Of a DNA stretch of 43,254 nt, positions 1 to 43,254 are shown piece after piece (positions within the stretch are counted from its first letter, which is position 1; the number at the start of each line of letters is the position of its first letter). Location: NCBI GenBank assembly GCA_035516965.1, contig DATIZR010000093.1, forward strand, positions 1 through 43,254. The letters run 5' to 3'. A model generated the notes under the pieces. The model ran no database searches. It had not been told where the DNA came from and saw nothing but the letters and a program-made list of their open reading frames with translations. This stretch comes from Nitrospirota bacterium (lineage in GTDB: Bacteria > Nitrospirota > UBA9217). A program made the position numbers and the translations under genes.

Positions 1-105
1 CTCTTGGATATGAAGCAATATACAGCGAGCGTACTATATTTTGGCGAAACGGGCAAGGTAAATGTGACGCTGACGTGGGCCGGAGAGACGATGCGGGGTT
101 ATTGA
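1..105 (+). CDS. C-terminal end of an unidentified protein (partial)
   Basis: An open frame enters from the left edge and reads 34 codons to a TGA at 103-105. The tail has alternating hydrophobic and polar residues (GKVNVTLTWAGETMRGY), as in a beta-strand-rich secreted or surface domain. Too little is present to name a family. It lies upstream of a lipoprotein gene on the same strand, but 281 bases separate them, so co-transcription is uncertain. It could also be a chance open frame. Confidence 0.45.
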   Translation, partial: LLDMKQYTASVLYFGETGKVNVTLTWAGETMRGY

Positions 106-386
106 AACCGACGGGGAGACATTGATGCGACATGGCGACCATAAGACTGTGAATCTGACGTTGTTACTAAGAAGTCGCCCCGGTACCCTGTCGCTTCTCT
201 GTCGCCCATCGCCGCCCTTCGAGTTGATATGCCGTCTGATTTTGAAGCATTCTGCGCTTTTTTGTAATATCCCGGAAATACCCTATCTCTTCGTTTGACT
301 TCTCATCACACCCTATCTGATATCATTACTATAGAGACAATAGTCTTTTTGCTGTTTTTTAATGAACTCACAGGGAGGATCGCGTC
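106..386. other. Intergenic region before the Kelch gene
   Basis: No gene is seen. The stretch becomes AT-rich toward its right end, where a weak promoter-like pair (listed separately) and the ribosome binding site of the next gene lie. No convincing terminator hairpin follows the partial gene. Confidence 0.4.
295..323 (+). promoter_or_regulatory. Possible sigma70 promoter for the Kelch lipoprotein
   Basis: TTGACT at 295-300 is followed after 17 bases by TGATAT at 318-323. The -35 matches consensus at five of six positions, the -10 only at three. The local sequence is AT-rich relative to the coding DNA. Start of transcription would be near 330, giving a leader of about 57 bases with a good ribosome site. 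Weak call. Confidence 0.3.
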
Positions 387-1811
387 ATGAGGCCGGTCTT
401 GATCAGGCTGTCTCTATTGTTTGTTGTCTTGTCAGCGCTTGTATCCTGCAGCGGGTCCGGAGGAGGAGATGTAGGTACGCTGTCGGGCGGCCCCGTGGGG
501 AACGGCAGCGGCAGCGGGGGGAGCGGCGCTGCCGGCACATGGATCTGGAAGGGCGGGAGTACGATCAGCGACCAGACGGGGACCTATGGGACACAAGGAG
601 TCCCAGCTTCGGGCAATGTTCCCGGAGGCCGCGTGGAAGCCGTATCCTGGCTCGATGGGAGCGGAAACTTCTGGCTCTTCGGGGGCGACGGTTTCAGTTC
701 AACCAGCGGCTTGGCCGCCTCTTTTCTGAACGACCTTTGGAAATTCGACGGAACCAGCTGGACCTGGGTCAAGGGATCGATCTTCACTCAGGCGACGGGG
801 ACGTACGGCGTGAAGGGCACCGCGGCCGCCGTCAACACGCCCGGCGCACGCTCCGGCGCGGCCTCCTGGTCTGTGGGCAGCGACCTCTGGCTCTTCGGTG
901 GATTCGGTTTTGGTTCCAGCGGCTCATCCGGATCGCTGAACGATCTCTGGAAGTTCGACGGCACGTCTTGGACGTGGATGAATGGTGCATTCGTGACGAA
1001 CCAGACGGGAACCTACGGGACGAAGGGCCTTGCCGACCCGGCCAATATTCCGGGTGCCCGGTTCCGTGCGGCAACGGTAATTGATGGAAGCATTGTATGG
1101 CTTTTCGGAGGACGAGGCTATGATGGTACCGGCGTCTTTGGGGATCTCAACGATCTCTGGAAATTCGACGGCACCAACTGGACCTGGGTAAGCGGGTCAA
1201 ACACAAGCGATCAAAGCGGTTCGTACGGAGCAAAAGGCATTCCCAACTCCGCCAACATGCCCGGCGGACGGGAATCGGCTGTTCTCTGGATTGATGGAGG
1301 CGGCAACCTCTGGCTTTTTGGCGGCACCGGCCGTGATTCAACAAGCGGGTCCGGGGGATATCTGAACGACCTCTGGAAATTCAATGGGACGACGTGGATC
1401 TGGGTGAGCGGGGCAACAATAGTCAATCAGTTGGGAATATACGGGACACAAGGCGTTGCAGCAACGGGAAACGCGCCCGGATCTCGTAATCCGGCGGCAT
1501 CCTGGATTGATTTGAGCAACAACCTCTGGCTTTTTGGAGGGTTTGGCTACGACTCGGTATCACTTGGCGATATGAACGACCTCTGGAAGTTCGACGGAAA
1601 GAACTGGACCTGGGAGGCCGGAGCGAAGGTGCTGGAGACATTCGGCATTTATGGGTCGAAAAATGTGGCCGCGGCAACCAATTACCCGGGATCCCGGGAC
1701 TCTGCGACGAGCGCCGTCGGCGGCAGCCACACCATATGGATGTTCGGAGGCATGGGCAACGGCTCCGGCACGACCGGACGCCTGAATGACCTGTGGCTGC
1801 ATCAGCCGTAG
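387..1811 (+). CDS. Kelch-repeat beta-propeller lipoprotein
   Basis: A 474-residue predicted lipoprotein. The N-terminus has a positive start, a hydrophobic stretch and the lipobox LVSC (Cys21), then a Gly/Ser linker. The body consists of six repeats of about 70 residues, each with a GG pair, a W-L-F-G-G strand and LNDLWKF(D/N)G followed by W-T/I-W. The last repeat stops after LNDLW, while the first mature segment supplies an isolated GTWIW strand, as expected for a six-bladed Kelch propeller closed by its N-terminal strand. AGGGAGG lies 10 bases before the ATG. Kelch propellers usually bind proteins or glycans; no catalytic residue was recognised, so the ligand is unknown. Cell-surface or periplasmic location is inferred from the lipobox. 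Confidence 0.85.
   Translation: MRPVLIRLSLLFVVLSALVSCSGSGGGDVGTLSGGPVGNGSGSGGSGAAGTWIWKGGSTISDQTGTYGTQGVPASGNVPGGRVEAVSWLDGSGNFWLFGGDGFSSTSGLAASFLNDLWKFDGTSWTWVKGSIFTQATGTYGVKGTAAAVNTPGARSGAASWSVGSDLWLFGGFGFGSSGSSGSLNDLWKFDGTSWTWMNGAFVTNQTGTYGTKGLADPANIPGARFRAATVIDGSIVWLFGGRGYDGTGVFGDLNDLWKFDGTNWTWVSGSNTSDQSGSYGAKGIPNSANMPGGRESAVLWIDGGGNLWLFGGTGRDSTSGSGGYLNDLWKFNGTTWIWVSGATIVNQLGIYGTQGVAATGNAPGSRNPAASWIDLSNNLWLFGGFGYDSVSLGDMNDLWKFDGKNWTWEAGAKVLETFGIYGSKNVAAATNYPGSRDSATSAVGGSHTIWMFGGMGNGSGTTGRLNDLWLHQP
717..1811 (+). repeat. Coding tandem repeat, about 210-bp period (Kelch blades)
   Basis: The motif encoding LNDLW recurs at about 726, 936, 1146, 1362, 1572 and 1782. The spacing is 210 bases, with one unit of 216. 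The units are clearly homologous at DNA level, so they probably arose by duplication inside the gene. Confidence 0.8.
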
Positions 1812-1914
1812 ACGCGAGGTGCCTGGCGGAGGGAGGTCTAATTGGAAATTAGGAATGTGGAGTGAGATGCGGATGCGTCGATCAGAGATGCTATTAGATG
1901 TTAGATGTTTAGAT

Positions 1915-2125
1915 GTCATTCCCGCGAATGCGGGAATTCTGTTCAGGTATTTTTTTCCACAGATTACACAGATTAACGCAGATGGATTCTAAATGAGAAG
2001 AAGAAACAGGGACTTTAGATCCGGCTTGCTTCGTTTTAAACCCAGAAGTCTTTTCAGTTTTTTCTGCGACATCTGCGACATCCGCGGATATATATTATAG
2101 ATTGGTCTTTCACGTCTTCTGAAAG
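1915..2125. repeat. Composite intergenic repeat, copy 1
   Basis: It contains a perfect palindrome (CCCGCGAATGCGGG with flanks, 1918-1937). Next comes CCACAGATTACACAGATT and a related tail (from 1957), then after about 80 bases the approximate reverse complement TCTGCGACATCTGCG...GCGGATA (2063-2090), and a T-rich tail ending ...TCACGTCTTCTG. The two arms can form a long imperfect hairpin. The same elements in the same order occur at 2935-3083. Sequences of the CCACAGATTACACAGATT type are known as dispersed intergenic repeats in several bacterial phyla. No gene was found between 1812 and 2354. Confidence 0.7.
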
Positions 2126-2354
2126 TTATTCACGCCGAGTAGTTACATTCGATGTTAAACGATGCCCCCGTTATCATTTAGCACTACAAAAACCCGATGC
2201 CGGTTCAACGAGCTTTCCCCTGCTACTTTTTTCGAATTGACATCCTGTGCGGCCGGAGGTCTATTTGAATCGGTAAGGCATGTTGGCAGGTAGAACAATG
2301 AAAATAAACACCTCGTCGGGGTGTACAAGACCGTCCAGAAAAGGGGTGATTCAT

Positions 2355-2906
2355 ATGTTGAGTGTACTGTTCCGTTACTGGTGGGTGTTGCTCGTCAGGG
2401 GGATCCTGGCGATCCTGTTCGGCATTGCGGCCTTCGTGTGGCCGGCCATAACCCTCACGACCCTGGTCCTCTTGTTCGGCGCCTACGTTTTCGTGAATGG
2501 AGCCTTCCTGATCATCAATGCCGTGGGCAGCAGGAAGGAAAAGGAGGACTGGTGGCTGCTGCTGATCGAAGGCCTTCTGGGTATCGGCATCGGGCTCATG
2601 ACCGCGTTCGCACCGGGCATTACGGGCTTGGCGCTGCTCCTGTACATCGCTGCCTGGGCCCTTGCTGCGGGGATTCTGGAGATCATAGCGGCGATCCGTC
2701 TCAGAAAGGTAGTCACCGGGGAGTGGTGGCTTGCGGTGGGAGGCGTAGTTTCCATCATCTTCGCGCTTCTCCTGATGCGGTTCCCGGCCGCTGGCGCGCT
2801 GGGCTTTGTCTGGCTCATCGCGGGCTATGCCTGCGTGTTTGGCGCGATCATGATCGTCCTGGGCTTGAAGGTGCATAGGCTCGGGGAAAAGCTGCACATG
2901 GTTTAA
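2355..2906 (+). CDS. HdeD/DUF308-family membrane protein
   Basis: A 183-residue protein almost entirely made of hydrophobic segments, about six transmembrane helices, with short charged loops (SRKEKED, RLRKVVTGE). The pattern of a WWVLLVRGILAILFGIAAF first helix and two similar three-helix halves is that of the HdeD/DUF308 family, which in enterobacteria is linked to acid resistance; the biochemical role is unknown. I chose the ATG at 2355 because AAGGGGTGAT sits directly upstream; an upstream in-frame extension to 2280 has no ribosome site and adds non-hydrophobic sequence. The gene stands alone between two copies of a composite repeat, with no operon partner. Confidence 0.85.
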   Translation: MLSVLFRYWWVLLVRGILAILFGIAAFVWPAITLTTLVLLFGAYVFVNGAFLIINAVGSRKEKEDWWLLLIEGLLGIGIGLMTAFAPGITGLALLLYIAAWALAAGILEIIAAIRLRKVVTGEWWLAVGGVVSIIFALLLMRFPAAGALGFVWLIAGYACVFGAIMIVLGLKVHRLGEKLHMV

Positions 2907-2934
2907 CAACGTGGCAGAGGATGTTCGTTGAGGG

Positions 2935-3083
2935 GGTCCCGCGAATGCGGGAAGCCGTTGAGGAATTTTTTATCCACAGATTACGCAGATTTCACAGATT
3001 AAACGAAGCCGAAATGATTGGCTTTAAAGTCTGCGTCCATCTGCGACATCTGCGGATAGATCGGTTTTTCGCGTCTTTATGAG
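2935..3083. repeat. Composite intergenic repeat, copy 2
   Basis: Second copy of the element at 1915-2125, in the same orientation. It has the CCCGCGAATGCGGG palindrome (2938-2951), a T-run, ATCCACAGATTACGCAGATT (from 2972), an inner AAACGAAGCC...GGCTTT pairing, then CTGCGACATCTGCGGATA (from about 3041) and a TTTTTCGCGTCTT tail. It is shorter between the arms than copy 1. It begins about 30 bases after the HdeD-like stop codon. Confidence 0.7.
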
Positions 3084-3177
3084 ACCGTTAATAACCCCGG
3101 GATTGCGCAGTCCATCCCGAGCCATAAAGTGAGACCGCTTCGCCTTCGGCTCGCAACAACGGCGGGGACATTATCTC

Positions 3178-3201
3178 GTCCCTGCTCTGATAGACAGGGA
3201 C
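3178..3201 (-). terminator. Hairpin just after the zinc-ribbon gene
   Basis: GTCCCTG and CAGGGAC form a 7-bp stem around a 10-base loop, five bases past the stop codon of the minus-strand gene. No T-run follows, so intrinsic termination is doubtful; it may only protect the 3' end. Confidence 0.3.
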
Positions 3202-3205
3202 AGGC

Positions 3206-3616
3206 TTACTGATTGGTCGAGGCCATGAGACGTTCCCTGTCCTTGAAAAGCATGTCGCACTTATTGACATAGAGCTTCATCACGATGCCTTTGCCGAACG
3301 TCTGGTGATTGACAATGTCGCCTATGCGGTATTTCGAAGCCATGCTGTAGTCCCGCTCTTTTCCCTTTGCCTCTGCAAGGCCGGCCGCCCAGATGATCTC
3401 CGCTGTAGCTGCTTCCGCGCCTTCTTTTTTCGCTCTCGGCTTCCGGACCTTTTGAGCGTCCAGGGGGCTCCTGAATTTGTGCATGCTGCCGCACATCTTG
3501 CATCTCACTTTCGCCACCGTCTCCCCGTCCATGGTCATGACGGTATGATCGCGATTCACTTTGCACTTCCCGCAATAGGACTCAATGTTATGGCCTGGCG
3601 AATTCTTTTCCGGCAT
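3206..3616 (-). CDS. Small zinc-ribbon protein with C-terminal CarD/tudor-like segment
   Basis: A 136-residue predicted cytoplasmic protein. Two CxxC pairs (Cys15/Cys18 in CGKC, Cys39/Cys42 in CKMC) form a likely zinc ribbon. A Lys/Ala-rich linker (around residues 55-85) follows, and the C-terminal part (YRIGDIVNHQTFGKGIV...) resembles the beta-barrel of CarD/KOW-type nucleic-acid or RNA-polymerase binding modules. The start at 3616 follows a strong AAGGAGG; the upstream in-frame extension was rejected for this reason. I do not recognise a named family. A role in transcription or nucleic-acid binding is inference from the domain architecture. It is transcribed alone. Confidence 0.75.
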   Translation of the reverse strand: MPEKNSPGHNIESYCGKCKVNRDHTVMTMDGETVAKVRCKMCGSMHKFRSPLDAQKVRKPRAKKEGAEAATAEIIWAAGLAEAKGKERDYSMASKYRIGDIVNHQTFGKGIVMKLYVNKCDMLFKDRERLMASTNQ

Positions 3617-3879
3617 ACTGCCTCCTTCTTTACCTATCAGGATATATTTCTGACAAAAGAGCCTGTACCGCAAATCTGGTCGAAGAGAGAGGTGAATTCG
3701 GCGAGATGTTCAATCTGCGCTTCTCTTGGATAGAAGCATTATACACCTTCCCGGCGGAAAAGCTTTAACTCATTTTGGAATAATACAAGGCTGAATCTTA
3801 AGGGATTCGGCGCTGCAGCGTTTCAATCCCCGCCGGTGATACCCTTGTATCCTTACTGAACATATTGCAGTGCAGTCGC

Positions 3880-4866
3880 TCACTGATGAGTGGAAACAGT
3901 CGTAACGGAGCGCGGGCCGATCCCTGCTGCTACCGTCGGGCTTGCCATAGTTACGAGGCCGCCATTCGCATTGATCGAGTACTGCGAGACGTTGTTGCTG
4001 ATTATGTTCGCAACATAGGCATGCTTGCCCGAGGCGTCGATGGTGACGGAGACGGGCTGTATCCCTGCCGCCACGGTCGGAGTTGCCATGGACGCGAGAC
4101 TGCCGTCGGCATTGATCGCGTACTGCGAGACGTCGTTGCTGAACAGGTTCGCTACATAGACATATTTACCCGAGGGATCGACGGTGATGGACATGGGCTG
4201 CGTCCCGGCCACCACGGTCGGAGTTGCCATGGACGCGAGACTGCCATCCGCGCCGATCGAGTACTGCGAGACATCGCTGCTGTTGTAGTTCGCCACATAG
4301 GCATATTTGCCCGAAGGATCAACGGTGATGGATTCGGGGCCTGTCCCGGTCGCAACGGTCGGGGTTGCCATGGACAAAAGGCTGCCATCCGCATTAATAG
4401 TGAACTGCGAGACGGTGTTGCTGAACAAGTTCGCTACATAGGCATATTTCCCCGAAGGGTCGACGGCGACGGAAAGGGGCTGTGCACCGGCCGCCACGGT
4501 CGGAGTTGTCATGGACGCGAGGCTGCCGTCAGCATTGATCTTGTACTGCGAGATGTCAGTGCTGTTCTGGTTTGTCACATAGGCATACTTGCCCGAGGGA
4601 TCGACGATCACCGAGGAGGGGGCCGCCCCGGCTGCTACAGTGGGAGTTGACATGGACGTAAGGCTGCCATCAGCATTGATCTTATACTGCGAGACGTCGT
4701 TGCTGCCGTTATTCGCTACATAAGCATATTTGCCCGAGGGGTCGACTGCGACGGAAACGGGAGTCGACCCGGCCGCCACGGTCGGAGTTGCCATGGACGC
4801 GAGGCTGCCGTCAGCATTGATCTTGTACTGCGAGACGCTGAAGCTGGCTTCGTTCGCCACGTAGGC
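3880..4866 (-). repeat. Seven tandem units of exactly 141 bp inside the propeller gene
   Basis: The landmark encoding (A/T)PTV recurs at 3940, 4081, 4222, 4363, 4504, 4645 and 4786, with every interval exactly 141 bases and no insertion or deletion. Each unit encodes one propeller blade. Confidence 0.85.
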
Positions 4867-4989
4867 GAAACGCGGTTGGATAGAGGCTCCTCCGACTAAA
4901 AAGACACCGCCCCCTCCGCCTCCGCCGCTGCAGGAGAGGAAAATCGCAACAACTGCAATCAGGATCAGTACCACAGTAACCCTTTTCAT
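3880..4989 (-). CDS. YncE/lactonase-like seven-bladed beta-propeller lipoprotein
   Basis: A 369-residue predicted lipoprotein. A hydrophobic leader ends in the lipobox FLSC (Cys20), followed by a poly-Gly linker. Seven near-identical repeats of exactly 47 residues follow, each carrying PxSV.VDPSGKYAYVAN, then VSQY.INADGSL, SMATPTVAAG. This is the signature of the YncE/6-phosphogluconolactonase-like propeller fold. The enzymatic residues of true lactonases cannot be confirmed, so a binding or structural role is as likely. AAAGGAGA precedes the ATG. The downstream gene on the same strand is 263 bases away, so this gene is probably monocistronic. Repeat identity is high enough to suggest recent blade duplication or gene conversion. 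Confidence 0.85.
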   Translation of the reverse strand: MKRVTVVLILIAVVAIFLSCSGGGGGGGVFLVGGASIQPRFAYVANEASFSVSQYKINADGSLASMATPTVAAGSTPVSVAVDPSGKYAYVANNGSNDVSQYKINADGSLTSMSTPTVAAGAAPSSVIVDPSGKYAYVTNQNSTDISQYKINADGSLASMTTPTVAAGAQPLSVAVDPSGKYAYVANLFSNTVSQFTINADGSLLSMATPTVATGTGPESITVDPSGKYAYVANYNSSDVSQYSIGADGSLASMATPTVVAGTQPMSITVDPSGKYVYVANLFSNDVSQYAINADGSLASMATPTVAAGIQPVSVTIDASGKHAYVANIISNNVSQYSINANGGLVTMASPTVAAGIGPRSVTTVSTHQ

Positions 4990-5142
4990 GGAAAGTCTCC
5001 TTTTGTTTAGTTTATTCAGCGGGGCTGCTTTTTTTGGAGGTCAAGGCCCGGATCGCGTTCCCCGGGCTTTGTTGCCGCAACTCGAAAGGAAAATGGAGAA
5101 ATGTTTCTTTACGAGAAATCCTGATGCCGGTCCTTCTCCCTT

Positions 5143-7080
5143 TCAATATTTTACAATTCCGAAATCATTTATAAGTCCCGCTGCCGCATCGGCCTGCATA
5201 ATAACGAACATATTAGTGCCGCCACTGTTGTAAAAGACGAACTTTCCGTGCCCGGGATAATCGGTGCCGCCGGTAATGAAATGCGGGAGCGCAATCACAT
5301 TTTGAAGGGCGAAGAGTTTATCATCAAATATCGCGACTTCGATATCCCCTGGGAGCGGGATTGCCGCAACCTTTCCGACAGCCGAAGAATCGGCAACGTA
5401 CTGAACATCGACGAAGCTCAAACCTTCCAGAGCCGCTTTGGGCGGTACCATATCCGGGGTAGTGCCGGTAGATGCTGCATAAACGGAGCCGCACCGGGAA
5501 ATGAAGCCTGTTCCATCCTCCAGCATCCAGAGCTCTCCGCAGGCAACATATATCCGGCCTGCAACCTGAGAATCATACAGGAAGACTGGAGCTCCTGATG
5601 AAATGTCGAATTTTTGGGTAGAATAAGAAACCCCAGCTGCGTACAGAACACTTCCGCTCGGATGCAGTTTTGCTCTTGTCCCTGCATTAGGGAATAAACC
5701 TGCTGCAGGGGTGGCAACACCCGTACTTATGTTCACGCCAAAAAATGATCCCAGGTCCGGGAACGCATACACGTAACCGTTCCCGGCAAGTACGATATCA
5801 GTTATATTGCCGTTAACAGAGAGTGTTGTGGTCACAGCTCTTGACACAAGATCCACATAGGAGATGGTCCCCTTGTGGCCGATGGCAGCGTACAAGCCGT
5901 CGGGGCTTACGGAGACACTCGAGGGCAGAGCGGATAGATCGACTGCCTGGTCCAGGTTGGCGACAGGGTCATAGATGTGGAGCTGGTTGGACGGCGTGCC
6001 TGATACCATGATGATCCGGTCCATTTGCCTGCTGTATTCCGCGTCGATGACTTTAAAGGGAAGCCCGGCAACGGGTCTGTTTGTTATAACGGCAACAGTT
6101 ACCGTATCGGGTAGGCTGTTAGTATACCCGTTATAGAAGATCTGGAGACTCAATTCATATATTCCCTCGAGGTCAGCCGTAAATGTCGGGTGAATCGACG
6201 CCGGATCAGAAAGCGTAGCGGCGCTGCCCACCGGCATTTGCGTAAAGCTCCAGGCATAGGTCATGGGCCTGCCTGCCGAATCATGACTGCCGCTCCCATC
6301 AAGGGTGATGAGGGTAGAAGGACCTGTCGTGTGGTATTGATCCGGACCGGCATCGGCCACTGCGGTGAGACCCGCGTTCACCGCAACCTTATCAATGCCG
6401 GTGGAGTATACCGTGCCGTCGTATACGGAGAGATAACAGTCATAAATGCCGGGGACATCAGGCGTGAAGGTCGGATTGACGGCATGATCATTGGAAAGGA
6501 CAGCAGTGCTGTGCGTCGGCGCCTGCATTGTCCAGGTGTAGGTCAGAGGATCTCCGTTCGGATCGGAGCTGGCGCTGCCATCGAGCGTAACGAGGGCTCC
6601 GATATTCACGCTCTGGTCCGGACCCGCATTCGGAACAGGTGGGTCGTTATAGGCTGTAATGTCGACGGAATCGGGACTGCTTGACAGCGATCCGTCCGAG
6701 ACAACGAGACTTACTCTATATAAACCCGGGCGATCGGCTTGAAACGTGGGATTCGCTGACGATGCGTTTGAAAGAACCGCGCTGCTGCCGACGGGCATGG
6801 AGTCGAATTGCCAGGAATATGTCAGTGAACTCCCTTCCGGGTCGTAGCTCTGGCGTCCATCAAGCGTTACGGTACTGCCACTTGCTAGGTACTGGTCTGC
6901 GCCTGCCATCGCAATTGGCTTATTGTTTCCCGGGCCTATAACCGCCCCCGGCCCCGACGGGACAACCGAGCCCGGCCCCAGAAATCCGTCACCGTTCATA
7001 CCGCAACCGGCAAGCAGCAGGAACAGAGCAAGTCCGAGGCAGGCGATTGTAAACATTTTTTTGTTGATCGAATTTTTCAT
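5143..7080 (-). CDS. Lipoprotein with three PKD domains and a C-terminal propeller-like region
   Basis: A 645-residue predicted lipoprotein: hydrophobic leader ending LLAGC (Cys26), a Gly/Pro linker, then three PKD/Ig-like domains in roughly residues 50-330. Each starts with A-G-x-D-Q and has V/I-T-L-D-G and D-x-x-G-x-x-(L/M)-T-Y-x-W motifs. The C-terminal half has short repeated beta segments (DIYDPVANLDQAVDLS-like) resembling a YncE/WD-type propeller. Such proteins are extracellular or surface-anchored and bind polysaccharide or protein; the ligand is unknown. I chose ATG at 7080 because GGGAGA lies 6 bases upstream; a TTG two codons earlier is less likely. It starts 42 bases after the barrel gene ends and is probably co-transcribed with it. 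Confidence 0.8.
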   Translation of the reverse strand: MKNSINKKMFTIACLGLALFLLLAGCGMNGDGFLGPGSVVPSGPGAVIGPGNNKPIAMAGADQYLASGSTVTLDGRQSYDPEGSSLTYSWQFDSMPVGSSAVLSNASSANPTFQADRPGLYRVSLVVSDGSLSSSPDSVDITAYNDPPVPNAGPDQSVNIGALVTLDGSASSDPNGDPLTYTWTMQAPTHSTAVLSNDHAVNPTFTPDVPGIYDCYLSVYDGTVYSTGIDKVAVNAGLTAVADAGPDQYHTTGPSTLITLDGSGSHDSAGRPMTYAWSFTQMPVGSAATLSDPASIHPTFTADLEGIYELSLQIFYNGYTNSLPDTVTVAVITNRPVAGLPFKVIDAEYSRQMDRIIMVSGTPSNQLHIYDPVANLDQAVDLSALPSSVSVSPDGLYAAIGHKGTISYVDLVSRAVTTTLSVNGNITDIVLAGNGYVYAFPDLGSFFGVNISTGVATPAAGLFPNAGTRAKLHPSGSVLYAAGVSYSTQKFDISSGAPVFLYDSQVAGRIYVACGELWMLEDGTGFISRCGSVYAASTGTTPDMVPPKAALEGLSFVDVQYVADSSAVGKVAAIPLPGDIEVAIFDDKLFALQNVIALPHFITGGTDYPGHGKFVFYNSGGTNMFVIMQADAAAGLINDFGIVKY

Positions 7081-7122
7081 GATCAATCTCCCGGATCCCC
7101 TCAGGATGACGACTAGGTCGCG

Positions 7123-7767
7123 TTAGAAATGATACGCCGTGGTCAGGAGCAAACTGAAACCGCTCCCGTCTGTTCCGCCGCTGACTGAGCCGCTGCCATG
7201 AACGCCTTCCGCATTTGTGTAGTCGACATACCGGTACATCGCTCCCACGGTCAAGGACAGGTTCGGACTGACGTACGTATCTACGCCGGTCCCAAAATTC
7301 AGACCCGACCCGGTAAATTTCGCGTCCCCTGTTTCTCCGGTAAAGAGATCCGCCGCTCCCTGTTTAATCACCAGGCCGTTATAACTGATGCCGAACAAGA
7401 GGTATGGCTGAACGGTTCCCGATGTTGCGAAGCTGTATTTTCCATTGACGCTGAAGCTGTTGTAGCTGACATCTCCCGAGAAACCTTCCCATGTGCCCCG
7501 GTGGCCCGAGCTCATGAAGTTCAGTTCGATCGCCCAATGATCGTTTATTCCATACCCGCCGAGGACATCGAAGCCGAAGGCGTTGTTGATGTCAGGCATG
7601 ATGATGACTTCCGTTCCGCCCTCAAGGCCCGAATGCCCGTCGAAATCGCCATTTATCGTATTGTAGGTGGCACCGGCGCCTATATAGAATCCCTTCTTTG
7701 CCTCTGCCTTCGAAGTTACGGTAAGCACCATGACCAAAGCCATCAAAAAAACGATTGTCCTGAACAT
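7123..7767 (-). CDS. Outer-membrane beta-barrel protein, OmpA/OmpW-like
   Basis: A 214-residue protein with a cleavable signal peptide (MFRTIVFLMALVMVLTVTSKAEA), then alternating strands such as GFYIGAGATYNTI and WAIELNFMS, and a C-terminal aromatic strand ending in TTAYHF. A terminal Phe is the recognition signal for the BAM assembly machinery. The size fits an eight-stranded barrel of the OmpA-beta-brl/OmpW class, a porin-like or adhesive role being unknown. AAGGAGA precedes the ATG at 7767; longer in-frame starts lack a ribosome site and would bury the signal peptide. It is the first gene of a likely two-gene unit with the PKD lipoprotein, driven by the promoter at 7994-8021. Confidence 0.8.
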   Translation of the reverse strand: MFRTIVFLMALVMVLTVTSKAEAKKGFYIGAGATYNTINGDFDGHSGLEGGTEVIIMPDINNAFGFDVLGGYGINDHWAIELNFMSSGHRGTWEGFSGDVSYNSFSVNGKYSFATSGTVQPYLLFGISYNGLVIKQGAADLFTGETGDAKFTGSGLNFGTGVDTYVSPNLSLTVGAMYRYVDYTNAEGVHGSGSVSGGTDGSGFSLLLTTAYHF

Positions 7768-7993
7768 CCGGCTCTCCTTGACATAGTTATTCACGACGTT
7801 GTCCATCGATAATGCACGCGACCTGTTGAGCAGTCTTGATATTAAGGTCACAACCGCCTTGGTTCACAAACTTTTTGCCATTGTGTCCGATGGAGGGAAG
7901 TACATTAAATTCGGAATCAGGAATTAAGAGAGCTACTCGAAATGATTGATATCTTGATGAATAAAAGTGCACTATCGTTGAATTGGTATTTTA

Positions 7994-8021
7994 ATTATAC
8001 GGATGCACAGTGTATTGTCAA
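7994..8021 (-). promoter_or_regulatory. Consensus sigma70 promoter for the barrel-PKD unit
   Basis: On the minus strand TTGACA (8016-8021) and TATAAT (7994-7999) match both hexamers perfectly, with a 16-base spacer. Transcription would start near 7987, about 220 bases before the barrel start codon. It lies in the most AT-rich part of the intergenic region. Confidence 0.65.
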
Positions 8022-8209
8022 GAATATCGATGGGGTATTTTTGGGGTATGCCGTTCGCACTGCGGCATAGAGGTCGAGAACATTCCCCGGCATGAGAAGC
8101 GGTTTAAATTGCTGCAGAAAGTTGCATTTAGAAAGAAGCATATAAGGACGGACAACTCATCTTCTCCCCTGTAGTGGTCAACCCTTATCCAGCATCCGCT
8201 TGCCTGCCG

Positions 8210-8218
8210 TGTTATAAT
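8210..8218 (+). promoter_or_regulatory. Extended -10 promoter of the uvrA-like gene
   Basis: TGTTATAAT is a perfect extended -10 (TGnTATAAT). No -35 is seen, which is usual for extended -10 promoters. Transcription would start near 8225, only about 8 bases before the ATG, and no Shine-Dalgarno sequence is present. Confidence 0.5.
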
Positions 8219-8232
8219 AGTAGACTTTCCTC

Positions 8233-10983
8233 ATGAAGTCCGAACTTATCATAAAGGGCGCGCGCCAGAACAACCTCAAGAACGTGAGCCTCACGATCCC
8301 GCACGACGCCGTGACCGTGGTCACCGGCCTGTCAGGCTCGGGCAAGTCATCCCTGGCCTTTGACACGATCTTTGCCGAGGGGCAGTGGCGTTACATCGAG
8401 TCCCTGTCCACGTATGCCCAGATGTTCCTCGAGAAGCTCGACCGCCCGGACGTGGACGAACTCCGGAACGTGCGGCCTGCCATCGCGCTCGAGCAGCGAA
8501 ACCCGGTCAGGACATCGCGCTCGACAGTCGGGACCGTGTCCGAGATATACGACTATCTCCGGCTGCTGTTCGCCAGGATCGGGAAGATCGTCTGTCCGAA
8601 GTGCGGAAATGAGGTGAAACGCTCCCACCCCTCCTCGATCGCGGATGATCTTCTGCTCGGCTATCCGGAAAAAAGGATCTACATTCTGTTCCGGGTTCCT
8701 GTTCCTCCGGCCGGCCTGGGCGCCCTCCTGATGGAACTCCAGAGCAAGGGCTTTGGAAGGATCAAGCTGGGCGAGGAGATAGTCGAAAGTGCGGCGATCG
8801 ATCCGGGGAGAAGGGATCTGACCGAGCTGCTGGTGCTTCTGGACCGCCTCGTCGTCAATCCCGGATCCCGGGCGCGGCTGGTCGAGTCCGTAGAGACGGC
8901 GCTCCGTGAGGGAAAGGGAGAGGTCCTTGTTGAAGTGCTGGGAGACAAGGCCCTCGTCTTCAGCCAGGCGCTCAAGTGCGCCTCCTGCGGTGCGCTCTTC
9001 GAGCCTCCGCAACCCCTCCTCTTTTCCTTTAACCATCCCCTCGGCGCCTGCAAGGAGTGCAACGGCTTCGGCAACATCCTGCGCTATGACGAGGACCTGA
9101 TCGTGCCGGACAGGTCCCTGAGCCTGAAGCAGGGAGCCATCGATCCCTGGACCAAGCCGTCCTATAAGTGGTGGATGCGCCAGATGCTCCCGGGTGCGAA
9201 GAAGGCGCGGATCGACACGAATATTCCGTACCGGGACCTCTCCCAGGCCGATCGGGAAATGCTGTTCAAGGGAACCGACGACTTTTACGGGGTCGACAAT
9301 TTCTTCGAGCATCTCCAGGGCAAGCGCTACAAGCTCCACGTGCGCGTGTTCCTGAGCAGGTACCGCAAAGCAGCGACCTGCCCGGTTTGCAGGGGAACGC
9401 GGCTCAAACCCGAAGCGCTCATCGTCAAGGTGGGCGGGCTTGACATAGCCCGGGTATCAGCCATGCCCGTTTCGGACCTCGCGAAATGGTTCCGCGATCT
9501 CCCCCTCGGCGGGTTCGAGCACCAGGCAGCGAACGATATCCTGCGCCGGATGCAGATGAAGCTTTCGTTCTTCCTCCGCGTGGGACTCGGCTATCTCACG
9601 ATCGACCGGCAGACGCGGACGCTTTCAGGCGGCGAAGCCCAGCGCGTGAACCTCTCAAACCAGCTTGCGCTCGGCCTGACGGGCACCCTGTATGTGCTCG
9701 ACGAGCCGAGCATCGGACTGCACCCGCGCGACACGGAGCGGCTCGCTGAGATCATCCGGGAACTGTCCGCCGGGGACAATACCGTGCTCATGGTCGAGCA
9801 CGATAAAGCGCTCATACAGGCTGCGGACCATGTGGTTGAGATGGGGCCGGGAGCGGGCGAGCGCGGAGGCCGTGTTGTGTTCGCGGGACCTGCACGCAAT
9901 TTCCTGAAGAGTTCCTGCCTCACGGCAAAGTATCTTTCGGGCGAGGAAGCAATCCCGGTCCCCATCAGGAGGCGGAAAGAGGAGCGAAAGTTCCTTGAGA
10001 TCCGGTCGGCTTCGGAGAACAACCTGAAAGGGATCGATGTGCGCATTCCGCTCAGGACCCTGACCTGCGTCACCGGCGTCTCGGGCTCGGGAAAGTCCAC
10101 GCTCGTACAGGACACGCTGTACCGGGCCCTCGCGCGCGAGTTCGCCCTCCCGGTCGAAACGCCGGGAACTTACGGGTCGCTCGCAGGGCTCGAGCATATC
10201 AGGGGAGTCCGGCTCATCGACCAGGAGCCGATCGGCAAGACGCCGCGCTCCAACCCGGTCACCTACGTGAAGGCCTTCGACCTTATCCGGAACCTTTTTG
10301 CGGGACTGCCCGACTCGAAACGAAAGAAGTTCGGACCCGGCCATTTTTCCTTCAATGTTGCGGGCGGAAGGTGCCCGGCGTGCGACGGCGCCGGTGTGCA
10401 GAAGATCGAGATGTACTTTTTCGAAGATATGTTCATCACCTGCGAGCAGTGCGGGGGCAGGCGCTACAAACCGGAGGTCCTCAGGGTACTCTACAAGGGA
10501 AGAAGCATCTCCGACGTGCTCCGGATGACGGTGAGCGAGGCCCTCACCTTCTTCGAGGGGCAGCCGCGGCTCCAGGACAGGCTCCGCTCGCTCACGGAGG
10601 TCGGGCTCGGATATCTCCGCCTGGGGCAGCCGGCAACAACGCTGTCAGGCGGGGAAAGCCAGCGGCTCAAGATATCCCATGAACTGGGCGACTGGAAACT
10701 GCACGATATAGTGTACATTCTCGACGAGCCGACGACCGGCCTCCACATGGACGATGTCAAGCGTCTGCTCGGCGTGCTGGATGCGCTCGTGATTGCGGGG
10801 AACACCGTGATCGTCGTGGAGCACAACCTCGACGTGATCAAGACCGCTGACTGGGTCATCGACCTCGGGCCCGAGGGTGGCGAAGGCGGCGGCAGGATCA
10901 TAGCGCAGGGCACGCCTGAAGAGGTAGTGGAAGTCGAAGAGTCCTCTACAGGGAAATATCTCAGGGAGGAACTGGGACGGTAG
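8233..10983 (+). CDS. uvrA: UvrA-family excinuclease ATPase (possible paralogue)
   Basis: A 916-residue double ABC ATPase of the UvrA family, the damage-sensing subunit of UvrABC nucleotide excision repair. Features in order: Walker A GLSGSGKS (32-39), CPKC (121-124), a UvrB-binding-like insert, a zinc module with CASC (249-252) and CKEC (273-276), signature LSGGE (about 464) with DEPSIGLH, second Walker A GVSGSGKS (about 617), a C-terminal zinc module CPAC/CEQC (714 onward), then LSGGE and DEPTTGLH. All ATPase and zinc motifs are present. It is slightly shorter than typical UvrA (about 940) and has diverged motifs ([27 protein letters not shown]), so it may be a second UvrA-like protein rather than the housekeeping copy. 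It stands alone, with no uvrB or ssb nearby. The start has no Shine-Dalgarno sequence. Confidence 0.88.
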
Positions 10984-11050
10984 TCGAATGGGCTGGATTG
11001 CGATCGAATCTACGTAAGTGTGAACAACGATCTGCCACTAAACGGGAAAT

Positions 11051-11120
11051 GTCATTCCGAGCTCAGCGAAGAATCTCGCATTTCCAACTACCTGAGATCC
11101 TTCACTTCGTTCAGGATGAC
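11051..11120. repeat. Dispersed inverted repeat (GTCATTCCGAG...CAGGATGAC type)
   Basis: Two 27-base arms, 11051-11077 and 11094-11120, are imperfect reverse complements (GTCATTCCGAG/CAGGATGAC ends, GAATCTC/GAGATCC centres), separated by 16 bases. The sequence belongs to a widespread class of intergenic repeats in bacteria. It lies between convergent genes and may act as a bidirectional 3'-end structure. A half copy (GTCATCCTGAGGGGATCC on the minus strand) is visible near 7100. Confidence 0.7.
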
Positions 11121-11165
11121 GGATTAAGCTCGTTTTGCAACAGACTGGAAAAGTCCACAAGGATG

Positions 11166-12293
11166 CTATCTCGCGGTTGCTTCGACCGGCTGCACCTGCG
11201 CACCGTCGGCGATGCCGAAGCCGGGATTCAGTACCAGTTGCTGCCCTTCCTCAAGCCCTGAACGTATCTGGACCATCTTCCCGTCGCTGTCTGCCACCAC
11301 AATGGGCAGAAAATGAACCTTGTCGCCCTCCGAGATGATCGCGGCAAAGGCCTTCTCTCCCTTCATCAGAAGCGCCTCTGCGGGAATTTCAAGGGATGGC
11401 GAGGTCTTGAGCTTCAGCGACACCTGCACAAAGCTTCCGGCCAGGAGCAATCCCTGCTTATTATCGACGTCGAGCTCCGCCAGGAGCGTCCGGGTCTTGG
11501 GGTCCAGCTCTCCGCTTATCCTGGTGATGGAAGCGGCGAGCTTGACATCGGGACGGGAGGGATCGGTTATCTCGGCGCGGTTTCCGATGCGGACGACGGC
11601 CGCGTCCTTCTGGTCAAGATAAACGTATACCCGCAGTCTGTCCGTCTGGGAGACCGACACAAGCGGCAATGCCGTTGTCTGAGAGTTGGCAGCGCTCTGA
11701 ACCAGGGCGCCGGGGTCCGCAAAGCGGGCGGTCACGGTGCCACGAAACGGCGCGCGAAGGATTTCATACTCTTTCTGGGTCTTGAGCGCTTCCGCATTCG
11801 CCTCGGCTTCGCGGGCGGCGGCTTCGGCATGATCGGCGTCCTGCTGGGAAACAAGGTTCTTTTCCACGAGGATCTTTTCACGGCCCGCGTCCCTTCGCTT
11901 GTCCTGGGCGTCCACAACAGCGGACTCGTACTGGCGGTCGAGCTCAGGCGATTCGATGACCGCAAGGACCTGCCCCGCATTCACCCGGTCTCCTTTATCG
12001 ACCCTGATCTCTTTCAGGTAGCCGCTCACCTTGGCATAGAGGGTGACCGCGGCATAGGGCCTCGCTTCACCGGTGAGCCGCAGCAAACGTTCTCCCGAGG
12101 AATGTCTTGCAATGACGACCTGGACCTCAGGACCGGCCTTCACCGCCGCGAGCCTGTCCCTTGTCTCATTCATGAGATAGCCCCTTCGGTTCTCGAACAG
12201 GACCAGCAGCAGGATGAAGGCAAGGGCAACCAGGCCGGCCCCGGAAATAAAAAGCCTGCGCGCTCCTTTCGACGTTGAGACTTCCTTAGTCAT
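11166..12293 (-). CDS. RND efflux periplasmic adaptor (membrane fusion protein)
   Basis: A 375-residue AcrA/HlyD-family adaptor linking an inner-membrane RND pump to an outer-membrane channel. It has an N-terminal membrane anchor (GLVALAFILLLVLF), a lipoyl/barrel-sandwich half (YAKVSGYLKEIRVDKGDRVNAGQVLAVIESPEL), a coiled-coil hairpin rich in Ala/Glu (about residues 120-180), the second lipoyl half (ILRAPFRGTVTARFADPGALV), and beta-barrel and membrane-proximal domains. I chose the ATG at 12293 because AGGAGG sits 5 bases upstream; the GTG at 12299 overlaps that site. The partner permease gene lies upstream on the same strand, 225 bases away. No outer-membrane channel gene is adjacent. An FNR-type palindrome lies 61 bases upstream. 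Confidence 0.88.
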   Translation of the reverse strand: MTKEVSTSKGARRLFISGAGLVALAFILLLVLFENRRGYLMNETRDRLAAVKAGPEVQVVIARHSSGERLLRLTGEARPYAAVTLYAKVSGYLKEIRVDKGDRVNAGQVLAVIESPELDRQYESAVVDAQDKRRDAGREKILVEKNLVSQQDADHAEAAAREAEANAEALKTQKEYEILRAPFRGTVTARFADPGALVQSAANSQTTALPLVSVSQTDRLRVYVYLDQKDAAVVRIGNRAEITDPSRPDVKLAASITRISGELDPKTRTLLAELDVDNKQGLLLAGSFVQVSLKLKTSPSLEIPAEALLMKGEKAFAAIISEGDKVHFLPIVVADSDGKMVQIRSGLEEGQQLVLNPGFGIADGAQVQPVEATAR

Positions 12294-12518
12294 GGCCACC
12301 TCCTGCGTCTGAGCGGCATATCGTCAAACGTTCACCACTCAGGAGCAAAACCTTTGATACACATCAAGGCGGATATCCTTATGATTTAACGGACAAGATT
12401 AGATTTCTAAGATCGGACCTTATCATTGCTTCTTTCAGTGAAATCAGTGTCAAAGATTTCTTCTCCTTTTTTCTATTTTTTCTCTGCGTCCTCTGTGGTA
12501 AATGATTCTTCCCGGTTT
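12294..12518. other. Gap between permease and adaptor genes
   Basis: Besides the FNR-type palindrome, it holds a fragment of the CTCTGCGTCCTCTGTGG dispersed repeat class at about 12480-12500. No small gene was supported. Confidence 0.4.
12354..12367. promoter_or_regulatory. FNR/DNR-type binding palindrome upstream of the adaptor gene
   Basis: TTGATACACATCAA is a perfect match to the FNR consensus TTGAT-N4-ATCAA. Its centre is about 68 bases before the adaptor start codon, a distance compatible with activation by a CRP/FNR-family regulator. No good -10 hexamer is placed ideally (a weak GATATG is near 12321), so the regulatory outcome is unclear. Confidence 0.5.
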
Positions 12519-15500
12519 TCATGAAGCCTTTCCCTCCCGGATCTCCGCTTCGAACCGCTCGTCCAGCTCATGCTTGGACGGCGGCTTTGTGCGCAGCAGT
12601 GTGTAGATCACCGGAACCACATAAAGCGTCACGAATGTCGCCATCAGAAGCCCGCCGATCACGGCGCGGCCCAGGGGCGCGTTCTGCTCGCCTGCCTCGC
12701 CCATGGCGAACGCCATCGGCAGCATTCCAATGATCATGGCAAGGGCGGTCATGAGCACGGGACGGAGCCGCGCCTTTCCCGCTTCCACGGCTGCCTCGAT
12801 CGGCGTCGCTCCCGTCTCGACCCGGATGTCGTTGGCGAAGCTCACGAGCAGGATCGAGTTTGCCGTGGCGATCCCGACCGCCATGATCGATCCCATGAGC
12901 GACTCCACATTGATCGTCGTCCCGGTCAGCGCGAGCATCCAAAGGATGCCCACGAGGGCGCCCGGGACCGCCATCATGATGATGAACGGGTCGAGCCAGG
13001 ACTGGAACAGGACGACCATCAGGAAGTACACGAGCACGATCGCGAGGACAAGCCCCAGGGCAAGGCTCTTGAACGACTGGTTCATCACCTCGTTCTGGCC
13101 GCGAAGGTGGATCCGGGTGCCCGGCGGAAGCGGCCTGAGGACGTCTATCTTCTTTTCAATATCAGCGGCAACGGAGCCGAGGTCCCGTCCCTCTACGTCG
13201 GCCTCGACGTCGAGCACCCGCTGAACCGTGTAGTGCGAGATGTTCTCTGAGCTCGCCGCATGGTAGACCGTGGAGAGGTTCGCGAGCGTCTGTGCCTGCG
13301 CCTGGGGCGTGCCGGTCAGGGGCGGCGCCGCCTCGGGTTGAAGCAGGCCGGAGGCCCCTGACGGCGTCATCGGCATTGAACGAAGGCGGTCGAGCGAGTC
13401 GATGCGGTCGGGCGGTATCTGGACGGCAACGGTGTAGTTCACGTTGTTTGCCGGGTTCAGGAAGAAGGACGGCGCCACGAGGACGCTCGACGAAAGGGAG
13501 ACGAGGGCGTTGTTCGCCACATCGCGCTCGCTCATCCCGAGCTCGGCTGCGCGCGTCCTGTCCACGTCCACCTGCAGCGTGGGGTAGTCCAGGACCTGGT
13601 TGATATGCACGTCGGCCGTGCCGGGGACCTCGCGCATCGCGTCGCGGACCTTGAGGGCGTAGCCATAGGAACGGTTGAAGTCCATGTCTTCCACCTGCAC
13701 GTCAAGGGGGGCGGTGAGCCCGAAGTTCAGGACCTGGGTCACGATGTCCGCTGCCTGGAAATAGAAGCGCGACCCGGGGAAGGCCCGCGGCAACTCCTGG
13801 CGGAGCTTTTTGCGGTACAATGCCGTCGGCCGGTGCCCCGGCTTGAGCGAGATAAGGACCTCCGCGTCCATGCCCCCGATGTTTTCGGTCTGGACAAAAG
13901 CAAGGTTGTAGAAAATCGGGACCCCGACCATGTCGTTGATGGTGTCGATCTCCTGCGCGGGGATGATCCTGCGGATCTGTTCTTCCACCCGGTCAACCAG
14001 GCGTTCCGTGTCCTCGATGCGGGTGCCGGCGGGCGCCCGGAAGTGCAATTTCATGAGCCCGGTGTCCACGGCCGGGAAAAAATCCATGCCGACCACGAAG
14101 ACCAAGCCGATGCTGATCACGACGAGAAGGCCCGCTATGGTCAGCGTGAATACGCGGTGATGGAGCACCGTCTCGAGGGATCGGCCGTAGGCCTCCTGGA
14201 ACGAGGTATAGACCCGGTCGCGCCTTTGGTTGAACAGGAGGGCGATATGCTTGAACCTGGGCAGGTCCTCGCTCCGGACCCCGGTCCCGAGGTGCTCGCC
14301 TTGCATGAGCATGCGCGAGAGCACGGGCACGAGCGTCCTGGAGAGGACGTAGGAAGCAAGCATCGACGTCACCACGGCAAGGGCCAGGGGTGTGAAGAGA
14401 TATTTTGCCGCCCCGTACAGCAGCACGACCGGGAAGAAGACCACGCAGATGGCCAGCGTGGATACGATCGCCGGCACCGCGATCTGCGTCGAGCCGTCCA
14501 CCACCGCGGCCAGGAGCGGCTTCCCCAGGGCGCGGTTCCGGTGGATGTTCTCCACGGCGACGGTGGCATCGTCCACGAGCATGCCGATCGCCAGGGCCAG
14601 GCCGCCCAGGGTCATGATGTTGATGCTGTCACCGGCGAGGTTCAGGCAGATGATCGCCGCAAGTATCGACAGGGGGATGGAAACCGACACGATCACCATG
14701 CTGCGCCAGGAACCGAGGAAGACCAGGATCATGAGCGACACGAGGATCGAGGCCAGGATCGCCTCGCGGACGACGCTCTCGATCGCGCCACGGACGAAGA
14801 CGGACTGGTCGAAATCGATCTTGAGCTCCATGCCCTCGGGCGCGGCCTCCCGGATCAGCGGGAGCATGTCCCGCGTGGCGTCAACGACGGCCAGCGTCGA
14901 GGCATCGGCATGCTTCAGGATCGCGAGGTACGTTGCCCGCCGTCCGTTCACGCGCACGATATTGGTCTGCTCGGCAAAGCTGTCAGACACCCTTGCCACG
15001 TCGCCCAGGTAGACCGGCGCATTGCCCACGATCTTGATCGGGATGCTCCTGAACTGGTCGATGATCTTCGGGCTGGAATTCAGCAGGACGTTGTATTCCG
15101 TCCCGCCGATGCGGGCCGTTCCCGCGGGGATGATCGCATTGGACGACTGGAGCGCGTTCACCACGTCGGCCGGGGAAAGCCCGCGCCCGGCAAGCGCGTC
15201 GGGGTTCACATCGATCATGATCTGGCGGTTCTTCCCGCCGAAGGGCGCCGGGATCGAGAGCCCCGGAATGGTGAACAGCCGCACGCGGATGAAGTTGAGC
15301 CCGTAGTCGAAGAGCTTCTGTTCGGGGATGGTCTTGCCCGAGACCGTGAGCTGCGCAACGGGTACGTTGGTGGCGCTGAACTGGACGATGGTGGGCGGCT
15401 GCATTCCCGGCGGCGCGATCCGGAGGATCGTGAACGAGACCGACGATATCTGGGCTATGGCCGCGCCGATGTCGCTTCCCGGCTGGAAGTAGACCTTCAG

Positions 15501-15773
15501 CATTCCCACGCCCGGAATCGACTGCGACTCGATCCGCTGGATGCCGTTTACGGTGGTCGAATAGGCCCGCTCGCTGATGAGCACCACTCGGCGCTCCATG
15601 TCCTCAGGCGAGAGTCCGGGGTAATTCCAGACGACTACGACCACGGGAATATCGATGGCCGGAAATATATCCACGCTCATCCTGCCGGCGGAGAGCGCAC
15701 CGAGCACGATGAGCAGTAAAGCCGTCACGGCTATCGTATAAGGCCGCCGCAGGGCCAATCGTACTATCCACAT
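12519..15773 (-). CDS. RND-family efflux permease (inner-membrane pump)
   Basis: A 1084-residue resistance-nodulation-division permease with the standard architecture: TM1 (RPYTIAVTALLLIVLGALSAGRMSVD), first large periplasmic loop, TM2-6 with the proton-relay Asp pair (AIGMLVDDATVAVENIHRNRA), second large loop, TM8-12 with GTTINVESLMGSIMAVGIATANSILLVSFAND. The TM10 lysine of AcrB-type pumps is not at its usual place (ATANSILLV), as in other divergent RND subfamilies. Substrate is unpredictable. The start at 15773 follows AAGGAAGG 10 bases upstream. Gene order is permease first, adaptor second, the reverse of the common acrAB order. Confidence 0.9.
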   Translation of the reverse strand: MWIVRLALRRPYTIAVTALLLIVLGALSAGRMSVDIFPAIDIPVVVVVWNYPGLSPEDMERRVVLISERAYSTTVNGIQRIESQSIPGVGMLKVYFQPGSDIGAAIAQISSVSFTILRIAPPGMQPPTIVQFSATNVPVAQLTVSGKTIPEQKLFDYGLNFIRVRLFTIPGLSIPAPFGGKNRQIMIDVNPDALAGRGLSPADVVNALQSSNAIIPAGTARIGGTEYNVLLNSSPKIIDQFRSIPIKIVGNAPVYLGDVARVSDSFAEQTNIVRVNGRRATYLAILKHADASTLAVVDATRDMLPLIREAAPEGMELKIDFDQSVFVRGAIESVVREAILASILVSLMILVFLGSWRSMVIVSVSIPLSILAAIICLNLAGDSINIMTLGGLALAIGMLVDDATVAVENIHRNRALGKPLLAAVVDGSTQIAVPAIVSTLAICVVFFPVVLLYGAAKYLFTPLALAVVTSMLASYVLSRTLVPVLSRMLMQGEHLGTGVRSEDLPRFKHIALLFNQRRDRVYTSFQEAYGRSLETVLHHRVFTLTIAGLLVVISIGLVFVVGMDFFPAVDTGLMKLHFRAPAGTRIEDTERLVDRVEEQIRRIIPAQEIDTINDMVGVPIFYNLAFVQTENIGGMDAEVLISLKPGHRPTALYRKKLRQELPRAFPGSRFYFQAADIVTQVLNFGLTAPLDVQVEDMDFNRSYGYALKVRDAMREVPGTADVHINQVLDYPTLQVDVDRTRAAELGMSERDVANNALVSLSSSVLVAPSFFLNPANNVNYTVAVQIPPDRIDSLDRLRSMPMTPSGASGLLQPEAAPPLTGTPQAQAQTLANLSTVYHAASSENISHYTVQRVLDVEADVEGRDLGSVAADIEKKIDVLRPLPPGTRIHLRGQNEVMNQSFKSLALGLVLAIVLVYFLMVVLFQSWLDPFIIMMAVPGALVGILWMLALTGTTINVESLMGSIMAVGIATANSILLVSFANDIRVETGATPIEAAVEAGKARLRPVLMTALAMIIGMLPMAFAMGEAGEQNAPLGRAVIGGLLMATFVTLYVVPVIYTLLRTKPPSKHELDERFEAEIREGKAS

Positions 15774-15834
15774 AGAGCGTGAACCTTCCTTGCATTTGCC
15801 TGTTCGGGACCACAAAGTCCTCACTCATATCAAT

Positions 15835-15864
15835 AGTTAAGACCGTGCTTCATGGTTCTGTCAA
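15835..15864 (-). promoter_or_regulatory. Possible promoter for the RND permease
   Basis: On the minus strand a perfect TTGACA (15859-15864) is followed after 18 bases by TTAACT (15835-15840). The leader would be about 55 bases and include the ribosome site. The -10 is weak. Confidence 0.4.
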
Positions 15865-16070
15865 GTGAACTTAAGTATGATGCAATAGAGCGCGGCTTGA
15901 GCACGCTGCTCGACAGCCGCGGCGAGGATATCCGGGAGCGGTGGAGCGCGGGAAAAGCGCAGACTTCAAGCAAAACTGCAACGGGAGATGTCTAGGGTGG
16001 AATGAAACAGCGGAGTCACATGATCGAGATTGCGATAAGACGGCAGCAAAGAGAGGTCCCGCCCTGTCCC

Positions 16071-16454
16071 CTACCCTATTTCGCTTTCTTTTGGCGGTAT
16101 GATGCAGAGAAAGCCGAGCGGCTCTTCGCCGAGGGGGAATAATTGATGTTCCTCGTTCGGGCTGATATAGACCGCATCGCGGGGACCGACCTCGACTTCC
16201 TTGTTCCCGAGCAGCACGCGGGCCCTGCCGTGAAGGATGAAAATGCCGTGGTCGTGAGGGTGTTTCTCGTGCGCGGTCCAGCCTCCCGGCTCGACCCTGA
16301 AATAACGAACGATGAACTGCCGGGCGCCGTCGGCCTTCCCGATCAGAACCTTGCCGTCGGCACCCCTGGTATTCGATTTGGTATAACCTCGCGGGATCGC
16401 GCCTTCCCAGTTGAAATTTCCGTCCTCTCCCGTGAAACGGTGAACGACACCCAT
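16071..16454 (-). CDS. Small single-domain cupin protein
   Basis: A 127-residue cupin. The first motif HEKHPHDHGIFILHGRARV and the second GPRDAVYISPNEEHQLFPLG give the conserved His/Glu/His set that binds a divalent metal in this superfamily. Such small cupins act as sugar isomerases, dioxygenases or ligand sensors; nothing here selects one. The ATG at 16454 has GGAGG 7 bases upstream; an upstream GTG start has no ribosome site. It is transcribed alone, convergent with nothing close by. The 297 bases between it and the RND gene hold only a doubtful 47-codon frame. Confidence 0.85.
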   Translation of the reverse strand: MGVVHRFTGEDGNFNWEGAIPRGYTKSNTRGADGKVLIGKADGARQFIVRYFRVEPGGWTAHEKHPHDHGIFILHGRARVLLGNKEVEVGPRDAVYISPNEEHQLFPLGEEPLGFLCIIPPKESEIG

Positions 16455-16759
16455 GCTTCGGCCTCCAAAATTCACATACTATACCTCATATAGGAACTTA
16501 TTTCCTCTCTTTTTGAACGAGACAAAAACCGTCGGGAGAATAGAGCGGCCGCACTCTTGAGACCCCTTGACTTACGAGACCTATTATCCCCGTCTCAGAA
16601 TCTCCCCTTATCTCATGACGCCGCCCACAAGTGCCGGACCCCTTTCCCCGGCCTCGGCCGGAGGGCATTTATAGAAACTTCAGTAATGTCTTGACAATGT
16701 CTTGACTTGCCTGATAATCTAGCTACACTTTAAAGTATAAGGATTGCGTGGGGAGGAGG
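16455..16759. other. Divergent region between cupin and ceramide-type operon
   Basis: No gene is seen. The right end carries the strong promoter described at 16691-16718. Confidence 0.5.
16691..16718 (+). promoter_or_regulatory. Strong promoter of the ceramide-type operon
   Basis: A perfect TTGACA (16691-16696) and GATAAT (16713-16718; five of six) are separated by 16 bases. Transcription would begin near 16725, about 35 bases before the first start codon. A second TTGACT at 16702-16707 has no good -10. Confidence 0.6.
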
Positions 16760-17758
16760 ATGGGGCAGGCGGAGTCTCGGCGGGCACTGGTCACGGGGGG
16801 AACCGGCTTTGTGGGAAGTCATCTTGTCGAACGGCTTCTGCAGAACGGCTATGAGGTAACCTGCCTGGCGAGGAACCCTCTTCATCTGCGCTGGCTCCAG
16901 GGCATGGACGTGCGGCTCGCACAGGGCGACTGCACGCAGCCTGAATCGCTCCCCGCGGCCGTGCAAGGCGTCTCGGTCGTATTCCATTGCGCCGGACTTA
17001 CGAAAGCAAGACATGCCCGCGAATATTACCTCGTGAACCACCTCGGCACGAGGCATCTCCTGGAAGCATGCGCACGATATAATCCCGGTCTTGAGAAATT
17101 CATACTGGTCTCCAGCCAGGCGGCGGCAGGTCCAAGCCCGGACGGACGACCGGTCAAGGAGAGCGACGCCCCGCATCCCGTGTCTGATTACGGCAGGAGC
17201 AAGCTGCTCGCCGAAGACGAAGCGCGCGAATACAAGAACCGCCTCCCGGTCGTGATTCTCCGGCCATCGAGCGTCTATGGACCGAGAGATGCGGACGTTT
17301 ACGAACTGTTCCGCTGGGCCGGCCGCGGCCTGACGCTCGAGATGACCGGGGGCGACCGGTATATCAACCTGTGCTACGTCGAAGACCTGGCAGCGGCGCT
17401 GCTTGTTTCGGCCGAGCGCAGGACGGAGAGCGGCGCTGTTTATTTTGTCGCGGAGAAGAGGCCTTATTCGTGGTCGGAATTCAGGGCATTGCTGCTCTCC
17501 ACGGGCAACGTGAGGGCGCGCACGATCAAAATTCCCTACGCGGCGGCCTACATGATCGGCCTCGTCTCTGAGAGCGGAAGCCTGTTTACCAAAAGGCCTG
17601 CTCTTACGAGCAGGCAAAAGGTGCGGGAAGCCGCTCAGAGATACTGGCTTTGCGACACGCGGAAGATCGAGAATGACCTCCGCTTCCGGGCGGAGTATCC
17701 CCTGCAGAAAGGTCTGGAACTTACATGGCAATGGTACAGAAAAAACGACTGGCTGTAG
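16760..17758 (+). CDS. cerR: NAD(P)-dependent epimerase/reductase, likely ceramide reductase CerR
   Basis: A 332-residue extended short-chain dehydrogenase. The Rossmann motif GGTGFVG (13-19) and the catalytic Y144-x3-K148 (YGRSK) with a preceding SSQAA serine are intact. On sequence alone it could be a sugar epimerase. The context, directly upstream of a serine palmitoyltransferase-like gene and a GNAT-like acyltransferase gene, points to CerR, the reductase that converts the 3-keto group in bacterial ceramide synthesis (described in Caulobacter). The ATG at 16760 follows GGGAGGAGG; a GTG at 16748 preceded by AAGGA is an alternative. First gene of a three-gene operon; the gap to the next gene is 38 bases. 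Confidence 0.78.
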   Translation: MGQAESRRALVTGGTGFVGSHLVERLLQNGYEVTCLARNPLHLRWLQGMDVRLAQGDCTQPESLPAAVQGVSVVFHCAGLTKARHAREYYLVNHLGTRHLLEACARYNPGLEKFILVSSQAAAGPSPDGRPVKESDAPHPVSDYGRSKLLAEDEAREYKNRLPVVILRPSSVYGPRDADVYELFRWAGRGLTLEMTGGDRYINLCYVEDLAAALLVSAERRTESGAVYFVAEKRPYSWSEFRALLLSTGNVRARTIKIPYAAAYMIGLVSESGSLFTKRPALTSRQKVREAAQRYWLCDTRKIENDLRFRAEYPLQKGLELTWQWYRKNDWL

Positions 17759-17796
17759 CGGCGGATTTGATTCCGCCGAGAGTGGAGGACGCAGGC

Positions 17797-18981
17797 ATGC
17801 CGGACTTGTTCGAAAAATGCAGGAAGTTTACGGCCGCGAAAGAGGTCATGGCCGCCGGGCTGTATCCCTATTTCCACGTCGTGGAATCGGAGCAGAGCCC
17901 CGAGGTGGTCGTCGAGGGCAGGAAGATGGTCATGCTGGGGTCGAACAATTATCTCGGGCTTACCGGCCATCCGAAGGTGAAGGAAGCGGCCATCGAAGCC
18001 GTGAAGAAATACGGAAGCGGCTGCGCGGGTTCGCGCTTCCTGAACGGGACCCTCGACATCCATGTGAAACTCGAGGAAAAGCTCGCTACATTCTTTCGCA
18101 AGGACGCCGCGCTCACCTTTTCCACGGGATATCAGACCAACCTCGGGATCATATCGTCCCTCGCTGGCAAGGACGACGTGGTCGTGATCGACAAACTCGA
18201 CCACGCGAGCATCATCGATGCGTGCAGGCTGTCTTTCGCCGAGGTCAAGAAGTTCAAGCACAACGATATGAACAGCCTCGACTATGTCCTCAGGGAAAGC
18301 GGGAACCGCGGCAAACTCGTGGTCGTGGACGGCGTTTACAGCATGGAGGGGGACATCGCGCCGCTCCCCGACATCATCAAGGTCTGCAGAAAATACGGGG
18401 CGCGGCTCATGGTGGACGATGCCCACGGCATCGGCGTTCTGGGCAGGACCGGCAGAGGCACCGCCGAACACTTCGGCGTCGAGAAGGATGTGGACGTGAT
18501 CATGGGCACCTACAGCAAATCCATGGCGTCCATCGGCGGTTTCGTCGCGGCCGACGAAGACGTGATCCATTACATGAAGCACACGTCCCGGCCGCTCATT
18601 TTCTCCGCAAGCCCTCCGCCTGCCTCGGTGGCGGCGGTGATTGCCGCCCTCGATATCATCGACCAGGAGCCGGAACGCAGGGAACGCCTCTGGCACAACA
18701 CCAACAAAATGATGAAGGCGTTCAAGCAGATGGGCTTCGATACGGGCGCTACCGAGACGCCGATCATCCCCCTCGTCATAGGTGAGATGGAGCTGACGTT
18801 CATGATGTGGAAAACGCTGTACGATGACGGTGTGTTCGTGAACCCCGTGGTGCCGCCGGCTACCCAGGCCAGTCGCTGCCTGATCCGTACCAGTTACATG
18901 GCGACCCATACCGACGAGATGCTCGACCGCGTGCTGGGCATCCTTGAAAAGGCCTCGAAGAAGCTCGGCGTAATCGCCTGA
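17797..18981 (+). CDS. spt: Serine palmitoyltransferase-like alpha-oxoamine synthase
   Basis: A 394-residue PLP enzyme of the alpha-oxoamine synthase family (KBL, BioF, ALAS, SPT), which condense an amino acid with an acyl-CoA or acyl-ACP. Visible motifs: YPYFHVVESEQ and GSNNYLGL near the N-terminus, KYGSGCAGSRFLNGTLDIH, DHASI, KHNDM, DDAHGIG and the PLP lysine in TYSKSMASIGG (Lys241). The GSGCAGSRFLNGTLDIH and HNDM segments fit the Bacteroidota-type serine palmitoyltransferases better than BioF or KBL; no biotin or threonine genes are near. It would make 3-ketosphinganine from serine and an acyl donor. The ATG at 17797 has GGAGG 8 bases upstream. Its TGA overlaps the next ATG by one base, so translation is coupled. 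Confidence 0.85.
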   Translation: MPDLFEKCRKFTAAKEVMAAGLYPYFHVVESEQSPEVVVEGRKMVMLGSNNYLGLTGHPKVKEAAIEAVKKYGSGCAGSRFLNGTLDIHVKLEEKLATFFRKDAALTFSTGYQTNLGIISSLAGKDDVVVIDKLDHASIIDACRLSFAEVKKFKHNDMNSLDYVLRESGNRGKLVVVDGVYSMEGDIAPLPDIIKVCRKYGARLMVDDAHGIGVLGRTGRGTAEHFGVEKDVDVIMGTYSKSMASIGGFVAADEDVIHYMKHTSRPLIFSASPPPASVAAVIAALDIIDQEPERRERLWHNTNKMMKAFKQMGFDTGATETPIIPLVIGEMELTFMMWKTLYDDGVFVNPVVPPATQASRCLIRTSYMATHTDEMLDRVLGILEKASKKLGVIA

Positions 18982-20105
18982 TGGCCAGCGGGGTGGAGAT
19001 CGAACGTGTCGTTGATAAGGCAGGCGTGGACCGGTTCATTCGCTTCCCCTGGAAGGTCTACCAGGGAGATCCGAACTGGGTCCCGCCGCTCATCAGCGAC
19101 ATGAAGTTCATTCTCGGCGACAAGAACCCTTTTTTCCGCCACGCAGAAGCCGCCTATTTTCTCGCCCGCAAGAACGGGGACGTCGCAGGCAGGATCGCCG
19201 CGATCGTTGACCGCAACCACATCAATCTCCATAACGAGCAGGCGGGGTTCTTCGGATTCTTCGAATGTCTTCCGGACGTGGCCATTGCCCGGGACCTTCT
19301 GGATGCGGCCGCAGCATGGCTCAAAGAGCGCGATATCGAGATCATGCGCGGACCCATGAACCCCTCGACCAACGACGAGTGCGGGTTTCTTCTCGAGGGG
19401 TTCGACTCGCCCCCCATGATCATGATGACGTACACGCCGCCCTATTACCTCGACTACATGGAACGCTGCGGGCTGGTCAAGGCCAAGGACCTGTATGCAT
19501 ACCTCTCGGTCATAAAAGACGTGTCATCCGCAGGAAGGCTCGAACGACTATCGTCGGGCGTGAGAGCCAGGGTGCCGGGCCTCGTCGTGCGACCAGCCAA
19601 CATGAAGGAGTTTAAGAACGAGCTTGCCGCGGTTAAGGACATCTACAACTCCGCCTGGGGACACAACTGGGGTTTCGTACCCATGACGGACGAGGAAATA
19701 GATTCCATGGCGAAACGGTTGAAGCCGCTCATCGTGCCGGAGCTGCTCATCATGGCCGAGGTGGGGGGCAGTCCCGCGGGATTCTTCATGGCTGTGCCCG
19801 ACTACAACCAGGTCCTGCACAGGATCAACGGAAGGCTCGGGCCGCTCGAGCTCGTAAAATTTCTCTGGTATTCGAGAAAAATATCCGACATTCGCGTGCT
19901 CACCCTGGGCGTTAAAGAAGAGTTCCGGAAAAAAGGCATCGAGGGGTTGCTCTATCTCGAGTCGTTCAAGGCGGCGGTGCGCAGGGGCTACAAGCGCGCC
20001 GAGATGTCCTGGATCCTGGAAGACAACATGCCGATGCGCAAGGGGTGCGAGCTCATGGGCGGGAAAGTGTACAAGAAGTACCGGATCTACGAGAAGGGCA
20101 TTTGA
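18981..20105 (+). CDS. bcerS: GNAT-fold acyltransferase, likely bacterial ceramide synthase
   Basis: A 374-residue protein with FPWKVYQGDPNWVPPL near the N-terminus, GPMNPSTNDECGFLLEGFDSPP in the middle, and a C-terminal GNAT-like half ending WILEDNMPMRKGCELMGGKVYKKYRIYEKG. This pattern is that of the large GNAT-like proteins encoded beside serine palmitoyltransferase genes; the Caulobacter member (bCerS) N-acylates the sphingoid base. The family match is by motif and neighbourhood, not by alignment. The protein lacks transmembrane helices, so it would act at the membrane surface. It starts within the stop codon of spt (TGATG), the tightest possible coupling. The alternative is an unrelated N-acyltransferase. 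Confidence 0.75.
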   Translation: MASGVEIERVVDKAGVDRFIRFPWKVYQGDPNWVPPLISDMKFILGDKNPFFRHAEAAYFLARKNGDVAGRIAAIVDRNHINLHNEQAGFFGFFECLPDVAIARDLLDAAAAWLKERDIEIMRGPMNPSTNDECGFLLEGFDSPPMIMMTYTPPYYLDYMERCGLVKAKDLYAYLSVIKDVSSAGRLERLSSGVRARVPGLVVRPANMKEFKNELAAVKDIYNSAWGHNWGFVPMTDEEIDSMAKRLKPLIVPELLIMAEVGGSPAGFFMAVPDYNQVLHRINGRLGPLELVKFLWYSRKISDIRVLTLGVKEEFRKKGIEGLLYLESFKAAVRRGYKRAEMSWILEDNMPMRKGCELMGGKVYKKYRIYEKGI

Positions 20106-20291
20106 CGTTTATCCGCATGAACGGGAGCTCGTCCTGCAATAAGCCGTATTCCCCGCGAGGATCACGCCAGCCTTGGAGAAGAGTAATCCTCAGTCACCGT
20201 TTCTGTCAGATCCCGAAGAAAGACAATCCGCAGAGGGGGCAGATAGACGCAGAGAATGCATTCCGCCAGGAGACTTGAGGGAACATCAATA
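20106..20291. other. Convergent gap with a degenerate repeat
   Basis: It contains a fragment of the CCGCAGAGG...ACGCAGAGAATG class of dispersed repeat at about 20226-20262. No gene is present. Confidence 0.4.
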
Positions 20292-21179
20292 TTACCTGTT
20301 CGCTCGCGTCCGGCCCATGCGTGAGAGCGCCGCGAACAGGATCGGCGCCAGATACGCGGTCAGGGCCGTCAGGCCGACCCCCGCGATGACATCGATGACG
20401 TAGTGATACCGCAGATACACGGTCGAGATGATCAGTCCCGTCACCACCGGAACCAATCCCGCAAAAAGTCTTTTCTCCCCTGCTTTCCACGCGTAATAGA
20501 GGCTCATGAGCGAAACGGCCGTATGGCCGCTCGGGAAGGCATCGGTCTTGTTCTTTTCGAGACCGTTCAAGACGTCCTGGATCTTTTGGATGAACGGGGA
20601 AACCTGCAGGTCTCCGGTCTGGAGATGGCCGAGCGTAAAGCGTGGCCCGATTGCCGGAACGAGCAGGTAGCCGATGTAGGAAAGATAGAAGCAGAGCAGG
20701 ATGCCGAACAGGGCCTCTTCGAATTCCCCGAACCTGCCCCTGCCAATGAGCACGACGCCGAGCGAGAGAGGGATGAAATAATAGCTGATGTAAGCGAACT
20801 GGAAGAGGGCCGTCAGAGCAGGACTGATCAGCCGTTCCATCCACACCGTGGGGTGAACGCCGAAGAGCGCATGATCGGCGGCGATGAGCCAGGCATCGAA
20901 CATCGCCGGGTGAATGCCGGCAATGAGGACCCCCAGGCTGTTAAAGATCAGGAGAACCGTGATCACCGTGACGGCAACCGAAAGGATGAAGCCCTTCTTA
21001 GCCGGACCTCCCCTCGTGCGATAGAGGGCAATTGCGAGGATCGCGGCCGCCAGCCCCGCGTACGTCGCGAGCAGTCCGGCCCACGACGGGTTTCCATGCG
21101 CGGAAAAAACCGCAAGACCGGAGAGCAGCACAAGAAAAAAAAGCGTCAGCAGATCGGAGGGACTCAGGACGGGGCGCAT
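20292..21179 (-). CDS. PAP2/AUR1-like membrane phosphatase or head-group transferase
   Basis: A 295-residue integral membrane protein with about six to eight helices. Catalytic PAP2 motifs are visible: FPSGH (215-219) and R257-Y-H259-Y-V-I-D263, giving the His/His/Asp set. The segment YLLVPAIGPRF (171-181) and the RYHYVIDVIAG form resemble the PAP2_3/AUR1 branch, which includes inositol-phosphorylceramide synthases, more than soluble-substrate phosphatases. Lying tail-to-tail with the ceramide-type operon, it could add a phosphoryl head group to ceramide; it could equally be a lipid phosphatase. I chose ATG 21179: it begins the first helix and a TTGCAA-N17-TATATA promoter ends 6 bases before it. 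A longer frame adds 71 non-membrane residues. Confidence 0.78.
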   Translation of the reverse strand: MRPVLSPSDLLTLFFLVLLSGLAVFSAHGNPSWAGLLATYAGLAAAILAIALYRTRGGPAKKGFILSVAVTVITVLLIFNSLGVLIAGIHPAMFDAWLIAADHALFGVHPTVWMERLISPALTALFQFAYISYYFIPLSLGVVLIGRGRFGEFEEALFGILLCFYLSYIGYLLVPAIGPRFTLGHLQTGDLQVSPFIQKIQDVLNGLEKNKTDAFPSGHTAVSLMSLYYAWKAGEKRLFAGLVPVVTGLIISTVYLRYHYVIDVIAGVGLTALTAYLAPILFAALSRMGRTRANR

Positions 21180-21185
21180 GAGCGA

Positions 21186-21214
21186 TATATACACTACCTT
21201 CGGAGAAATTGCAA
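21186..21214 (-). promoter_or_regulatory. Promoter placing the PAP2 mRNA start at its ATG
   Basis: On the minus strand TTGCAA (21209-21214), 17-base spacer, TATATA (21186-21191). The predicted transcription start coincides with the ATG at 21179; no Shine-Dalgarno is suitably placed. Confidence 0.45.
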
Positions 21215-21442
21215 CGCAACATCCCTTCCCCGGGGACAATAGGTAAACGTGAATCCTCGCGTCACTAACGCACCCGTATGATGCCTGGTTCGCGATTCCA
21301 AGCACTGGCACTCCTTCATATCTTGTTGCAGCTGCATAAGTCGATCCAGTCCGCATAACCCATTTCTCGAAAATCCTGCTATGCTTTTTCATAGGAACGC
21401 GATTCGATCCTTAACGGATGCAACTTTAGGGGTGGAAAAACG

Positions 21443-22417
21443 ATGAATGCCATCAAGATATCAAGCCACGGCGATGCTGATGTGCTGAAACTGACGGACA
21501 TCGGGCCGGTGCCGAAGCCCGGAGCAGGCGAGGCGCTCGTAAGGATCCACGCGGCCGGCGTGAACTTCGTCGACATCTACCACCGGCGGGGATACTATCC
21601 CGTTAAGCTTCCCTTCATTCCCGGTCTGGAGGCTGCGGGCGTGGTGGAAGCGATCGGAGAGAAGGTCACGGGGATCCGCGCCGGGGACCGGGTCGCCTAT
21701 ACCGGGCACCTCGGAAGCTATGGCGAGTACACGACCATCGACGCGTCGCGGCTGATCCCGCTGCCTGACGGGCTATCGTTCACGGAAGGGGCGGCGTTTC
21801 CCCTGCAGGGGATGACGGCGCACTACCTCATCCATGAGTTTCGCAAGCCGAAGACGGGCGATACCGTCCTGGTCCACGCGGCGGCTGGGGGCGTGGGCGG
21901 ACTTCTCGTGCAGTGGGCCAGGCGACTCGGCGCTGCGGTCATCGGGACGGTCGGGAGCGGGGAGAAGGCCGCAACGGCCCGGGAGGCGGGTGTTGATCAC
22001 GTGATCGTCTATACCCAACAGGATTTTGCGGCTGAGACGAAGCGCCTGACAGGAGGCCGCGGTGCAGAGCTCATCCTCGACGGCGTGGGAAAGAGCACGT
22101 TCCCCGGCGACCTGGAGGCTGTTGCGGTCCGTGGCCACGTGGTGGTCTACGGCGCTGCGAGCGGACCCGCTGACCCCGTTGTTCCCAACAGCCTCATGGC
22201 GAAGTCGATATCCCTGTCCGGGGGAAGCCTGCCCAATTTTACGGCCGCGCGGGAAGAGCTCCTTCGCAGGTCCGGCGATGTCCTGAACGCTATCAGGGAA
22301 GGCTGGCTCAAGCTGCGCATCGACCGCGTGCTGCCGCTCGCCGAGGCGCAGAAGGCGCACCGGCTTCTCGAAGGCCGGCAGTCCATTGGCAAGATCGTTC
22401 TGAAGACGGCGGAGTGA
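21443..22417 (+). CDS. qor: Zinc-independent quinone oxidoreductase (MDR family)
   Basis: A 324-residue medium-chain dehydrogenase/reductase of the NADPH:quinone reductase branch. It has the quinone-reductase signature region (GVNFVDIYHRRGYYPVKLPFIPGLEAAGVVEAIG), the NADPH-binding VHAAAGGVGGLLVQWARRLGA at about residues 149-169, and no structural or catalytic zinc cysteines. It would reduce quinones or enones with NADPH in the cytoplasm. A purine-rich GGGGTGG lies 6 bases before the ATG. It stands alone, divergent from the PAP2 gene and convergent with dinB, from which it is separated by 19 bases. Confidence 0.9.
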   Translation: MNAIKISSHGDADVLKLTDIGPVPKPGAGEALVRIHAAGVNFVDIYHRRGYYPVKLPFIPGLEAAGVVEAIGEKVTGIRAGDRVAYTGHLGSYGEYTTIDASRLIPLPDGLSFTEGAAFPLQGMTAHYLIHEFRKPKTGDTVLVHAAAGGVGGLLVQWARRLGAAVIGTVGSGEKAATAREAGVDHVIVYTQQDFAAETKRLTGGRGAELILDGVGKSTFPGDLEAVAVRGHVVVYGAASGPADPVVPNSLMAKSISLSGGSLPNFTAAREELLRRSGDVLNAIREGWLKLRIDRVLPLAEAQKAHRLLEGRQSIGKIVLKTAE

Positions 22418-22436
22418 CCGAGCGTGGCCGCCTGCT

Positions 22437-23465
22437 TCAGATCTTATCGAGCCCGCTCAACCGAACGCCGATGAGCCGCACTTTCTTTGTGAACGCGACC
22501 CGTTTCATGCATTCGAAGGCTGCGCGCCTGATCACGTCTTCCGTGTTCGCGGGCGCGTCGAGGGTGAGCGACCTTGTGTGCGTTTTGAAATCATCGAACC
22601 GGATCTTGACCGTCACGGTCCTGGATCCGTATCCCCGCTCTCCGAGGTCTGCAACGACCTCTTTCACCAGTTCGACCAGCGTCCGGGCGAGAACCTGCCA
22701 GTCAGACACGTCCCTCTCGAAGGTCGTTTCCCTGCTCAGGGACCTGGGCTCCCAAAAAGTGATGAGCGGCCGTTCATCGATCCCCTGCGATGCTTCATGA
22801 AGATAACTGCCGTAGGAATGCCCGAACTCGCTGATCAGTGATTCCAGCGGCTGCAGAGCAAGCTCCCCGATAGTAATTATGCCCATGGCCGTCAGGCGGG
22901 CCCCGGTCTTCGGCCCCACACCCGAGAGCTTCCGGACCGGAAGCGGCCAGATCCTGGTTGCGATATCGCTTTCAACGATGATCGTGAGCCCGTCAGGCTT
23001 CTGCATATCCGAGGCGATCTTGGCGAGCAGCTTGTTGGGCGCGATGCCGACGGAACAGGTAAGGCCTGTTGCCTGCCGGATCCGCTGCTTGATGTCCATC
23101 CCGATATTCTCGGACGATCGCGGGCTGTCCGAGATGTCCAGGAACGCCTCGTCGATGCCCATGTCCTCCATGACAGGACTGAATTCGCGCAGCACGTTCT
23201 TGACGATCCCGGATACCCGGGAATACTCGGTGTAATCCACGGCCAGGAACACGCCTTCCGGGCAGAGCTTATACGCTGTCCGGAGCGGCATCGCTGAATG
23301 GATCCCGTACTTTCGCGCCTCGTAGGAGGCCGTGGAGACCACTCCCCGCCTCGTCGGGTCGCCTGCGCCGCCCACGATGACCGGTTTGCCAGCAAGCTCG
23401 GGCCGCCGCTTCTGCTCGACCGCGGCAAAGAAGGCATCCATGTCCATGTGCAGGATCCGTCTCAT
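22437..23465 (-). CDS. dinB: DNA polymerase IV (Y-family translesion polymerase)
   Basis: A 342-residue Y-family polymerase that copies damaged DNA. The catalytic acids Asp8 (HMDMDAFFAAVEQ), Asp105 and Glu106 (GIDEAFLD) are present, followed by the thumb helix-hairpin-helix (LPVRKLSGVGPKTGARLTAMGI) and the little-finger domain (RSLSRETTFERD). It is slightly shorter than E. coli DinB (351) and ends LIGVRLSGLDKI, directly after the little finger; no QLxLF-type sliding-clamp motif follows. The start codon has no Shine-Dalgarno; TATACT lies 7 bases upstream. No LexA box was recognised. It lies 93 bases beyond the mgtA-like stop, which is on the same strand upstream of nothing in common with it. 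Confidence 0.9.
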   Translation of the reverse strand: MRRILHMDMDAFFAAVEQKRRPELAGKPVIVGGAGDPTRRGVVSTASYEARKYGIHSAMPLRTAYKLCPEGVFLAVDYTEYSRVSGIVKNVLREFSPVMEDMGIDEAFLDISDSPRSSENIGMDIKQRIRQATGLTCSVGIAPNKLLAKIASDMQKPDGLTIIVESDIATRIWPLPVRKLSGVGPKTGARLTAMGIITIGELALQPLESLISEFGHSYGSYLHEASQGIDERPLITFWEPRSLSRETTFERDVSDWQVLARTLVELVKEVVADLGERGYGSRTVTVKIRFDDFKTHTRSLTLDAPANTEDVIRRAAFECMKRVAFTKKVRLIGVRLSGLDKI

Positions 23466-23472
23466 AGGTATG

Positions 23473-23478
23473 AGTATA
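23473..23478 (-). promoter_or_regulatory. -10 hexamer of dinB
   Basis: TATACT (five of six) on the minus strand ends 7 bases before the ATG, which would put the transcript start at or next to the start codon. The -35 is weak. Confidence 0.35.
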
Positions 23479-23558
23479 ACGGGTTATGGCAATTGAAACC
23501 GACGGGATGACAAAGATGCGACAGCGTGACGGGGTGAGTTAAGTTCGGAGTACGCATC

Positions 23559-26108
23559 TCACCTATCTGCAAAGCTGCGGAAAAACCACTGCTTGATCCC
23601 TTCTACCGCAAAAAGATAGAAAAGCACCAGGCCTGCCAGGATCGCAAAGAACGATAAAGGCGGCGGGACGAACCCGAGGTACGTGCCAAGCGGTGTGAAC
23701 GGAAGGGCCACGGCAAGGCACACGACCGAAAGAGAACAGAGCGCAAGCCAGACGTTGGGACGGCTTTTGAACGGATTACGCCGGGTGCGGATGATGAAGA
23801 TGACGAGCACCTGCGTTGCCATTGACTCGATGAACCAGCCGGTATGAAAAAGCTGCTCTCCGGCATGGAACACGCTCAGCATGATGAAAAAGGTCAGGAA
23901 GTCGAAAGCCGAGCTCACCGGCCCCACGGAGAGCATGAAGTTGCGGATGAAATTCATGTTCCAATGCCGGGGTTGGGAGAGATATTCTTCGTCGACGCTG
24001 TCGAGGGGGATGGGGATCTCCGAAACGTCGTAGAGGAGATTGTTCAAGAGGATCTGCACCGGCAGCATGGGAAGAAAGGGCAGGAAGAGCGTCGCTCCAG
24101 CCATGCTGAACATGTTCCCGAAATTGGAGCTCGTTCCCATCATGATGTATTTCATGATATTGCCGAAGGTGCGCCTGCCTTCCATGACCCCTTCGTGGAG
24201 CACGTTCAGGTCCTGTTCCAAAAGGATCATCTCCGCCGCGCTCTTTGCCACGTCCACGGCGCTGTCCACGGAAATGCCGATGTCCGCTGAATGGAGCGAG
24301 GGAGCGTCATTGATGCCGTCGCCCAGATACCCGACCACCCTGCCCCGCTGCTTCAAGGCAAGGATGACCCGGTTCTTTTGCGAGGGGTTGACCCTGCAGA
24401 AGAGGTTCACATTCTCCACGCAGGCCGCGAGCGCCTGATCGTCCATGCCCTGCATTTCAGCACCGGTCAATATGCCGATGATGGGCAGGCCGAGCTTCTC
24501 GCAGATATGACGGGTTACGAGTTCGTTGTCTCCGGTCACGACCTTGACCGCCACCCCCGCGTTCGTCAGTTTGGCCAGGGCCGCCTGGGCGCTTTGTTTC
24601 GGCGGGTCGAGAAAGGCTGCGAAACCGGCAAAGACCAGTTCCGTTTCATCATTCACTACGGCGTGATGTTCTGTCTGCGCCACCCTTTTCCAGGCGACGC
24701 CGAGCACCCGGAACCCGTCACGGGCGAACGTCTCGTGGAGCGCCCGGACCCGGGCCAGCGAGGCTTCGTCCATTGGCGTGGGATACTCTGCCTCCTGCTC
24801 CTCGCAGTGGATGCAGAAGCCCAGGATATCGTCAGGTGCCCCTTTTACAACGAGGAGCCTGTCCCTGCCGTTGTCAATGATCACGGAGACCCGGCGGCGC
24901 TCGAAATCGAAGGGGACCTCGTCGATCTTCTTCCAGGCTGCGACGTCTATCTCCTTGTGCTCGAGAATGGCGTCATCCATCGGGCTCCGCAGCCCGGATT
25001 CAAAGAAGCTGTTCAGATAGGCGAGCTCGAGAACGCGGCTGCTGTCCCGGCCGAGAGCGTCCACGTGGCGCTCAAGATGGATGCGGGCCTCGGTGAGCGT
25101 GCCGGTCTTGTCCGTGCACAGCACATCCATGCTCCCCAGGTTATGGATGGATTCGAGCCTTTTGACGATCACCTTTTTCTTTGCCATGCGCATGGCGCCC
25201 CGTGCCAGGGTCACGGAAACGATCATGGGCAGAAGCTCGGGCGTGAGTCCCACCGCAAGAGCCACGGCAAAGAGGAAGGATTCGAGCCAGGGCCGGCGGA
25301 AAAAGGCATTGGCCAGGACCACAAAGAGAACGAGCAGGATCGTAAACCGCATGATCAGGAGTCCGAAGCGCTGCGTGCCCTGCTCAAAAGAGGTGGGAGG
25401 CGCCTTGGCGGTGAGCGTATCCGAGATCTCGCCCAGGGCAGTGTTCGGCCCCGTGCGGCAAATGAGCACCGTGGCAGAGCCGCTCAACACGGACGTGCCC
25501 ATGAAAACGGAGTTCACTGCGGCCGCCATATCCTGCCCCGCGTCGGGCAGGTCACGCGGGAACTTTTCAACAGGATAGGGTTCACCGGTCAGGAGCGCCT
25601 GTTTCACAAAGAAATCCTGAGCAACAAGCACTCGTCCGTCGCCGGGTATCAGATCGCCTGCGGAAAGAAGAACCACATCCCCTGGCACGAGTGCTGCGGC
25701 GGGGATTTCAATGCTCTTCCGGTCGCGCAGCGCCTGGACGCGGATCGCCACTGACTGACGAAGTGCTTCCGCAGCCTTGCCTGCGCGATGCTCCTGGATG
25801 AAATCCAGGGTCACGCTCATGACCACGATGGAGCCGATGATCAGGAAGCTGGTCACATCGCCGGTGAACGCAGAGACGGCGCTGGCGATGAGCAGGATGA
25901 TGACGAGGGGGTTTTTGAACCTGGCGAGGAACTGAAGGAGCAGGGCGCGTTTCCGCGGCGGCCGCAGCATGTTCGGGCCGAACTGCTTCATCCGGTCCGT
26001 TGCCTCGCTGTTCGTGAGCCCTGCCAAGGTCGCGTTCAGCTGTTTCGAGAGCTCGGGAATGGATTGCTGCCAGAAGGGTTTTTCCTCATTCAATGAGGAA
26101 ACGGTCAT
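23559..26108 (-). CDS. mgtA: MgtA-type magnesium-transporting P-type ATPase
   Basis: An 849-residue P3B ATPase that imports Mg2+ across the inner membrane. Visible: N-terminal cation-ATPase domain, TM1-2, actuator loop with LTGEP (173-177), TM4 VGLTPELLPMIVS (287-299), phosphorylation motif DKTGTLT (Asp333), KGAPDD nucleotide-binding loop, GDGINDAPSL hinge, and C-terminal helices with NNLLYDVSEIPIPLD. The VGLTPELLPMIV and DVSEIPIP forms are diagnostic of MgtA/MgtB. It is somewhat shorter than E. coli MgtA (898). Start chosen at 26108, after AAAGGAA; an upstream in-frame extension of 29 residues is not supported. A promoter-like pair lies at 26184-26212. The leader of about 70 bases is too short for a full M-box riboswitch, and none was recognised. 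Confidence 0.92.
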   Translation of the reverse strand: MTVSSLNEEKPFWQQSIPELSKQLNATLAGLTNSEATDRMKQFGPNMLRPPRKRALLLQFLARFKNPLVIILLIASAVSAFTGDVTSFLIIGSIVVMSVTLDFIQEHRAGKAAEALRQSVAIRVQALRDRKSIEIPAAALVPGDVVLLSAGDLIPGDGRVLVAQDFFVKQALLTGEPYPVEKFPRDLPDAGQDMAAAVNSVFMGTSVLSGSATVLICRTGPNTALGEISDTLTAKAPPTSFEQGTQRFGLLIMRFTILLVLFVVLANAFFRRPWLESFLFAVALAVGLTPELLPMIVSVTLARGAMRMAKKKVIVKRLESIHNLGSMDVLCTDKTGTLTEARIHLERHVDALGRDSSRVLELAYLNSFFESGLRSPMDDAILEHKEIDVAAWKKIDEVPFDFERRRVSVIIDNGRDRLLVVKGAPDDILGFCIHCEEQEAEYPTPMDEASLARVRALHETFARDGFRVLGVAWKRVAQTEHHAVVNDETELVFAGFAAFLDPPKQSAQAALAKLTNAGVAVKVVTGDNELVTRHICEKLGLPIIGILTGAEMQGMDDQALAACVENVNLFCRVNPSQKNRVILALKQRGRVVGYLGDGINDAPSLHSADIGISVDSAVDVAKSAAEMILLEQDLNVLHEGVMEGRRTFGNIMKYIMMGTSSNFGNMFSMAGATLFLPFLPMLPVQILLNNLLYDVSEIPIPLDSVDEEYLSQPRHWNMNFIRNFMLSVGPVSSAFDFLTFFIMLSVFHAGEQLFHTGWFIESMATQVLVIFIIRTRRNPFKSRPNVWLALCSLSVVCLAVALPFTPLGTYLGFVPPPLSFFAILAGLVLFYLFAVEGIKQWFFRSFADR

Positions 26109-26183
26109 TTGCGTTCCTTTCCCTAAAAATAGCGATACACTTCCTCGGTCATGTACATGCGCTGATTTCTGAAACTGCCTGGC

Positions 26184-26212
26184 ATCATACAGCATATCAA
26201 GGGTATTGAAAA
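26184..26212 (-). promoter_or_regulatory. Probable mgtA promoter
   Basis: TTTTCA (26207-26212) and TATGAT (26184-26189) on the minus strand with a 17-base spacer; matches are four and five of six. Transcript start near 26177. Confidence 0.4.
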
Positions 26213-26224
26213 GGACATACGCCC

Positions 26225-26386
26225 TTTTTTTGCTTGATCATGCCGGGAAGCGTTTGCATGGCACTTCTCGAGCTTTTCGATCCATCCCGGCAGGGAGAAT
26301 GTCTGCCGGACCTCAACAACATCGAAATCTTGATAGTAGTTCTTCTGCCCCTCCGCCTGTCTGCAGCCGCCGATCCTGATCTTGTA
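26225..26386 (-). pseudogene. Remnant of a DUF72 (YecE-like) gene N-terminus
   Basis: Reading the minus strand from 26386 gives YKIRIGGCRQAEGQKNYY, then QDFDVVEVRQTFSLPG and IEKLEKCHANA. This matches the N-terminal pattern of one DUF72 subgroup, which has a glycine-rich first strand, a Lys-Lys-Tyr stretch, FDVVEVQQTFYQPP and a W-rich helix. A TGA lies directly before it, no ATG is in place, and the similarity ends after about 50 residues, followed by unrelated sequence to 26149. It is therefore a decayed fragment. The identification is by eye and depends mainly on the DFDVVEVxQTF block. An intact DUF72 gene of another subgroup lies at 32077-32808. Confidence 0.55.
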
Positions 26387-26560
26387 TCACGGATAAATGA
26401 ACAGCTCATCTCCCTGTTTTCCATTATATACAAATAAAGGGCAAGGAGAGTCGGAGATGGGAGCTACTGCATCCGGAAAAAGGCTGCCAATAATTGTCTA
26501 TAATTATATTGAATCTGAACCCCAAGACAGCATCGGCAGGACCGGGAAAGGAGGCGGCAC
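26387..26560. other. Region upstream of the EamA transporter gene
   Basis: It contains a TATAAT at 26499-26504 in an AT-rich patch, 57 bases before the EamA start, with no clear -35. A 47-codon frame from ATG 26457 with AAGGAGA upstream overlaps the EamA start; it has no recognisable features and was not called. Confidence 0.35.
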
Positions 26561-27442
26561 TTGGATGAACAGAAGGGACAGGCACGGACCTGGCTCCTGA
26601 CCGCGGTCGCCATGACAGCATTCGCCACCAACTCCGTGCTCTGTCGCATGGCTCTCGGAGCACATACGGTCGATGCTGCCAGCTTCACCGCCATCCGACT
26701 TGCTTCCGGGGCAGTTACCCTCGCGATGCTTACGCTCTTTCTGCGCGGCTATCATGCTCTGACTGCCGGTACTTGGTCCTCTGGTTTTCAGCTCTTTCTG
26801 TACGCCGTCGCGTTTTCCTTTGCCTACCTCAGCCTGAGCGCGGGGACCGGTTCTCTCATTCTCTTCGGTGCCGTCCAGGCCACGATGATCATTTCCGGTC
26901 TGCGGAGCGGCGAGCGGCCTCACGTTTTGCAATGGGCGGGCCTGGTGATCGCACTCGCGGGCCTGATCTACCTCGTCTTCCCCGGGATAGCTGCGCCTTC
27001 GCCCGGCGGCTCCCTCCTCATGGCAGTGGCCGGCATGGCCTGGGGCCTCTATTCGTTGCGGGGCCGCGGGGCAAAAGACCCGGCTTCCCGCACAGCGGGA
27101 AACTTCATCAGAGCCGTGCCGTTCGCTCTCGTGGTCTGGACGGCCAGCGTTCAAGGCCTCCATGCCGAGCCGAGGGGCATTCTGCTCGCAATCCTGTCCG
27201 GGTCGCTTGCCTCGGGGATCGGGTACGTCATCTGGTACGCGGCTCTGCAGGGCCTGTCCTCGACCCGTGCCGCAACAGTCCAGCTCTCGGTGCCGGTCCT
27301 CGCCGCGTTCGGAGGGGTCATCTTCCTGGCAGAGGTCGTTACACTTCGGCTGGTGATCGCCTCAATGCTGGTTCTCGGCGGCGTTGCGCTGACCGTCATT
27401 GCGAAGGAACTGAAAGCGGAACATGCGGCAGGCAAATCCTAA
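26561..27442 (+). CDS. EamA/DMT-superfamily transporter
   Basis: A 293-residue inner-membrane protein with about ten helices in two EamA halves, the drug/metabolite transporter superfamily. Conserved features include TAFATNSVLCRMAL in helix 1, the helix-3 to 4 boundary (FAYLSLSAGTGSLILFGAVQATMI), and the second-half GIGYVIWYAALQGLSSTRAATVQLSVPVLAA. Substrates of this family range from amino acids to drugs and cannot be predicted. The start is TTG at 26561: it lies 6 bases after a full AAAGGAGG, and no in-frame ATG precedes the first helix. It is followed by the ku genes on the same strand after 172 bases. Confidence 0.88.
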   Translation: MDEQKGQARTWLLTAVAMTAFATNSVLCRMALGAHTVDAASFTAIRLASGAVTLAMLTLFLRGYHALTAGTWSSGFQLFLYAVAFSFAYLSLSAGTGSLILFGAVQATMIISGLRSGERPHVLQWAGLVIALAGLIYLVFPGIAAPSPGGSLLMAVAGMAWGLYSLRGRGAKDPASRTAGNFIRAVPFALVVWTASVQGLHAEPRGILLAILSGSLASGIGYVIWYAALQGLSSTRAATVQLSVPVLAAFGGVIFLAEVVTLRLVIASMLVLGGVALTVIAKELKAEHAAGKS

Positions 27443-27614
27443 GACGCCGTTGTAGCCCCCCTCCTGCAACCTTCGTATCAATAATCGCAGTTTCCCGCCA
27501 ACGGGTGGCGTTGACGACTGCACAAGCCGGTGGTACCCTATAAATAAAGGATTTGAATTGTCCCATTTCGCCTGCTCGGGATTACACGGATAAGAGAAGA
27601 TGGGAGGATTTTTA

Positions 27615-28394
27615 ATGGCCGGAGGAACGATCTGGAAGGGATTCATTCATTTTGGGGATTCGGACGTGCCCGTGAAGCTGCACACCGCGGTCAGGGAAGA
27701 GCGGATCCAGTTTCACCTCCTGCACAGCCGGGATCAGGCACGGTTGCGCCAGCAGATGATCTGTGCCTATGAAAAACTGCCGGTGTCCGCGGAAGAGCAA
27801 GCCAAAGGGTTTGAAGTAGAGGACGGGAAATATATCATCGTCGATCCGGAGGAGCTCGAACGATCGGCTCCGGAAGGCAGCCGGATGATCGAGGTCCATG
27901 AATTCGTCAAAACCGAACAGATCGACCCGCTCTTCGTTGACCGTGTCTACTACCTGGAGCCGGATAGTACGAACATTCAGGGAAAAGGATACAGCGCGCT
28001 TGTCAGGGCCTTAAAAGAGATGGGGGTGGAAGGCATCTGCACGTGGACCATGAGAAAGCGGTCCTATCTCGGGGCCTTGCAGGCGAGCGGAAAAGGTCTT
28101 CGTCTGAATACGCTGCGGCATGCCGACGAAGTGGTACCGGTGGCATCGCTTGCCTTGCAGCAAGCTCCCCTGTCGGAGAAAGAACTGAAGATCGGGAGCG
28201 AACTGATCGACAAGTTGACCGCTCCTTTCGAGCCGCAGAAGTTCGAAAACGAGCATCAGAAGAAGCTGCAGGATATGATCGAGAAAAAAGCCCGCGGGGA
28301 AGACGTTACGCTCCTGACCCCCAGGAGACTGAAACCAACAGAATCAGACCAGCTGCTTCAGGCACTTGAAGCGAGTCTGAAAAAAGCCGCCTGA
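27615..28394 (+). CDS. ku: Ku DNA end-binding protein, first copy
   Basis: A 259-residue bacterial Ku, the ring protein that threads onto DNA double-strand ends and recruits LigD in non-homologous end joining. It has the N-terminal WKGFIHFGDSDVPVKLHTAV strand pattern, HLLHSRD, the YIIVDPEELE and IEVHEFVKTEQIDPLFVDRVYYLEPD core, and a C-terminal basic tail (KKARGEDVTLLTPRRLK) ending in a LLQALEASLKKAA helix that resembles Ku's LigD-recruiting end. The ATG at 27615 follows GGGAGGA; five residues upstream a second start at 27600 lacks a ribosome site. Second ku copy is 117 bases downstream. The two copies are clearly diverged. Confidence 0.92.
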   Translation: MAGGTIWKGFIHFGDSDVPVKLHTAVREERIQFHLLHSRDQARLRQQMICAYEKLPVSAEEQAKGFEVEDGKYIIVDPEELERSAPEGSRMIEVHEFVKTEQIDPLFVDRVYYLEPDSTNIQGKGYSALVRALKEMGVEGICTWTMRKRSYLGALQASGKGLRLNTLRHADEVVPVASLALQQAPLSEKELKIGSELIDKLTAPFEPQKFENEHQKKLQDMIEKKARGEDVTLLTPRRLKPTESDQLLQALEASLKKAA

Positions 28395-28407
28395 TAGGAA
28401 AGCTTCT

Positions 28408-28485
28408 AACCCCAGAGGAGACAGAGAATGAGGAATCCTTAAAAATAAATCGATCTCGAAATTCTCGATGGTCTCTGTGGTTACC
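28408..28485. repeat. Dispersed inverted repeat between the two ku genes
   Basis: AACCCCAGAGGAGAC (28408-28422) and GGTCTCTGTGGTT (28469-28481) are imperfect reverse complements of the CCACAGAGGACACAGAG repeat class, with an AT-rich loop. It may form a 3'-end or processing hairpin in the ku mRNA. Confidence 0.5.
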
Positions 28486-28511
28486 GTTTAGACGTCAAGC
28501 AGGAGAATGAC

Positions 28512-29297
28512 ATGGCAGTTCAGGGAATATGGAGCGGGACGATCAGTTTCAGCCTGGTGGCCATACCGGTACGCCTGGTTACGGCCATAAGGCCCGGCCA
28601 TATCTCCTTTCACCTGCTCCACAGCAAGGATTACTCTCCTCTGTCGCGAAGAATGTTCTGTCCGAAAGAGGGAGCAATGGTCCCCGCGGATGAGATCATC
28701 AGGGGATACGAGATCGTGCCCGACAAATACATACTGATGACGGACGAGGAGCTGGAATCCGTGTCCCCGGAACGGAGCCGCACGATCGAGATCCTCGAGT
28801 TCATCGATATGAAGGAAGTAGACCCGATCTATTATGATCACCCTTACTACCTCGTTCCTTCGAAAGGGGGCGAAAAAGCCTATCAGCTGCTGGTCGAGGT
28901 GATGCACCGGACAAACAAGGCCGGGCTCGCGAAGTTCGTGCTGGCTGAACGCGAGTATCTGGTGGCGGTGACGAGCAAAGAGGGAGCGCTGGCCCTGACC
29001 ACACTTCATTACAGCGACGAAATACTTCCCGATGAAGACATTTCACCGAAGAAAGGAAAGATCGAGGCCGAAGAGGAAAGCAGAATGCAAAAAAGCATTG
29101 AGCAGATGATCGAAGACTTTGATCCGGGGAAATATGCGGACGAGCGCCGCAAAAAGCTCGTGGCTCTCCTGGAAGCGAAGGCAAAAGAGAAGGCCCCGGT
29201 CGAGGCTCCTGCAGTGGCGGAAGAAGAGGGAGAGGGTCCGGCCGATCTGGTCGCTGCGCTGGAGGAGAGCATGAGGAAAGTGAAGGAGAACAGGTGA
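28512..29297 (+). CDS. ku: Ku DNA end-binding protein, second copy
   Basis: A 261-residue bacterial Ku with WSGTISFSLVAIPVRLVTAI, HLLHSKD, YILMTDEELESVSPERSRTIEILEFIDMKEVDPIYYDHPYYLVP and AEREYLVAV core motifs. The C-terminal part has an acidic/Ala linker (EAPAVAEEEGEGP) and ends DLVAALEESMRKVKENR, similar to the end of the first Ku. AGGAGA precedes the ATG. Its stop codon overlaps the GTG start of the LigD polymerase gene by four bases (GTGA), so the two are translationally coupled. In rhizobia paired Ku proteins form heterodimers; whether these do is untested. Confidence 0.92.
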   Translation: MAVQGIWSGTISFSLVAIPVRLVTAIRPGHISFHLLHSKDYSPLSRRMFCPKEGAMVPADEIIRGYEIVPDKYILMTDEELESVSPERSRTIEILEFIDMKEVDPIYYDHPYYLVPSKGGEKAYQLLVEVMHRTNKAGLAKFVLAEREYLVAVTSKEGALALTTLHYSDEILPDEDISPKKGKIEAEEESRMQKSIEQMIEDFDPGKYADERRKKLVALLEAKAKEKAPVEAPAVAEEEGEGPADLVAALEESMRKVKENR

Positions 29298-30199
29298 GCA
29301 GAACATTTGTCGAAATGGAAGGGAGGAGACTCCCTTTATCGAACCTTGAAAAGGACCTCTATCCCTCTTATGGTTTCACGAAGGCCCGCATCCTGGAATA
29401 CTATCGCGGGATTGCCCCGTTCATCCTGCCCCATTTGAAAGACCGGGCACTGACATTAAAACGCTATCCCGAGGGGGTGGAAAGGGATTTCTTTTTCGAG
29501 AAGCGTTGTCCTTCTCACCATCCGGCCTGGGTGAAAACGGCGGAGGTCCCCCAGGAAGGCGGAGAACCGATGACGGTCTGCATGGTCAACGACCTGGAAA
29601 CGCTGATCTGGGCCGAGAACCTTGCGTCTCTCGAACTCCATGTGCCCCTGGCCAGGACCGGATCGTCTCAGACGCCCGATTCCATGGTCTTCGACCTCGA
29701 TCCCGGCGAGCCGGCGAACATTCTCGATTGTGCCCGAGTGGCGCTCATCCTTCGGGACCTGCTCTCCCGCATGGGGCTTGTTGGCTATGCAAAAACCTCG
29801 GGGCAAAAGGGGCTCCATGTATTTGTCCCCTTGAACCGCAAGGAGACGACCTTTGAAGATACGAAGACATTTTCAAAAGCCGTTGCAGAAATCATGCAGA
29901 AACATTATCCGGACCTGGTGACCGCAAAAATGGCGAAGCAGGAGCGGAAAGCAAAGATATTCATCAACTGGTCCCAGAATGACGCTTCGAAAACGATGAT
30001 CTGTGTTTATTCCCTGCGCGCCCGGGAAAAACCGTATGTTTCGTTTCCGCTCGAATGGGAGGAACTTGAGAATCTGGCCGGGCTTGGCGACCCGGAAAGG
30101 CTGCAGGTCATGCATTCGGAAGCTGTTCGCAGGGCGGAAGAAAAGGGAGACCTTTTTCAAGAGGTGCTCGTGAAAGAACAGAAACTGCCTCATCTATAA
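29294..30199 (+). CDS. ligD: Stand-alone LigD polymerase domain (AEP primase-polymerase)
   Basis: A 301-residue archaeo-eukaryotic primase-type polymerase domain, which fills gaps during end joining and prefers ribonucleotides. Motifs: LSNLEKDLYPSYGFTK (N-terminus), RYPEGV, the metal-binding DLDP (Asp134, Asp136), SGQKGLHVFVPL with His175, and VYSLRAREKPYVSFPLEWEEL. The block that normally carries a third metal Asp (hhhDWSQN) reads IFINWSQND, with Asn at 225. Most LigD proteins fuse this domain to the ligase; here it is a separate gene. Start is GTG at 29294, overlapping the ku stop, with AAGGAG upstream. Confidence 0.9.
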   Translation: MSRTFVEMEGRRLPLSNLEKDLYPSYGFTKARILEYYRGIAPFILPHLKDRALTLKRYPEGVERDFFFEKRCPSHHPAWVKTAEVPQEGGEPMTVCMVNDLETLIWAENLASLELHVPLARTGSSQTPDSMVFDLDPGEPANILDCARVALILRDLLSRMGLVGYAKTSGQKGLHVFVPLNRKETTFEDTKTFSKAVAEIMQKHYPDLVTAKMAKQERKAKIFINWSQNDASKTMICVYSLRAREKPYVSFPLEWEELENLAGLGDPERLQVMHSEAVRRAEEKGDLFQEVLVKEQKLPHL

Positions 30200-30273
30200 A
30201 GGCCAGAACAAAAGCGGGATCCAAAAGTCGTCTCACGCGAAGGCGAGGAGAGCACAGAGGTAAGCGACGAGAC

Positions 30274-31890
30274 ATGGAAAGGGGATTAAAGGAATACGCA
30301 TCCAAACGGGAATTCGAGAAAACACCCGAACCGAAACCGGGCCTTCAACATGAGGGGGGCCGCCTCAAGTTCGTCATTCATAAGCACGCGGCACGGGCCC
30401 TTCATTATGATCTCAGGCTGGAGTTGGAAGGGGTGCTGAAAAGCTGGGCCGTGCCGAAAGGTCCATCGCTTGACCCTTCCTTGAAACGCCTGGCTGTCTT
30501 GGTTGAAGACCACCCCCTCGATTACAGGGATTTCGAGGGCGTTATCCCGGAGCACAATTACGGTGCAGGAAGCGTCATCATCTGGGACAAGGGCTATTAT
30601 CATCACCCCGCCACGAACGACAAGGACGAAAGCGAGAAGCTCCTTCTGGAGGGATTTAAAAATGGAGATATAAAGTTCATACTCGAAGGGGAAAAACTTC
30701 ACGGTGAATTCGCGCTGGTAAAGATGGGCAGGGACGGAAAGTCGTGGCTGCTCTTGAAGAAAAAAGATCGGGACTCTGCCAAGGAAGATATTCTTAAGGA
30801 GAACCGCTCCGTAGTGTCCCATAAGACGCTGGAGGAGATGCTCGAGACCAACACGGCTAAATCGTTCAAGCAAAAAAAATCAATCCAGATCCGTGTGCAC
30901 GAAGCACTGGAAAGCGAGGACCTGAAGGACGCGCCGATCAGGCCGATGCGAAAGGCTGTACGACCGATGCTCGCGACCGTGGCCGAGTCACCCTTTGATC
31001 ATCCGGACTGGATCTTTGAAGTGAAATGGGACGGATACCGCGCCTTAGCCGAAGTCCGGGACGACGGCGTTTCCCTCTATTCGCGAAATGGAATCTCGTT
31101 CAACAAGAAATTCTCTCCTATCGTGGCGGCGCTTCGAAAATTCGGATCTAACGCTGTGCTGGACGGCGAAATCGTCGTGGTGGACGATCAGGGCAGGCCT
31201 GATTTTCAGATGCTGCAACATTACCAGGACCTCGGAAGCGGTCATTTGCTCTACCACGTTTTCGACCTCCTCCACTTCCAGGGACATGATATGACCGGCC
31301 TGCCCCTGCTCAGGAGGAAAGAACTCTTGAAAAGAATTCTCCCCTCTTCCCCAAAAATACGGTTCAGCGATCACATCGGGAAAGAGGGCGTCTTGTTTTA
31401 CAACGTCGTCAGGGAAAAGGGCCTGGAAGGGATCATCGCCAAGCAGGCTCAAAGCCTGTACGACGCGGGCAGAAGAAGCCGGCAGTGGCTGAAAGTGAAA
31501 ACACGGCTCACCCAGGAGGGCGTGATCGCTGGTTTCACGGAACCGGGCGGTGGGAGAAAACATTTCGGCGCACTTGTGCTGGGCCTCTTCGATGGGGACG
31601 AATTGATGTACATCGGTCACGTCGGAGGCGGGTTCTCGGAGAGAGATCTAAAGGATATCCACGAACAATTGGCGCCCCTGATCCAAAAAGAATGTCCTTT
31701 TAAGGTGACTCCGGAGACCAATGCCCGCGTTACCTGGGTCAGGCCGGAGCTGGTCTGTGAGGTTGGTTTGTCCGGCTGGACTGAAGACGATGTCATGAGG
31801 CAGCCCGTTTTCCTGCGGCTGCGCGAGGACAAAGCCGCCCGCGAAGTAGTGAGCGAGAAACCACTGATAGGCGACGGGGGAGGACCTTAA
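30274..31890 (+). CDS. ligD: LigD phosphoesterase-ATP-dependent DNA ligase
   Basis: A 538-residue protein with two LigD modules. The 3'-phosphoesterase domain (about 30-190) shows IHKHAARALHYDLRLELEG with His36/His38/His44/Asp46/Arg48, His80 in VEDHPLDY and the IPEHNYGAG loop. The ligase domain shows the nucleotidyl lysine Lys251 in EVKWDGYR, motif III-like VFDLLHF, EGIIAKQ and QWLKVK, then an OB fold to the C-terminus. It trims 3' ends and seals the break. The gene follows the polymerase-domain gene by 74 bases that contain a repeat fragment. Together with both ku genes it gives a complete two-protein LigD system. Confidence 0.92.
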   Translation: MERGLKEYASKREFEKTPEPKPGLQHEGGRLKFVIHKHAARALHYDLRLELEGVLKSWAVPKGPSLDPSLKRLAVLVEDHPLDYRDFEGVIPEHNYGAGSVIIWDKGYYHHPATNDKDESEKLLLEGFKNGDIKFILEGEKLHGEFALVKMGRDGKSWLLLKKKDRDSAKEDILKENRSVVSHKTLEEMLETNTAKSFKQKKSIQIRVHEALESEDLKDAPIRPMRKAVRPMLATVAESPFDHPDWIFEVKWDGYRALAEVRDDGVSLYSRNGISFNKKFSPIVAALRKFGSNAVLDGEIVVVDDQGRPDFQMLQHYQDLGSGHLLYHVFDLLHFQGHDMTGLPLLRRKELLKRILPSSPKIRFSDHIGKEGVLFYNVVREKGLEGIIAKQAQSLYDAGRRSRQWLKVKTRLTQEGVIAGFTEPGGGRKHFGALVLGLFDGDELMYIGHVGGGFSERDLKDIHEQLAPLIQKECPFKVTPETNARVTWVRPELVCEVGLSGWTEDDVMRQPVFLRLREDKAAREVVSEKPLIGDGGGP

Positions 31891-31995
31891 CCACAGGCGG
31901 CTTCGCCGCACACGGGTAAATACTATTTTTTAGGTTCAGGATTCAAATCGGTGTTTATGTTTCTCGGTGTGTCCGCGAAGCGGACCCGTGGTTTC
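31889..31995. repeat. Inverted repeat with two internal hairpins after ligD
   Basis: Left arm AACCACAGGCGGCTTCGCCG (31889-31908 and on to 31916) and right arm (about 31966-31993, ending GGACCCGTGGTTT) are imperfect reverse complements. Each arm is itself palindromic (GCGGCTTCGCCGC; TCCGCGAAGCGGA). It belongs to the same CCACAG dispersed class as the ku-intergenic element and may end the NHEJ transcript. Confidence 0.55.
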
Positions 31996-32076
31996 ATGCG
32001 TATTGTCTTTTCTTGGCGTTCTTCAGGACATCAAGGTGCAGGGCTTTGTTTTTACGAATGTATGAGGAGGTAGATC

Positions 32077-32808
32077 ATGAAAATCCACGTCGGTACAAGC
32101 GGGTTCGCGCATAAGGAATGGAATGGGAAATTCTATCCTGAAAAGATCTCGCCCAAGGACATGCTTCGCTTCTATGCCGAACGCCTCAACACGGTTGAGA
32201 TCAATAACACCTTTTATCACATGCCCAAAGAGAGCGTACTGACGTCCTGGGCGGAACAGGTCCCCGATGATTTTGTGTTCGCGCTCAAAGCGCCCCAGGT
32301 CATAACGCATATGAAACAGCTCCGGAATGTGTTCGAGCAGACCGGGTACCTCTTCAGGTCGCTGTCAATTCTGGACAAAAAGCTGGGGCCGATCCTGTTT
32401 CAGTTTCCTAAGAGTTTTCGTGAGGACCGGCCTGCGCTGGCAGACTTTCTCCCTCTGATTCCTGACAACACGGCCTGCGCATTCGATTTCCGCAGCCCGA
32501 CCTGGCTCGATGCTGAAACTCTGGACCTCCTTCGTGAAAAAGGATGCAGCTGGTGCATCGAGGATACTGACGAGAACCCGATCCAGGAAATTATCAGCAC
32601 TGCGCCATGGGGGTACCTGCGCCTGCGCCGTTCCGATTACGCGGATGCTGATATGTCGCAATGGTTGGAAAAGATCCTCTCGCAAAAATGGGAGAGGGCC
32701 TTCGTGTTCTTTAAACACGAGGACGGACCCGAAATGGCAATGCGGTTCCAGGAGCTTGTCGAATCGAGGGGGAAACCAAGGGAGGCAAGAATAAATAAAG
32801 CTCGTTAG
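32077..32808 (+). CDS. DUF72 (YecE-like) TIM-barrel protein
   Basis: A 243-residue DUF72 protein. Family hallmarks: IHVGTSGFAHKEWNGKFYP at the N-terminus, RLNTVEINNTFYHMP, FALKAPQVITH, GPILFQFP, and FKHEDGPEMAMR at the end. The fold is a TIM barrel resembling nucleases or glycosidases, but the biochemical role is not established. GAGGAGG lies 7 bases before the ATG. Its position after the end-joining genes, and a decayed DUF72 fragment on the other side of them, suggests but does not prove a DNA-repair link. A separate transcript is possible because a repeat element separates it from ligD. Confidence 0.9.
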   Translation: MKIHVGTSGFAHKEWNGKFYPEKISPKDMLRFYAERLNTVEINNTFYHMPKESVLTSWAEQVPDDFVFALKAPQVITHMKQLRNVFEQTGYLFRSLSILDKKLGPILFQFPKSFREDRPALADFLPLIPDNTACAFDFRSPTWLDAETLDLLREKGCSWCIEDTDENPIQEIISTAPWGYLRLRRSDYADADMSQWLEKILSQKWERAFVFFKHEDGPEMAMRFQELVESRGKPREARINKAR

Positions 32809-32855
32809 TGAAGTTTAAATTGAAGCGGAGAATCGTCAAAAGGAAGTGATCGATC

Positions 32856-33035
32856 ATGAAACCGGTAGATATCCTCGAATGGACGATGGGGTGGGCTTGG
32901 CCTATTATGACCGGCATCGCGGTCCTGATGGCCTTGAGCGTAGCGCGGATCATGAGCTGGGATGAGCAGGACCTGTCTCAGGAAAAGTCATCCGGTCCGA
33001 TCCCGGGCAAGAACTGTGTCTGTCAGTGTGGCTAA
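32856..33035 (+). CDS. Small membrane protein with C-terminal CVCQCG
   Basis: A 59-residue frame from ATG 32856 to TAA 33033. AAAAGGAAGTGAT lies just upstream, a good ribosome site. The sequence has an amphipathic start (MKPVDILEWTMGWAW), one hydrophobic helix (PIMTGIAVLMALSVARIM), a charged tail (SWDEQDLSQEKSSG) and ends KNCVCQCG, a cluster of three Cys. It starts 47 bases after DUF72 on the same strand. No family is recognised. The Cys cluster could bind metal or form a disulfide; topology is unknown. It is a real-gene candidate because of its ribosome site, clean membrane segment and non-random composition. Confidence 0.6.
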   Translation: MKPVDILEWTMGWAWPIMTGIAVLMALSVARIMSWDEQDLSQEKSSGPIPGKNCVCQCG

Positions 33036-33179
33036 CAATGAACATCGCTGTCGGTGACGGGGACAAGGGAATAGGAAGATGACCACCGGGCGGGCATTCC
33101 GCGGTGTTCGAGTGCAGTTCAGAATGAGCGGAGAACGCCGAGGGCGCTGGTTCGCAGAAGGGTCTCCTGTCACGTGAAA

Positions 33180-33854
33180 CTACTTTCTGCTTTTCAAATA
33201 CTCCTCCATGATCGCCGGCCCCGCGCTGGTCCCGATGCGTTCCGCTCCGGCCTCAATGAGCGCGGAGACAGCGGCAAGGTCGCGGATCCCGCCCGATGCC
33301 TTGATGCGGCACTGGGAGCCGACGGCCTCACGGATGAGGCGGAGGTCCTCGACGCTTGCACCCCGGGAGCCGTAACCGGTCGAAGTCTTGACGAACTCGG
33401 CTCCGGCCTTTGCGGCTATTTTGGAGACGCGAACGATCTCGTCGGAGGTGAGGCTGCCGGTCTCGATGATGACCTTGTGCACTTTTTGCGGCGTCATGGC
33501 GATAACGTTCTTGACGTCGATCTCCACGAAATCGTATTTCCCCGACTTCACCATACCCACGTTGACCACGATATCGAGCTCGGAGGCCCCGTTCTTCATC
33601 GCTTCCATGGCCTCGACGATCTTTACGGTCGTCGTGCTTGCTCCGTGGGGAAAGCCGACCACGCTGCAGACCTTGATCAGGCTGTTGGACAGCCATTCGC
33701 GGGCCCGGGAAACGTGGCAGCTGCTCACGACAACGCAGGCGAATCCGTATCGCTTCGCGTCCTTGCAGGCCCGGGCGACATCGTCGATCGTCGTTTCCGG
33801 CCCGACGACCGTATGATCGATGAGCTGGGCTAGCTGGATTTCGTCTTCAAACAT
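33180..33854 (-). CDS. deoC: Deoxyribose-phosphate aldolase
   Basis: A 224-residue class I aldolase that splits 2-deoxyribose-5-phosphate into acetaldehyde and glyceraldehyde-3-phosphate, in deoxynucleoside breakdown. The Schiff-base lysine is Lys156 in FVKTSTGY, with Asp94 (ELDIVVNVG) and Lys185 (IKASGGI) as proton-relay residues, and the GTSAG phosphate loop at the end. Length is normal. The ATG at 33854 follows GAGGTG and lies inside the end of the aminotransferase gene (25-base overlap), so it is coupled to that gene; the longer upstream frame was rejected because it merely reads through the neighbour. Confidence 0.92.
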   Translation of the reverse strand: MFEDEIQLAQLIDHTVVGPETTIDDVARACKDAKRYGFACVVVSSCHVSRAREWLSNSLIKVCSVVGFPHGASTTTVKIVEAMEAMKNGASELDIVVNVGMVKSGKYDFVEIDVKNVIAMTPQKVHKVIIETGSLTSDEIVRVSKIAAKAGAEFVKTSTGYGSRGASVEDLRLIREAVGSQCRIKASGGIRDLAAVSALIEAGAERIGTSAGPAIMEEYLKSRK

Positions 33855-34702
33855 CGACGCACCTCGTCTTGATAGGCCCTCCGCAGGACCGACGTAACCG
33901 GGCCAGGCGTCCCCTTCCCCACGGGCCGGCCATCGACCGTAGAGACCGGCATGACCTCGATCGTCGTGTTCGTAATGAAACATTCGTCTGCTTCGTAGAG
34001 GTCCCGGGGGAGGATCGGCGCCTCCCTCGTCTCGATCGATTCCTTGCCGGCAAGCTCCAGCAAAAGCCCCCGCGTGACGCCTTCCAGGATGCCGGTCCGG
34101 AGGTGGGGTGTGTAGAGAACTCCGGCCTTCACCAGGAAGATGTTGCTGATCGTGCCCTCCGCGACATAGCCTTCCCAGTTCAGCATGATCGCTTCGTATG
34201 CTCCCGCACGGATCGATTCGATCTTGGCAAGGATGTTGTTCAGGAAGTTCGTCCCCTTGATCGAGGGGTTAAGGGCGAGCGGATGATTGCGGCGCGTCTT
34301 CACTATCGCTACGGAGACTCCGCGTTCATAGTAGCCAGCCGGATACGCCGTGAACGGCTTCGCGATGATCACCATGGTCGGGGCCGGGCAGAGGGCGGGG
34401 TCAAGCCCGATCTCTCCGGTCCCCCGGGAAACCTGAATGCGGACGTAAGCATCGCCCAGCTTGTTCGCACTGATGGTGTCCAGCAGCGCCTTGCCGATAT
34501 GCTCCAGAGGAAGGGGAAGGTTGAGGGAGATGGCATCGGCGGAGCTTTTCAGCCGCAGCAGGTGCTTGTCCGCGAGGAAGAGCATCCCGTCGTACGCCCG
34601 CAGGGTCTCGTAGATGCCGTCGCCGTAGAGGTAGCCGTGGTCGAAGACGGACACCCTCGCATCCTCTTTCGGAACAAGGTTGCCGTTCAGGTAGACAAGC
34701 AT
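33830..34702 (-). CDS. Class IV PLP aminotransferase (BCAT/D-amino acid/ADC lyase type)
   Basis: A 290-residue fold-type IV PLP enzyme. It has VYLNGNLVPKEDARVSVFDHGYLYGDGIYETLR, the PLP lysine Lys149 in NPSIKGTNFLNN, and the E182 loop VAEGTISNIFLV with TGILEGVTR. Branched-chain aminotransferase, D-alanine aminotransferase and aminodeoxychorismate lyase share these motifs, and the substrate cannot be set from sequence alone. The ATG at 34702 was chosen because a perfect TTGACA with a 17-base spacer and TAGGGT lies just upstream, giving a transcript start at about the ATG, and no Shine-Dalgarno was found. It overlaps deoC by 25 bases. Confidence 0.88.
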   Translation of the reverse strand: MLVYLNGNLVPKEDARVSVFDHGYLYGDGIYETLRAYDGMLFLADKHLLRLKSSADAISLNLPLPLEHIGKALLDTISANKLGDAYVRIQVSRGTGEIGLDPALCPAPTMVIIAKPFTAYPAGYYERGVSVAIVKTRRNHPLALNPSIKGTNFLNNILAKIESIRAGAYEAIMLNWEGYVAEGTISNIFLVKAGVLYTPHLRTGILEGVTRGLLLELAGKESIETREAPILPRDLYEADECFITNTTIEVMPVSTVDGRPVGKGTPGPVTSVLRRAYQDEVRRCLKTKSS

Positions 34703-34707
34703 GGACA

Positions 34708-34736
34708 ACCCTATCATTAAAGGAATCGGGTGTCAA
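34708..34736 (-). promoter_or_regulatory. Promoter of the aminotransferase-deoC pair
   Basis: Minus strand: TTGACA (34731-34736), 17-base spacer, TAGGGT (34708-34713; the key T, A and T positions are kept). Predicted start of the mRNA falls at the ATG (34702). Confidence 0.45.
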
Positions 34737-34919
34737 GACGGGATGAGGAGCTGAGGACTTTGCAGCAATCCGGACAGGCGGATGAATTGCTCCCGCAAGC
34801 ATTCATCCTGAGCGTGTGCAGGATTTCAGGGAAGGGCAAGGCGAGAATCTGCACACAGTATCATCCTGATGAATAGGGCGGCGATTGAGGAAACCCGGCC
34901 ATTGTGCTTCAATCGTGCA

Positions 34920-36425
34920 TCAGGAGCTGACCGCAAAGCGCACTTTTTCCTTTTTGCAGATAATCTGGATCACGTTCCGGCCTGACATCGCGGCCGAGGG
35001 CAGTCCGCCTCCGGGCTCCACCCAATGTCCGGCCATGTAGAAATTGTCCAGCCCCGGCAGGGTCTTCCGCATGGGCTTTCCGAAGAACCAGGTCCGGGGG
35101 GTCACCTGCCAGCCCTCGAAACTGCCCCTCCAGTTCCCCGTGTACCGGACGAAGGTCGTCGGTGATGCCACATCCCGCATCTCGACCTGGCCGGCCAGGC
35201 CGGGAAACCGCCTGTCGAGGATCGCGATGATCCCGTCAGCAACCTTTTCCTTCTCGGCTTTATAGCGGTCGTCATGCTCACGGAGACTTCTCCAATACTC
35301 AAAGTCGGTCCGCAGCATCACGACCAGCAGGGTCTTGCCCTCGGGTGCCAGCACGGGATCGTAATTGTAGATATGCACAGGAATGAACTCGTGCTCCACG
35401 CCGCCGACCATGAAGGGCCTCGTGAGTTCCAGGGCGAAGCTTGTTGACGGAGGGATATCGGGAAAGGTCCTGTTCACGCCCAGCGCGATGTACACGAGGG
35501 GCGGGAAGGGGATCAGCTTCTCATAGTAGCCCCTGATCACGTCGTCCAGGTACTTCCCTTCGAGCATTTCAAAGATGGTCGCGTGGCCGTCGGCCGCCGA
35601 AATCACGTAGTCCGCGCGATGCTCCGAACCGTCCTCGAGCCGGATGCCCACGGCGCGGCCGTTCTCGGTCAGGATCTTCGCCGCTTTTGCCTTGTACTGG
35701 ATCTCGCCCCCCAGCGTGAGATAGCGCTTCTCGATGGACCGGGCGAACTCGAGCGACCCTCCGAGCGGGTACCCCGCCGCCCTGTTGTGCATCAAGGCAA
35801 GGGTCATGAGCATGAAGGACATGGGGAAGTCCGGTTGAAAGAGCTGCGAAAACGCTTTCCGCACCAGCGGGTCCCTGAACCGCTCCCCGAACTCCCTGAG
35901 GGAGATCCGGTTCCATTTCCAGAGCATACGCAGAAGCGGGAATTTTGTGACAACCAGCTTCAGGAGGTCGAAGAGGTTCGATACCTCGGGGGCCTTTTTC
36001 AGCGGCGGTTCCATCCGGGTGCACCTGCGAACGGCGGTGATGAACTCGTCGATGACGCCGCCGTCCTCCGGAGCGATTTCCCGCAGGTGCTGCTCCAGCC
36101 TGTCGATGTTGGTCGAGACAATGAATGTTTTTCCATCCGCTCCTTCGTACCGCGCGTACTCGTCGTAATCGACGAAGGCCGTGCCCTCGAGCGCACCGAG
36201 GTCCTGCCAGATCCGGTAAAAGCCGGATTGCGGACCGGAGCCGACCAGCCAGTGGATGCACCCGTCCACCGTATATCCCTGCCGCTTCCAGGCGGTGCAG
36301 AGCCCGCCCGGCTTCTTCTTGTGCATCTCGAAGATATGCGTGCGGAATCCGTTCATCTGGCCGTAACAGCCCGCAGAGAGGCCCGCGATCCCTCCCCCGA
36401 TGATAATGATCGTTCTTTCAGGCAT
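34920..36425 (-). CDS. Phytoene-desaturase-like FAD oxidoreductase
   Basis: A 501-residue flavoprotein of the CrtI/COG1233 family. The FAD-binding motif IIIIGGGIAGLSAGCYGQMNGF is at residues 6-27, the second FAD-contacting block (YVISAADGHATIF) is in the middle, and the C-terminal GHWVEPGGGLPSAAMSGRNV is typical. Members desaturate or isomerise carotenoids, or oxidise other lipids; no other carotenoid gene is present in the window, so the substrate is uncertain. GGAGG precedes the ATG. It starts 30 bases after the end of the phosphotransacetylase-like gene, so these may share an operon. Confidence 0.85.
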   Translation of the reverse strand: MPERTIIIIGGGIAGLSAGCYGQMNGFRTHIFEMHKKKPGGLCTAWKRQGYTVDGCIHWLVGSGPQSGFYRIWQDLGALEGTAFVDYDEYARYEGADGKTFIVSTNIDRLEQHLREIAPEDGGVIDEFITAVRRCTRMEPPLKKAPEVSNLFDLLKLVVTKFPLLRMLWKWNRISLREFGERFRDPLVRKAFSQLFQPDFPMSFMLMTLALMHNRAAGYPLGGSLEFARSIEKRYLTLGGEIQYKAKAAKILTENGRAVGIRLEDGSEHRADYVISAADGHATIFEMLEGKYLDDVIRGYYEKLIPFPPLVYIALGVNRTFPDIPPSTSFALELTRPFMVGGVEHEFIPVHIYNYDPVLAPEGKTLLVVMLRTDFEYWRSLREHDDRYKAEKEKVADGIIAILDRRFPGLAGQVEMRDVASPTTFVRYTGNWRGSFEGWQVTPRTWFFGKPMRKTLPGLDNFYMAGHWVEPGGGLPSAAMSGRNVIQIICKKEKVRFAVSS

Positions 36426-36455
36426 GGGTCACCTCCTGCGTACGATGATGCCGCA

Positions 36456-37517
36456 TCACACCTTGTCCAGCTTCCGGAGGAATCCGAACATGTCGAAACC
36501 TGAGGCGATCAGCTCCCGGGTGCGCCCGATCTTCTTGGCGTCCAGGATGCTGCTCTTGCCCATGCGGTGCTCGATCTTGTTGATGGCGCTGAAGGTATCG
36601 TCCGGAACGGACAGGATGGGCACCCCGCGCGACTGCGCCTTCCCGAGAACGACCTCATTGGTCTGGAGCCCTCCCGTCAGGATGATGCACTTCGTCGACG
36701 TCTCCAGCGCCGCGAGCTGGATGTCTGACCGGTGCGCACCGGTGATGACGGCCTTGTTCGGCGTTCTCCGGAAATAGTTCAGCGCGCTGTCGACATCCAT
36801 CGCCCCGATCAGGAAGTTCTCGACGAATTCCTGCAGCCGGTCCTCGCAGCAGAGGACCTTGCCGCTCAGTGTCTCATTCAGCTCGGCAACGGTCACGGAT
36901 TCCAGGAACTTGTCCCGGGGGAACACTCCGAAGACAGGCACTCCCTTTTGCTCCAGGAACGGCCGCACGGTCGTCTTGATGTGGTCCATCATCGTTGCCG
37001 GCACCTTGTTCAGCACTCCGCCCAGGAACCGGTTCCCGAGCAGGGTGCGCGCTCCGAAGAGGGCGTCGGCCGAGATGTCCCCGCGCCACGCTTCGACCAC
37101 GAGGACCCGTGCTTTGAGGGCCTCGGCGAGCGAGACCGTGTCGAGGCCGAGCAGCGAGCCATCGAAAAAGTCGCCGGCGCCGCCGATGATGATGAAGTCC
37201 TTTTTTTTCAGGGTCCCATAGGCGGACAGGACCTGCTTGTTCACGTCCTTGAGCTGCCCCTGCAGAAGCAGCGTCAGGTTCTCGTAGGTCTCGACAAAGG
37301 GAGAGATGACCTCTATCGGCTCAGCCAGCTCCAGCGATTGCCGCATGAAGAGCGCCGTTGCATCGTAGACCTCCTTGCCCATCTTGACCGGTGTTTTCCC
37401 CAGGGGCTTGATGTAACCGATCCGATAGCCCTGCTCGATCAGTTTGAGCGCGACCCCGAGCGCGACAAAGGTACGGCCGGCGTAACCCGCTGTGGATGCG
37501 ATGAGAATAGGAACCAT
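36456..37517 (-). CDS. Phosphotransacetylase N-terminal-like protein (P-loop plus DRTGG)
   Basis: A 353-residue protein like the N-terminal part of bacterial phosphotransacetylase, without the catalytic phosphotransacetylase domain. The N-terminal half resembles the dethiobiotin-synthetase-like P-loop domain, although the usual Lys is replaced (MVPILIASTAGYAGRTFVAL), with IIIGGAGDFFDGSLLGLD. The C-terminal half contains the DRTGG-type region (GVFPRDKFLESVTVAEL, MDVDSALNYFRRTPNKAVITGAHRSDIQLAALETSTKCIILTGG). Such proteins are encoded beside ADP-forming acyl-CoA synthetases and are thought to sense nucleotides. The ATG at 37517 follows GAGG by 6 bases; the longer frame upstream reads through the neighbour. 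It begins 79 bases after the synthetase stop codon. Confidence 0.8.
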   Translation of the reverse strand: MVPILIASTAGYAGRTFVALGVALKLIEQGYRIGYIKPLGKTPVKMGKEVYDATALFMRQSLELAEPIEVISPFVETYENLTLLLQGQLKDVNKQVLSAYGTLKKKDFIIIGGAGDFFDGSLLGLDTVSLAEALKARVLVVEAWRGDISADALFGARTLLGNRFLGGVLNKVPATMMDHIKTTVRPFLEQKGVPVFGVFPRDKFLESVTVAELNETLSGKVLCCEDRLQEFVENFLIGAMDVDSALNYFRRTPNKAVITGAHRSDIQLAALETSTKCIILTGGLQTNEVVLGKAQSRGVPILSVPDDTFSAINKIEHRMGKSSILDAKKIGRTRELIASGFDMFGFLRKLDKV

Positions 37518-37596
37518 GAAGAGCCTCCTCGGATTATCAAGAGTGACGATCGACGGATGACGTCGAAAGCGCTTTTTCTCTTTAATGCTGATGCTG

Positions 37597-39693
37597 TCAC
37601 TTTTCCGGCTGCCTGAACACGATCCGTGCATCGAGGGCAACGGCGCCCCGCTCCCCCACCAGAAGCGGATTGACGTCCAGCTCCTGGATCTCGGGGAAAT
37701 CGGAAATGAGGCAGGACAGGTGCACGATGTTGTTCGCGATGGCATTGATATCCGCCGGCTTCTCACCCCGTGCCCCCCGCAGCAGGCCGCTTGTCCTTAT
37801 CTCGTTCACCATGGCCACGGCGTCGCGCCGGGCGACCGGCACGATGCGGAAGGAAACGTCCTTCAGGACCTCCACATAGATGCCGCCCAGTCCGAACATG
37901 ATCATGTGACCGAAGGTGCGGTCGAAGGTGACGCCCAGGATCACCTCCCTGCCCCCCTGCACCATCTCGGACACCATCACGCCCTTGATGAAGGCGTCGC
38001 GCATGAGACGCCGGGCGTTCGTCGTGATCTCGGTGAAGGCCTCTTCCGCCTCCTGTCCGGTCCTGATATTGACGCGCACGCCGCCCACGTCGGTCTTGTG
38101 CAGGATGTCCGGCGACGATATCTTCATCACGACGGGGAAGCCGATCTTCGCGGCGACCCGGGCGGCCTCGGCCGAAGTCTTTACGAGGGCGTGGCGGGGA
38201 AACTGGAAGCCGTAGAAGGTGAGGATCTGCATGGCTTCCTCTTCGCCCACTTGGTAGATCCCGGACCGCAGGATCGACGCGACCGCTTCCGCCGCGGCAT
38301 CGAAATTGTACCAGCAGGTGCTGAGCTCTTCCGGAACGACATTCATCCACGCCTGCTGATCGGCCAGACGCTTGAAGGCCTTCACGGCAAGCTCGGGGTA
38401 GGAAAAGTTCGGAAGCGAAGCTGCCTTCAGCCGCTCGATCGCCGGCCGCACCCGCTTCTCGCCCATGAAGGAGGTGATCACGGGCTTTTCGGTCGATCTC
38501 GCGGCCGCGATCACCACATCGGCTGTCCGTTCGATGTCCGTCATGGCCTGGGGCGTCAGGATGACCAGGATGCCGTCCACGTTCGGATCGCGGGTCGCCT
38601 GCTCCAGCACGGCCGCATACCGGTCCGAGGTGGCGTCGCCGATCACGTCGACGGGGTTAAAGACGGTGGCGTTGGGCGGAAGCTTTCTTGCCATGGCCAT
38701 AATGCTTTCCCGGGTCATGTGCGGCAGATCGACGCCGAGCTTCTCTGCGGTGTCCGCGGCGATGATGCCGGGGCCGCCTGCGTTGGTTACCACAAGCAGG
38801 CCGTTGCCCGCCGGGATCTTGCCCTCGGAAAAGGCGAGGGCCGTGTCGAACAGGTCCTGTACTCCCTGGGCCCGCATGATCCCGGTCTGGCGGAATGCCG
38901 CATTGAAGGCGACATCGGAGCCGGCAAGGGCGCCGGTGTGCGACGATGCCGCCCGCGCCCCCGCCTCGGTGCCTCCCGACTTCAGGAGGATGATCGGCTT
39001 AAGCTTCGTTGCCTTGAGCGCTACCTCCATGAACCGCTTGCCTTCCACCACATCCTCGATATAGCCCAGGATGAGGTTCGTCTCGGGATCGTCCATGAAG
39101 TACTCGATGAAGTCGATCTCCGACAGGTCCGCCTTGTTGCCAAGGCTGACGAATTTGGAGAACCCGACCCCGTTCCCGATGGCCCAGTCCATGATAGCGA
39201 TGCCCATGGCGCCTGACTGCGAGAAGAAGGCGATCCTGCCTCGGGGGAGCATGTCCGCTGCAAAGGTGGCGTTCATGCTGTTCGCCGTATTGATCAGCCC
39301 GAGGCAATTTGGTCCGAGGATCCGGATCTTCCGCTCCCTGCTGATCTTCTTGAGATCCTCTTCAAGGAGCGTCCCCTCCTTGCCCGCTTCCTTGAAACCG
39401 GCGCTTATAACAATTGAGGAACGGATCCCGGCGGCCGCGCAGTCCCTGAGGGAATTGGGAACGAACGCCGCGGGGATCGCGATGATCGCGAGGTCGACCG
39501 GTCCGGAGATCGCGGCGACGCTCGGATAAGCCTTCAGCCCCAGGATGTTCCCGCCCGACGGGTTGACGGGATAGAGCCTGCCCTGAAAATTGAACCGGAT
39601 GAGATTCTGCAGAACGGCGTGACCGACTTTGCGTGAGTCCTGGGATGCACCGATGACCGCGATGGAAGAGGGGTTGACAAGCGAGTCGAGCAT
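37597..39693 (-). CDS. acdA: ADP-forming acetate/acyl-CoA synthetase (fused alpha-beta)
   Basis: A 698-residue fused NDP-forming acyl-CoA synthetase. The alpha part has a CoA-binding Rossmann domain (NPSSIAVIGASQDSRKVGH), succinyl-CoA-synthetase-like GPNCLGL and SQSGAM, and the active-site His252 in SSHTGALAGSD. The beta part (about 470-698) is an ATP-grasp domain (FPVVMKISSPDILHKTDVGGV, FGLGGIYVEV, ELDVNPLLV). It converts acyl-CoA, ADP and phosphate to acid, CoA and ATP, saving energy during fermentation or amino-acid breakdown. It is first in a likely operon with the phosphotransacetylase-like gene and the flavoprotein. A promoter (TTGACC-N17-TACACT) lies 10 bases before the ATG, and no Shine-Dalgarno was seen. 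Confidence 0.92.
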   Translation of the reverse strand: MLDSLVNPSSIAVIGASQDSRKVGHAVLQNLIRFNFQGRLYPVNPSGGNILGLKAYPSVAAISGPVDLAIIAIPAAFVPNSLRDCAAAGIRSSIVISAGFKEAGKEGTLLEEDLKKISRERKIRILGPNCLGLINTANSMNATFAADMLPRGRIAFFSQSGAMGIAIMDWAIGNGVGFSKFVSLGNKADLSEIDFIEYFMDDPETNLILGYIEDVVEGKRFMEVALKATKLKPIILLKSGGTEAGARAASSHTGALAGSDVAFNAAFRQTGIMRAQGVQDLFDTALAFSEGKIPAGNGLLVVTNAGGPGIIAADTAEKLGVDLPHMTRESIMAMARKLPPNATVFNPVDVIGDATSDRYAAVLEQATRDPNVDGILVILTPQAMTDIERTADVVIAAARSTEKPVITSFMGEKRVRPAIERLKAASLPNFSYPELAVKAFKRLADQQAWMNVVPEELSTCWYNFDAAAEAVASILRSGIYQVGEEEAMQILTFYGFQFPRHALVKTSAEAARVAAKIGFPVVMKISSPDILHKTDVGGVRVNIRTGQEAEEAFTEITTNARRLMRDAFIKGVMVSEMVQGGREVILGVTFDRTFGHMIMFGLGGIYVEVLKDVSFRIVPVARRDAVAMVNEIRTSGLLRGARGEKPADINAIANNIVHLSCLISDFPEIQELDVNPLLVGERGAVALDARIVFRQPEK

Positions 39694-39702
39694 GATGCTG
39701 TA

Positions 39703-39731
39703 AGTGTAGTTGAGAAATCAGGGATGGTCAA
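39703..39731 (-). promoter_or_regulatory. Promoter of the acyl-CoA synthetase gene
   Basis: Minus strand: TTGACC (39726-39731; five of six), 17-base spacer, TACACT (39703-39708; four of six). Transcription would begin near 39696, about 3 bases before the ATG. Confidence 0.5.
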
Positions 39732-40071
39732 GTGCGGATGACGTCAAATCGGAAAGGCGAAGGGGACCTCCCCTCTGCGGAAGAAGAGAAGGGGGTATTT
39801 CGAACTTGCCGGAAAAGCCATATTCGGTGTCGGCGGCGGGAGATGCTCACGTGCAGGCCGGCTCTTGGCCTGGTCCCGGTCGTCAAAGGCCTCGCGTTTT
39901 CGCTTCGAGAAGGTCATGACGATGGTCCGTCAATGGACCGCGCCGGGTATTTTCGAGGAACCGTGAAAAAATCCGCCCCTGCAGCAGGGAAGAAGCGGCG
40001 CCCTTTGCCTTTTTTAGGTGCTTGCCCCGTTTCCTGCTGTGCTACACTAGAGGGTGAGGAGGTGGGGATTC
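39732..40071. other. Divergent region between acyl-CoA synthetase and CoA-transferase genes
   Basis: No gene is supported; a 118-codon plus-strand frame (39732-40088) has a composition unlike its neighbours and no recognisable domain. A TACACT at 40043-40048 may be the -10 of the rightward gene. Confidence 0.4.
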
Positions 40072-41979
40072 ATGATGGCCGGGAATAATATAGAGAGGCG
40101 ACATGCGTCGATGCGCGCGATGCGTGCCTTGTATCCTGAGAAATTTCCGGTGGAGGAGCGGATCTTCAGGACCATTCATCCCGGGAACAGGATCTTCATC
40201 GGGACGGGATGCGGCGAGCCCCAGTACCTGGTCCAATCGCTTATCAATTATGTTCAGTCCCACCCGAAGGCGTTATTCGACGCCGAGCTGTTCCAGGTAT
40301 GGACCCTGGGCGTGGCTCCCTATGGCGATGCAAAATTCAAGGATATCTTCAGGTACAACTCCTTTTTTATCGGCAACAACACCCGGAAGGCCGTCAACCA
40401 GGGTCTTGCGGATTATACGCCCGTCTTTCTCTCCCAGGTGCCGGCGCTGTTCCAGAAAAAGCTCGTGCTCGTGGACGTCGCCCTGATCCAGACCTCGCTG
40501 CCCGACGACCATGGATTCATGAGCCTCGGCATCAGCGTCGACATCGTGAAGGCCGCGACGGAGAACGCCTCCCTCGTGATCGCCCAGGTGAACTCCCGTA
40601 TGCCGCGCGTCCTGGGCGAAACGTTCATCAATATCAAGGATGTGGATTTCATCATTCCCCACGACGAGCCGCTGCTCGAATTCCGCGACACGATCTCCGA
40701 CGAGATCGCCCAGAAGATCGGCACCCATGTCGCCCGCATCGTGCAGGACGGCGACACGATACAGGTCGGGTACGGCAGCATCCCGAACGCGATCCTGGCC
40801 CACCTGGGGAACAAGGAGCATCTCGGCGTGCATACCGAGCTCTTGACCGATGGCATTGTGGATCTCATGCAGCGACGCGTGGTCGACAATTCCCTGAAGG
40901 AACTGAACCGGGGCAAGACCGTCGCGGCCTTCTGCATGGGGACCAGGGAAACGTATGAGTATCTCCATGACAATCCGGCCATCGAGTTCCGGCCCGTGAA
41001 TTACACCAACAACCCCACGGTTCTTGCGCGCCAGAAGAACATGACCGCGATCAACAGCGCGCTGGAAATCGACCTGTCGGGCCAGGCCACGGCCGAGTCC
41101 ATCGGCAGGACCTTCTACAGCGGCATAGGCGGCCAGGCGGACTTCATGCGAGGCGCCATCCTCTCCCCGGGCGGCAAGACGATCCTGGCCATGCAGGCGA
41201 CCGCCGAGGAGGGAAGAGTGTCGCGGATCGTGCCGTTCCTGCGGGAAGGCGCCGGCGTAACCCTCTCCCGGGGGGATATCCATTACGTCGTGACCGAGTA
41301 CGGCATCGCCTACCTCCATGGCAAGAACATCCGGGAGCGGGCCATGGAGCTCATCGCGATCGCCGACCCGCGCTTCCGCCAGGGGCTCATCGACGAGGCC
41401 AAGGAGCGGAGGCTCATCTACAGTGACCAGGCGTTCATCCCGGGTTCGAAAGGAGTCTACCCTTCCGAGCTCGAGTCGTACCGCACGACGAAGACCGGGC
41501 TGCGCCTGCTCCTGCGGCCCGTGAAAATGTCCGACGAGCATCTGCTGAAGGATTTCTTCTATTCCCTGTCGAATGATTCCATGTACCGGCGCTTCATCTC
41601 GAGCAGGACCGACATGCACCACGAACGCCTGCAGCCCTTTGTCGTGATCGACTATACGAAGGAAATGGTCATCCTGGCGGTGCTGCAGGAGCAGGAGAAG
41701 GAAGTGATCGTCGGCATGGCCCAGTACCTGATAGACGAGACGTCGCACACCGCCGAAGTCGCATTTGTCGTGCGGGACGACCATCAGGGCAAGGGCATCG
41801 GCGCCGAGTTGCTGACCTATGTGACCTACCTCGCCCGGAAGAGCGGCCTCCTCGGGTTCGCTGCGTCCGTCCTGATCGACAACCGGCAGATGATCCAGCT
41901 CTTCGAGAAGATGGGGTTCATCATCGAGAAACGGGCCGAGGAGGGCATCTACGAACTGAAGATGTCATTCCGGGACTGA
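40072..41979 (+). CDS. Acetyl-CoA hydrolase/CoA-transferase fused to a GNAT domain
   Basis: A 635-residue two-domain protein. The first about 470 residues are an acetyl-CoA hydrolase/4-hydroxybutyrate CoA-transferase type enzyme (IGTGCGEPQYLVQ, QVGYGSIPNAIL, the probable catalytic Glu256 in HTELLTDG, and NSALEIDLSGQA). The last about 160 residues form a GNAT acetyltransferase fold with RPVKMSDEHLLKDFF, EVAFVVRDDHQGKGIGAELL (the QGKGIG acetyl-CoA loop) and NRQMIQLFEKMGF. The enzyme part exchanges CoA between acids. The GNAT part may acetylate proteins such as acyl-CoA synthetases, as in Pat-type regulation; this is inference. AGGAGG lies 9 bases before the ATG (a second ATG follows directly). 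A GTG at 40054 overlaps the ribosome site. Confidence 0.88.
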   Translation: MMAGNNIERRHASMRAMRALYPEKFPVEERIFRTIHPGNRIFIGTGCGEPQYLVQSLINYVQSHPKALFDAELFQVWTLGVAPYGDAKFKDIFRYNSFFIGNNTRKAVNQGLADYTPVFLSQVPALFQKKLVLVDVALIQTSLPDDHGFMSLGISVDIVKAATENASLVIAQVNSRMPRVLGETFINIKDVDFIIPHDEPLLEFRDTISDEIAQKIGTHVARIVQDGDTIQVGYGSIPNAILAHLGNKEHLGVHTELLTDGIVDLMQRRVVDNSLKELNRGKTVAAFCMGTRETYEYLHDNPAIEFRPVNYTNNPTVLARQKNMTAINSALEIDLSGQATAESIGRTFYSGIGGQADFMRGAILSPGGKTILAMQATAEEGRVSRIVPFLREGAGVTLSRGDIHYVVTEYGIAYLHGKNIRERAMELIAIADPRFRQGLIDEAKERRLIYSDQAFIPGSKGVYPSELESYRTTKTGLRLLLRPVKMSDEHLLKDFFYSLSNDSMYRRFISSRTDMHHERLQPFVVIDYTKEMVILAVLQEQEKEVIVGMAQYLIDETSHTAEVAFVVRDDHQGKGIGAELLTYVTYLARKSGLLGFAASVLIDNRQMIQLFEKMGFIIEKRAEEGIYELKMSFRD

Positions 41980-42150
41980 CCATTCTGGCGGTTGCCGGGG
42001 CTGCTTTCGCCTTGCTCGAACCGCCTTTCCCCATTCGTGACGTGTCGGGCGTGTCTGATGCGGGACGATTTCTCTCACGTCACCAGCCTGCCGTTCGTCA
42101 TTCTGTTTTCTTTCCGCATGACAATCGAAGAAACCACCCCTTTTTCCGTG

Positions 42151-42179
42151 TTGCGGTTTTTACCCGGATTGTGTAAGAT
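42151..42179 (+). promoter_or_regulatory. Possible promoter of dppB
   Basis: TTGCGG (42151-42156), 17-base spacer, TAAGAT (42174-42179); each hexamer matches four of six. The transcript would start about 3 bases before the ATG at 42189, which lacks a Shine-Dalgarno. No gene was seen in 41980-42188. Confidence 0.4.
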
Positions 42180-42188
42180 TCCTCGAAA

Positions 42189-43118
42189 ATGTATATTCTC
42201 AAACGGCTGCTCCTCTTCATTCCCACGCTCCTCGGCATCACCGTCATCACGTTCCTGTTGATGCGTTCAATGCCCGGCGACCCCGTAACAATTATGGCTG
42301 GCGAACGAGCAACGCCTGAGACCATTGCGCGCATCCGCGCCGTGCTCGGCCAGGACCGGCCGGTTGCCCTTCAATATTTCAATTACCTCAAAGACATCGC
42401 GACCGGGGAACTAGGAAGGTCGATCTACACGAACCGTAAAGTCGCTGATGATCTGCTCCAAAAATTCCCGAACACGGTGAAACTCGCGTTCGCCGCCATG
42501 CTCTTCGCATCGGTCTTCGGAGTCAGCATGGGGGTCTTCTCGGCGGTCAGACAGGGCACCTGGTGGGACCGCGCAATGACCCTCCTGTCCGTCGGGGGCA
42601 TCTCCATCCCGGTCTTCTGGCTGGGCCTGGCTCTCATGCTGCTTTTCGCCTTCAAGCTCAGATGGCTGCCCCCGTCCGGCATGGGGAACGGAGACCCGGT
42701 TTATCTCATTCTTCCGGCAGTAACGCTCGGGACCTTTTCATTATCGTACATCGCCCGGATAACGCGGTCGTCCATGCTCGAGTCGCTCGCGCAGCCTTAC
42801 ATAGCTGCGGCGCGGGCCAAGGGGTTGACCGAGACCAGGGTCGTCCTGAAGCACGGGCTTAAGAATTCCCTGATCCCCATCGTGACGCTCATCGGCCTTG
42901 ACCTGGGCTCTTACCTGAACGGCGCTGTGCTGACGGAAACCATTTTTGGGTGGGACGGACTGGGCCGGTACGCCCTGGACGGCATTCTGAAGCGCGACTA
43001 TCCGGTTATCATGGGCGTCGTACTGTTCGGGGCCGTCGTGTTCGTGAGCATGAATCTTCTGGTCGACATCTCCTACCGCCTGCTGGATCCGCGGATACGT
43101 ATCAAGGAGGCGGGCTGA
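42189..43118 (+). CDS. dppB: Dipeptide/oligopeptide/nickel-type ABC transporter permease
   Basis: A 309-residue inner-membrane permease of the DppB/OppB family with about six helices. It begins MYILKRLLLFIPTLLGITVITFLLMRSMPGDP, characteristic of the family, and carries the EAA-type loop that contacts the ATPase (YIAAARAKGLTETRVVLKHGLKNSLIPIVTLIGLDLGSYLNGAVLTETIFGWDGLGRY). It imports peptides, or related solutes, with the DppC partner encoded immediately after it; the binding protein and ATPases are outside the window. No ribosome site is visible before the ATG. Confidence 0.9.
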   Translation: MYILKRLLLFIPTLLGITVITFLLMRSMPGDPVTIMAGERATPETIARIRAVLGQDRPVALQYFNYLKDIATGELGRSIYTNRKVADDLLQKFPNTVKLAFAAMLFASVFGVSMGVFSAVRQGTWWDRAMTLLSVGGISIPVFWLGLALMLLFAFKLRWLPPSGMGNGDPVYLILPAVTLGTFSLSYIARITRSSMLESLAQPYIAAARAKGLTETRVVLKHGLKNSLIPIVTLIGLDLGSYLNGAVLTETIFGWDGLGRYALDGILKRDYPVIMGVVLFGAVVFVSMNLLVDISYRLLDPRIRIKEAG

Positions 43119-43119
43119 C

Positions 43120-43254
43120 GTGCTGAAGGAACTCCACTGGAAGGACGTGACCAAGAACATTCCGGCGCTCGTAGCCCTTTGCATGATCGCAATGCTGGTG
43201 CTGATTGCCGCGATCGGCCCCCTGCTGGTCCCTTATGACCCGCTGTCCATGGAC
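43120..43254 (+). CDS. dppC: DppC-type ABC permease, N-terminus only (partial)
   Basis: The frame starts at GTG 43120, one base after the dppB stop codon, with AAGGAGG 9 bases upstream, and runs off the end of the window. The 45 residues contain one hydrophobic segment (ALVALCMIAMLVLIAAIGPLLV) followed by PYDPLSMD, the usual N-terminal pattern of DppC/OppC. The location and order confirm the pairing with dppB. Confidence 0.82.
   Translation, partial: MLKELHWKDVTKNIPALVALCMIAMLVLIAAIGPLLVPYDPLSMD

Follow-up and report, generated by a model that had tools for sequence, protein, structure and literature searches.

Bacterial ceramide backbones are predicted in dozens of phyla, with 38 in the Black Sea alone (PMC11334938). 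In Caulobacter, Spt and bCerS are described as cytoplasmic and CerR as periplasmic (PMC11087976), and the ceramide kinase CpgB, which acts downstream of Spt-bCerS-CerR, leads to ceramide phosphoglycerate (PMC10331486). The AUR1-like protein BT_1522 of Bacteroides thetaiotaomicron was reported to be required for inositol phosphorylceramide (IPC) and phosphoinositol dihydroceramide (PMC9246714; PMC8791184). Human SMSr is described as a ceramide phosphoethanolamine (CPE) synthase, a PAP2 phosphotransferase that acts from phosphatidylethanolamine (PE) to ceramide (PMC7988496). A BLAST search with the fly CPE synthase found nothing in B. thetaiotaomicron (PMC8791184). The only bacterial head-group enzymes described in the literature examined are those of Bacteroides (IPC) and Caulobacter (ceramide phosphoglycerate). 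Moreover, the mostly open-access literature on Thermodesulfovibrio lipids, Nitrospirota sphingolipids and bacterial CPE synthase yielded, among the results listed, no paper on such an enzyme or on phosphosphingolipids of these organisms, and no description of the PAP2 subfamily treated here was found in it.

In this study we analyzed a stretch of 43,254 nucleotides (the window) from a metagenome-assembled genome (MAG) of a Nitrospirota bacterium (G000; 3.8 Mb in 120 contigs, 97.7% complete). It encodes an AUR1-like PAP2_3 integral membrane protein. This candidate ceramide phospho-head-group transferase probably carries out the last step of sphingolipid synthesis in these uncultured bacteria and, in the window's genome, would add a non-inositol head group. 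The gene lies on the minus strand (20292..21179) and is arranged tail-to-tail with a predicted ceramide operon, as an earlier note on this DNA had described; the gap to the bCerS-like gene measures 186 bp. The operon consists of three overlapping genes on the plus strand: an SDR (16748..17758) whose fold family and position make it a candidate ceramide reductase (CerR), a serine palmitoyltransferase-like enzyme (SPT; 17725..18981) and a GNAT-type acyltransferase, which is a candidate bacterial ceramide synthase (bCerS) by position and an Acetyltransf_1 match (18981..20105). For the SPT-like protein the NCBIfam SPT model was the best match with 577 bits (cut-off 640), compared to 393-436 bits for KBL/BioF-type models. 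Since this score is under the NCBI cut-off and bCerS and CerR were assigned by family or position, the ceramide operon is itself a prediction. Elsewhere in the window (27600-31890), two tandem Ku-like genes precede a pair of separate LigD-like genes; from reading the sequences, we take this cluster to serve bacterial non-homologous end-joining.

Translation from the ATG at 21179 gives a protein of 295 amino acids. A second in-frame ATG lies upstream at 21392; conservation among the homologues begins only at 21179. Membership in PAP2_3 (PF14378) was clear with 82.4 bits (cut-off 27), and this family was matched at E <= 0.01 by 69/69 members of the homologue set. All three motifs named in the earlier note were located, namely VPAIGPR (residues 174-180; 20640..20660), FPSGH (residues 215-219; 20523..20537) and RYHYxxD, here RYHYVID (residues 257-263; 20391..20411), each on the minus strand. 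By alignment, His259 together with Asp263 is the predicted nucleophile and His219 in FPSGH is predicted to be catalytic, as in the PAP2 family. H219, R180, E208, D213, G178-P179 and P216-S217 are invariant in 95/95 homologues, as is thereby the G178-P179-R180 part of the VPAIGPR segment, and H259 is present in 94/95, the remaining row being a gap; apart from gaps, the whole triad with D263 is conserved in the 95 homologues. Because the key residues are kept across 95 homologues, the motifs are not a matter of chance. In a positive-inside count, lysine and arginine make up 14 of the 51 residues of the N-terminus, the C-terminus and loops 2, 4 and 6 (the odd segments), compared to 6 of 97 in loops 1, 3, 5 and 7; therefore, the active-site loops are predicted to be periplasmic.

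The AF2 model built from 69 homologues (mean pLDDT 91.4, pTM 0.90) had two Foldseek matches in the PDB at E <= 0.001, and both were AUR1 (9vj4, 9ivc). Structural alignment with AUR1 covered 259 residues of 280, spanning model residues 3-283 (Z 18.6, rmsd 4.2 Å, 14% identity). Among the PAP2 folds compared, beyond which further ones are possible, LpxE came next (Z 14.6 over 158 residues), followed by PgpB (8bm3; Z 12.1 over 173 residues) and SMSr (8ijq; Z 11.8 over 197 residues, rmsd 4.8 Å). The His-His-Asp triad (H219, H259, D263) has the AUR1 arrangement, and the whole-chain fold includes the N-terminal helices, which match AUR1 and not LpxE. When the family profile was compared with PDB sequences, AUR1 ranked first (E 2.5e-4) with a small lead over YodM of B. 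subtilis (7.8e-4), and phmmer of the single window protein against the PDB gave no match. The placement in the AUR1 branch suggested in the earlier note is thus supported by the fold comparison, in which AUR1 leads by far in coverage, and by its first rank when the profile is compared with PDB sequences.

Canonical PAP2 phosphatases carry the motifs C1 (KxxxxxxRP) and C3 (SRxxxxxHxxxD). Both were absent from the family (0/95 homologues each), and the position of the C3 arginine is occupied by Thr253 in the window protein and by threonine in 88/95 homologues and in AUR1. With AUR1 as best fold and sequence match, this does not fit a canonical PgpB/UppP/LPP phosphatase, and the undecaprenyl-pyrophosphate-phosphatase type, which the earlier note had considered as a possible outcome, did not hold. 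The missing Lys/Arg motif and Arg-bearing motif also argue against a role as lipid phosphatase within the sphingolipid pathway, for example on ceramide 1-phosphate or a phosphorylated carrier, in place of head-group transfer. Such an enzyme would share its fold and triad with the family, as these are common to phosphatases; LpxE is the second-best fold, and the LpxE phosphatase model was second in NCBIfam (58/69 members at E <= 0.01) after phosphoinositol dihydroceramide synthase (67/69). Besides, the transferase SMSr is itself described as able to hydrolyse glycerophospholipids (PMC7988496). Nevertheless, the N-terminal helices do not fit LpxE, and G000 has no clear ceramide-kinase-type gene, with a single borderline DAGK_cat match of 23.4-23.7 bits (cut-off 23.6). 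We regard such a pathway phosphatase as unlikely.

The question of the head group was addressed by gene content. Neither an inositol-phosphate synthase (MIPS) nor a PI-synthase-type CDP-alcohol transferase was found in G000, a 97.7% complete MAG. Its three CDP-alcohol transferases are pgsA (over the cut-off), a pgsA-like gene (at the cut-off) and pssA, and because pssA adjoins psd and two pgsA-type genes are present, the organism is predicted to make PE and phosphatidylglycerol (PG). By gene content, phosphatidylinositol (PI), the donor of AUR1-type enzymes, is not available in G000, import being possible. As read from MAGs, MIPS was also absent in 9/9 PAP2-positive relatives of the window's family and in 7/7 genomes which we label Desulfuromonadales-type (L049-L055). 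In contrast to 6/61 genomes of a phylum sample, 43/50 genomes of a mostly Thermodesulfovibrionia set carry MIPS. We inspected 24 MIPS stretches, which are part of 55 MIPS-positive, PAP2-positive genomes: 15 have a PI-phosphate-synthase-type gene next to MIPS, 3 have a fused nucleotidyl/CDP-alcohol transferase there, and the other 6 have neither. One PI-phosphate-synthase-type protein that was scanned stayed below the cut-offs for both PIP synthase (140 bits, cut-off 170) and archaetidylinositol phosphate synthase (164 bits, cut-off 180). The linked operon, MIPS and a PIP-synthase-type gene occur together in one genome (L087; G127). An exception is L056 (G117), which has MIPS though it belongs to the PAP2 clade of the window, and the NC10 genomes are split (2/4).

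Two side observations concern inositol. In L144 (6252-7580; G042), L162 and L153 the MIPS gene lies beside the fused nucleotidyltransferase/CDP-alcohol transferase, which resembles the di-myo-inositol-phosphate enzymes of thermophiles (292 bits in L144, cut-off 580) and represents an alternative inositol route. G003, a member of the window's family, has MIPS without PAP2, bCerS or a true SPT; its inositol is made for something else.

The earlier note had proposed a head-group enzyme for ceramide, with motifs like those of the branch that includes IPC synthases. The candidate stands, backed by linkage, co-occurrence and fold; an IPC product is unlikely as PI genes are missing. The protein might be an IPC synthase in the window's organism too if inositol or PI were taken up from outside, and for this speak the closeness of the whole family to AUR1, the match of nearly all members to the Bacteroides synthase model and the many relatives in which MIPS and PI-phosphate synthase are encoded side by side. 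However, PG and PS synthesis accounts for all three CDP-alcohol transferases of G000, and MIPS is consistently absent from the family relatives and the Desulfuromonadales-type genomes. As the genome offers only PE and PG genes, the protein is not simply an IPC synthase there, and we consider this explanation quite improbable.

In the PAP2 tree the window protein is placed among seven Desulfuromonadales-type rows (100/100), within a clade of 18 rows that includes the window's own family (100/98). The presence of MIPS on this arbitrarily rooted tree requires about 10 changes compared to 26.6 in shuffles. A change of donor is therefore deduced from gene content and is not a mapped event. Among the columns that differ between MIPS-positive and MIPS-negative rows, residue 124 is D/E in 54/54 positive rows, and at residue 212 the window's clade has T where most other rows have R. 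Such columns were dropped as donor-specificity markers and no specificity is claimed from residues, since the MIPS labels are strongly clustered on the tree and the MIPS-positive L056 has the window-type T212. The locus itself is a mosaic by ancestry. Its two outer genes, for CerR and PAP2, are nearest to Desulfuromonadales (81% and 79%) and share 58-66% and 52-57%, respectively, with the window's own Nitrospirota family; bCerS is nearest to this family (81% vs 75% to Desulfuromonadales). Judged by sequence identity, the PAP2 gene may have been acquired laterally, or the contig may be a misbinned mixture.

To what extent the PAP2 gene accompanies sphingolipid genes was assessed by searching 60 relatives with all three proteins; matches over 470 bits counted as true SPT and those over 230 bits as bCerS. 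PAP2 orthologues were present in 21 and SPT or bCerS in 23; 20 genomes had both, one had PAP2 alone, three had sphingolipid genes alone and 36 had neither. In the sole PAP2-only genome (G004) the contig breaks off 879 bases from the gene, on the operon side, and the three genomes with sphingolipid genes alone (G001, G011, G043) are each under 90% complete. The association was significant when counted by genomes (Fisher p 8e-12) and, since relatives are not independent, also when counted by 16 families (p 0.0014). In the window's family PAP2 is tail-to-tail with the operon in 7/7 genomes whose contig extends far enough (G000, G002, G007, G009, G010, G012, G013); in G004, G006 and G008 (loci L062, L058 and L060) the contig ends within 900 bases of the PAP2 locus. 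Similarly, PAP2 is tail-to-tail with spt in 5/6 genomes of family f4, bcerS being elsewhere or not found. Six other PAP2-positive genomes from five families carry the sphingolipid genes unlinked to PAP2, so the association persists even where the genes have been rearranged.

A scan of named genomes yielded 80 PAP2 loci, of which 20 are tail-to-tail with bcerS or spt in at least three phyla. The linked loci are labelled Nitrospirota, Desulfuromonadales/Geobacter, Methylomirabilota/NC10 and other Deltaproteobacteria, with single MAGs labelled Thioalkalivibrio and Proteobacteria, and the arrangement is kept across phyla despite differing flanking genes. At locus L054 the sequence ends 2 bases after PAP2 and the other side holds only a bCerS paralogue. 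We further examined 50 PAP2-positive genomes, 48 of them without any sphingolipid gene in the PAP2 flanks (up to 10 kb). A bCerS was encoded in 47/50, some matches being fragments; the misses are the genomes of L083, L099 and L127, and the unlinked loci L081, L095, L103, L112, L115, L118, L120 and L126 lay outside this test. Hence the outcome that would have counted against the earlier note, orthologues mostly without sphingolipid genes, did not occur (20/21 PAP2-positive Nitrospirota relatives carry them), and a position next to spt or bcerS was seen in part of the related genomes. In the order of L049 (Desulfuromonadales), 5/77 genomes have some bCerS-type gene; these include both of the genomes with PAP2 (2/77), and the other three carry only a 40%-identity paralogue. 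Thus, PAP2 accompanies bCerS-type genes in this order, and the paralogue does not imply PAP2. Co-occurrence and linkage with spt/bcerS together mark the protein as a probable sphingolipid-pathway enzyme. A housekeeping PgpB/UppP-type phosphatase located beside the operon by chance, to which low-scoring matches to the profiles of UppP (20.4 bits) and PgpB might point, is highly improbable given that PAP2 is missing from 36/37 relatives without SPT and bCerS, that the linkage outlasts changes in the flanking genes, and that G000 has another PAP2 protein with both C1 and C3 that is nearest to undecaprenyl-diphosphatase models.

The neighbourhoods of the 80 loci were also inspected for a clue to the head group; no metabolic partner emerged, and this approach was dropped. 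A small reading frame, presumably NYN/YacP-like by its sequence, occurs in 42/80 loci; in 41 of them it lies no more than 6 kb from PAP2, mostly directly upstream of unlinked PAP2 genes. The remaining neighbours are of housekeeping type. All seven loci L049-L055 have a further bCerS-like gene (39% to the window's) in divergent orientation to PAP2, and after it a gene for a 280-aa protein that matched no Pfam family. In L049 (2-9777) the next gene encodes a KS-AT-ACP-KR protein of 2587 aa (cut) that also contains a nitronate monooxygenase-like domain and perhaps supplies a sphingolipid chain by a polyketide-type route. G002 encodes a second PAP2 paralogue (34% to the window protein) with FPSLH replacing FPSGH and a second bCerS-like gene (40%), located on separate contigs (L025 = G002:C1; L047 = G002:C101).

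Taking co-occurrence, linkage, the lack of phosphatase motifs and the nearly full-length AUR1 match together, the protein is best explained as a ceramide phosphotransferase, and we consider it fairly likely that the predicted enzyme uses a non-inositol donor in the window's genome. SPT and bCerS would build 3-oxo-ceramide in the cytoplasm, and by the Caulobacter precedent CerR would reduce it at the periplasmic face. As CerR of Caulobacter is described as periplasmic (PMC11087976), the ceramide is presumably finished on this side of the membrane. With ceramide as the putative acceptor, His259, activated by Asp263, would attack the head-group phosphate of a glycerophospholipid, diacylglycerol would depart, protonated by His219, and the 1-hydroxyl of ceramide would then accept the phospho-head group. 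For the Thermodesulfovibrionia branch, PI would be the most likely donor and IPC the product. In the window's branch, where inositol genes are missing, PE would most likely be the donor, giving CPE, or, as second choice, PG. One subfamily would thereby handle different head groups: inositol phosphate in Thermodesulfovibrionia and, in the window's branch, either phosphoethanolamine or phosphoglycerol. More tentatively, we propose an unnamed subfamily of bacterial ceramide phosphotransferases whose donor has changed, comprising IPC synthases in genomes with inositol genes and CPE or phosphoglycerol synthases in those without (the window's family and Desulfuromonadales).

The gene is a concrete and widespread candidate for the step that decides the identity of the lipid, and the proposal predicts inositol head groups in one branch of the PAP2 subfamily and not in the other. 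If correct, it would provide a candidate bacterial CPE synthase and naturally occurring sister enzymes in which to look for the determinants of donor choice in the AUR1 family, which is an antifungal target.

Among the known systems, CpgB of Caulobacter uses kinase chemistry and belongs to a protein family unrelated to PAP2; G000 has no clear DAGK_cat kinase. Aquifex LpxE and E. coli PgpB share the PAP2 core and the triad with the window protein; their match is limited to this core, and the window protein lacks their phosphatase motifs. SMSr has a lower fold match than AUR1, and PAP2_C (PF14360, SMS/SMSr) remained just under the cut-off with 26.6 bits (cut-off 27). BT_1522 is likewise a bacterial AUR1-like protein and acts after ceramide synthesis (PMC9246714; PMC8791184). 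Residues 123-274 of the window protein align to its model (NF052609, phosphoinositol dihydroceramide synthase) with 25.8 bits, far from the equivalog cut-off of 480. Moreover, BT_1522 is located in an inositol-lipid operon, whereas the window gene lies beside a ceramide operon without inositol genes. AUR1, the catalytic subunit of fungal IPC synthase, has FPSLH and THHY where the window protein has FPSGH and RYHY, and unlike in the AUR1 setting PI-making genes are missing from the window's genome. Nevertheless, despite low structural identity the two proteins have in common the PAP2 triad, a nearly full-length fold and a threonine in place of the C3 arginine.
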